Below are positions 1 through 35,809 of a DNA stretch of 35,809 bases, one piece after another. The DNA is from a virus: IMG/VR virus record IMGVR_UViG_3300023118_000019, positions 1 to 35,809 of that record. The stretch is one strand, 5' to 3'. A model generated the notes under the pieces. It was not told where the DNA came from, did not search any database, and saw only the letters and a program-made list of their open reading frames with translations. A program made the translations under genes and the position numbers. Each line of letters begins with the position of its first letter. The stretch's first letter is position 1.

Positions 1-127
1 GAAACCGATTCGGCCTGGTATCAGAGCACGCTTCAGACGTTAAGAACCCTGATGATTATAAGGAGTTGGACGTAATTTCCACCAATGAAGATACGTTTAA
101 AGGTGAATTAGGCGAATATATTAAGGA
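1..127. repeat. Terminal direct repeat, left copy (contig overlap)
   Basis: This stretch is identical to 35683-35809, base for base over 127 positions. A reading frame that starts at 35175 runs through the right copy and continues in phase in the left copy to a stop at 138-140. The simplest reading is an assembly overlap (127 is a common maximal k-mer length) of a circular genome. A true short direct terminal repeat is less likely because the repeat sits inside a gene and has exactly that length. Confidence 0.97.
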
Positions 128-140
128 GATGTTGTCATGA
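1..140 (+). CDS. Stealth-like sugar-phosphate transferase, C-terminal part (continues from 35175)
   Basis: These are the last 46 or so codons of the gene that starts at 35175. Position 1 is the second base of a Gly codon and the frame ends with TGA at 138-140, overlapping the ATG of the next gene (ATGA). Joined across the circle the protein is 215 residues. The tail of the protein is charged and shows no motif of its own. The function is argued under the 5' part. Confidence 0.8.
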   Translation, partial: NRFGLVSEHASDVKNPDDYKELDVISTNEDTFKGELGEYIKEMLS

Positions 141-1105
141 AAATTGCATTCGTAGGAAACCATAAGGTAGATTTTAGCTCAGAGACACACCACTGCAACA
201 CGCTTGAGGCCATGGGTCATCAGGTTATTCGCTTGCAGGAGGGTTTAATTTACACCGATACTATTTATAGAGAAGCTTTGAAGTGTGATATGCTTGTGTT
301 TATCCATACTCATGGAGTTGTAACTAGAGGTGCCTACTCAGTCAGCCGTATGTTCGAGCTTTTGAAGCGTGCCGGCGTTCCTACCGTTACCTACCACCTC
401 GACTTGTGGCTTGGTATCGGCCGCGAGAAAGACCTTACAACCGACCCATTCTATAAGACCATTGAGTATTTCTTTACCGTTGATAAGCTTATGGCCGACT
501 GGTTCAATGATAATACTGAAGTAAAAGGTATATATCTTCCTGCTGCAGTCTACGATAAAGAATGTTACCTGCACCCTGAACCTATCTATAAAGAGAATGC
601 AAACAAGGGTGAGCTTCTTAATGACATCGTATTCGTGGGCTCTAAAGGCTATCACCCTGAATGGCCATACCGACCTATACTTATCGATACCCTCAAAGGA
701 CACTATGGCGATAAGTTCCACCATATTGGCCGAGATGGTGAAGGTGCCGTTCGTGGCGAAGAGCTCAACCGACTTTACGCAAGCAGTAAGGTGGCCGTTG
801 GAGACACGCTTTGTATCGGTTTCAACTATCCATACTACCTAAGCGACCGCATATTCGAAACGACCGGTCGTGGTGGATTTATGATTCATCCTTATATCGA
901 AGGCATTCATGACCTGTTTGAAGAGGGCAAGGAAATAGTTACCTATAAGTTCAATGATTTTGAAGACCTATTCGCTAAGGTTGACTATTATCTCGAGCAC
1001 CCAAAGGAACGTGAGAAGATTCGTCTTGCCGGACACGAACGTACTAAGCGTGACCACACCTACCGTAATCGTTGGGAGTTCATTCTAAAGGAGTTATCGA
1101 AATGA
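137..1105 (+). CDS. CgeB-like glycosyltransferase (GT-B fold)
   Basis: A 322-residue protein that probably transfers a sugar from a nucleotide-sugar donor in the cytoplasm. The C-terminal half (residues about 215-320) matches the CgeB/YkvP-type glycosyltransferase pattern: a conserved arginine-phenylalanine-glutamate turn (DRIFETTGRGGF), then IHPYIEGIHDLF, a strand with GKEIVTY, and a helical end with repeated Arg/Lys and a HTYRNRW motif. The N-terminus MKIAFVGNHKVDF is a typical first Rossmann strand. The start overlaps the previous stop by 4 nt and the next gene starts inside its stop, so it is translationally coupled in a sugar-transfer cluster. The acceptor is unknown: virion protein, DNA or host glycan are all possible. 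Confidence 0.8.
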   Translation: MKIAFVGNHKVDFSSETHHCNTLEAMGHQVIRLQEGLIYTDTIYREALKCDMLVFIHTHGVVTRGAYSVSRMFELLKRAGVPTVTYHLDLWLGIGREKDLTTDPFYKTIEYFFTVDKLMADWFNDNTEVKGIYLPAAVYDKECYLHPEPIYKENANKGELLNDIVFVGSKGYHPEWPYRPILIDTLKGHYGDKFHHIGRDGEGAVRGEELNRLYASSKVAVGDTLCIGFNYPYYLSDRIFETTGRGGFMIHPYIEGIHDLFEEGKEIVTYKFNDFEDLFAKVDYYLEHPKEREKIRLAGHERTKRDHTYRNRWEFILKELSK

Positions 1106-2757
1106 TAGACGCTATATTCCTTCCACCTGAACCTATGGATCAGATGATGGTTGGAGACCTCATCGAGAATCTGATTTGGAAACCAATCAATCACTTTGAA
1201 ACGAGATATATTCATTCATTTGAGGAGGCTCAGACTGAAGACATTATATTGGTATTGCCTGGTGCATATCATAAGGTAGAAGACATCAACCGAGAGATTG
1301 CACGATTCAAATCAGTGCTTATTTTCCTTACTTCCGATGAGAATAATATATTTCCTGTTGAAGAACTGAAGCATGGCAACATGAAGTTATGGATTCAGAC
1401 CCCTCGTGTAGGCCGTGAATACCCTGCAGGTACTCGTTTCTTTGGGGTTGGATATGGATTCGCACACCTGAAGGCTCGTGAATACAGCAAGAAGTATAAG
1501 GATGTATTTATTAGCGGCCAAGATACTCACGCTCGAAGGCATAAGATATTCAACCTGCTTGATGAATATGAGAAGAAAAACCCTGAGCTTGACTATTTCA
1601 TTAACCGTACTAAAGGCTTTACGCAGGGCTATAGCGAAGAGATGTACTTTAAGCTGATGAACAGCACGAAGGTTGCTCCGGCACCTGCAGGCGTGGTTTC
1701 TCCCGATAGCTTCAGGGTATACGAAGCACTTGAGTGTGGAGTCATACCGATTGCTGATGACATCTCACCGGCTTATGATTCGAAAGGATATTGGGCAAAG
1801 CTATTCCCTGATACCCCAATGCCTATCCTTGCGGATGATAATATCTCTGACATACTCGACACTGAGCTTGCTAATTATTCATGGCGATCGATTCAGATAT
1901 ATGCTTGGTGGCAACAACAGAAACGGAAGTACGCATATGATTTACTTGAAGACCTTACTTACCTAATAGGTAATGGCCATTCTTTTAGCGAGATAATCAA
2001 AGGCAAAGAGCGTGAATTGAAAGACCGTATCACGGCAATCATTCCGGTGAGTCCTTGGGCTTCACATCCTGACACTCGCATTCTTGAGGAAACGATCCGA
2101 AACACTCAAGCACAATTACCCGGTGCCGAGATTATCGTTACCTTTGATGGTGTCAGAGCAGAGCAGGAAGACCGTAGAGAAGCCTATGAAACATTCGTGA
2201 TGACTATGCTCAGGAAGATAAATTTCGAGTATGAGAACGTCTTACCTATCGTCTTCAAGGAGCATACGCACCAAGTAGGCATGGCTCGAGAGGCTCTGAA
2301 GTACGTGAAGACGCAGACCATCATTTACATTGAAGGTGATTCACCGCTTTATCCTGACCGGCATATACCGTGGCAGGAGCTTATTACTGACATTGAGTGG
2401 GGCGATAGTAATGTTATTCGCTTGTATAACAAGGAGGAGATTCCTGAAGAGCACGAGTACTTAATGCACCACGAGCATGACGTACCGAAGCTGAATCTTA
2501 TTGCTACAAGCCAATGGAGCCAACAGCCTCACCTCGCTAATACCAACTTTTATAGAGAGATTGTGGATAAGTATTTCACTTCAGACGCAAAGTGCTTTGT
2601 AGAAGAGCGAATGTATTATATAATAGTGTCAGAATCAAGGAATGGTCAATGGAGAAACTGGCGTATGTTTATATACAAACCCGATAATCTCCCACGGTCT
2701 TATCATTTGGATGGGCGTGAGGGTGGTAACAACTTTTATGAAAGTCAGGTCTTTTAG
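1102..2757 (+). CDS. Two-domain glycosyltransferase (exostosin-like GT-B + GT-A)
   Basis: The chosen start is the ATG that overlaps the previous stop (ATGA), giving 551 residues; a longer frame upstream lies inside the previous gene. Residues about 1-310 look like an exostosin/GT47-type GT-B half. The key block APAPAGVVSPDSFRVYEALE followed by CGVIPI is the donor-binding loop known in that family. Residues about 315-551 look like a second, GT-A domain: the strand TAIIPVSPW, a DGVRA turn, IIYIEGDSPL in the place of the DxD motif, and an acidic EERMYY helix. A two-enzyme chain would let one protein add two sugars in sequence. The order of domains and neighbours support sugar transfer; the acceptor cannot be seen. 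Confidence 0.72.
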   Translation: MIDAIFLPPEPMDQMMVGDLIENLIWKPINHFETRYIHSFEEAQTEDIILVLPGAYHKVEDINREIARFKSVLIFLTSDENNIFPVEELKHGNMKLWIQTPRVGREYPAGTRFFGVGYGFAHLKAREYSKKYKDVFISGQDTHARRHKIFNLLDEYEKKNPELDYFINRTKGFTQGYSEEMYFKLMNSTKVAPAPAGVVSPDSFRVYEALECGVIPIADDISPAYDSKGYWAKLFPDTPMPILADDNISDILDTELANYSWRSIQIYAWWQQQKRKYAYDLLEDLTYLIGNGHSFSEIIKGKERELKDRITAIIPVSPWASHPDTRILEETIRNTQAQLPGAEIIVTFDGVRAEQEDRREAYETFVMTMLRKINFEYENVLPIVFKEHTHQVGMAREALKYVKTQTIIYIEGDSPLYPDRHIPWQELITDIEWGDSNVIRLYNKEEIPEEHEYLMHHEHDVPKLNLIATSQWSQQPHLANTNFYREIVDKYFTSDAKCFVEERMYYIIVSESRNGQWRNWRMFIYKPDNLPRSYHLDGREGGNNFYESQVF

Positions 2758-2759
2758 TT

Positions 2760-3041
2760 ATGAGTAACTTTGAGAAGAACTTAGATAGCCACATTCGTGA
2801 GCTTGACGCTAAGATAGGCGTACTCTACACCGAAGATCACAACTTGGATTGGGGTCACGATTGTGACTGTGACTACTGTGACCGTGAAGAAATGCCACCT
2901 GAAGAAACTGAAACTCGTTCGGCTGAAATCAAAAAGGAAATCGAAGAGATTGAGAACTTTAAGAAGGTGCTCATCGCTCACGTTGAACGTTATAAGAAGA
3001 CTACCGGCAAACTGACAGTAGTTATAAAGGCCACAAAATAA
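2760..3041 (+). CDS. Hypothetical acidic coiled-coil protein with a Cys/Asp cluster
   Basis: A 93-residue protein of unknown function. Its middle carries a dense cluster, HDCDCDYCDREE, with three cysteines and a histidine that could hold a metal ion. It is flanked by charged helices that look like a short coiled coil (ETRSAEIKKEIEEIENFKK). The start is 2 nt after the previous stop and the end overlaps the next ATG, so it belongs to the same transcript as the glycosyltransferases. No family was recognised. Confidence 0.7.
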   Translation: MSNFEKNLDSHIRELDAKIGVLYTEDHNLDWGHDCDCDYCDREEMPPEETETRSAEIKKEIEEIENFKKVLIAHVERYKKTTGKLTVVIKATK

Positions 3042-3349
3042 TGAAAGCTTGGTATCTATCAATTAAAGATGATGAAGACCAGGGGCGTTTTGTAGTTTTT
3101 TCAAACACCCGTAACGGTGCTAGGAATCAAGCTGATGGTAATGACCTAATGTATGATCGATGGATTGATATTCAAGCTCATCGAGCACCTCAGTGGGATG
3201 GTTTAGAAAAGTTATCGAAACGTGAGCTCGATAAAGAGCTATGGCGTGATGGTTGGGAGTGGCTTGACTATGCTTGCCCTGCACCTGAAGAAACAACTGA
3301 CGAAGAGTTTTATACTTGGTACGATGGTATTTTTGGAGTGAAGTCATGA
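3041..3349 (+). CDS. Hypothetical protein, Trp-rich
   Basis: A 102-residue protein of unknown function. The N-terminal part (MKAWYLSIKDDEDQGRFVVF) reads like a small beta sheet, and the C-terminal half is acidic and rich in Trp and Tyr. No membrane segment or known motif is visible. Start and stop overlap those of the neighbours by 1-4 nt. Confidence 0.7.
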   Translation: MKAWYLSIKDDEDQGRFVVFSNTRNGARNQADGNDLMYDRWIDIQAHRAPQWDGLEKLSKRELDKELWRDGWEWLDYACPAPEETTDEEFYTWYDGIFGVKS

Positions 3350-3723
3350 AAGTCGGATTTGATTACTGGCAAGTAGTAAGCCACTACCCTCAATACTTCT
3401 CTCAGTTAGCTATGGCTCACCGTGAGAACGGCTCTGAAATCGTTATTATATCTGCAGTAGGTAAAGACCGTGTGGGTACCGTGCAGGCTGAAATAGACAA
3501 GATTGGAACCTTCAGCAATGCCGTGAAGGTGTATGAGGTCGTGTTTGACAACCCTGCTGAGTCACCTGAGCTCAAGTTGGCCAAGTGTTTAGAGCTTGGC
3601 GTTACAGTGTTCTACGATGATCGTGATGATGTTTGTCGGTTGCTTAATAAGCACGGCATTCTTGCTATGAGGGTTACTCGCAAGGACAATTCAACCTATG
3701 ATATTAAAGCGGAACGGAGATAG
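3346..3723 (+). CDS. HAD-like protein with degenerate motif I
   Basis: The start is the ATG overlapping the previous stop (ATGA), giving 125 residues. The layout fits a short HAD-superfamily fold. The N-terminal strand MKVGFDYWQVV has one Asp where active enzymes have DxD. A middle strand ends in IIISAVGK with Ser as motif II, and the late strand VTVFYDDRDDV resembles the acidic motif IV. Known phage HAD proteins include 3'-phosphatases and nucleotidases. Here the second motif I Asp is replaced by Trp, so phosphatase activity is doubtful. It sits between glycosyltransferase genes, where a sugar-phosphate substrate would make sense, but that is inference. Confidence 0.6.
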   Translation: MKVGFDYWQVVSHYPQYFSQLAMAHRENGSEIVIISAVGKDRVGTVQAEIDKIGTFSNAVKVYEVVFDNPAESPELKLAKCLELGVTVFYDDRDDVCRLLNKHGILAMRVTRKDNSTYDIKAERR

Positions 3724-3725
3724 CC

Positions 3726-3896
3726 ATGAACGATATTACAATACGAGCCTACAATACCGATAATGGGTGGTATATGGATACTGATGAAAGACTCAAGACC
3801 CGAGCTACATTTAAAAAGTATGGGCTAAGAGCAAAGATGTATTACCTATACTGCACGATATTTTACCAAAAGGTAATTGTTGAAGTGAAGGATTAA
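3726..3896 (+). CDS. Small hypothetical protein (56 aa)
   Basis: A short frame from ATG at 3726 to TAA at 3894-3896 encodes 56 residues beginning MNDITIRAYNTDNGWYMDTD. It is basic and Tyr-rich at the end. It fills the gap between two coupled genes exactly: the ATG is 2 nt after the preceding stop and the next ATG is 4 nt after its stop. That spacing is the main support for it being real. Function unknown. Confidence 0.6.
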   Translation: MNDITIRAYNTDNGWYMDTDERLKTRATFKKYGLRAKMYYLYCTIFYQKVIVEVKD

Positions 3897-3900
3897 TCAC

Positions 3901-4929
3901 ATGAAAAAACCACGAATTGGCCTCATAGCTCGTATGGATCGCACCGGCCTTGGCTATCAAACCAAAGCCCTATTCGACCTGCTCAAACCAGATAAGACGC
4001 TTGTTGTTAACTCTACACCGTTTAACGGCAATGCTCAGATACCGGAGTGGTATCACTTACCTCAGGATTTAAGTAAGCCTCAAAATAGGTTCGTTGCTTA
4101 TACCCTTGGCATGAATGATGACCTCGCCTTCGATTGGTTGGTATACGGTCTTGACGTTATTATTACCTGTGAAGTTCCGTACCACGATAAGCTTTATGAG
4201 ATGGCTCGTAAGCGTGGTATCAAGGTCATTCTTCAGCCGAATGCAGAGCTTAACCCTCACTTCAACCAACCGACATTAGATAAGCCTGACTACTTCTTCC
4301 TTCCATCAACGTGGTATAAGGATGAAACGCTTCAGCTCGGTGTTCCGACTGTTGTATGCCCTCCACCGATTGCAATGCTACCTGCTAATAATCCTGTATT
4401 CAAAGACCATGGAACGCTTAAGGTGCTTCATATTGCCGGCAAGAAAGCTCTGGGAGACCGTAATGGTACTGAGATCGTTAAGAAGCTTAATGATATGCCT
4501 GGCGTAGAGCTCACTATTCGTTCTCAGGCAGAAGATAATTTCCCACTTCAGCAAGATTTATATAAGGGTGGTTTCCATGTATTACTTATGCCACGAAGAT
4601 ATGGTGGCCTCTGTATGCCTATGTTAGAGGCACTATCACAAGGTATGCCGGTACTTATGCCTGATATTGAACCGAATAAAAGTGTTCTTCCTGAAAATTG
4701 GTTACTCAAAACTAATTTCAAATCAACGCTTATGACAAAGCGTCTCATACATTCATACGCCACTGATATGACTGCTATCCGTTCGACTCTTGAACGTTTC
4801 AAGGACATGGATCAACTGCAATATGATGAGGAGCGAAGCAAGGCGAGAGCTGTCTTCGCCGACCATCAGAAAGCAGTTCAGCGATGGGAGTTCTACATTA
4901 ACCGTATTGTGGAGGGTAAAGAATTATGA
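3901..4929 (+). CDS. Glycosyltransferase (GT4-like, GT-B fold)
   Basis: A 342-residue protein. The N-terminal part begins KPRIGLIARMDRTGLGYQTK, a nucleotide-binding strand and Gly turn typical of GT-B enzymes. The C-terminal half has LKVLHIAGKKALGDRNGTEI, then GGFHVLLMPRRYGGLCMPML followed by EALSQGMPVLMPD. The last block is the E-x7-E type donor site of GT4 enzymes. It should move a sugar from an activated donor to an unknown acceptor in the cytoplasm. It is the third glycosyltransferase gene of the cluster; the next small gene overlaps its stop by 4 nt. Confidence 0.82.
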   Translation: MKKPRIGLIARMDRTGLGYQTKALFDLLKPDKTLVVNSTPFNGNAQIPEWYHLPQDLSKPQNRFVAYTLGMNDDLAFDWLVYGLDVIITCEVPYHDKLYEMARKRGIKVILQPNAELNPHFNQPTLDKPDYFFLPSTWYKDETLQLGVPTVVCPPPIAMLPANNPVFKDHGTLKVLHIAGKKALGDRNGTEIVKKLNDMPGVELTIRSQAEDNFPLQQDLYKGGFHVLLMPRRYGGLCMPMLEALSQGMPVLMPDIEPNKSVLPENWLLKTNFKSTLMTKRLIHSYATDMTAIRSTLERFKDMDQLQYDEERSKARAVFADHQKAVQRWEFYINRIVEGKEL

Positions 4930-5081
4930 ATGAACGTGTAAAGTATGGGATTGAAATACTAGCCGAAGACTTAAAGTCAGAGTTAGTCATCGTAATATCA
5001 TTACTTGAGGCACTCAAAGAGCGTCATCCAAAGGTATACGATATAGCAGTAAAAGCAATACAAGAAACTGAGGAGAAATAA
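4926..5081 (+). CDS. Small helical hypothetical protein (51 aa)
   Basis: A frame from ATG at 4926 (overlapping the previous stop as ATGA) to TAA at 5079-5081. The 51 residues start MNERVKYGIEILAEDLKSEL and are predicted by eye to be almost all helix, with acidic and basic residues alternating. No motif was recognised. Confidence 0.62.
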   Translation: MNERVKYGIEILAEDLKSELVIVISLLEALKERHPKVYDIAVKAIQETEEK

Positions 5082-5082
5082 T

Positions 5083-5394
5083 ATGACCGCACCAGAACAA
5101 CCAAAAGCACCTGAAGTTAAGTTACCGGCACTAACCGTAACAGACCACTACATTGGCATTCTAAAGCTCGCTCTCGAATACAATGCAACAATCGTTCGTA
5201 TTGGTACTCAAGTACTTGCTATGGACTCATCAGGCCACAATAAGAAGACCCTACGATGGGCTCAGGAGCAAATGACTGGTATTACTTCTACGTATACCAA
5301 GAATCTTGAAGACGCTAACCGTAAGCTCGTATTGCAGTTCCTCCCTCAGGACGCTAAGAAGGCTGAAGAGAATGAACACGAATCCAATTCGTAG
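5083..5394 (+). CDS. Hypothetical protein (103 aa)
   Basis: Soluble 103-residue protein with a Pro-rich start (TAPEQPKAPEVKLPALTVT) and a helical middle. Preceded by a good ribosome site (GAGGAGAAATAAT). The end is acidic and overlaps the start of the next gene. Function unknown. Confidence 0.68.
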   Translation: MTAPEQPKAPEVKLPALTVTDHYIGILKLALEYNATIVRIGTQVLAMDSSGHNKKTLRWAQEQMTGITSTYTKNLEDANRKLVLQFLPQDAKKAEENEHESNS

Positions 5395-5587
5395 TGATGA
5401 GGAAAGGAGAGTGGCGAGGTTCGCTCTCCTTTGTTATGGGTGGGATTTAAACCTTGCTGCAAGGACTGAAGTTATTCGATTGGCTCGAGGATGGCCACCT
5501 GCTCATAGCAAGAACTTTCCTCATTCGTATATGGCTCGAATTATTAGACAAATAGCCCGTGGCTATAGAGAGGTTATGGATTACTAA
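5372..5587 (+). CDS. Small basic hypothetical protein (71 aa)
   Basis: The start is taken at ATG 5372 (MNTNPIRSDEERRVARF), inside the end of the previous gene; the longer frame upstream reads as an out-of-phase shadow. Arg-rich, with helices VARFALLCYGWDLNLAARTE and ARIIRQIARGYREV. A small nucleic-acid binding role is possible but only inferred from charge. GTG at 5411 has an AAAGGAG site too close to it and was not chosen. Confidence 0.55.
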   Translation: MNTNPIRSDEERRVARFALLCYGWDLNLAARTEVIRLARGWPPAHSKNFPHSYMARIIRQIARGYREVMDY

Positions 5588-5841
5588 TGAAAGATTTTAT
5601 TGAAGACGCACTACCACCTATCGTAGTTATATTTGTATGTATTATTGCACTGTGGGGGCTTATTGCAGTAATAGTCGGATTTGTTAATGCTCAGAATCAA
5701 ATGAACTGGTGTCAGTATAAAGATGGTAATACAGTATGGAGTACCTCAAAGGTTGAGGAGACTGGAAAGCGATGGTCTCCTAACGCACTTACAGCAGGAT
5801 TCACTGGCGAATGTATTGATCCAGGTGATAAAGGTTTATAA
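5587..5841 (+). CDS. Small single-span membrane protein
   Basis: 84 residues with one strong hydrophobic segment at about 10-33 (PPIVVIFVCIIALWGLIAVI), then a polar part with two cysteines (NWCQYKD and GECIDPG) that could form a disulfide outside the cell. Overlaps both neighbours by 1 nt. Function unknown; its place among accessory genes gives no clear role. Confidence 0.68.
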   Translation: MKDFIEDALPPIVVIFVCIIALWGLIAVIVGFVNAQNQMNWCQYKDGNTVWSTSKVEETGKRWSPNALTAGFTGECIDPGDKGL

Positions 5842-6032
5842 TGACTGACTTTAAAGCCGGCGATATACTTACTTATCAAGCTACAGGATATAGCACTTGG
5901 CGTGTTACCTTCGTTAGATATGTTCGTGAGTGGGGTTCGGTAGATAATAAGCGATGGGCTCTTGTGAAGCGACCTCATCGGAAGACACCGGCAAGAGTTG
6001 AAGCAAGGAAGTTGAGTATATATAAGCCATGA
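5841..6032 (+). CDS. Small basic hypothetical protein (63 aa)
   Basis: 63 residues, beta-rich and basic: FKAGDILTYQATGYSTWRVT then KRPHRKTPARVEARKL. The pattern (KAGDI..Y) is like a small SH3-type barrel, but no family was assigned. Coupled by 1-4 nt overlaps to both neighbours. Confidence 0.62.
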   Translation: MTDFKAGDILTYQATGYSTWRVTFVRYVREWGSVDNKRWALVKRPHRKTPARVEARKLSIYKP

Positions 6033-6418
6033 GTATATTTGATAAGCGTGAAGAAGAGTTGGAAGAAGCCCTAAAAGATATGGTTCTTCAATTCGGTTAT
6101 CAATACGATGGTCTCAAGCGTAGGCCACCTTCATTAGGTACTGGTGGATTATCTGCTCTTGAAAGTGCATTTGATTTATTAGGATGGAACGATCCTTACC
6201 CAATGCCTGAAGCCTCGTGTGATATTGTAGGCTGTCAGAAATGGACTCAAGCCGGAGTTCCATTCCCTAACGGTGATTACCTTAGGTTATGCAGCGAGCA
6301 TAGTGCAGAGCATAGGGATGGTATTGATTTACTCGCAAAGAAAAGACAAGGCCGTGGCTACAATGCTAAGGAACGAAAAGAGAGACTCGAAAGGTTTAAG
6401 TCGTATGCTCATTCATAG
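6029..6418 (+). CDS. Hypothetical protein with a Cys/His metal-site candidate
   Basis: 129 residues. The centre has CDIVGCQKWTQAG and, after about 20 residues, LCSEHSAEHR, a Cys/Cys...Cys/His arrangement that could bind zinc. The N-terminus is a charged helix and the C-terminus is very basic (KKRQGRGYNAKERKERLERF). It might bind nucleic acid; that is inference from charge and the metal-site pattern. Confidence 0.62.
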   Translation: MSIFDKREEELEEALKDMVLQFGYQYDGLKRRPPSLGTGGLSALESAFDLLGWNDPYPMPEASCDIVGCQKWTQAGVPFPNGDYLRLCSEHSAEHRDGIDLLAKKRQGRGYNAKERKERLERFKSYAHS

Positions 6419-6620
6419 CCTACCCCGAAAGCAATATGAAACTTCCCTAATCCTGAAGGAAGAAGTGGGTAAGAGTCGTTTTGAACGTAGGCAGGAGCTT
6501 AAGGATAAACGTATCAAAGTGCTTCCATATCAAAGGAAGAGCGTTCATAAGGCTGGAGAAAAGGTCTATATTGATGGAAAAGTCGTAAAGAATGATAGGT
6601 ATGGTGGTAAGTTCTTGTGA
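6405..6620 (+). CDS. Small basic hypothetical protein (71 aa)
   Basis: The start is taken at ATG 6405 (MLIHSLPRKQYETSL) because an AAAGG site lies about 9 nt upstream and the overlap with the previous stop is short. A longer frame from 6273 is mostly shadow. Lys/Arg-rich; no motif recognised. Confidence 0.5.
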   Translation: MLIHSLPRKQYETSLILKEEVGKSRFERRQELKDKRIKVLPYQRKSVHKAGEKVYIDGKVVKNDRYGGKFL

Positions 6621-6898
6621 TTAATCAAATGCTATTGTTCGCTTGCTGTGAGAATCATGGGAAGATACCGAGTGTTGCAAGCAGTTCAGAGGGATGGACA
6701 AAGAGACTGTGGGTATCGTGTTCAGGGATATGCACGAATGAAGGCTTTGTTATCTGTTGTGATGATTGCTTAACGAAAGATAGACGGCCACAATTCAAGG
6801 ATAGGTACGTTATTCTAAGCGACTTTCAGCAGTACTGTATCGAGAATGATATGAATGATTATCTGCTTTCGACTTTGCTGGAAGTGTACACATACTAA
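6617..6898 (+). CDS. Cys-rich hypothetical protein
   Basis: GTG at 6617 overlaps the previous stop (GTGA), giving 93 residues; ATG at 6629 is an alternative. Eight or so cysteines lie in pairs (FACCENHGK, VSCSGICTNEG, VICCDDCLTK), which suggests one or two zinc-ribbon-like sites. It is the last small gene before the terminase genes. Function unknown. Confidence 0.58.
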   Translation: MINQMLLFACCENHGKIPSVASSSEGWTKRLWVSCSGICTNEGFVICCDDCLTKDRRPQFKDRYVILSDFQQYCIENDMNDYLLSTLLEVYTY

Positions 6899-6906
6899 TT
6901 TGAAAT

Positions 6907-6924
6907 CTTGAAAAACAATTCAAG
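6907..6924 (+). promoter_or_regulatory. Inverted repeat before the terminase small subunit ribosome site
   Basis: CTTGAA at 6907-6912 and TTCAAG at 6919-6924 are perfect complements with a 6-nt loop. AGGAG follows directly. The small hairpin could affect access to the ribosome site or bind a protein. No U-run follows, so it is not an intrinsic terminator. Confidence 0.4.
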
Positions 6925-6942
6925 AGGAGTTAATATAACAAC

Positions 6943-7452
6943 ATGAGTGAACACGGTGGAGCTAGACCAAACGCAGGACGTAAAAAGGGTGGCATGAATG
7001 CCGAGACCAAACGTGCCATGAAAGCTAAGAAGATGTACGAGACCAGAGCTCGTAAGCACGTTACATCTCTTCTTAACGCTCAACTATCCCTAGCCACTGG
7101 TGTTCAAATGCTATTCGTTATCCACACTGACTCTAAGGGTAATAGGCGTAAACCTGAAATGATTACTGACCCTGAGACCATTAAGAAGTTCCTTGATGAG
7201 AACCAAGGCGTTGACGGCACCCTGAAGAGCGATAAGAAGGATAAGGACGATAAGAGCAAGGTTGAGGATTATTACTTCCTTACTACCAAGGTTCCTGACA
7301 CTAAGACTATTAGTGATATGCTTGACCGTATCTTCGGTAAGGCACCGGCTACGCTCGACCTCACAAGCGGTGGTGAACGATTAACAGCGGCACCACTCAT
7401 CGTATCTGACATATCTACTGCTGAGGTTGCTACTGATGAAGCTGAAGACTAA
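6943..7452 (+). CDS. terS: Terminase small subunit
   Basis: 169 residues. The start MSEHGGARPNAGRKKGGM is the basic leader seen in many phage terminase small subunits and related DNA-binding proteins. The rest is helical with a charged central stretch (DGTLKSDKKDKDDKSK) and a tail that would contact the large subunit. TerS binds the packaging site and loads TerL. The position immediately before the large subunit, with overlapping ends, is the strongest support. The AGGAG site is 13 nt from the ATG, somewhat far. Confidence 0.75.
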   Translation: MSEHGGARPNAGRKKGGMNAETKRAMKAKKMYETRARKHVTSLLNAQLSLATGVQMLFVIHTDSKGNRRKPEMITDPETIKKFLDENQGVDGTLKSDKKDKDDKSKVEDYYFLTTKVPDTKTISDMLDRIFGKAPATLDLTSGGERLTAAPLIVSDISTAEVATDEAED

Positions 7453-8806
7453 GCAGGCAGGAATCATCGAGAGTATTCGTACTCGCCCTGAGATTGATAC
7501 CTACGTGCTTATTGGCTCTGTGGGTACCGGCAAGACGGCTGTGGTGGCTCATATAGGCATTTCGCTATGCTATAAGTACCAAGAGACTACGTGGCACGCC
7601 TGGCGTAAGAATAACAGTGTCTCTCGTAAGACATTGGTACGAACTTATCTACGAACCCTGAAGCAAATGAACTTCGTTGAGGGCGTTGATTATAAGTGGC
7701 GTGATCGTGATATGGAGATTGTCTTCAAGCACAACAACTCTATCATCACATTCTCTGAAGCTAACCGATCGATCGACAAGGACTTGAACAAAGTGAAGGG
7801 TATTGACGCTACCTGCAACCATATAGATGAGGCCAATGAGCTTGATGGTGAGATGGTGGAAATGATTGAATCACGTAAAGGTCGTAACAATGAGTACGGT
7901 CAACCATCCCTTAACTTCATTACTATGAACCCGAATAGCGGTTGGGCTAAGAAGAAGTACTACAAGCCATACCGTGACGGCACGCTCCCTGAGAACGTTG
8001 CTGTGATTGAGTTCACCATTGAAGATAGCTGGCAGTCTGCTATCGACATCAAACGCCTCATGAACCGCAGTAAGTGGTGGGTGCAACGCTTCATTAAGAA
8101 CAACTGGGACTATGCCGATGAGACGGGCTCTATTCTATCCTCACGTTGGTTCGACCAGAATAAGATCAAAGACCTCAGTGGTATCAAGGGGCTTAAGAGT
8201 GCCGGCGTAGACGTTGCTATCAAGCGAGGCGGTGACAAGGCTGTATACACGCTATGGCATGGGCTTACACTACTCGACATTATTATCATGAAGGATAACG
8301 ATGAGGAGACTGATACCGATTCACTGGCTGAGTTGGTCATTGAGATTAATGCTCGTAACCAAGTAGGTTATAAGAACACTGCAGTGGACGCAGTGGGTAA
8401 CGGTGCCGGTGTGATTGGTAGTGGTAAGAAACGTGGCCATGACTTCTTCGAGTACGTCTCAGGTGCAAGCCCTATGCCGAACCTAACCATCAATGAGGAT
8501 AAGGAAGAGGTCTTCAGTACTGATTACAATATGCTCAGGTCTCAGGTCATTCATGCCTTCGCCCTTATGATGGAGGCTGGTACTGTTAAGCTTTATAGTG
8601 AATGCCCTTACCTTACTGAGTTCGAAGAGGAGGCGATGGAGCACGGCTATACTGAGGATAAGAAGACCTTGCAGATTGAAAGCAAGGAGAAGATTAAGGA
8701 ACGCACCGGTGCCTCCCCTGACATCTTTGACGCAGTGATAATGGGCTTCCTACTGCAGATTGTGAAGCAGTATAAGGTTGAGTGGGCTGCACCACGCTTC
8801 GGTTAA
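7436..8806 (+). CDS. terL: Terminase large subunit
   Basis: 456 residues from ATG 7436 (TTG 7427 is possible). The N-terminal ATPase has Walker A GSVGTGKT at residues 27-34 and a Walker B-like NHIDEANE (Asp131, Glu132). The C-terminal RNase H-like nuclease begins near GVDVAIKRGGD and continues with TAVDAVGNG; the last acidic residue is in DIFDAVIMGFL. Together these are the motor and the cutter that fill the prohead with DNA. The gene overlaps terS by 17 nt and is followed by a promoter region, then the portal gene. Confidence 0.95.
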   Translation: MKLKTKQAGIIESIRTRPEIDTYVLIGSVGTGKTAVVAHIGISLCYKYQETTWHAWRKNNSVSRKTLVRTYLRTLKQMNFVEGVDYKWRDRDMEIVFKHNNSIITFSEANRSIDKDLNKVKGIDATCNHIDEANELDGEMVEMIESRKGRNNEYGQPSLNFITMNPNSGWAKKKYYKPYRDGTLPENVAVIEFTIEDSWQSAIDIKRLMNRSKWWVQRFIKNNWDYADETGSILSSRWFDQNKIKDLSGIKGLKSAGVDVAIKRGGDKAVYTLWHGLTLLDIIIMKDNDEETDTDSLAELVIEINARNQVGYKNTAVDAVGNGAGVIGSGKKRGHDFFEYVSGASPMPNLTINEDKEEVFSTDYNMLRSQVIHAFALMMEAGTVKLYSECPYLTEFEEEAMEHGYTEDKKTLQIESKEKIKERTGASPDIFDAVIMGFLLQIVKQYKVEWAAPRFG

Positions 8807-8813
8807 GTGTCTT

Positions 8814-8822
8814 TGATATAAT
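8814..8822 (+). promoter_or_regulatory. Extended -10 promoter (TGATATAAT)
   Basis: TGA then TATAAT at 8817-8822. A start 7 nt downstream would be the A at 8829, which is the first base of a strong hairpin. No clear -35 box, as expected for an extended -10 promoter. The same motif with the same layout recurs before 11368. Confidence 0.6.
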
Positions 8823-8828
8823 AAGGTT

Positions 8829-8900
8829 ACGGGGAGGTTTCGTGCTGTTGTCCTCGCCGTCTAGCCATTACAGAAGAGCTCCGAGAAATCGGAGTTCGTC
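8829..8900 (+). ncRNA. Two-hairpin leader or small RNA between terL and portal
   Basis: The segment between two extended -10 boxes folds into two hairpins. ACGGGGAGG (8829-8837) pairs with CCTCGCCGT (8852-8860) with one G-G mismatch. AGCTCCGA (8877-8884) pairs with TCGGAGTT (8889-8896) around a GAAA tetraloop. The tail CGTCTGTTT is only weakly U-rich, so termination is uncertain. It may be a short RNA, or the structured leader of the virion operon. Confidence 0.45.
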
Positions 8901-8916
8901 TGTTTCAAAGAGCTTT

Positions 8917-8925
8917 TGCTATAAT
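8917..8925 (+). promoter_or_regulatory. Extended -10 promoter (TGCTATAAT) before portal
   Basis: TGC then TATAAT at 8920-8925, 30 nt before the portal start codon. It would give a leader of about 24 nt holding a weak ribosome site. Confidence 0.6.
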
Positions 8926-8955
8926 GGTAATAGAATATAAGATAGGGCTGATAAC

Positions 8956-11079
8956 TTGAAACATAACATACTCGATCACTTCTTCAATAGGGGTAAGGTA
9001 CACAACCAAACGAATGAGTTCCCCATCGAAACCCTTAGCACGGAGTCTTTTCAGTCCCTCCGCACTATGAGGCACTACGGCAACGATGATTACGAGAATG
9101 GTTACTCGAGCATTCGTGCTATCGCCGACCGCTTCATGACCATCCGACCTTATGCAGTTGATGAGAAGAATGAAGCTCTCGACCCAACCCCTAACGTTAT
9201 TAACGTACTCTCTCGCCCTAATACCGATATGTCTCCTGTGGACTTCCGTGACGCTTTTGCAGTCATGACAATGGTATGGGATAAGACCTACATCCTCGTA
9301 TGGCAGAAGCAAGGCAACCAACCACCTATCCCTGCGAAGGAAGGTATCACTGAAGAGCAGATTGCTGGCTTCACTTTCCTTGAGGGCGTACAAGAAGAGA
9401 ACGTTGGTAACGGCCTTCAGTATAAGGTTAATGTTCGTACTGCTGCAGGACTTATCGAACCTCGTATTTATTACCCTCACCAAGTTGCAGTTATCCGTGA
9501 CACCAACCCACGTAACCTCATCGGTGGCTATTCTCCTACCCGTGCCGCTAAACGCTGGACACGTATTGAAGACTACATCGCTGATTACCAAGCTGGATTC
9601 TTCGAAAATGGTGCAGTGCCTTCAGGTCAGTTCATCATTACTGCTCCGACTGTTAAGGAATATAATGACATCGTTGATGGCCTGACTGATAAGCACAAGG
9701 GTGCCAAGCAGAATAACAACGTTGTGTACACCTACCAACCACTCGACAAAGAGACCGGTAAGCCTTCACAGGCCTCAATCACTTGGATTCCATTCAATAC
9801 AGCCAACAAAGACATGGCTCTTAAAGACATCTTCGAGCAGTCAAGCAAGAAGATTGATAGCGTCTACCGTGTATCAGCCTTCATTCGTGCCATGGATGAA
9901 GCTCCTAACCGTGCCACGGCTCAGGTTATCGAACGTAACTTCGTTGAGAACACTGTACGACCATTCGCTATTAAGAAATGGGCTCGACTTCAACACGAAC
10001 TTAACCGTATTACAGGTGGCTTAGGCTACGCTATTAAGTTCACCCTTGATACTCCAAACATCGCTGAAGAGCAGAAGCTTATTGCTGAGACTGACACATT
10101 GAATATCGCTAACCTCGATAGTCTTCTGACTCAAGGATATACATTCGACTCATCATTACGTGCTCTTGACCTACCAGACCGCTTCAAGCTTCTTCGTAAG
10201 GTTGGTGAGCCTGAATCAACCGATGAAGACGATGACAACCCTGACATCACTGAGAAGGATGATAAGAGCGTTACTCCCGGCAACGGAGGAAGCAACGGCA
10301 AAACCCCAAAAGTACGAAACGAACTTAGTGACGCTGACATAGTTAACTATGAAGCTCAACTGTATGAGCCTGCTCGGGTTCTTATGCAGTCTCAGGTTGA
10401 TAATGCAGTACTAAGCATTCAACCGGCCAACGCTATTACTGAAGCGACTGACGAAGACAAAGATAAGTTCGTTGATGACATGATGGTTATTATCTCGGGT
10501 ATTCTGGTGTATGCTGGTGCTACTCAATGGGAAGAAGGCCGACAAATCCTTCAAGCTGCAGGTATTACACCACCTTCAGCCTCATATAGCGTCACTGAGA
10601 GTGCATTGGATCGATACCGTAAGTACCTTAAGACCATTGCTGATTCATATACCGATGACACTGCAACTGCTATTCGTACTCAACTGGAACGCTCATACGC
10701 TGAAGACTTAAGCCTTTCAGATACTCAAGCGGCACTCCGCAACATCATGAACACTGACGCATGGCGTATTAAGCGTATCTCTACGAGTGAAGTAAACCGT
10801 TCAGGCGGTATCGCAAGCGTTGAGGCCATGATTAAGATTGAAGATGAATCAGAAGGTACCATTGAGAAGTCTATGATGACTACAAGCGGTAATCCTTGTG
10901 AGTTCTGTCTATCACGAGTGGGCGTATGGTTCCCTGTCAAAAGCATTATGGTTAAGAAGGGTGATACTGTCACCGGCGTTGATGGTGGCACCTTCGTTAA
11001 TAACTGGGATAACAACGCAGGCCATGACATCCACGCTAACGGTGCTTGTGTTCCAATCTATAGGGTGGTTACAGAATGA
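8956..11079 (+). CDS. Portal protein fused to a MuF-like head morphogenesis domain
   Basis: 707 residues from a TTG start (KHNILDHFFNRGK); no in-frame ATG gives the full N-terminus. Residues about 1-410 are the portal: NVINVLSRPNTDMSPVDF, a wing with KTYILVWQK, and FEQSSKKIDSVYRVSAFI, typical of HK97-type portals. A Glu/Asp/Gly-rich linker follows at about 425-460. Residues about 500-707 are MuF-like: KRISTSEVNRSGGIASVEA, a CEFC pair and GHDIHANGAC near the end. The portal dodecamer forms the DNA gate; MuF domains travel in the capsid. Portal-MuF fusions are known in other phages. The next gene overlaps by 4 nt. Confidence 0.9.
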   Translation: MKHNILDHFFNRGKVHNQTNEFPIETLSTESFQSLRTMRHYGNDDYENGYSSIRAIADRFMTIRPYAVDEKNEALDPTPNVINVLSRPNTDMSPVDFRDAFAVMTMVWDKTYILVWQKQGNQPPIPAKEGITEEQIAGFTFLEGVQEENVGNGLQYKVNVRTAAGLIEPRIYYPHQVAVIRDTNPRNLIGGYSPTRAAKRWTRIEDYIADYQAGFFENGAVPSGQFIITAPTVKEYNDIVDGLTDKHKGAKQNNNVVYTYQPLDKETGKPSQASITWIPFNTANKDMALKDIFEQSSKKIDSVYRVSAFIRAMDEAPNRATAQVIERNFVENTVRPFAIKKWARLQHELNRITGGLGYAIKFTLDTPNIAEEQKLIAETDTLNIANLDSLLTQGYTFDSSLRALDLPDRFKLLRKVGEPESTDEDDDNPDITEKDDKSVTPGNGGSNGKTPKVRNELSDADIVNYEAQLYEPARVLMQSQVDNAVLSIQPANAITEATDEDKDKFVDDMMVIISGILVYAGATQWEEGRQILQAAGITPPSASYSVTESALDRYRKYLKTIADSYTDDTATAIRTQLERSYAEDLSLSDTQAALRNIMNTDAWRIKRISTSEVNRSGGIASVEAMIKIEDESEGTIEKSMMTTSGNPCEFCLSRVGVWFPVKSIMVKKGDTVTGVDGGTFVNNWDNNAGHDIHANGACVPIYRVVTE

Positions 11080-11285
11080 CATCAGAGGTAAAAGTATCTT
11101 GTGAGCACTGTGGAAGGTATCTCTTCACGGCCGTTACTACTACCATCGTACAAGAGGCACCGTGTACTGGATGTGGTGCAAAGCTTAACCACAAGATAAT
11201 CTTCCCTGATGATTGTACGGACGCTCAGTTACACCACGTATTCTCATTCGTTCCCACACCACCGAAGAAGCTTAAGGCAATTTGA
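11076..11285 (+). CDS. Small zinc-ribbon protein
   Basis: 69 residues with CEHCGRYLF near the N-terminus and CTGCGAKLN about 20 residues later, a clean CxxC...CxxC zinc ribbon. Small zinc-ribbon proteins of this type (Com-like) lie near head genes in several phages. The role here is unknown. The TGA stop is part of the extended -10 box of the next promoter. Confidence 0.72.
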   Translation: MTSEVKVSCEHCGRYLFTAVTTTIVQEAPCTGCGAKLNHKIIFPDDCTDAQLHHVFSFVPTPPKKLKAI

Positions 11286-11291
11286 TATAAT
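11283..11291 (+). promoter_or_regulatory. Extended -10 promoter (TGATATAAT) before capsid gene
   Basis: TATAAT at 11286-11291 with TG at 11283-11284; the TG belongs to the stop codon of the previous gene. The leader of about 70 nt has a small AGAC/GTCT hairpin and ends with AAAGGTAATAAAGC before the ATG. A private promoter fits the need for many copies of capsid protein. Confidence 0.62.
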
Positions 11292-11367
11292 AAAAGATAG
11301 ACAAAGTAATGCTCGTTGTGAGACGTTATAGCGGAGTCTGAACTTAACAAAGTAAAGGTAATAAAGC

Positions 11368-13302
11368 ATGAAGAAATTCTGGAAGATCACTGATGAGGTT
11401 TCATCAGCTGGTAACGAGCTTTATATCGATGGAGTCATCTCTGATGAATCTTGGTGGGGAGACGAGGCTACGCCTGCACAACTCCGTGAAGAGCTTCAGA
11501 GGTTCAAAGGCCAACCATTAACAGTAGTTCTAAACTCTGTAGGTGGTGACGTTTTTGCAGGACTAGCGATGTATAACGCTCTACGAGAATTGGATTCTGA
11601 AGTTACTATTCGTGTAGACGGCCTAGCCGCTTCTATCGCTTCAGTAATTGCTATGGCTGGTGATAATATCATCATGTCTCCCGGCTCAATGATGATGGTT
11701 CACCGACCTTCAACCATTGCATGGGGCAATGTAGAAGAGATGGAAAAGACTATTGCTCTTCTGCAGACGATTGAGGAAAGTATTTTCCCTATCTACGCAG
11801 ACCGCACTGGACTCTCGCTCGAAGAAGTTACTGAGCTTGTGAACGCCGAAACTTGGATGAGTGCCGAGAAGGCAGTGGAACTTGGTTTCGCTGACTCCCT
11901 CGCTAAATCAGTCAAGAAGGCAGAAGAAGCTCCTTCAAATTCAATGAAGGTAGGAAGTTTCGCCTTCAGTATGAAAGCTACGAATGACGCTATTGCGAAA
12001 GCAGTTCCTCATTTAGAAGCTGAACCTGAAGCACCTGCTGAGGAACCTAAGCCGGAAGAGCCTGCTCAACCAGCCAAAGAACCTGAGACACCTGAGCAAC
12101 CAGAGGTACCCACTCCAGCACCAGCTGAAGAGGAACTGGAAGAAGACCCATCAGCACCGGCACCGACTGAGCCTGTGATTGATGAAACTAAGCAACCAGT
12201 CGAGAACAAGGAAACTCCTAATATGGATCCTAACAAAGCACCAGAAGGAATTGAGAATCGTGCTCTACCTTCACAAGCTCCAACAACTCCTACGGTAGAA
12301 CAATACCTTAAGAGTAAACAGTCTATCCAAGACTTCGCACAAGTCCTCGTTGAAAACGCAGGCAAATCAGCACAAGAAGTTAAAGACGCATGGGAAACTC
12401 ACCTTGAGAACTCAGGCGTACAAATGGGTGTTACAAACCCTGACATCTTGTTACCAGACGCTCTTATCACTGAAATCCAAGACGCATTCACCGAAGGTGG
12501 TGCAATCTGGAACCTCGTTGATAAGACTGGTCTTACAGTATTCCGTGCTGCATGGGACACTGTAACTGGTGAAGATAGCCGAGCTAAGGGTTACAACCGT
12601 GAAGACGAAGAAGAGAAAGCTGAAGAGCTCATCACCATCGCCGACCGTGTTATCCGTGCTCAGTTCATCTACAAGTACATTACCCTTAACAAGGAAGACA
12701 TCAAGGAACAACGAGACACTGGTGCTCTTGTACGTTACGTACTATCTGAGCTCCCACGCCGTATCGTTCGTGAACTTGAACGTGCAATTGTCATTGGTGA
12801 TGGCCGTGCAAACGATAGCGACTACAAAGTTTCTAGCTTCCTTTCACTTAAAGCTGACGCTGCTGGAGCTGGTACATTTGCTACCACTTACACACCGCAA
12901 GTTGGTGAAAGCAAGTACGAATCACTTGTTCGTGCTCGTGACCTCGTTAAGGCAGACGGTGCTAAACACCTCGTATCGAAGACTGGTTTCCTAACTGACA
13001 TCTTGCTTATGCAAAGTGTAAGTGGTGGATTCATCTTTGCACCTGGTACTGACATCGCTCGTGCCCTTGGATTTGCCGGTAACGTTGAACCAGACTGGTT
13101 CGATGACACTACTGATCCTGCGAATGACGCATACATCTGGGTTCCATCTGCTTACCGTACTGTTGGTGACAACACTATCGAAGCATTTACGAACTTCACC
13201 CTTAAGACTAACAAGCAAGAATACCTACAGGAAATTTACGCCGGTGGTGCTCTTACTAAGCTTAAGGCTGCAGTTGCAATCGCAGCTGGTTCAGCAAGCT
13301 AA
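11368..13302 (+). CDS. ClpP-like prohead protease fused to major capsid protein
   Basis: 644 residues. Residues 1-180 are a ClpP-type serine protease: LNSVGGDVFAGLAMYNAL, the nucleophile Ser89 in LAASIAS, His112 in MMVHRP, and a likely Asp145 in ADRTGLS. Residues about 200-300 are a Pro/Glu/Ala-rich linker. Residues about 305-644 are an HK97-fold major capsid protein, with a helical start, DALITEIQDAF, a long E-loop region, REDEEEKAEELI and an Ala-rich end. Such fusions are known; the protease frees the capsid part during maturation. An internal ATG at 12223 (residue 286) lies 10 nt after AAGGA and could give free capsid protein. Confidence 0.93.
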   Translation: MKKFWKITDEVSSAGNELYIDGVISDESWWGDEATPAQLREELQRFKGQPLTVVLNSVGGDVFAGLAMYNALRELDSEVTIRVDGLAASIASVIAMAGDNIIMSPGSMMMVHRPSTIAWGNVEEMEKTIALLQTIEESIFPIYADRTGLSLEEVTELVNAETWMSAEKAVELGFADSLAKSVKKAEEAPSNSMKVGSFAFSMKATNDAIAKAVPHLEAEPEAPAEEPKPEEPAQPAKEPETPEQPEVPTPAPAEEELEEDPSAPAPTEPVIDETKQPVENKETPNMDPNKAPEGIENRALPSQAPTTPTVEQYLKSKQSIQDFAQVLVENAGKSAQEVKDAWETHLENSGVQMGVTNPDILLPDALITEIQDAFTEGGAIWNLVDKTGLTVFRAAWDTVTGEDSRAKGYNREDEEEKAEELITIADRVIRAQFIYKYITLNKEDIKEQRDTGALVRYVLSELPRRIVRELERAIVIGDGRANDSDYKVSSFLSLKADAAGAGTFATTYTPQVGESKYESLVRARDLVKADGAKHLVSKTGFLTDILLMQSVSGGFIFAPGTDIARALGFAGNVEPDWFDDTTDPANDAYIWVPSAYRTVGDNTIEAFTNFTLKTNKQEYLQEIYAGGALTKLKAAVAIAAGSAS

Positions 13303-13330
13303 TCAACAATAAAGGAAAGGGTTCAAACTA

Positions 13331-13939
13331 ATGTTTAATCAGGCACAACTTGAAGCACTGTTAGGGCGAACCCTTACCCCTGTTGAGTTAAGCAATCTGG
13401 ATTTGTACCTTGAAATCGCAGGAGAACGCTTAGAGCAACTTATCTGTAGCCGAGTGACCGCCATCGCTGAAGAGCGAGTATATGACGGCCGTGAAGGTTA
13501 CAGTACGGTATTCACTGAGCTATTCACAAGCATTACGAGCGTAGAAGTTAACGGGAAAGCACTCGAGACTTCAGAATACTCTAAACGCCAATGGGATAGC
13601 CGAAATGGCTACTGGTTCAACTCTATTGTTCTTCCTCACCGGTTACGTTCAGAAGCGGAAGTAGTCATCAATGGCGTATGGGGATTTGATTCCGATACAA
13701 TGCCATCTGACCTTCAACTGCTATACGCTAAACTCTTTGCTCTAGTAAGCTCTATGAACAAAGGGAATGGCAACATCAAATCAAAGAAGGTTGAAGACTT
13801 TTCTATCACCTTTAATGAGAATACTGTTTACGATCAATTCCTTATCGACAACGGCTCAACCTTGCGTAAGTACTCTGTATGCAACCAAGGGTATGTCCGA
13901 AGCGGTAAAACGTGTGTTAATCCATACTGGAGTTGGTAA
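13331..13939 (+). CDS. Head-tail connector (gp6-like adaptor)
   Basis: 202 residues. The helical N-terminus (FNQAQLEALLGRTLTP), the central DLQLLYAKLFALVSSM helix and the SKKVEDFSITF strand are the usual signature of the adaptor ring bound under the portal. The C-terminal part has paired Cys residues (SVCNQGYVRSGKTC). A good ribosome site, AAAGGAAAGG, lies upstream. The position straight after the capsid gene agrees. Confidence 0.78.
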   Translation: MFNQAQLEALLGRTLTPVELSNLDLYLEIAGERLEQLICSRVTAIAEERVYDGREGYSTVFTELFTSITSVEVNGKALETSEYSKRQWDSRNGYWFNSIVLPHRLRSEAEVVINGVWGFDSDTMPSDLQLLYAKLFALVSSMNKGNGNIKSKKVEDFSITFNENTVYDQFLIDNGSTLRKYSVCNQGYVRSGKTCVNPYWSW

Positions 13940-14340
13940 TGGAAACTGTATTTGATGTATTCCCCGAGACTGCTTACACCTTCCTGCAGTTAATACAGGG
14001 AGGTGCTCGAGGTAACTCTGTAAAGGAAAGTACTGATACTACTGGAGTGTTCAAAGAACGCAATGGTATGACTCAGAATAACAACCTTGAGACTAAAGAG
14101 AGCAGTTCAACGCTTCACATTCACCCTAATGAACCATTCATAGCCACTCTGCAAGCCATTACCGGTGGAAACCAGTTCCTAGTTGGACATGGTATTCGCC
14201 ACACTGAGAACGGCTTTACGCAGGAATATCGAATCATCGGCCAAACTGCAGGTAAGAACTTTGATACGAATGTATTAGAGCATTATCGCCTAACGTTAAA
14301 GGCCGAGAGTTTGGTAGGTAGCAATGGCAGTTCGAGCTAG
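13939..14340 (+). CDS. Head closure / stopper protein (probable)
   Basis: 133 residues from ATG 13939, which overlaps the preceding stop. Beta-rich sequence (TLHIHPNEPFIATLQ, EYRIIGQTAG) with a loop region near the middle, as expected for head-closure proteins. The identity rests mostly on gene order between adaptor and gp10-like proteins, so the call is positional. Confidence 0.6.
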   Translation: METVFDVFPETAYTFLQLIQGGARGNSVKESTDTTGVFKERNGMTQNNNLETKESSSTLHIHPNEPFIATLQAITGGNQFLVGHGIRHTENGFTQEYRIIGQTAGKNFDTNVLEHYRLTLKAESLVGSNGSSS

Positions 14341-14689
14341 TTTTACATCTCGGCTCTCAACCTCGTGGAGAGAGAAGAAGGAAAAGAATTATGACTTGAT
14401 TGCTCTACAGATGGCAACTGATGTAGACCGTATTGCTAAGGTCACTGCTCCAAAAGACACAAGGAACCTTGTGAACAGCGGAAGGATTGACCGAGTGGCC
14501 GAGGCTGTATATGAAGTTCTCTTCGGAGGTGACTTCGGAGGAGCCAACGTACCATACGCTCGTATTCAGGAGCTTGGTGGGTGGACAGGACGTAATCACG
14601 CCTCATTCATTACTGGTAAGCACTTCCTTGAGAATGCAGGTGATGGGGTAGCAAAGCAAAAAAAGAAGTATCTTTCAGGTAAGGTCTAA
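14324..14689 (+). CDS. HK97 gp10-like tail completion protein
   Basis: 121 residues. APKDTRNLVNSGRI, then PYARIQELGGW, then GKHFLENAGDGV are the three blocks shared by the HK97 gp10 family, whose members join head to tail. It overlaps the previous gene by 17 nt. Confidence 0.8.
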   Translation: MAVRASFTSRLSTSWREKKEKNYDLIALQMATDVDRIAKVTAPKDTRNLVNSGRIDRVAEAVYEVLFGGDFGGANVPYARIQELGGWTGRNHASFITGKHFLENAGDGVAKQKKKYLSGKV

Positions 14690-14691
14690 AT

Positions 14692-15114
14692 ATGATAATC
14701 GTTAACTTAGCAAAATTTCTCGAGAACAACGGCTACGGTACAGCTATGCTTGCCGGAGACGAGACAGGCTTAAACCCTATCTTCGTTGAAAAGCTACCTA
14801 TCGGGAAAGAAGGTATCGGTATCATGAGCCGTGGTGATCCAATCACTCGTGGCTCAAGGACTACAATGACCATTGACCTCTACTCTCGTGGTAGTGATGA
14901 CATCACTGGCCATGACCGCTTGAAAGAGATTCTGAAGTTCTTTACAACTGATTGCTTTCCATCCTGTGACCTTCCAGTAGTGCCCGAGTTTTCAGAGTAC
15001 CTTTATTCAAAGACCATCATTCAACCCACGTTCAATATAACTAACGTAGGCTTTGATGGTGCAGATAGAAACATCTACTCTGCAAGTGCACAAATAATTT
15101 ATAAGGAGAATTAA
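14692..15114 (+). CDS. Tail terminator protein (probable)
   Basis: 140 residues. An N-terminal helix (VNLAKFLENNGYG) followed by strands (TTMTIDLYSRG, FNITNVGFDG, ASAQIIYKE) resembles tail terminator/minor capsid proteins that cap the tail tube. Placed just before the major tail protein, as in most siphoviruses. Confidence 0.68.
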   Translation: MIIVNLAKFLENNGYGTAMLAGDETGLNPIFVEKLPIGKEGIGIMSRGDPITRGSRTTMTIDLYSRGSDDITGHDRLKEILKFFTTDCFPSCDLPVVPEFSEYLYSKTIIQPTFNITNVGFDGADRNIYSASAQIIYKEN

Positions 15115-15115
15115 G

Positions 15116-15664
15116 ATGAATGATGTCATTCTAGGTGGTGCAGCCGAACTTGCACTCGGTACAGCGGTGATTCCAGCGAGCTTGCTCGGTGATATTACTC
15201 CTAACTTTACCGAAGGAACACGGTCATCTGAAACACTCGGTGGAAACCGAACCACTCCAAGTGGACGTTTCGATGAATCAACATTAACCTTTACGCTGTT
15301 CGTGCCTAGCATGGACTACCTAAAGGCAATCTGGGCTGACTTGTACAGTGCTCCTACGGGAACTGGTACTGCAGGACACCTCCGATTCGGAGCAGGTAGC
15401 TGTTCGTCTAAAGACCCTGTTACTGCAAACATTCACTACGTTTGTGATGACAACTCTAACAACGACCAACACTTCTTCCGTACACTTGTTGCGATGAACT
15501 GGAACCCAACCATCAATGCCACTGACGGCTTCAGCGTAGAAGTAACTGTCTACGTACAGCCTAATGATGACTTGGATTACTTCCAACTTGGTGCCGGTGA
15601 TCTTACTCAGGAAACTCTGTGGGACGCTGCTACTCAAACTTGGATTCCAGTCGGAAGCTCTTAG
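15116..15664 (+). CDS. Major tail tube protein
   Basis: 182 residues, rich in beta strands with few charged clusters. ESTLTFTLFVPSMDYLKAI and GFSVEVTVYVQPNDD are typical tube-forming strands. AAGGAG lies before the start. It is followed by a strong hairpin and a new promoter, which sets its transcript apart from the chaperone and tape-measure genes. Tail tube subunits polymerise along the tape measure. Confidence 0.78.
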   Translation: MNDVILGGAAELALGTAVIPASLLGDITPNFTEGTRSSETLGGNRTTPSGRFDESTLTFTLFVPSMDYLKAIWADLYSAPTGTGTAGHLRFGAGSCSSKDPVTANIHYVCDDNSNNDQHFFRTLVAMNWNPTINATDGFSVEVTVYVQPNDDLDYFQLGAGDLTQETLWDAATQTWIPVGSS

Positions 15665-15673
15665 TAGATTTGT

Positions 15674-15691
15674 GGGGGAGGCAACTCCCCC
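15674..15691 (+). terminator. GC-rich hairpin after the tail tube gene
   Basis: GGGGGAG (15674-15680), GCAA tetraloop, CTCCCCC (15685-15691): seven perfect pairs closed by a GNRA-type loop. The bases after it (TCTCTGCT) are only partly T-rich, so it may be a partial terminator or an mRNA 3'-end stabiliser. It abuts the next -10 box. Confidence 0.6.
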
Positions 15692-15695
15692 TCTC

Positions 15696-15704
15696 TGCTA
15701 TAAT
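15696..15704 (+). promoter_or_regulatory. Extended -10 promoter (TGCTATAAT) before tail chaperone
   Basis: TATAAT at 15699-15704 with TG two bases before it. AAGGAG lies 13-8 nt before the ATG at 15725. The hairpin at 15674-15691 occupies the spacer, so promoter and hairpin form one unit. Confidence 0.65.
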
Positions 15705-15724
15705 TAGCGTAAGGAGAATTATAA

Positions 15725-16123
15725 ATGTTAGATTTAAACATTAATGACTTACGTAAGCAAGCACTAATCCGCTTTTCACTGAAGCCTGAAGGTCATGTTT
15801 TCACCGTTCACCGCTTAGGTGCAGGGTCAGAACTTGAACTATCACGCCTCTCACGAGAAGCAAACAAACTTATTCTTAAGCTGGAACAACAGCCAAACGA
15901 TAAGGAACTATCTGAAATCTTTACCAAGATAAACAAACTTGATGAAGATCGATTGGTAGTAAAGGCATCTGTTTTCGATGACGGGGGAGATGGCTCGCTA
16001 TCACTAGCGTTAGCCAAAGAGTTATCGGATGACGAACTTACAAAAATCGTCCAGGCTGTGGAAGCCGGTCAGAACATTACCGCACCTGAAGAGGTAAAGG
16101 TAGAGGATGACGCAACTTCCTAA
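15725..16123 (+). CDS. Tail assembly chaperone, first ORF
   Basis: 132 residues, acidic at the end (APEEVKVEDDATS). Size, helical content and position (tube protein, this, second chaperone ORF, tape measure) match the gpG-type tail chaperone. It overlaps the next ORF by 17 nt in the +1 frame; no -1 slippery heptamer was seen, so the two are probably separately translated. Confidence 0.7.
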   Translation: MLDLNINDLRKQALIRFSLKPEGHVFTVHRLGAGSELELSRLSREANKLILKLEQQPNDKELSEIFTKINKLDEDRLVVKASVFDDGGDGSLSLALAKELSDDELTKIVQAVEAGQNITAPEEVKVEDDATS

Positions 16124-16430
16124 GCTATCACCAGAAGACCTGAAAAAGGTCGAACGCCTGAAGGGCTCGAATCCTGACCTTAAAAAAATATCTCCAGAGA
16201 TGTACGTTTTAGCAGAGTTCGGGCACTTTTTTGGCTGGGAAGGTATCTTGGCCATTGAGACCGAAGTAATCAAGCTTGATAAAGCCGTAGAGCTTATTCA
16301 AGCCATGAGGGTGGTCGAGGGCAAGAAGCTATATGAGCAGGCTAAGGCCACGTTCTACGCCACTAAGGACTCTAAGACATTCAATAAAGGTATGGCTCAA
16401 TACGCCGATAATTCAAGGATTGAAGAATGA
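16107..16430 (+). CDS. Tail assembly chaperone, second ORF
   Basis: 107 residues starting from ATG within the end of the first chaperone ORF. FGHFFGWEGILAIETEVI and the basic helices around it are like the short helical second chaperones (gpT-like). Its end overlaps the tape-measure ATG (ATGA). Confidence 0.65.
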   Translation: MTQLPKLSPEDLKKVERLKGSNPDLKKISPEMYVLAEFGHFFGWEGILAIETEVIKLDKAVELIQAMRVVEGKKLYEQAKATFYATKDSKTFNKGMAQYADNSRIEE

Positions 16431-18715
16431 ACACCGAAGAAGTAGGTAAGATTAAATATACAGTTGAGATTGATGTCTCTGCTTTAAAGGCAGGCACTAA
16501 ATCAGCTGAACAAGCCGTCAAAGGTTCTTTCAATGCTATCGGTTCTGAGGCTGAAAAAGGTAACAAACGACTTAAGAACTCTTCTGACAATGCCGCTACA
16601 AGCCTTGTAGCCCTTGCTGGTTCAATAATTGCCCTGAGAAGTGTAGGAAACTACCTCGGGGGAGCTATTGACTCCGCAAATAAGTACCAAGCCTCATTAC
16701 TTGGTCTTAACTCCGTATCACAATACTTCCTCGGTCAGACTCGAGAATCTACTGAAGCTGCTAAGGCACTCTCAAGCGATGGTCTATTGCCACTTGCTGA
16801 CGCTGCGACCGGTCTGAAGAACCTCCTCGCTGCAGGTTATGGTCTTGAAGAAGCAACCGCATTGATGAACGCCTTCAAGGATTCAGCTGCATTCGGCCGT
16901 CAGAGCTCACTATCATTCGGTGAAGCTGTTCGAAGTGCGACTGAAGGTGTGAAGAACGGTAACTCAATACTTGTGGATAACGCCGGTGTCACCAAGAACC
17001 TATCAGTAATCCTTGCTGAGGCAGGCTATAGTGCTCAAGACCTTCAGAAAGCTTCTACTGACGTAGGTGTTCGAATGGCAATCCTTAACGGAATCATCAA
17101 GGAAACCAACTCACAAACAGGTGACGCTGCAAAGCTTACTCAAACAGCGGCAGGTGCAGACGCACGACTTGGTTATCAGACTGACCAACTCAACGTGAAG
17201 GTCGGTAATCTCGCAAACGTTCTACGTAAAGACGCAGTGAACGGCCTCACCAACTTTATATCTCAGAACCAGAACCTTATTATCTCTACCGGCTCGAGTG
17301 TCGCTGCTATGGTTACATTCGCTGCAGGTGCTTATGGAGTATCTCAATCACTCAAAGTATTGCGTACTGCGATGACATTAGTATCTAAACACCCTATTGT
17401 TGCTGTTTTAACGCTCCTTGCTGGTATTCTAGCCGGATTTGTGACATCTAGCCTACTTGAGGATGTTTCAGACGGTATGGAGGACGTTGGTGATTCAGCA
17501 GGTGCTTCAGCTGGTGGTATGGAGAATGCTTCTGAAGCTGCAAGTGATCTTGCAAAAAAACTCCAAGACCTTGATGACCAAATCTCAAAGGTTAACCGTG
17601 ACTATCGTGAGAACCTTGCTCAAATCGTTCAAGACCACGAAACATCTATCAAAGACCTTACCAAGCAGATTCAGAACGAAAATGCTAACTACAACGCCGC
17701 TATTCAGGAACGTATTACCGCCTTCCAAAAGGAGCAAGGTCTTGAGCAAGCTGAACACACCAAGAAGACTCAAGCCCTTCAAACTCAGATTGATTTCCTT
17801 CGTAAGTATAACAACGCCTCTAACCAGCAAAAGCTTTCAGAGCTCCAGTTTGCTTTGGCTCAAGAGAATGCTCAGTATGAAAAGCAATCAGGTGAGCGAC
17901 AAGCTGCATTTGACGCTACTGCTGAAGCTGAAAGATTGTCATACGAACAACGTCTTGCCGAGAACCAAACAAAGCTTGACGCTGAAACTGCAATCCTTAA
18001 TAAGCACGCTGAAGATGTTGCAGGTATTCGTGATGTCATATTACTTGATGAGATTGATAGCCTTAAGCGGAGCCGTGATGAGCAACTCAAGTCCCTTAAC
18101 CAACAGAAGATTGACGCTGTTTCAAGCAATAAGAGTGCTGGTTCTGCTGCAGGACAAGCCTTCAACGATGAGTTTAAGAAGTGGATGGATAACGTAAAGG
18201 CTGAAGCAAGTAACGCCGGTACTGACGCTGGTAAATCATTTACTACGAAACTTGGTGACGCTCTTCGCCTATCAGTTGAAAACCCAAAGAAGTTCTGGGA
18301 ACCTATGCTTAAGTCATTTGATAACGTATGGGGTCTTATCACCGGTAAGATGGAAGTTAAGAACGGCCAAGTAGTTATGAAAATGTCATCCGGAGGCGGT
18401 GGCGGATGGGCTACTGGTGGTTATACTGGAACTGGTGGCGTTAATGAAGTTGCCGGTCTCGTTCACCGTGGAGAGTACGTGCTTCCTCAATCAATGGTTG
18501 ACCAATCAACTGGCCTCCCTAAGCCTGAAGCAATATCTGCTATGGGGGGCGGTGGTGAGATGAAGGGTGGTGATACATACCAGATTACTATTCCAGTATC
18601 AGGGGTTATCGTTAATGACGCTCAGGCACGAAGGAAACTTGCTGAAGTAATTGGTCAGAGCCTTAACGAAATAATGCAACAAAAGGGTCTTAAGCCTGCA
18701 GTGGAGGGATTATAA
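16427..18715 (+). CDS. Tape measure protein
   Basis: 762 residues. A helical N-terminus, two hydrophobic stretches (near residues 60-80 and 285-345, for example PIVAVLTLLAGILAGFV), a long coiled coil at about 370-560 with many Gln, Glu and Lys residues, and the C-terminal block GGYTGTGGVNEVAGLVHRGE followed by YVLP, which is a hallmark of many tape measures. It sets tail length and helps DNA cross the membrane. It is the longest gene of the window, as expected. Confidence 0.93.
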   Translation: MNTEEVGKIKYTVEIDVSALKAGTKSAEQAVKGSFNAIGSEAEKGNKRLKNSSDNAATSLVALAGSIIALRSVGNYLGGAIDSANKYQASLLGLNSVSQYFLGQTRESTEAAKALSSDGLLPLADAATGLKNLLAAGYGLEEATALMNAFKDSAAFGRQSSLSFGEAVRSATEGVKNGNSILVDNAGVTKNLSVILAEAGYSAQDLQKASTDVGVRMAILNGIIKETNSQTGDAAKLTQTAAGADARLGYQTDQLNVKVGNLANVLRKDAVNGLTNFISQNQNLIISTGSSVAAMVTFAAGAYGVSQSLKVLRTAMTLVSKHPIVAVLTLLAGILAGFVTSSLLEDVSDGMEDVGDSAGASAGGMENASEAASDLAKKLQDLDDQISKVNRDYRENLAQIVQDHETSIKDLTKQIQNENANYNAAIQERITAFQKEQGLEQAEHTKKTQALQTQIDFLRKYNNASNQQKLSELQFALAQENAQYEKQSGERQAAFDATAEAERLSYEQRLAENQTKLDAETAILNKHAEDVAGIRDVILLDEIDSLKRSRDEQLKSLNQQKIDAVSSNKSAGSAAGQAFNDEFKKWMDNVKAEASNAGTDAGKSFTTKLGDALRLSVENPKKFWEPMLKSFDNVWGLITGKMEVKNGQVVMKMSSGGGGGWATGGYTGTGGVNEVAGLVHRGEYVLPQSMVDQSTGLPKPEAISAMGGGGEMKGGDTYQITIPVSGVIVNDAQARRKLAEVIGQSLNEIMQQKGLKPAVEGL

Positions 18716-19089
18716 TGTACGAAATCATACTGACAGACTCAACCGGAAGCGTTACGCTTCCTGCACTTGAAGTTCCCCTCGTTCTGACAACGCTTGAGGG
18801 CTCCTCTGACGTTCAAACGCTTGACTTCAACATCTACACCGACTTCATCACAACGAAGCGTCAGTTGTCTCATACGTGGTCTTACCTGAGCGAAGATGAG
18901 TTCAATGAAATAAAGGCATTCTATGATCGTCAGTTTACGGACTTCCAATACCCTCGGGTTACTGTCACTGAGCTTGGCATTACCGATATGACTGCTCGAA
19001 TGACACTCAACCCTCGAACTGTCATTGACCACTGTGGAACCGTTGCAGGAGTAACCATAACCCTAAGGGAAAGTAAGCAGAATCCATAA
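18715..19089 (+). CDS. Distal tail protein-like (small)
   Basis: 124 residues, beta-rich: ALEVPLVLTTLEGSSDVQTL, then KRQLSHTWSYLSEDEFNEI and FYDRQFTDFQYPRVTV. It follows the tape measure with a 1-nt overlap, the usual place of a distal tail (Dit) protein, though it is shorter than most. The role is inferred from place and fold pattern. Confidence 0.65.
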   Translation: MYEIILTDSTGSVTLPALEVPLVLTTLEGSSDVQTLDFNIYTDFITTKRQLSHTWSYLSEDEFNEIKAFYDRQFTDFQYPRVTVTELGITDMTARMTLNPRTVIDHCGTVAGVTITLRESKQNP

Positions 19090-20636
19090 TGCAAGTAGTA
19101 CCTAGCTTATTTAACCAATATGCACAATCCAATGTTAGGCCACACTCTTGGGGTTTAAGGATTTCATTTGAGAAGCTTTACGACCCTGATGTTACATTCT
19201 TTACCTTAAACCAATCAGTATTGGATGGCGTGGATGTATTGGCACCTTCAGACGATAACCCATTGCAGGCATGGGACTATTACTTATACCGAGATTACAC
19301 TGACCGAATCGTGCAGATGTCATGGGATAGGACGCTTGAGTTCCCGTACAGTGTCGTGAGTGCTCGAGCAGACTTCGAAGTATCTAATACAGATGATTAC
19401 TTCACTCCTAATGGTGGCTCGCCTATCGAAGATTACATACTACCTAAGCGACCAGTTCGTTTATTCAGTGGCTTCAGCAACATGCTCGTTCCTCAATTCG
19501 TTGGCCTTACTCAAGGTATGCCGAGGATTTCACAACTCCCAAAGACCGCAACATTTACGGCACTTGACTTCCTCACTCAGATTTACGACATGAAGATTCG
19601 TAACACGATTGCAATGCAGAATGTAAGCACCGATGAAGTATTGGCTAACATCTTCGAACAGTTCGGCCTAGCACCCGAGCAATATGACCTCGCAAAAGGC
19701 CGTAACGTCATTCCATTCCTATTCTTTGAACGTGAACAGATTACTGCAGGTAGCGTGATTCGTAAGCTCATGGAGGCCGAGATGGGTATGCTATGGCTAT
19801 CTGAAGCAGGTATCATTACCTTCAGGCCACGACTCGAGCAACCAAGTGAGGCTACGTACTTCTTTGATAATAACTCCATCATCAGCATGGAAGTTTCAAG
19901 CGATGACCAAATCATCAACCAAGTGAACTTCACTGCAGAACTTCGAGAGGTTCAGGAATACCAAAGCATTTACCTTAAGTCTTTGGGTGGCCAACCAAAC
20001 ATCGTGCCGGCAAACTCAACCTATGTATTCTCCGCTGACCTCCAAGACCCATGCCTTACTGTTGAAGAGCCTACGATTGGTGAGAGCTCAAGCGTATCAT
20101 GGTTCGTTCCTCGCCTTCCTGACGGTACTGAGGTGCTCACTGGAGTGTCTGTTGATAGTGTTGAGCTTAAAACGAACTCTTACGATATAACCTTCGAGAA
20201 TAACAACGCATTCTCAGTAGATATTTCAGAGCTCGAGCTTTGGGGTCAACCTGCTAAGGTCTACGATAAAATCGATCGTACAATGGAATATCCACCAAGC
20301 ATTCTAAAGTACGAGGTGAACCCGATTGATATTGACAATAACTTCATCCAGTCTGAAGACCAAGTTAAATCACTCGGCCTCACTATCCTCGATGAGTATT
20401 CTGAAACCGCTTCTATTCTTGACCTTGAGGTTAAGGGAAACCCTGCTATTCAGCTCGGTGATATTGTTGACGTAGATTACCGTCAGTTCGTTGGGCTCTA
20501 CCGAATCATCGGTATGGGCAACAACCTTTCTAACTCTAAGTTCACGCAAAACCTTAAGGTTCGTAGGTACACGCCTCGTGAGTGGTTCACGCTTAACCAG
20601 AGTGTGCTTAATGGAACAGACGTGTTGGCACCATAA
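19089..20636 (+). CDS. Tail hub / tail-associated protein with repeated end motif
   Basis: 515 residues. The middle (about 150-260: TFTALDFLTQIYDMKIRNTI, SVIRKLMEAEMGMLWLSEAG) is like baseplate hub proteins, and the C-terminal third (LEVKGNPAIQLGDIVDVDYR) is a closing beta domain. Residues 38-53 (FTLNQSVLDGVDVLAP) recur at 500-515 with three changes (FTLNQSVLNGTDVLAP), the second copy being the very C-terminus. It likely forms the tail tip ring with the Dit-like protein. Confidence 0.75.
   Translation: MQVVPSLFNQYAQSNVRPHSWGLRISFEKLYDPDVTFFTLNQSVLDGVDVLAPSDDNPLQAWDYYLYRDYTDRIVQMSWDRTLEFPYSVVSARADFEVSNTDDYFTPNGGSPIEDYILPKRPVRLFSGFSNMLVPQFVGLTQGMPRISQLPKTATFTALDFLTQIYDMKIRNTIAMQNVSTDEVLANIFEQFGLAPEQYDLAKGRNVIPFLFFEREQITAGSVIRKLMEAEMGMLWLSEAGIITFRPRLEQPSEATYFFDNNSIISMEVSSDDQIINQVNFTAELREVQEYQSIYLKSLGGQPNIVPANSTYVFSADLQDPCLTVEEPTIGESSSVSWFVPRLPDGTEVLTGVSVDSVELKTNSYDITFENNNAFSVDISELELWGQPAKVYDKIDRTMEYPPSILKYEVNPIDIDNNFIQSEDQVKSLGLTILDEYSETASILDLEVKGNPAIQLGDIVDVDYRQFVGLYRIIGMGNNLSNSKFTQNLKVRRYTPREWFTLNQSVLNGTDVLAP
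19200..19247 (+). repeat. Coding repeat, N-terminal copy (FTLNQSVLDGVDVLAP)
   Basis: Encodes the same 16-residue motif as 20586-20633. The codons differ at many third positions, so the match is at the protein level. Confidence 0.8.
20586..20633 (+). repeat. Coding repeat, C-terminal copy (FTLNQSVLNGTDVLAP)
   Basis: Partner of the repeat at 19200-19247. It ends exactly at the stop codon of the hub gene. Confidence 0.8.
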
Positions 20637-20639
20637 AGG

Positions 20640-20645
20640 TATAAT
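20640..20645 (+). promoter_or_regulatory. -10 box 6 nt before an ATG (leaderless start)
   Basis: TATAAT at 20640-20645, then AAGAAT, then ATG at 20652. A transcript starting 7 nt after the box would begin at the start codon. No clear -35 box or ribosome site is seen. Confidence 0.5.
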
Positions 20646-20651
20646 AAGAAT

Positions 20652-20924
20652 ATGATAGATCCTACTTTAGTAAACGATGTCACTACCTACCGAGGTCAAA
20701 ATACCATCTCTACTTTGAATGGTGATATTAAGCTTGAGACCGGTCGAGGGCGTTTAGCAATTTACGACCCTGCTTTTAGCAACGAACTTGTCGTGCTCGA
20801 CCGAACAGGATTCCTATTTAGCGATGGTAGCGACCGCCGTATTAAGCTCGGTTCATACGCTCTCCGTGTTGGCTTCTGGATGTCTAAGGATGGTGAAGAC
20901 GTTATTGACCTTCTCGGTGGTTAG
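20652..20924 (+). CDS. Small tail-tip protein
   Basis: 90 residues: NTISTLNGDIKLETGRGRLA, then ELVVLDRTGFLFSDGSDRR and VGFWMSKDGEDVIDLLGG. Short beta proteins of this type follow the hub gene in related siphoviruses. No ribosome site precedes the ATG; a -10 box lies 6 nt upstream, so the mRNA may be leaderless. Confidence 0.6.
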   Translation: MIDPTLVNDVTTYRGQNTISTLNGDIKLETGRGRLAIYDPAFSNELVVLDRTGFLFSDGSDRRIKLGSYALRVGFWMSKDGEDVIDLLGG

Positions 20925-20931
20925 CATTTGT

Positions 20932-20937
20932 TATAAT
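20932..20937 (+). promoter_or_regulatory. -10 promoter before the fibre-like gene
   Basis: TTTGT then TATAAT at 20932-20937. The leader carries AAAGAGG 11 nt before the ATG at 20961, so this transcript is leadered. Confidence 0.55.
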
Positions 20938-20960
20938 AAGATAAAGAGGTATATAAATTT

Positions 20961-21635
20961 ATGGCAACAGGTAAAGGTAATCTTCCAAATCCAAACATGG
21001 CTTTCACGCCATTTGATATTCTATTAGCGGCTGAACTCAATGACTTCGTTGAGAACATTGAAGCCCTTGCAACCGGTGCCGGCATTGGTGACGGTTCTGT
21101 TGGTACTTCTGACATTGCAGATGGTGCAGTAACGTTTGCTAAATCTGATGGAAAATTCGGTTGGGAAGAAATTGGTAGGACTATATTAACAGTTGCCGGA
21201 GATAGTATTACTGTCAACAGCTTGCCAAGTAGGAAGTACCTTATGATTGTTGCTAGGAGTACTGCTACGGGTGGTACTATTAACAACTACATCCGCTTTA
21301 ATAATGACACTGGTAATAACTATGCCGAGAGGTACATTGAAGACGGTGTTTCTGGAACGACTGCAAGCCAACCATTCGTACTGTTGACTGGTGCTACTAC
21401 AACTGCAGACGGTTTCATTGAAGCATATATTAGAAACGAAGCTACTAAAGAAAAACAGATTCTTTTCCAAGGTAGTAGGTTCCCTTCAGGTGCCGCTAAC
21501 TCTCCAGCCGGATTCCGAACCGGTGTTGGTAAATGGGCTAATACGGCAAATGCGATTAGTCGTATTGATATATTCAACGCAGGGCCTGGTGATTTCGCTA
21601 TTGGTTCAGAGCTAATTGTCTTTGGCCGTAACTAG
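20961..21635 (+). CDS. Tail fibre-like / receptor-binding candidate
   Basis: 224 residues. The N-terminal helix (PFDILLAAELNDFVENIEAL) is the common attachment helix of short fibres. A GDGSVGTSDIADGAVTFAKS linker follows; this pattern is usual in phage tail-fibre collars. The rest is a beta-rich, Thr/Ser/Gly-rich domain (about residues 75-224) that would contact the host. It is the last gene of the rightward virion operon. Confidence 0.68.
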   Translation: MATGKGNLPNPNMAFTPFDILLAAELNDFVENIEALATGAGIGDGSVGTSDIADGAVTFAKSDGKFGWEEIGRTILTVAGDSITVNSLPSRKYLMIVARSTATGGTINNYIRFNNDTGNNYAERYIEDGVSGTTASQPFVLLTGATTTADGFIEAYIRNEATKEKQILFQGSRFPSGAANSPAGFRTGVGKWANTANAISRIDIFNAGPGDFAIGSELIVFGRN

Positions 21636-21646
21636 AAATCACTATA

Positions 21647-21655
21647 TGATATTAT
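21647..21655 (+). promoter_or_regulatory. Extended -10 promoter (TGATATTAT) before an RNA gene
   Basis: TGA then TATTAT at 21650-21655, 12 nt after the stop of the preceding gene. A start 7 nt downstream falls at A21662, at the base of a hairpin. Confidence 0.5.
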
Positions 21656-21661
21656 TGAATT

Positions 21662-21833
21662 AGGTGCAGATTGCACTCCTTTGTCAGAGAGGACAGCCCA
21701 CCATGGTCGCTACGAGCGAAACAAAGCCCACTGACTAGGAGGTGATCTATATCTAATCGCAGGCTTATGCTTGCGTCCCTGATTTCCTTAGGGTGGAAAC
21801 GCTGTTGTCCCGAGGCGTAATTCGGGGCTTTTA
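21662..21833 (+). ncRNA. Candidate structured RNA with a perfect anti-Shine-Dalgarno match
   Basis: A 172-nt stretch without a plausible gene, between a promoter-like box and a hairpin plus T-run. Visible hairpins: GTGCA/TGCAC at 21664-21676, TGTC/GACA near 21682-21695, CGCT/AGCG near 21710-21720, and the terminator CCCGA/TCGGG at 21809-21826 followed by GCTTTT. The heptamer AGCCCAC occurs twice. AGGAGGTGATC at 21737-21747 is fully complementary to the conserved 3' end of 16S rRNA, but no useful start codon follows (only GTG ATC TAT ATC TAA). No known RNA class was recognised. Confidence 0.5.
21809..21831 (+). terminator. Intrinsic terminator of the 21662 RNA
   Basis: CCCGA (21809-21813), 8-nt loop, TCGGG (21822-21826), then GCTTTTATCTTT. 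The stem is short, so strength is moderate. The next promoter starts 12 nt later. Confidence 0.55.
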
Positions 21834-21842
21834 TCTTTGGTA

Positions 21843-21871
21843 TTGACATAAATGTTTAGCTGTAGTACAAT
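21843..21871 (+). promoter_or_regulatory. Promoter TTGACA-17-TACAAT (TAGCTGTAGTACAAT family)
   Basis: TTGACA at 21843-21848, 17-bp spacer, TACAAT at 21866-21871. The 15-mer TAGCTGTAGTACAAT covering the end of the spacer and the -10 is identical in the promoters at 28129 and 32554. The start point falls at or next to the ATG at 21879. Confidence 0.8.
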
Positions 21872-21878
21872 GAAGCTT

Positions 21879-22367
21879 ATGAAAAGGAATGTCATCATCT
21901 CAGGGATAGCGGTACTCGTTGTCTCGACTGGTATAATTGGATATATGGTATCAGCACAAGAACCCCAAGAAGAATCAATTAAGGCTAAGGCTGAAACTGT
22001 TTTAGTACCTGAAGCTCAAGAAGCTAAGGTCAATGAATCAACTCCAACCGAAGAGGTTATCACTGAAGCCCCTGTTCCAGTCAAGCAACAACCTTCAAGC
22101 CCATCTGCTCCAGCTCCATCAGTGAGCCGTGAACAAGTATCTACAGTCACTACAAGCACTGTATTAGCTAACTGGAACCCTAAAGAGACCGGCTTGATGA
22201 TTAGCACGGCAAACATTATATCTTTGATTATGAAGACCTATGACGGCTCTCCTGAAGCCTTTACTGACAAGAATGTTGAGTCTATCTCAATCACTTGTAT
22301 CAATCGTATTAAGGCCATGAATAAAGAAGAAGCAATTCAATTCGTTTACGGTGACTCTTGCCTTTAA
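21879..22367 (+). CDS. Membrane-anchored or secreted small protein
   Basis: 162 residues from ATG 21879 (MKRNVIISGIAVLVV). An upstream ATG at 21852 lies inside the promoter spacer and cannot be used from it. A basic start and a hydrophobic stretch at residues 4-23 form a signal or anchor; an acidic Pro/Glu/Ser-rich linker runs to about residue 95; the C-terminal domain (NWNPKETGLMISTANIISLI, with two Cys in ITCINRIKAM and GDSCL) would be outside the cell. The -10 box is 7 nt from the ATG, so the mRNA is probably leaderless. A role in surface exclusion or entry block is possible but not shown. Confidence 0.65.
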   Translation: MKRNVIISGIAVLVVSTGIIGYMVSAQEPQEESIKAKAETVLVPEAQEAKVNESTPTEEVITEAPVPVKQQPSSPSAPAPSVSREQVSTVTTSTVLANWNPKETGLMISTANIISLIMKTYDGSPEAFTDKNVESISITCINRIKAMNKEEAIQFVYGDSCL

Positions 22368-22780
22368 TTAAAAGGTGATAAGAACGTTATCACATCTGCT
22401 GTAACAGTTTGCCCTGTGATGACACTAATGTTGAATGGGGCAAAATTGAAGTGGGTGCAATATAACCTGATACGGGTTGGTGACACACGAATGACTGATA
22501 CTAAGCCACTCTCAACAGATGGAGTACCAGAGTAATTCATATTCATATCAATGACTCGCATGTTTCCAGGTGTCCATTGACCAGGGTAAAGGCTCGACTC
22601 CATTTGAGTTCGCATAGTTGCGTTACGTGTACCAATATCTATTTCGCTTGACCACGTTACTGAGCCACCATTGGCAGGGATCACTGCACCTGCAGGGATG
22701 ACCAAGGTGATACGACCCTTGTTATCATTCTTTAAAGAAGCATAATCGCTATTCAATATAAATTGTTTAGGCTTTGTCAT
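22364..22780 (-). CDS. Fibre-associated or structural protein (138 aa)
   Basis: 138 residues, beta-rich. It begins TKPKQFILNSDYASLKNDNK; the ILNSDY...K block is shared with the upstream neighbour (LINSDYPLDK), hinting at a common attachment domain. Strands such as GRITLVIPAGAVIPANGGSV and VSVIRVSPTRIRLYC suggest a virion surface protein. The stop overlaps the stop of the convergent gene (shared TTAA). Its start overlaps the preceding gene by 4 nt. Confidence 0.6.
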   Translation of the reverse strand: MTKPKQFILNSDYASLKNDNKGRITLVIPAGAVIPANGGSVTWSSEIDIGTRNATMRTQMESSLYPGQWTPGNMRVIDMNMNYSGTPSVESGLVSVIRVSPTRIRLYCTHFNFAPFNISVITGQTVTADVITFLSPFN

Positions 22781-23463
22781 ATTCCGACTCCAGTATCTTG
22801 GTATATTCTATAGAACCACTTACGCCCTGCAACACCGCCCGAGCTTAGGAACCTGAAGATGATTTGCGTATCAGTAACCTGCACGCTGTCGGTTCCCATG
22901 AAGCTATTATCAATTCCTTGGTACCATCTGGTGAGGAGGTTTGAGTTCAATTCTTGTTCAAACCATATATCCACTTGTGGCCGGTAGCCAAATCCGTGAT
23001 TGATAGTTTGCGTAGTACCATTCCACAATAGAACTCCCTCTTGCCAAAGCTTTGTGTAGTTGTATTCAGAACTCATAGCGAATAGATCAGCTTGTGCTGC
23101 AGTGAATGAAGCGTCCAAGTTAACGTCTGAAGGCATAAAGCCGAAGACTCGCCAATAGTAAGTAATTGTCGAGCCGGTATAATTCGTTGGAAGTAGTCTT
23201 ATGGTATTTGTAGTTGATTGAATAGTAAGTTGTGCAATAGATAGGTCAGTGAAACCTGAAGTACCTGCTTCATAGCTAATGGTGAAGTTAGGGTCTGTTG
23301 ACCACGTTCCTACAAGCAGTGGCCTGAAGGGAAGGCCGTGGGGTACATTGTATTCTCCGAACCCACCACTCGGTTCAGTGAATGATCCACTGGCCATGAA
23401 TACAACCTTGTCGAGGGGATAATCTGAATTGATTAAGGTCTTATTCGCATTATCAGGAGTCAT
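22777..23463 (-). CDS. Virion surface / fibre-like protein (228 aa)
   Basis: 228 residues, Gly/Thr/Ser/Tyr-rich and beta-rich. KTLINSDYPLDKVVFMASGS then NVPHGLPFRPLLVGTWS, and later VLLWNGTTQTINHGFGYRPQ, a second copy of the HG(L/F)..RP pattern, suggest two like domains. Many phage surface proteins have this NSDYPLDK start. The ATG is 6 nt after a TATAAT box, giving leaderless geometry with AGGAGT in between. Confidence 0.62.
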   Translation of the reverse strand: MTPDNANKTLINSDYPLDKVVFMASGSFTEPSGGFGEYNVPHGLPFRPLLVGTWSTDPNFTISYEAGTSGFTDLSIAQLTIQSTTNTIRLLPTNYTGSTITYYWRVFGFMPSDVNLDASFTAAQADLFAMSSEYNYTKLWQEGVLLWNGTTQTINHGFGYRPQVDIWFEQELNSNLLTRWYQGIDNSFMGTDSVQVTDTQIIFRFLSSGGVAGRKWFYRIYQDTGVGI

Positions 23464-23469
23464 ACTCCT

Positions 23470-23475
23470 ATTATA
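23470..23475 (-). promoter_or_regulatory. -10 box 6 nt before an ATG (leaderless start)
   Basis: On the minus strand TATAAT occupies 23475-23470, then AGGAGT, then ATG at 23463. The AGGAGT touches the ATG, too close to act as a normal ribosome site. Confidence 0.5.
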
Positions 23476-23477
23476 CG

Positions 23478-24206
23478 TTATCCGCCGTGTCGGTCTTCAG
23501 GTGAGAAGTGGAAGCTCTTTCTCACTTTTAATCCTTTTTCCTGAAGGAGTTCAGAATAACTTTTGCCTTTGGTAAGATTTGATAGTCTTTTGTCTTCGCT
23601 CTCACAATGAGGGGAACAGTATCGATCGTCACATGGCTTACCACAGAAACCACAAATAAATGGTTTCTTTTTCTTTGTACCAACGAACTCCATAAGTGGC
23701 CTGTTGCTTTCAGGTGGCGTGTCTGCAGGAAGAGCCTGAACAGGTCTTGAGGTGTCTTCTAAACGCTTTTTAATGCCTTCAGCTTGGCGTTCCTTAATCT
23801 TCTTCTGATAATCGTTTACGTACTGCTTCCGGCACGATTCCTTAGTACAAATCTTCCTACGCTTGTGAGTACCTTCAATGCTATCACCGCATATAATACA
23901 GAGTCGAGATTTTTTTGGTATTGGCAACGGATCAGCTTCATTTATCTTAATGGCTTCTTGAACTTTAGGTGAGTTAGATAAGACATCTTCTTGAGTTATG
24001 GTAATAATATCTTTTTCTCCTACGATAATATCAGTCTTTTCAACAATACCACCAACAGCGAACTTTGGCTTATCATCGGTCTCTAAGAAGCTCTCTAAGC
24101 GATTCATTACACCTGAACGCTCTTCTGCTCGGGCACTATCAATCAAGTCACGTAGGTCGTGTTTAAACTTGTCTAAGAGATGGTCTAATCGAGCATTGAT
24201 ATTCAT
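23478..24206 (-). CDS. Double zinc-finger protein, possible regulator
   Basis: 242 residues. The N-terminus is a charged helix (NARLDHLLDKFKHDLRDLID). Two metal sites are clear: CIICGDSIEGTHKRRKIC followed by TKESC at about 120-142, and FICGFCGKPCDDRYC followed by SPHC at about 187-207. The second looks like a recycled-ribosome-type zinc knuckle. The C-terminus is basic. It has its own promoter, right after the terminator of the lysis operon, so it is made as a separate unit. A nucleic-acid binding or regulatory role is inferred; no family was assigned. Confidence 0.65.
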   Translation of the reverse strand: MNINARLDHLLDKFKHDLRDLIDSARAEERSGVMNRLESFLETDDKPKFAVGGIVEKTDIIVGEKDIITITQEDVLSNSPKVQEAIKINEADPLPIPKKSRLCIICGDSIEGTHKRRKICTKESCRKQYVNDYQKKIKERQAEGIKKRLEDTSRPVQALPADTPPESNRPLMEFVGTKKKKPFICGFCGKPCDDRYCSPHCESEDKRLSNLTKGKSYSELLQEKGLKVRKSFHFSPEDRHGG

Positions 24207-24212
24207 AAATAG

Positions 24213-24221
24213 ATAATAGCA
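24213..24221 (-). promoter_or_regulatory. Extended -10 box 6 nt before an ATG
   Basis: On the minus strand TGC then TATTAT (24218-24213), then CTATTT, then ATG at 24206. No ribosome site fits between. This is the clearest leaderless case on the minus strand. Confidence 0.6.
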
Positions 24222-24225
24222 TAAG

Positions 24226-24260
24226 TGAAAAGAAAACGCCCCCTTAGAGTAAAAGGGGGC
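24226..24260 (-). terminator. Intrinsic terminator of the leftward lysis operon
   Basis: GCCCCCTT (24238-24245) and AAGGGGGC (24253-24260) pair perfectly around a 7-nt loop. On the minus strand the hairpin is followed by GTTTTCTTTTC. It ends the transcript that runs from 27391 to 24339. The next promoter starts 5 nt beyond. Confidence 0.88.
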
Positions 24261-24338
24261 ATTGGTGTCTTCTCTTATACTACCGCTACAATAATGGCCT
24301 TACGCACTGGCCATGAACGAGCGTGGTATTTTTCATTA

Positions 24339-24521
24339 TTAAGTATCGCTCGGAATAATGCAAGGCTTTTCAGCCCACGACTGAGGTGCTTCAGGTGGGT
24401 TAGGCATATCATCAAGCATAGCGGCATAGGCTCCATATTGAAAGAGAGCACGCTGAACGTACTCCCTTTCTTCATGCGTAGCCGGTCGCTCCATATCTTC
24501 GTTAAAAATAGGAGCTTCCAT
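24339..24521 (-). CDS. Small acidic hypothetical protein (60 aa)
   Basis: 60 residues, MEAPIFNEDMERPATHEERE, acidic and soluble. It starts 1 nt beyond the endolysin stop and ends before the operon terminator, so it is the last gene of the lysis transcript. Another frame over the same bases (24275-24526) lacks support. Function unknown. Confidence 0.55.
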   Translation of the reverse strand: MEAPIFNEDMERPATHEEREYVQRALFQYGAYAAMLDDMPNPPEAPQSWAEKPCIIPSDT

Positions 24522-24522
24522 A

Positions 24523-25485
24523 TCATTCAGCCCTTTGAATTACTTGGTTAGGGAAGATGATACCACGGTTTTGAATGCCGTTACGTTCAGCGAGGCGTTG
24601 AGTATATCCAGAATCACCGTAGAGACCCTTTGTACCAACGTACCATCCTTGACCTAAGCTAATGCCACCAAGCGTATCACCACGGCGTACAGTGTATGAG
24701 TTGCTTGTTGTATCACCACCAGTTGAACCGCCATTGCCTGGATTAGGCGTTGGAGTAGGCTGTGGTGCCGGCGTAACACTTACATAGATGTTCGGACGGT
24801 AGTAGCCGAGAATCGTGTCTTTGCTTACTGAAGCAAGATTGAAAGGATTACCAGCGTTCGGGTCTGAAGCGTATTGGTTTTGGCTAAAGAACTTGCCTTG
24901 GTAATACATCGCAACGTGGCCATACTGACCCATTCCGAAGATAGCCCAATCTCCATCCTTCATTCCTGATTGACCGGCAAACCACTTGAAACCTAATGGT
25001 TCGATTTGAGATTGCTGTTGAGCATATCCCTTAGCACCACCAGTCTTAGTGGCTACATATTTACCAGACAAAGCGAACATGTATTCTTTGAACGCTGCAA
25101 CACACTGAAGGCCATACCCTTCATTGAATCCTTTACCGTTAACGGCGTTGTAGAAAGCTGTTGGGCTTGATACATCGACATCGTAGTAAGCTAATGCACC
25201 GAGTTGAGGAATATCAGTTGGTTCACAACCACTATTACCATCCTGAGGCACGTTAGCACCGGTTATTCCACCGATAGATTCATCAAGGTTTGTCTTCAGC
25301 TCACAAAGAGCATTCTCTTGAGCTTCAGTATAGGTCGGAGTACTACCGTCAAAGGTAATAGTTCCGTCTTCGTTCTTAGTTCCGAATACTACAAAGCTTG
25401 CAAGTAGTAAAACACTTAGCAATACGACAATGAATGCCGCTCGACTTTGCAGTAAACCTCCGAGGTTACTTAGTGCTTTCTTCAT
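24523..25485 (-). CDS. Membrane-anchored CHAP-LysM endolysin
   Basis: 320 residues. A hydrophobic segment at 17-35 (AFIVVLLSVLLLASFVVFG) after a basic start would anchor it or act as a signal-arrest-release sequence. The CHAP amidase/peptidase domain is at about 95-235, with Cys128 in GLQCVAAF and His190 in GQYGHVAMY. A Pro/Thr/Gly linker (PAPQPTPTPNPG) leads to one LysM at about 263-318 (YTVRRGDTLGG). It would cut peptidoglycan and bind wall sugar chains. It overlaps the holin candidate by 20 nt, as lysis genes often do. Confidence 0.9.
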   Translation of the reverse strand: MKKALSNLGGLLQSRAAFIVVLLSVLLLASFVVFGTKNEDGTITFDGSTPTYTEAQENALCELKTNLDESIGGITGANVPQDGNSGCEPTDIPQLGALAYYDVDVSSPTAFYNAVNGKGFNEGYGLQCVAAFKEYMFALSGKYVATKTGGAKGYAQQQSQIEPLGFKWFAGQSGMKDGDWAIFGMGQYGHVAMYYQGKFFSQNQYASDPNAGNPFNLASVSKDTILGYYRPNIYVSVTPAPQPTPTPNPGNGGSTGGDTTSNSYTVRRGDTLGGISLGQGWYVGTKGLYGDSGYTQRLAERNGIQNRGIIFPNQVIQRAE

Positions 25486-25693
25486 CGCTGTTCCTATCCT
25501 GAATCTTCTTAACGGTATTACCTAAGAAGTAAAGGTTGATTGCACCAGAGAGCACGAGTAGTGATCCACTGAGCTGTTGGCCTAATGCTACAAATCCCCA
25601 AAGAGGGGCAAGACCGATGATGATAGTGGCTAAAAATGCCAATACACCAACGCCGATCGATAGCTGTTCTGTTAATGTTGCGTTTACTTTCAT
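25466..25693 (-). CDS. Holin (probable, two membrane spans)
   Basis: 75 residues. Two hydrophobic helices (about 11-33, IGVGVLAFLATIIIGLAPLW; and 37-58, GQQLSGSLLVLSGAINLYFL) with a charged C-terminus (KKIQDRNSDEESTK). Size, layout and the gene-end overlap with the endolysin are those of class II holins. A strong AGGAGG site and a private promoter precede it, fit for timed lysis. Confidence 0.75.
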   Translation of the reverse strand: MKVNATLTEQLSIGVGVLAFLATIIIGLAPLWGFVALGQQLSGSLLVLSGAINLYFLGNTVKKIQDRNSDEESTK

Positions 25694-25719
25694 GTTGACC
25701 TCCTAATATTGATACAACT

Positions 25720-25728
25720 ATTATAGCA
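25720..25728 (-). promoter_or_regulatory. Extended -10 promoter (TGCTATAAT) before the holin
   Basis: On the minus strand TGC then TATAAT (25725-25720), followed by a leader with AGGAGG before the ATG at 25693. It lies at the end of the preceding coding region. Confidence 0.65.
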
Positions 25729-25731
25729 TTA

Positions 25732-26064
25732 TCATTTTCGGCGGTAGATAAGAACCCATCCAATAGACTGCATAAGAATGACAGTGTTTGTAAGGAAAGA
25801 AGACCAGTTCTGAAGGCTTACAATACCCGGCGTATCAAGTCGAGTAATCTGATAGGTGATTGGTATGATTGAGAAAGCAACCGTAGACATAACCACAAGT
25901 ATGAGCGTAAGTGCAAGCTTCCAGTAATCACCATTAAATAGTCTTCGGTTATTTAGCTGACGGTTGAGCTCAGTCCACTGAATAGGTAAGACAAATATAA
26001 TAAGCAATAGAATAGCCGTTACCCTTGTTATAAGTGCATAGGCTACGAACAGATTGTATTCCAT
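25732..26064 (-). CDS. Three-span membrane protein (holin-like or antiholin candidate)
   Basis: 110 residues with three hydrophobic stretches: ALITRVTAILLLIIFVLPIQ, KLALTLILVVMSTVAFSIIP and FLTNTVILMQSIGWVLIY. It overlaps the upstream gene by 1 nt. Position in the lysis operon suggests a role at the membrane; class I holin topology fits, but no family was recognised. Confidence 0.62.
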   Translation of the reverse strand: MEYNLFVAYALITRVTAILLLIIFVLPIQWTELNRQLNNRRLFNGDYWKLALTLILVVMSTVAFSIIPITYQITRLDTPGIVSLQNWSSFLTNTVILMQSIGWVLIYRRK

Positions 26065-26276
26065 TACTTCTTCCTCCCATCAGCATGGCCTGAAGCGATA
26101 GCAATACGCATTACCACTCCGTTTTGTTTTAATAGTGCATTATACCTAGCAATAGTATCAGCTGACTGATTAAGAGAATCAGTAGCTTCCTTATAGATAG
26201 CACTAACCTGCTTGTCATTATACTTTGGCAAGAAAGTACGTTTGAGGTTTTCAATCATATCTTTAACCTTGTTCAT
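26064..26276 (-). CDS. Small helical hypothetical protein (70 aa)
   Basis: The start is taken at ATG 26276 (MNKVKDMIENLKRTFLPKYN) because it overlaps the previous stop and has GAAGGCGG upstream; a longer frame to 26453 is a shadow of the previous gene. Amphipathic helices with polar faces. Function unknown; it is part of the lysis cassette. Confidence 0.58.
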   Translation of the reverse strand: MNKVKDMIENLKRTFLPKYNDKQVSAIYKEATDSLNQSADTIARYNALLKQNGVVMRIAIASGHADGRKK

Positions 26277-26511
26277 TGGTTTCCGCCTTCTTTGAAATGA
26301 CAATCTTGCCTTCCATTCGCTGAATGCTTTCTTCAATATTCTTAATAGGTACAGCAATGCTATCACGAACCAATACAGCGTCAGCAGTTCGTTTATCTTT
26401 TTCAGCAAGCAATAGGCGTGATACAGCCACGAATCCAACAATAAGAATACCAACGAGTATACGCTCGATTGGCGTATCGCCTAAGATTGCTTTTAAGAAT
26501 TCCTCTAACAT
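26263..26511 (-). CDS. Single-span membrane protein with a charged tail
   Basis: 82 residues from ATG 26511, overlapping the previous stop (TAATG). One hydrophobic stretch (RILVGILIVGFVAVSRLLL) then a long charged helix (ESIQRMEGKIVISKKAET). The layout is like membrane anchors of Rz/spanin-like or hemolysin XhlA-type phage proteins. Identity uncertain. Confidence 0.58.
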   Translation of the reverse strand: MLEEFLKAILGDTPIERILVGILIVGFVAVSRLLLAEKDKRTADAVLVRDSIAVPIKNIEESIQRMEGKIVISKKAETNEQG

Positions 26512-27026
26512 TAGTTGCACACCCTTCCCGTTAAACCACCACAAGTTGGAATAGACTTCCAGAACTTATCTGTTGCTTTTTTACTTTGAAACAAACCCAA
26601 ATCCTCATTGAAACGAAGACTCACTTCGGCTGATTGACCTGGCTCTCCTTTGAGTGAGAGTAAGTAATCGTTTTCAGTTCCCTTGTTACCAAGCGTCAAC
26701 CATATTTCATAACTGCTTTTACCTTGAACGGGTACTTGTTCAACGACAGTATGAGTAGTCTCGGTTTCTTTTTGGACAACTGTTGTAGTTGATTTTGAGT
26801 CCTTACCTTTTAAAGATTCAATCCACTCCCTCTCACTTCCAACAAAACCTTGTTTAAGAGCTACATCGTAAGCACTGAGGCCATTACCTTTAACCGCATA
26901 TTGATTAATGACTTGCTGATTTTGGTTAAAGATATTGCGGTCTGACATCATAATTGCCATAAAGACTAATACAACGATTATAACTAACCATGTAAATATG
27001 AATAGAAACTTCCAGAGCTTGCTCAT
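26511..27026 (-). CDS. Membrane-anchored protein with two phage-type GxSAYE repeats
   Basis: 171 residues. N-terminal anchor at about 6-28 (KFLFIFTWLVIIVVLVFMAI). Two like motifs follow: KGNGLSAYDVALKQGFVGSE..WIESLKG at about 46-73, and QGKSSYEIWLTLGNKGTEND..LLSLKG at about 99-127. The GxSAYExAxxxGFxGxxxxWLxSLKG motif is common in phage tail and surface proteins. Here it is joined to a membrane anchor, so it may display these repeats on the cell. Two Cys lie near the end. Confidence 0.65.
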   Translation of the reverse strand: MSKLWKFLFIFTWLVIIVVLVFMAIMMSDRNIFNQNQQVINQYAVKGNGLSAYDVALKQGFVGSEREWIESLKGKDSKSTTTVVQKETETTHTVVEQVPVQGKSSYEIWLTLGNKGTENDYLLSLKGEPGQSAEVSLRFNEDLGLFQSKKATDKFWKSIPTCGGLTGRVCN

Positions 27027-27391
27027 GTTCGTGCCTTTACGAGTACAGGTATATTTGCATTAGCGGTGATGACGTTAGCCCTGAAGCCGGTTGCAGTCTT
27101 AGCAATGAAGGCAACTTCGAGAACAGTTACCCATGAACTACTCACGTACTCCTGAATCTTAACAATACGATCATCAAGGCAAAGGTTACGGTGATTGCTT
27201 CCATTACTGCAGTCAACAGTACAAGCTTGAGTATCATCACTGAATACGCCTTGAGATGTACGGCGAACAGATGAATTAGTGTCTAACTGACCAGAAACAA
27301 CAAACTCAAACTCGTTATATGCGGCACCTAAAGTGACTTCAATATCACTATCTTGCTCATCAAATGTTACATATCCTGCTGTTGCTGTCAT
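27023..27391 (-). CDS. Hypothetical beta-rich protein, first gene of the leftward operon
   Basis: 122 residues from ATG 27391 (MTATAGYVTFDEQDSDIEVT), chosen for its AAGGAG site; a longer frame to 27412 runs into the promoter. Beta-rich, with two Cys pairs (ACTVDCSNG, NLCLDDR). Could be a surface or virion protein. Function unknown. Confidence 0.6.
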   Translation of the reverse strand: MTATAGYVTFDEQDSDIEVTLGAAYNEFEFVVSGQLDTNSSVRRTSQGVFSDDTQACTVDCSNGSNHRNLCLDDRIVKIQEYVSSSWVTVLEVAFIAKTATGFRANVITANANIPVLVKART

Positions 27392-27410
27392 ACTGCTTCT
27401 CCTTATTCTC

Positions 27411-27419
27411 ATTATAACA
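27411..27419 (-). promoter_or_regulatory. Extended -10 promoter (TGTTATAAT) of the leftward operon
   Basis: On the minus strand TGT then TATAAT (27416-27411), then GAGAATAAGGAGAAGCAGT and the ATG at 27391. It can drive the genes from 27391 to 24339. Confidence 0.7.
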
Positions 27420-27450
27420 AATAGGTATCTTTAAGAGACCCCTTTTCCGT

Positions 27451-27462
27451 GCTGTTAACAGC
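27451..27462. promoter_or_regulatory. Perfect 12-bp palindrome (operator candidate)
   Basis: GCTGTTAACAGC is fully self-complementary and sits about 35 bp upstream of the leftward promoter. Palindromes of this size are usual binding sites for dimeric regulators. No second copy was noticed. Confidence 0.4.
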
Positions 27463-27751
27463 CGGGGAGTTAGATCAATAAAGCATTCCCTGAATAAGTA
27501 GCGGAACGAGCTTTTCTTATTTACGTCTATTTGTACTTAAGGGGCGATAAAACCTATTCAATTATTGACTCTCCTCTGGTAACAGTGGGAGATAAAAGAG
27601 AGATATAACTTTCCTTATTTGTACGAGACTATTTTTAAGGTTCATTGTATTCAGTACAAAGCAAGGTTTACGGTACCCTAAAACGCTGAGTGTATTTATT
27701 GGCTGCTTTATAGATACGCCAAAAGCTATACACAAGGACTCCCCATATCTA

Positions 27752-27780
27752 TTGCATAGGAAAGTATCACCTGATATAAT
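27752..27780 (+). promoter_or_regulatory. Promoter TTGCAT-17-TATAAT
   Basis: TTGCAT at 27752-27757 and TATAAT at 27775-27780 with the ideal 17-bp spacer. The only thing downstream is a 40-nt transcript ending at a terminator. Confidence 0.7.
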
Positions 27781-27786
27781 AACAGA

Positions 27787-27828
27787 TGAATACGGACAAC
27801 GAACTAAGGCTTTATGAGAGCCTTTTTT
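27787..27828 (+). ncRNA. Very short promoter-terminator transcript
   Basis: From the predicted start at 27787 to the end of the T-run is about 42 nt. It contains TGAATACGGAC and then the terminator hairpin. It may be a tiny RNA, or a promoter whose transcripts are stopped unless antitermination occurs. Confidence 0.4.
27806..27828 (+). terminator. Intrinsic terminator
   Basis: AAGGCT (27806-27811) pairs with AGCCTT (27819-27824) around a 7-nt loop; the T-run (TTTTTT) begins within the right arm and runs to 27828. Confidence 0.75.
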
Positions 27829-27944
27829 CAATGCCTAATTTTCTTATACCCCAAGTCTGTGAATACGGACTCGGTACTTCTGACTATAACACGCTTATCA
27901 TTTAGGGCACAAGTTGGATTGATAGCGTCTGTGGATTCATTGTG

Positions 27945-28097
27945 TACAAACAAAAAGAATATCAGATTGAAGAGTGTGTAGCCCTATGTCTGATATTCTT
28001 TGTGAGCGTGAGGCTGGAATGGTCAACAACTTGGTGAACCTAATCTTAAACACTACTAATATTTAGATAGGTTCGAAGAGTTAAACACCTCACGCCT
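27945..28097 (-). ncRNA. Candidate leftward structured RNA with terminator
   Basis: The minus strand has TGCTATAAT (28112-28104) and a start at A28097. The RNA begins AGGCGTGAGG, which pairs with CCTCACGC near 28005-28013. Inside, GAACCTA pairs with TAGGTTC around 28030-28074. It ends with a 13-bp perfect stem, AAAGAATATCAGA and TCTGATATTCTTT (plus-strand arms 27954-27966 and 27989-28001) with a 22-nt loop, followed on the minus strand by TTGTTTG. The single-stranded part between stems holds TTGTTGACCATTCC, fully complementary to a 14-nt stretch at 32598-32611. Confidence 0.6.
27946..28001 (-). terminator. Long-stem terminator of the leftward RNA
   Basis: Perfect 13-bp inverted repeat (arms 27954-27966 and 27989-28001); on the minus strand the stem ends in CTTTTTGTTTG. 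The 22-nt loop is larger than usual, so the hairpin may have a second role. Confidence 0.6.
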
Positions 28098-28103
28098 AAA
28101 ACG

Positions 28104-28112
28104 ATTATAGCA
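28104..28112 (-). promoter_or_regulatory. Extended -10 promoter (TGCTATAAT) of the leftward RNA
   Basis: TATAAT at 28109-28104 on the minus strand with TG two bases before it. It is back to back with the recT promoter at 28129-28157, only 17 bp away, so one bound protein could control both. Confidence 0.6.
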
Positions 28113-28128
28113 CGAGCATATTTCATGG

Positions 28129-28157
28129 TTGCAAAAGTCTTATAGCTGTAGTACAAT
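28129..28157 (+). promoter_or_regulatory. Promoter TTGCAA-17-TACAAT for recT (TAGCTGTAGTACAAT family)
   Basis: TTGCAA at 28129-28134, 17-bp spacer, TACAAT at 28152-28157. Shares the 15-mer TAGCTGTAGTACAAT with the promoters at 21843 and 32554. AAGGAATGG follows 13 nt after the -10, as at 32596. Confidence 0.8.
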
Positions 28158-28181
28158 AGATACATAACGAAAGGAATGGTT

Positions 28182-28853
28182 ATGACACAAAATACAGAGG
28201 CAGACGCTAAGAAAGCTAATGCTCAAAAAACAGTCAGTATTTATAAGGAAGTAGTACCGCTAACGGTTGGAATGCTTTCTGAAAATACTCGTGCAAGCAA
28301 AGAGAATATGATTAAGACTATTCACAAGTCTGTTCTAGGGCTCGATAAGCAAGGTCAGTTACGACCGATTGCTGACCTTAAGCTATTCATGGCTCAAGCG
28401 AGTCAGTACGGCCTCAACCCATTTAAGAAGGAAATCTACGCTACGTATATGTGGGATAGCGTTAAGGGCGAAGCTCTTACGCCAATCGTTTCTATTCATG
28501 GCCTCCGTAAGCTTGCTCGCCAAGGTGGTGTTTACACTCACACCGGTGCTGCTGAAGTCACAATGAGTGAGGATGGTAAAGATATTGTTAGTGCCACCGT
28601 TCCTGTATATGGCCAATACGATAAGTCTCAAGCACCTGTTGAAGTAACTCGCTATACTGCGATGTTTGAAGAGTTCGCTAAGACTAACAAAGACGGCAAG
28701 CTCACAAGCACTTGGGGTAAAATGCCAAGAGTCATGATTATCAAGTGTGCTGAAGCAAACGCTATTCGCCAAGGATTTGATATTAGTGGTATCTACATTG
28801 AAGAAGAAATCGCTAGTACTAACATCATTGAAGGTGAAGAGGTAACTGAATAA
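28182..28853 (+). CDS. recT: RecT/Bet-family single-strand annealing protein
   Basis: 223 residues from ATG 28182, with AAGGA 6 nt upstream; ATG 28176 directly touches the AAGGA and is less likely. The Bet-type blocks are clear: SQYGLNPFKKEIYATYMWD, VSIHGLRKLARQGG, and WGKMPRVMIIKCAEANAIRQ with GIYIEEE at the end. Bet/RecT proteins coat single strands and anneal them to complementary DNA, working with a partner exonuclease. The next gene overlaps the stop by 1 nt and carries the nuclease. It may also serve replication, since no replication gene was found. Confidence 0.92.
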   Translation: MTQNTEADAKKANAQKTVSIYKEVVPLTVGMLSENTRASKENMIKTIHKSVLGLDKQGQLRPIADLKLFMAQASQYGLNPFKKEIYATYMWDSVKGEALTPIVSIHGLRKLARQGGVYTHTGAAEVTMSEDGKDIVSATVPVYGQYDKSQAPVEVTRYTAMFEEFAKTNKDGKLTSTWGKMPRVMIIKCAEANAIRQGFDISGIYIEEEIASTNIIEGEEVTE

Positions 28854-30940
28854 TGGCACGTATCGATCACCTGAGCTATTCAGCCATCATTACCTTCCTA
28901 CGCAATCAAGTCGAGTTCCAGAAGCGATATATTGCTAAAGTATACGACAACGCAAAATCACCGGCTATGGTGGTAGGTACAGCTTTTCACAAGGCTATGG
29001 AAGATTACTACCGTCCTGGCACTGAAGTAAGTATGCACGAAGCTATTGAAGCCGGTCTCGCAGTCATCAATAATACAAGTGATTACGAGATGGATTATGG
29101 CAAAACTGGTAGCCGTCAGACCATGATTAAAGAATACACGAACCTCGTTAACAAGTACTTCGAAGAAGCTGAAACATACAATGTTATCGAAGTTGAGAAG
29201 CGTATGGAACACACCATTAATAACGTGCCGATGGTTGGTGTATCTGACCTTATCGTTCGGAACGAAGACACCGGCATGCTTCAAGTGAAGGACTACAAAA
29301 CAGTAATGTCTTACTCATGCCCTACCACTGACCCAAGCGACCCTGAGTACACCGAGAACTATAAGTACCTCCTTCAGGGATATATTTACTTGGCACTTGC
29401 CGAGAAAGAATACAAAGAAGAGGTCGAGTCAGTTTCATTTATCGAAGTGAAGAAGAGTATTAACCGTGATGGCACTCCTCAGGTTCGTGAGTTTGAATAT
29501 GACCGCCAAAGCCTGCTCGAGTTCGCTAACGTAGCCCACAAGATTATCACCAACGTATTCTCATACGTGAATGATGACAATGCAAAGTTCTTCCCTAACC
29601 CAAGCGACTACATCAATGGGCTCGAATCAATGCAAGTTGTTTCGAATATGGAAGAAGGTTTCGATGAAGCTAAAATCCGCCGGAAGATTAAGAGTGGTGA
29701 AAAGTTTGCTCCTCGAAACATCACGGTTGATATTGGTGAAGACACTGGTACAAGCGAAGAGTTAATCCTTCGTAAGTTCATGGAGTTCGGTATCGGTGGT
29801 ATTAGCGGCAAGAGCTACGAAGGTGCCTCAGTCATCCGTTATACATTCAAACCTAATCGTGGCGTATCAATGGGATCTATTGCGAAACGTTCAGATGACA
29901 TCGCTATTGCACTGCAGGCTAAGTCAGTCCGTATCGAAGCACCTATCTTTGGTACTGACTTGGTAGGTGTTGAGGTTCCAAACCCTAACCGCCGTAAGAT
30001 TGATTTGAGTGATGAGAAGCACTTGAAGCCTGGCACAACGCTCATTCCTATCGGTGAAGACATCTTTGGTAAAGTTCACTATGGTGATATTACTAAAATG
30101 CCTCACCTCCTTATTGCCGGTCAGACTGGTTCCGGTAAGTCAGTTATGCTTAACGTTATCCTGCACTCACTTACTCAACAGCTATCACCAAAAGAGCTTC
30201 AGCTAGTATTGATTGACCCTAAGCAGGTTGAGCTCGCTATGTTTGAAGATGTACCTCACCTATACCGTCCTATCGTTACTGATACGGTACGGGCTACTCA
30301 GGTGCTTGATGAAATGGTTCAGCTTATGGAGAGGCGTTACGAGATACTCCGTGAAGCTAAGGTTCGAAGCATTGATGATTACAAAGGTGAAATGCCACGA
30401 ATTATCGTAGTGATCGATGAGTTCGCCGACCTAATTATGATGGCCGACAATAAGAAGCAGAACTTTGAAATCAATTCAGTTGAGCTTGCAAAGGCAATCA
30501 TTCGCTTCAGTCAGAACAACGCTGACCTGAATCAAATCGACCTTGACCTGCTGACTGCTACGATTCCTAAGGGAGACAAAGCTTCAGCTGAAAAGAAGAA
30601 AGAAGATAAGGCTGTACTCAAAGAGCTCAAGAGCATGATTCTATCTGCTGCAGAAAGCGACACACCACCGGCTGAACATTCAATCATCCGTATCGCTCAG
30701 AAGGCTCGTGCCGTGGGTATTCACCTTGTACTTGCCACTCAGCGACCAAGTGCAGACGTTGTAACGGGATTGATTAAAGCTAACATCCCTACGAAGATTG
30801 CCTTCGCAGTAACGACATCAATGAACAGTCGTATCATCCTTGATGAGACTGGTGCAGAGCAACTCACGGGCTATGGAGATATGCTGTATCTCGACCCAAG
30901 TGCACGACATTTAGAACGCCTTCAAGGGCTATATAAGTAG
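28853..30940 (+). CDS. PD-(D/E)XK exonuclease fused to an FtsK-type DNA translocase
   Basis: 695 residues. Residues 1-250 are a RecB-type nuclease: His46 in VGTAFHKAMEDYY, Asp132 in MVGVSDLI, Asp147 and Lys149 in LQVKDYKT, and Gln175/Tyr179 in LLQGYIYLAL. No four-Cys Fe-S cluster is present, unlike Cas4. Residues about 290-390 match the FtsK alpha domain (VIRYTFKPNRGVSMGSIAKR, VRIEAPIFGTDLVGVEVPN). Residues 415-690 are the beta motor: Walker A GQTGSGKS at 423-430, Walker B IIVVIDEFAD with Asp522/Glu523, then HLVLATQRPSADVVTGLIKA. About 80 extra residues separate Walker B from AQKARAVGIHL. No gamma domain. It probably moves along DNA while resecting ends for RecT. The fusion is unusual. Confidence 0.9.
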   Translation: MARIDHLSYSAIITFLRNQVEFQKRYIAKVYDNAKSPAMVVGTAFHKAMEDYYRPGTEVSMHEAIEAGLAVINNTSDYEMDYGKTGSRQTMIKEYTNLVNKYFEEAETYNVIEVEKRMEHTINNVPMVGVSDLIVRNEDTGMLQVKDYKTVMSYSCPTTDPSDPEYTENYKYLLQGYIYLALAEKEYKEEVESVSFIEVKKSINRDGTPQVREFEYDRQSLLEFANVAHKIITNVFSYVNDDNAKFFPNPSDYINGLESMQVVSNMEEGFDEAKIRRKIKSGEKFAPRNITVDIGEDTGTSEELILRKFMEFGIGGISGKSYEGASVIRYTFKPNRGVSMGSIAKRSDDIAIALQAKSVRIEAPIFGTDLVGVEVPNPNRRKIDLSDEKHLKPGTTLIPIGEDIFGKVHYGDITKMPHLLIAGQTGSGKSVMLNVILHSLTQQLSPKELQLVLIDPKQVELAMFEDVPHLYRPIVTDTVRATQVLDEMVQLMERRYEILREAKVRSIDDYKGEMPRIIVVIDEFADLIMMADNKKQNFEINSVELAKAIIRFSQNNADLNQIDLDLLTATIPKGDKASAEKKKEDKAVLKELKSMILSAAESDTPPAEHSIIRIAQKARAVGIHLVLATQRPSADVVTGLIKANIPTKIAFAVTTSMNSRIILDETGAEQLTGYGDMLYLDPSARHLERLQGLYK

Positions 30941-30948
30941 GGGGATTT

Positions 30949-31323
30949 ATGGCAGGACAAACAGTAAGACTATCAATTACCCGTGGAGATGACACTACCA
31001 TCATCCTCACGGGCACCAGCTACAAAGAATGGTGGGAGCAAGCAGTTGAATATATCTACCGCAACTTTGGAAATAAAGATAAAGGTTGGCGTTTCCGTGA
31101 TATTGAAGACCTCGAAATAAAGATTGAGCATAGCATGAGTAAGTGGAAGGGTTGGGGTGGCCTCAAATGGTGTTCTCCTGAGCGTATGCAAGAAGAGCTA
31201 AACCGTGAAGGTGTTCAGCAAGATGAACCTGATAATCCTAACCCCCGGCAGTATAGTAAGTTTCGTTTCGGTTCTTATTATATAGGTGAGGAAAAGCTTA
31301 TGAAAGAATTGAGGAAGTGGTAA
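30949..31323 (+). CDS. Hypothetical protein (124 aa)
   Basis: 124 residues, Trp- and Lys-rich: SYKEWWEQAVEYIYRNFGNK and KWKGWGGLKWCSPERMQEEL. Preceded by GGGGGATT 5 nt before the ATG. No motif recognised. It follows the nuclease-translocase and could belong to the same transcript. Confidence 0.65.
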   Translation: MAGQTVRLSITRGDDTTIILTGTSYKEWWEQAVEYIYRNFGNKDKGWRFRDIEDLEIKIEHSMSKWKGWGGLKWCSPERMQEELNREGVQQDEPDNPNPRQYSKFRFGSYYIGEEKLMKELRKW

Positions 31324-31469
31324 TGATTGAGGTTAAAATCACGGCTAATACTTCTGAATTATCTGAAGCAGTTAAAAAAACCACAAGTTCATTAAGGAAA
31401 CTTATACTCGCAATCAGTGGGTATAAGATAGTTAACCATCGAGGAAGGAATAAGTTGGTAAAAGTATGA
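31323..31469 (+). CDS. Small basic hypothetical protein (48 aa)
   Basis: ATG 31323 overlaps the previous stop (TAATG) and TGA at 31467-31469 overlaps the next ATG. The 48 residues begin MIEVKITANTSELSEAVKKT and end in a basic tail. The EVKITANTSELSEAVKK pattern looks like the start of a tape-measure or virion N-domain, but the protein is only this long. Function unknown. Confidence 0.52.
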   Translation: MIEVKITANTSELSEAVKKTTSSLRKLILAISGYKIVNHRGRNKLVKV

Positions 31470-31768
31470 GCGAAGTAAAACAACTCGATCGATTAACTCC
31501 TGCTGCACTCTTCGAGATTAAGTTCCCGATATGGGATGGAGGCCAACACAAGCGAATGGTTGGCCTCCACCAAGGCAAGGTTCGAAGCCACAACGTTCTC
31601 CGTGTGCTATATGCACGTAAGAGCGATGGCCAAAAGCCTTACCCTGATGACCTCTATATGAGTGAAAAAGATGTTCGAACCTACGAAATGAAGCCACTTC
31701 CAAAGTATCCGAACGTATGGGTATACTGGATTCCCATTGATGACTTCAAGGTATTGGAGAGAGTCTAA
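31466..31768 (+). CDS. Hypothetical protein (100 aa)
   Basis: 100 residues, beta-rich and basic: FEIKFPIWDGGQHKRMVGLH and GKVRSHNVLRVLYARKSDGQ. Coupled at both ends. No family recognised. Confidence 0.65.
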   Translation: MSEVKQLDRLTPAALFEIKFPIWDGGQHKRMVGLHQGKVRSHNVLRVLYARKSDGQKPYPDDLYMSEKDVRTYEMKPLPKYPNVWVYWIPIDDFKVLERV

Positions 31769-31929
31769 TGGCAAAGCAAATGCTCCGTAAAGACCAGGTG
31801 GAGCTATGCGAGTATTATGAGGATAGGTTTTCAGTAGAAGAGCTTGCAATCATATACGACATTAGCAAGTGGCAAGTGAAATCTATACTTGAGAAGTATA
31901 AGGTACCAGAAAGGACGGAACCGTTATAA
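31768..31929 (+). CDS. Small helix-turn-helix protein (53 aa)
   Basis: 53 residues. FSVEELAIIYDISKWQVKSI is a clean helix-turn-helix like sigma70 region 4 or small resolvase-type DNA binders, followed by LEKYKVP. Probably binds DNA as a regulator or co-factor; it is one of the few regulator candidates in the genome. Overlaps the neighbours by 1 nt at each end. Confidence 0.62.
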   Translation: MAKQMLRKDQVELCEYYEDRFSVEELAIIYDISKWQVKSILEKYKVPERTEPL

Positions 31930-32144
31930 TGCCAATAGAACGATTAGGTCATCTCAACGAACGTCAGAAGGAACGTGCTCACAAGGCCATCGATAGGGTA
32001 GCTCTGATGATTAGCGAAGTCGAAAAGACTATCGAACGATACAGCCTCATTGATGATACTGACGATGAAATAAAGGCACTTCAGGACTTCGTTGAAGCAG
32101 GGTACGTATTACAAGGAAAATTAACTATACCGGGGGAACGATAA
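31929..32144 (+). CDS. Helical hypothetical protein (71 aa)
   Basis: 71 residues, almost all charged helix: RLGHLNERQKERAHKAIDRV and MISEVEKTIERYSLIDDTDD. Coiled coil likely. Function unknown. Confidence 0.6.
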   Translation: MPIERLGHLNERQKERAHKAIDRVALMISEVEKTIERYSLIDDTDDEIKALQDFVEAGYVLQGKLTIPGER

Positions 32145-32145
32145 T

Positions 32146-32358
32146 ATGGCAGGAACTAAAGAAGGTGCAGCAAAAACAAAGGCTCGTTTGATTAAGGAGC
32201 TAGGTGCTGAAGGCTATGAAGCCGAGATGAAACGCCGACAGAGTAAGGGTGGCAGTGCAAAAAGATTGCGATCATTCGAAGTTGACCCTAAACTTGCTTC
32301 ATCTGCAGGCCGTAAGGGTGCTATTAACCGTCACTACCGTGGAAAGGTGCAAGGATAA
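32146..32358 (+). CDS. KGG-repeat small basic protein
   Basis: 70 residues: MAGTKEGAAKTKARLIKELG, then RRQSKGGSAKRLRSFEVDPK and ASSAGRKGAINRHYRG. This is the two-repeat, glycine-lysine pattern of the stress-type KGG family found in bacteria and many phages. It is basic and could bind nucleic acid. The precise role is unknown. Confidence 0.72.
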   Translation: MAGTKEGAAKTKARLIKELGAEGYEAEMKRRQSKGGSAKRLRSFEVDPKLASSAGRKGAINRHYRGKVQG

Positions 32359-32543
32359 TGAAAGAATATTACTATTGGAGCGTAATCGGTGCTGCTGTAT
32401 TGACTTGTATAACCGCAATTATATTCACAATCATCGTTGTTGCTACAGGTTTAAAGCCATTTTGGATGGTGATACTAATCGTCCTATTAGCAATATATGT
32501 AATAGTAGGTGCCTTTATTGAAGGTAGAGATCGAGATTTTTAG
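32358..32543 (+). CDS. Small two-span membrane protein (61 aa)
   Basis: 61 residues with two hydrophobic helices (SVIGAAVLTCITAIIFTIIV and WMVILIVLLAIYVIVGAFIE). No charged domain. Overlaps the previous stop. Last gene of the recT block. Confidence 0.65.
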   Translation: MKEYYYWSVIGAAVLTCITAIIFTIIVVATGLKPFWMVILIVLLAIYVIVGAFIEGRDRDF

Positions 32544-32553
32544 CATAAGGGTA

Positions 32554-32582
32554 TTGACTTTTAATCCTAGCTGTAGTACAAT
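32554..32582 (+). promoter_or_regulatory. Promoter TTGACT-17-TACAAT (TAGCTGTAGTACAAT family)
   Basis: TTGACT at 32554-32559 and TACAAT at 32577-32582 with a 17-bp spacer. The 15-mer TAGCTGTAGTACAAT is shared with 21843 and 28129. AAGGAATGG follows 13 nt after the -10, the same distance as in the recT promoter. Confidence 0.82.
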
Positions 32583-32588
32583 GATATG

Positions 32589-32920
32589 TAGACCTAAGGA
32601 ATGGTCAACAAGAAACGGAACAGGAAAAATGCACTCGCCCAAGCTAACGTAATAGGGCACTCCGAATCTTACCAATCAATAATAAACATACTGAGTAGCT
32701 CCCGACTGGGAAATCAAGCAGGGTAATCGGATGAAACCTCCGGCACGAGTCTTGCCAATGAACCTGGTCGAAAGCTACTCAGGCAAAACAATTTAGTCAG
32801 TACCTTGCTATATAATTAACCACCGTCCTTCTGATGATTAGCAAGCCCATCGATTGAGCTTTTCAGAGAGCTGGCAACGAAGATGGAATATTGTATAGCG
32901 AATACTGACTGAATTGTGAA
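32589..32920 (+). ncRNA. Large structured RNA or leader, about 330 nt
   Basis: Between the promoter and the ribosome site at 32922 there is no sizeable gene. Two closed domains stand out. Domain A: CTGAGTAGCT (32691-32700) pairs perfectly with AGCTACTCAG (32773-32782) and holds smaller stems (GGCA/TGCC, CGAC/GTCG). Domain B: 13 nt at 32790-32802 pair with 32903-32915 with a single U-G pair, enclosing CTTGCT/AGCAAG, CCATC/GATGG and GAGCT/AGCT. A 5' stem GACC/GGTC and GCCC/GGGC precede. No terminator was seen, so it may be the 5' leader of the lysozyme unit. No known class was recognised. Confidence 0.6.
32601..32726 (+). CDS. Possible 41-residue leader peptide inside the RNA
   Basis: ATG 32601 to TAA 32724-32726 could encode a basic peptide starting MVNKKRNRKNALAQANVIGH. 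The ATG lies 19 nt after the -10, as does ATG 28176 in the recT transcript, but AAGGA touches the ATG, which is poor for translation. The frame runs through domain A of the RNA, so it is listed with low confidence. Confidence 0.22.
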   Translation: MVNKKRNRKNALAQANVIGHSESYQSIINILSSSRLGNQAG

Positions 32921-32932
32921 TAAGGAGGGTAT

Positions 32933-33154
32933 ATGCCTGATTCAACTAAAAAAGTAACAACTAAATCAGCTAAAGCAAAGTGGACTCAAGCTCAGACACT
33001 TGGATTCTGGTTCCTATTAACGGCACTGATTATGTTCTGGGGTGGCGTGACTATCGGTAGTTATTCTACTGATAACAGCTACAAAGAACGTGAAACTATC
33101 AAGTCTCAAGCAGTTGAAGAATACAAAGCTGAACTGTCAAAAGAAGTCCAGTAG
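32933..33154 (+). CDS. Single-span membrane anchor ORF (likely N-part of the lysozyme)
   Basis: 73 residues with a strong AAGGAGG site. Basic start (STKKVTTKSAKAKWTQ), one membrane segment at about 25-46 (LGFWFLLTALIMFWGGVTIG), then a charged stretch (KERETIKSQAVEEYKAELSK). It ends at TAG 33152, but the -1 frame is open from 33133 into the lysozyme ORF. The product alone is a small anchor; joined, it makes a membrane-tethered lysozyme. Confidence 0.68.
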   Translation: MPDSTKKVTTKSAKAKWTQAQTLGFWFLLTALIMFWGGVTIGSYSTDNSYKERETIKSQAVEEYKAELSKEVQ

Positions 33155-33192
33155 TTCTTACCGCACCTACTGAGAAAGTAAATGCGGTAATA

Positions 33193-33612
33193 GTGGAGGA
33201 CATCAATGTCCTCCAGAAAGCACCTGAAAAATCTAGCGAACAAGTTGCATGGGAGTTCTTCATTAGTAAGGGCTTCACTGCAGAACAGACCGCAGGTATC
33301 ATGGGGAACCTGAAGCAAGAACATAACTTCAAGACAAGTGATGTTCCCGGCGGTCTTGGTATCGCTCAGTGGATGGGAGCAAGGCGAGAAAGGCTTATAC
33401 AGCGAGGAAGTCATCTCGATCTTAACTCCCAACTGAACTTCATTATTGAAGAGTTCGAAACTACCGAGTCAGCGGCATACCGTGGCGTAAAAGCCTCATC
33501 AACCGTTGAACAATCAACCATCGCTTTCCAAAACCTTTATGAGAGGTGTGGCAAGTGTATGCAAGACACTCGTATTCAATTTGCACTAAATATGTATTAT
33601 AATTATAGATAG
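33193..33612 (+). CDS. Phage tail-type lysozyme domain
   Basis: 139 residues from a GTG at 33193 with no ribosome site. The domain is clear: AWEFFISKGFTAEQTAGIMG, a catalytic-type Glu in LKQEHNFK, GGLGIAQWMGARRERL, and FQNLYERCGKC near the end. This matches the phage tail lysozyme family that cleaves peptidoglycan. The frame is open back to 33133, reading PVVLTAPTEKVNAVIVEDIN, a plausible linker. Fusion by a -1 shift to the preceding membrane anchor, or a recent frameshift, is likely. Second wall-cutting enzyme of the phage. Confidence 0.78.
   Translation: MEDINVLQKAPEKSSEQVAWEFFISKGFTAEQTAGIMGNLKQEHNFKTSDVPGGLGIAQWMGARRERLIQRGSHLDLNSQLNFIIEEFETTESAAYRGVKASSTVEQSTIAFQNLYERCGKCMQDTRIQFALNMYYNYR
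33598..33603 (+). promoter_or_regulatory. -10 box before 33619
   Basis: TATAAT at 33598-33603 with TTCAAT 17 bp upstream, at the end of the lysozyme ORF. It would give a short leader with AGGA before the ATG. Moderate support. Confidence 0.4.
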
Positions 33613-33618
33613 GAAACT

Positions 33619-33909
33619 ATGGATATAGATCAACTCGAAAATCCTCACTTTATCGAAGCTACTATGGGAGACGCTCTCAAAGTTCTAATATCTAATGAGC
33701 TTAAATCCCTTAACGCAAATGAAATCATGGAAATGTTTGAGTCTCTTGAGAAAGAAGATGACTCGGTTCGTGGTGCCTTTTGCGATAAATATGACTTAGG
33801 CGAATCAATATACGACTCATTCGATATGTTTGATATTGACGTTGACCAGACGATAATGGATATATATTCCAAACGCCTGTTAGTCGAAGAAGAGGCCAAT
33901 AAATCGTAA
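33619..33909 (+). CDS. Acidic hypothetical protein (96 aa)
   Basis: 96 residues, strongly acidic (FESLEKEDDSVRGAFCDKYD, FDMFDIDVDQTIMDIY). A DNA-mimic style charge pattern is possible, but many acidic phage proteins have other roles. The next ATG overlaps its stop. Confidence 0.65.
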   Translation: MDIDQLENPHFIEATMGDALKVLISNELKSLNANEIMEMFESLEKEDDSVRGAFCDKYDLGESIYDSFDMFDIDVDQTIMDIYSKRLLVEEEANKS

Positions 33910-34019
33910 TGGCTAAATCATCTCTCGAGAAGCTCAAACTGTATTTCGAATACGACATGACCCTCCGAGAGGTGAAGCGTATTATTCGAAAGCGAACCAT
34001 TAAGGAAATGGTACAATAA
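33909..34019 (+). CDS. Small basic protein (36 aa)
   Basis: ATG 33909 overlaps the previous stop (TAATG) and TAA is at 34017-34019. The 36 residues (MAKSSLEKLKLYFEYDMTLR then a KRIIRKRTIKE helix) form a basic pair of helices. Small, but coupled to an acidic neighbour; the two could pair. The last codons also contain the -10 box of the next gene. Confidence 0.45.
   Translation: MAKSSLEKLKLYFEYDMTLREVKRIIRKRTIKEMVQ
34012..34017 (+). promoter_or_regulatory. -10 box 6 nt before an ATG (leaderless start)
   Basis: TACAAT at 34012-34017, then AATTAT, then ATG at 34024. No ribosome site fits in the gap. No good -35 box at 17 bp (AAAGCG), so support rests on the shared spacing. Confidence 0.4.
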
Positions 34020-34023
34020 TTAT

Positions 34024-34368
34024 ATGAGACCACGTATTGATACAATCTATATCTATATGCAGAAAGAGCGTAAATTAATGCTCGGTGAGTTCAAGACGTT
34101 AGATGTTCGTAAGAACGAATATGATTTCCGTTTCCTTCGTGGTAACGTGCCGGACGTAGCTGATAATGTTTATCGCTATGCAAAGACTGTTGAAATCAAT
34201 GAGATCAAACGAACGATTGTATTGATTACCCTTGATTCTAATAAGAAAAAGGTAAGTACATTCTTCAGTAAAGTGAAGAAGCAGATTGAAGAAGACCCTG
34301 AACTATTCAAGGTATTCGGCCTGGCAACTGAAAAACCTGTTGAAACATCTATAAGCTATGGCAACTGA
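34024..34368 (+). CDS. Hypothetical protein (114 aa)
   Basis: 114 residues, mixed alpha/beta and basic: RIDTIYIYMQKERKLMLGEF and KRTIVLITLDSNKKKVSTFF. No motif recognised. No ribosome site; the -10 box is 6 nt upstream. Confidence 0.62.
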   Translation: MRPRIDTIYIYMQKERKLMLGEFKTLDVRKNEYDFRFLRGNVPDVADNVYRYAKTVEINEIKRTIVLITLDSNKKKVSTFFSKVKKQIEEDPELFKVFGLATEKPVETSISYGN

Positions 34369-34597
34369 GATATTTGTTAATGGCTGTACGAGCTGCGGTA
34401 TGAACGCAGCTCTTATTGCTAGGGTAAGAAAAGACCGACCCGACCTTAAGGTTATCAATACGAAGTACGACTATAGCTATCAAGAGCGTCACATGGCCTA
34501 CGTGAGGCGTGCCGGCATGAGAACTGATTCATATCACTCTATTGTCGTAGAGAACGAAGGAGAGCGTATTACGCTACTTAAAGAATGGAAATCTTAG
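34358..34597 (+). CDS. Thioredoxin/glutaredoxin-like protein
   Basis: 79 residues. ATEIFVNGCTSCGMNAALIA carries a CxxC active site (CTSC) at the start of a helix, as in small thioredoxin-fold proteins. A strand follows (DLKVINTKYDY) and a late one (SIVVENEGERITLL). It lacks the usual cis-Pro before the last strand; HSIVV is in its place. Possible redox partner for a host reductase. Overlaps the previous ORF by 11 nt. Confidence 0.68.
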   Translation: MATEIFVNGCTSCGMNAALIARVRKDRPDLKVINTKYDYSYQERHMAYVRRAGMRTDSYHSIVVENEGERITLLKEWKS

Positions 34598-34857
34598 CAA
34601 TACTTCTTGGCACCTACGTTATTACTTTGGTACTCACTGAGTCTGAAGGAGCATTCGGGTTGCTATACAATTTACGGAATATAGAGTGGGTCGATAAGTT
34701 CGGCATTTTTAATTGTCATTTATGCACATCTTTTTGGGTCGCTCTTGGCCTCTCATTAGCTTTCGGCCAACCTCTGATGATACTTATCGCTTGGGCTTTC
34801 TCAACAGTAGTAGATAAAATAGTTACTGCATTGGTATTATTTATAGTAAGCCGATAG
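34585..34857 (+). CDS. DUF1360-like membrane protein
   Basis: 90 residues: a hydrophobic N-terminal helix (MEILAILLGTYVITLVLTES), a middle with NCHLCTSFWVALGLSLAFGQ, and a C-terminal span (DKIVTALVLFIVS). The Cys-x2-Cys..W pattern beside membrane helices is the mark of DUF1360, a family of unknown function found in Gram-positive bacteria and their phages. Overlaps the previous gene by 13 nt. Confidence 0.65.
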   Translation: MEILAILLGTYVITLVLTESEGAFGLLYNLRNIEWVDKFGIFNCHLCTSFWVALGLSLAFGQPLMILIAWAFSTVVDKIVTALVLFIVSR

Positions 34858-34885
34858 GGTGTGGAAAACGCTTGAAATATTCCTA

Positions 34886-34914
34886 TTGACGAGGTAAGCT
34901 TTAACACTTACGAT
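34886..34914 (+). promoter_or_regulatory. Promoter TTGACG-17-TACGAT, start at the ATG
   Basis: TTGACG at 34886-34891, 17-bp spacer, TACGAT at 34909-34914, then ACGTGT and ATG at 34921. The mRNA would begin at the start codon. It could drive the glycosyltransferase and terminase block across the junction. Confidence 0.68.
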
Positions 34915-34920
34915 ACGTGT

Positions 34921-35178
34921 ATGACTAGGATAATAAAAGTTCGGTGTGGGAAAAATTACATATTCTACCTAGACGGGAAACGCATATACGTAAAGGTCGT
35001 TGGTACCTTAAACCAACAGTTTCTTGTTGAGACTATCACCATGGAAAAGATGACCGATTATGATTACATCAATCTGGTTGACGCTATCTATCGTAAGAGG
35101 ATTCGAGATACAGCAACATTGAATGAGCACTTATATTCAAAGTTCCGGCTAACGACTACGAGTAAGAAGCTGCAATGA
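34921..35178 (+). CDS. Hypothetical basic protein, first gene of the glycosyltransferase block
   Basis: 85 residues, beta-rich N-terminus (TRIIKVRCGKNYIFYLDGKR) then a helical basic end. Leaderless geometry. The stop overlaps the next ATG (ATGA). Function unknown. Confidence 0.65.
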   Translation: MTRIIKVRCGKNYIFYLDGKRIYVKVVGTLNQQFLVETITMEKMTDYDYINLVDAIYRKRIRDTATLNEHLYSKFRLTTTSKKLQ

Positions 35179-35809
35179 TATTTGTATATCCTTACCGTAA
35201 GAATGATTCTCGTGAGCTCGAATGGTCGCTTAGGAGCGTTCAGTCAAGGCTTGATGGAGATTGCATTGTTATCGGCGATACTCCTGACTTTGCTATCGGA
35301 GTGCCTATTATAACCGGCTACGGTAGCGAATGGCGTTCTTATTCCCCTTACCATAACGTTATCGATAAGATACTTCAGGCTTGCCACTTATACGATGAGT
35401 TCGTTCTGATGAATGATGACTTCTTCGTTATGAACTGGATTGATGTTACAAAGCACTATAACCGTGGCAGTATGTTAGAGCATTTGAATCAACGTAAGTA
35501 CGATAGCTATGCTCGAGCTTTGAAGAATACTCGAAACCTCCTGCATGAAAAAGGCTATCCTGATGTAGACTTTGAGCTCCACCGGCCAATGCTTATCAAC
35601 TCGAAGAAAATGCTTAAGGCTATAAAAGAGATTACTCCTCAACTCAGGAGCTCTCAAACTATTCTTATTCGATCTTACTATGGAAACCGATTCGGCCTGG
35701 TATCAGAGCACGCTTCAGACGTTAAGAACCCTGATGATTATAAGGAGTTGGACGTAATTTCCACCAATGAAGATACGTTTAAAGGTGAATTAGGCGAATA
35801 TATTAAGGA
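35175..35809 (+). CDS. Stealth-like sugar-phosphate transferase, N-terminal part (continues at 1)
   Basis: ATG 35175 overlaps the previous stop. The frame runs to the window end and on through the repeat to 140, giving 215 residues. FVYPYRKNDSRELEWSLRSV, then YDEFVLMNDDFFVMNWIDV and later FELHRPMLINSKKML, fit the Stealth family (short motif with NDDFF), enzymes that move sugar-phosphates in capsule synthesis. Here the protein is shorter than typical members. It likely modifies a glycan together with the following glycosyltransferases. Confidence 0.72.
   Translation, partial: MIFVYPYRKNDSRELEWSLRSVQSRLDGDCIVIGDTPDFAIGVPIITGYGSEWRSYSPYHNVIDKILQACHLYDEFVLMNDDFFVMNWIDVTKHYNRGSMLEHLNQRKYDSYARALKNTRNLLHEKGYPDVDFELHRPMLINSKKMLKAIKEITPQLRSSQTILIRSYYGNRFGLVSEHASDVKNPDDYKELDVISTNEDTFKGELGEYIK
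35683..35809. repeat. Terminal direct repeat, right copy (contig overlap)
   Basis: Second copy of the exact 127-bp repeat found at 1-127. Removing one copy closes the circle at 35,682 bp and restores one intact gene across the junction. Confidence 0.97.

Follow-up and report, generated by a model that had tools for sequence, protein, structure and literature searches.

Anatomy and fold of the leader

The window, the whole 35,809-nt stretch of viral DNA that was analysed (IMG/VR record IMGVR_UViG_3300023118_000019, positions 1 to 35,809), contains a promoter that leads into an untranslated stretch and then into genes for a small membrane protein and a lysozyme. The features of this locus are as follows.

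32554–32582, plus strand: sigma-70-type promoter TTGACT-17-TACAAT (10/12 match), with a similar block before the recT-like gene
32554–32611, plus strand: promoter and first ~23–30 nt of the RNA, the most conserved block (94.8% in contig L006)
32589–32920, plus strand: structured untranslated leader RNA, from fold statistics against shuffles
32691–32782, plus strand: domain 2, closed by 10 perfect pairs and 8 further pairs (z −6.2 alone)
32785–32797, plus strand: degenerate boxA-like motif AAAACAATTTAGT, 11/13 to the host rrn boxA TTAACAATTTAGT
32788–32917, plus strand: domain 3, closed by 15 pairs (one U-G) and 12 further inward (z −6.9 alone)
32922–32929, plus strand: ribosome-binding site AAGGAGGG, containing AAGGAGG, from the sequence
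32933–33154, plus strand: small membrane protein with ATG at 32933 (weak PHROG match to an Rz-like spanin, E 0.0027)
33193–33612, plus strand: lysozyme (PF18013), in a frame open from 33133

The promoter with a 17-bp spacer that had been named in a preliminary description is present and conserved in L006, a contig found by protein search whose exonuclease-FtsK fusion protein is 70–74% identical. Counted from the −35 box, the first 58 nt share 94.8% identity with L006, compared to ~70–76% in nearby coding DNA, so that promoter and transcript start are strongly conserved. The L006 contig stops inside the element, so that its overlap with the window RNA excludes domains 2 and 3; the window RNA is thus represented by one full sequence, and the covariation counts given below come from a cousin pair. 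Promoter-like sites overall were not enriched in the region (12 found vs 10.4 expected). From the promoter position, transcription is expected to start at ~32589, and no gene lies between the promoter and 32933. The approximately 330 nt without a sizeable gene described earlier hold the single 41-codon ORF at 32601–32726 (MVNKKRNRKNALAQANVIGHSESYQSIINILSSSRLGNQAG), which starts at a conserved GGAATGGTCAAC and is a possible leader peptide; its Shine-Dalgarno-like AAGGA touches the ATG and is too close. No terminator was found behind the leader RNA.

The membrane-protein frame (32933–33154) and the lysozyme frame (opening at 33133) differ and their open reading overlaps (window 33120–33200), and a CAAAAG run and a 14-pair hairpin (33158–33190) lie at the junction. 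The relative in L003 is a single continuous TM-lysozyme protein, and the junction may be explained by programmed −1 frameshifting, by a real frameshift or by one that arose in sequencing. No relatives were found with the small membrane protein as a search probe. In the lysozyme relative L003, no leader of this kind directly precedes the lysozyme, and L011/L020 (a 68% relative) have no comparable gap downstream of the FtsK gene.

The RNA structure of the leader is well supported. Positions 32589–32920 have a folding energy of −103.4 kcal/mol (z −5.83; none of 100 shuffles as good), and independent shuffles gave z −6.64 for the sense and −2.88 for the antisense strand. The stretch from 32776 (plus strand) ranks first of the 952 windows of 150 nt taken from both strands of the whole 35.8-kb record. 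No stretch of the window folds better than domain 3, which adjoins the ribosome site; the 5′ part (32589–32680, ~90 nt) is weakly folded. These values bear out the earlier impression of order beyond chance. The first closing stem was found exactly as described (10 perfect pairs, 32691–32700/32773–32782). The second does contain one U-G and does end close to the ribosome site, although it measures 15 pairs (32788–32802/32903–32917) rather than 13 and the gap to AAGGAGG is 4–6 nt rather than 7. Calling the domains multi-branched was partly right, as domains 2 and 3 are mainly long interrupted stems. Chance folding, or a palindrome acting at the DNA level (an origin or a recombination site), would be in line with there being a single full sequence and with the occurrence of inverted repeats in DNA elements too. 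We nevertheless consider it very improbable, given the z values below −5.8, the top rank in the record, the better folding of the sense strand through G-U pairs, and the recurrence of such elements in related phages, one pair of which shows covariation.

Rfam covariance models, which include riboswitches, GOLLD, ROOL and self-cleaving ribozymes, gave no match at the gathering score in the window and none up to E 10 in 32400–33200, in agreement with the earlier assignment to no known class. A nucleotide search of the phage collection with the window RNA returned no relative. The covariance model R2, built on domain 3, matched itself alone among the loci compared here, and a search of 393 genomes of the class, run without a positive control, gave no further match. 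Three candidates were rejected: exact 17-mer matches in L008–L010 are due to chance, the contigs being unrelated; an attC integron site, suggested by TAACAATTC, was set aside by reasoning from the sequence as a partial test, as the motif has no paired GTTRRRY end; and for a hammerhead core (CUGAUGA in domain 3) neither a matching arrangement nor an Rfam match was found. Overall, a structured RNA with its own promoter and of no known class is supported.

Cousin elements in related phages and prophages

Contig L013, reached via the exonuclease-FtsK fusion protein, is a prophage-bearing contig of a ~0.7-Mb genome. In the 16S genes of relatives of this genome, the sites of what we take to be the TM7 (Saccharibacteria) primers 580F and 910F were present at 15/15 and 13/15 loci, respectively, and because of these sites the host class was taken as Saccharibacteria. 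Judged by gene similarity, the window virus probably infects Saccharibacteria as well.

Further branched noncoding elements with long stems lie between small genes in related phages and prophages. They differ in sequence, and no sequence conserved across the phages was found.

L013, 12864–12992 and 14147–14236: cousin elements
L031, 14687–14825 and 14846–15069: cousin elements
L029, 5793–5948, 9576–9717 and 9910–10040: cousin elements
L069, 8291–8444: cousin element
L076, 1704–1791: cousin element
L077, 1366–1470: cousin element

Elements in L013, L029 and L069 reached stem scores of 45–62, and the same finder reported no stem above a score of 40 in ~290 kb of the L013 host genome (L034–L048). 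The closing stems of the cousins and of the window comprise 15–28 pairs and enclose interiors of 90–220 nt with helices of their own. For most cousin elements the sense strand gives the better fold, with G-U pairs, and the second L031 element, the L069 element and some L029 elements are nearly symmetrical in sense and antisense. The L013 element at 14147–14236 and the L069 element are homologous: among 30 pairs, five carried double changes, five one-sided changes and none was broken, counted on a hand-drawn structure with one variable L069 loop shortened for alignment. A covariance model built on this pair (R1; L013 14143–14240 and L069) gave no match in the window; the window RNA resembles the R1 elements in anatomy and is not a sequence member. 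Used as a DNA probe in relatives, L029 matched FtsK coding sequence alone and was discarded.

In L031, a near-consensus promoter lies just upstream of the element, and it is on this account that the locus mirrors the anatomy of the window (promoter, 330–400 nt of structured RNA, ribosome site, gene). The genes behind the elements vary: a small ORF in L031, a nuclease-like gene in L077, a small ORF and a small membrane ORF in L013, and a small membrane ORF and a recombination gene in L076. This bears on the suggestion in the preliminary description of a riboswitch-like leader for the wall-cutting enzyme, for which the position of the RNA as a leader and its structure near the ribosome site would speak. 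Because the cousin elements precede unrelated genes, a riboswitch that binds a ligand and controls the lysis genes is unlikely; a conserved aptamer was not found either, nor did Rfam offer a match, and we regard this as the least probable of the readings considered.

Host-type boxA and the proposed mechanism

Three of the cousin stems are directly preceded by UUAACAAUU, which lies flush with them, and the same holds for a fourth element, in L077. By its sequence, UUAACAAUU resembles the boxA of rRNA operons, and it was predicted that host rrn leaders contain it. It was found between promoter and 16S in 8/14 host leaders, usually as UUAACAAUUURGUUGUGCA; other leaders contain close variants (UUGACAAUUUAG, GUUAAAAAUUGAAUAGUGCAA), and the host rrn spacers also contain UUAACAAUU. 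The core of the motif is shared by the rrn boxA of E. coli. With a matrix made from the host sites, the phage sites took the top two ranks in L031, the top rank in L077 and in L076, and rank two in L013. The L076 match, in a locus kept out of the motif definition, lies 30 nt before the strongest long stem there. The heptamer AACAATT was associated with three stems scoring at least 32, compared to none for 22 non-overlapping control 7-mers of the same composition. The link between boxA and stem was found post hoc in a small set and was later supported by the host leaders and L076. Overall, the match to the host rrn boxA is clear in L031, L013, L076 and L077, and no clear boxA was found at the L029 elements or at L013 12864.

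In the window, AAAACAAUUUAGU at 32785 overlaps the 5′ foot of domain 3. Its 11-nt AACAAUUUAGU is identical to the host leader boxA, and the preceding UU is replaced by AA. With two mismatches allowed, the chance expectation for the window (both strands) is 1.5 sites; two were detected, one on each arm of the domain 3 closing stem. The motif falls outside the top matrix matches and is paired in the predicted fold; as a sequence match it is suggestive, not proof, of a boxA. A weaker candidate, GGUCAACAA, is located at 32604 inside the block conserved in L006; it occurs again near 28019, where a further folded stretch follows.

A survey of 77 viral promoter-boxA sites yielded a mean z of −1.24 compared to −0.77 for controls, with none below −5, and strong structure is therefore not a general companion of viral boxA. 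In six unrelated IMG/VR contigs (L119, L133, L136, L155, L165 and L175), a strong promoter is closely followed by CTTTAACAATTT, the rrn boxA of the proteobacterial type. It may be common for viruses to use boxA of the rrn type.

We tentatively read the window RNA, at somewhat less than an even chance, as a real and selected untranslated 5′ leader of a phage operon that is structured and linked to boxA and the Nus factors, perhaps closing, by analogy, like a small pre-rRNA leader-trailer helix and possibly trimmed later. A host-type boxA in cousin elements suggests a role in transcription antitermination or in RNA folding assisted by boxA. In the published model for rRNA, the NusB-bound boxA stays with the polymerase while the RNA that follows it is kept at the exit channel, and the trailer, on emerging, pairs with this segment (PMC10250234). 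Such a model would make use of the cousin arrangement because boxA sits there at the foot of a long closing stem. As the nascent RNA leaves the polymerase, NusB and S10 would bind boxA and remain with the enzyme, the 5′ arm would be kept near the exit channel while the middle loops out, and the 3′ arm would close the long stem on emerging, in the manner suggested for the leader-trailer helix of pre-rRNA. A polymerase modified in this way would then transcribe the untranslated leader and the operon without being stopped by Rho; a boxA at the stem foot could both keep Rho off a long untranslated RNA and promote closure of the stem. Agreement with this model is good for the cousin elements and moderate for the window. 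We infer Nus binding and antitermination, less firmly for the window than for the cousins, and for the window also a function of its degenerate boxA.

An alternative explanation is that the long stems are processing sites of the RNase III type, which would cut the mRNA between genes and set its stability and would leave the window boxA without a role. The intergenic RNase III sites of phage T7 work in a comparable way, and closing stems of 15–28 pairs that are intercistronic, lie shortly before ribosome sites and vary freely in sequence would suit such a function. Interiors of 90–220 nt with their own helices, however, exceed what a cleavage site needs, and both the dedicated promoter directly ahead of the RNA in the window and L031 and the boxA flush with the stems in the cousins speak against this explanation, which we consider unlikely. 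The structured RNA could also be released and act in trans as a stable RNA of the phage, such as a decoy, scaffold or packaging RNA. It has its own promoter and a strong fold, does not depend on any single downstream gene, and boxA could merely guard an untranslated RNA against Rho; an independent, processed RNA is possible. On the other hand, a terminator behind it is absent, a ribosome site follows 4–6 nt past the last stem and sequence conservation across phages is lacking, and action in trans appears distinctly unlikely to us.

The arrangement in rrn leaders (rrnTAC; PMC10250234) is similar in that boxA lies between the promoter and a long helix enclosing structured RNA, and the motif of the cousin elements is the host's own rrn boxA. 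It differs in that the phage elements enclose 90–220 nt of phage RNA instead of rRNA and lead into protein genes, and in that the window boxA is degenerate, with Nus binding a prediction here. The lambda nut site (boxA and boxB) is likewise a phage leader with boxA and then a hairpin downstream of a promoter, whereas the stems described here are far longer and branched. The HK022 put RNA and the processive antitermination RNAs of the EAR and LoaP type are structured nascent RNAs behind a promoter and ahead of an operon, and put works without boxA. The window RNA also lies just behind a promoter and before an operon, and antitermination is predicted for it. BoxA acts outside rRNA as well (PMC5725501): a known non-rRNA leader shares the boxA, which can affect termination and translation, but the large structured domain is absent there. 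The giant RNAs GOLLD and ROOL (PMC12286853) are equally ornate and phage-linked, but are larger and form conserved families, while the window RNA has no Rfam match.

A broader proposal, possible in our view though doubtful, is that Saccharibacteria phages possess a family of miniature pre-rRNAs in which a host-type boxA tethered to the polymerase, a long leader-trailer-like helix and the freely varying branched RNA inside it drive processive transcription of untranslated RNA and of phage operons. To our knowledge, no phage antitermination has been described in this phylum. If true, it would add a new type of Nus-linked RNA element, with phages joining the host's ribosomal antitermination signal to large structured RNAs. 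Transcription control in a barely tractable phylum would gain a testable entry point, and the model in which tethering by boxA allows RNA strands far apart to form long helices could be tested anew. For annotating such phages and prophages, the host rrn boxA (UUAACAAUU and its variants) is useful in itself.

Other stretches of the window and its relatives

A long noncoding stretch at 27412–28176 precedes the recT-like gene, and its right 560 nt are ~71% identical to L006. Its hairpins keep their pairing through two-sided changes, e.g. GAATATCAGA/TCTGATATTC compared to AAATACCAGA/TCTGGTATTT, and it also has a terminator-like hairpin. The promoter and start block before the recT-like gene (28143–28180, with AAGGAATGGT) is 85% identical over 38 nt to the block of the structured RNA, and the two operons may be co-regulated. 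At 28853–30940, an exonuclease-like N-terminal part is fused to an FtsK-like ATPase and adjoins a RecT-like protein; fusion and RecT-like protein are conserved as a unit in L006, L011, L013 and L028. The end of contig L006 (13599–13657) coincides with the end of the block common to the window and may mark an assembly break at sequence common to related phages. Another strongly folding noncoding stretch (8807–8955, z −6.5), with a GAGCTCCGAGAAATCGGAGTTC hairpin, lies before a large gene. Upstream of recT in L020 (640–860), a tRNA (766–838) is accompanied by a partial copy of its 5′ part, with GGGTGTAGCTCAG present twice.
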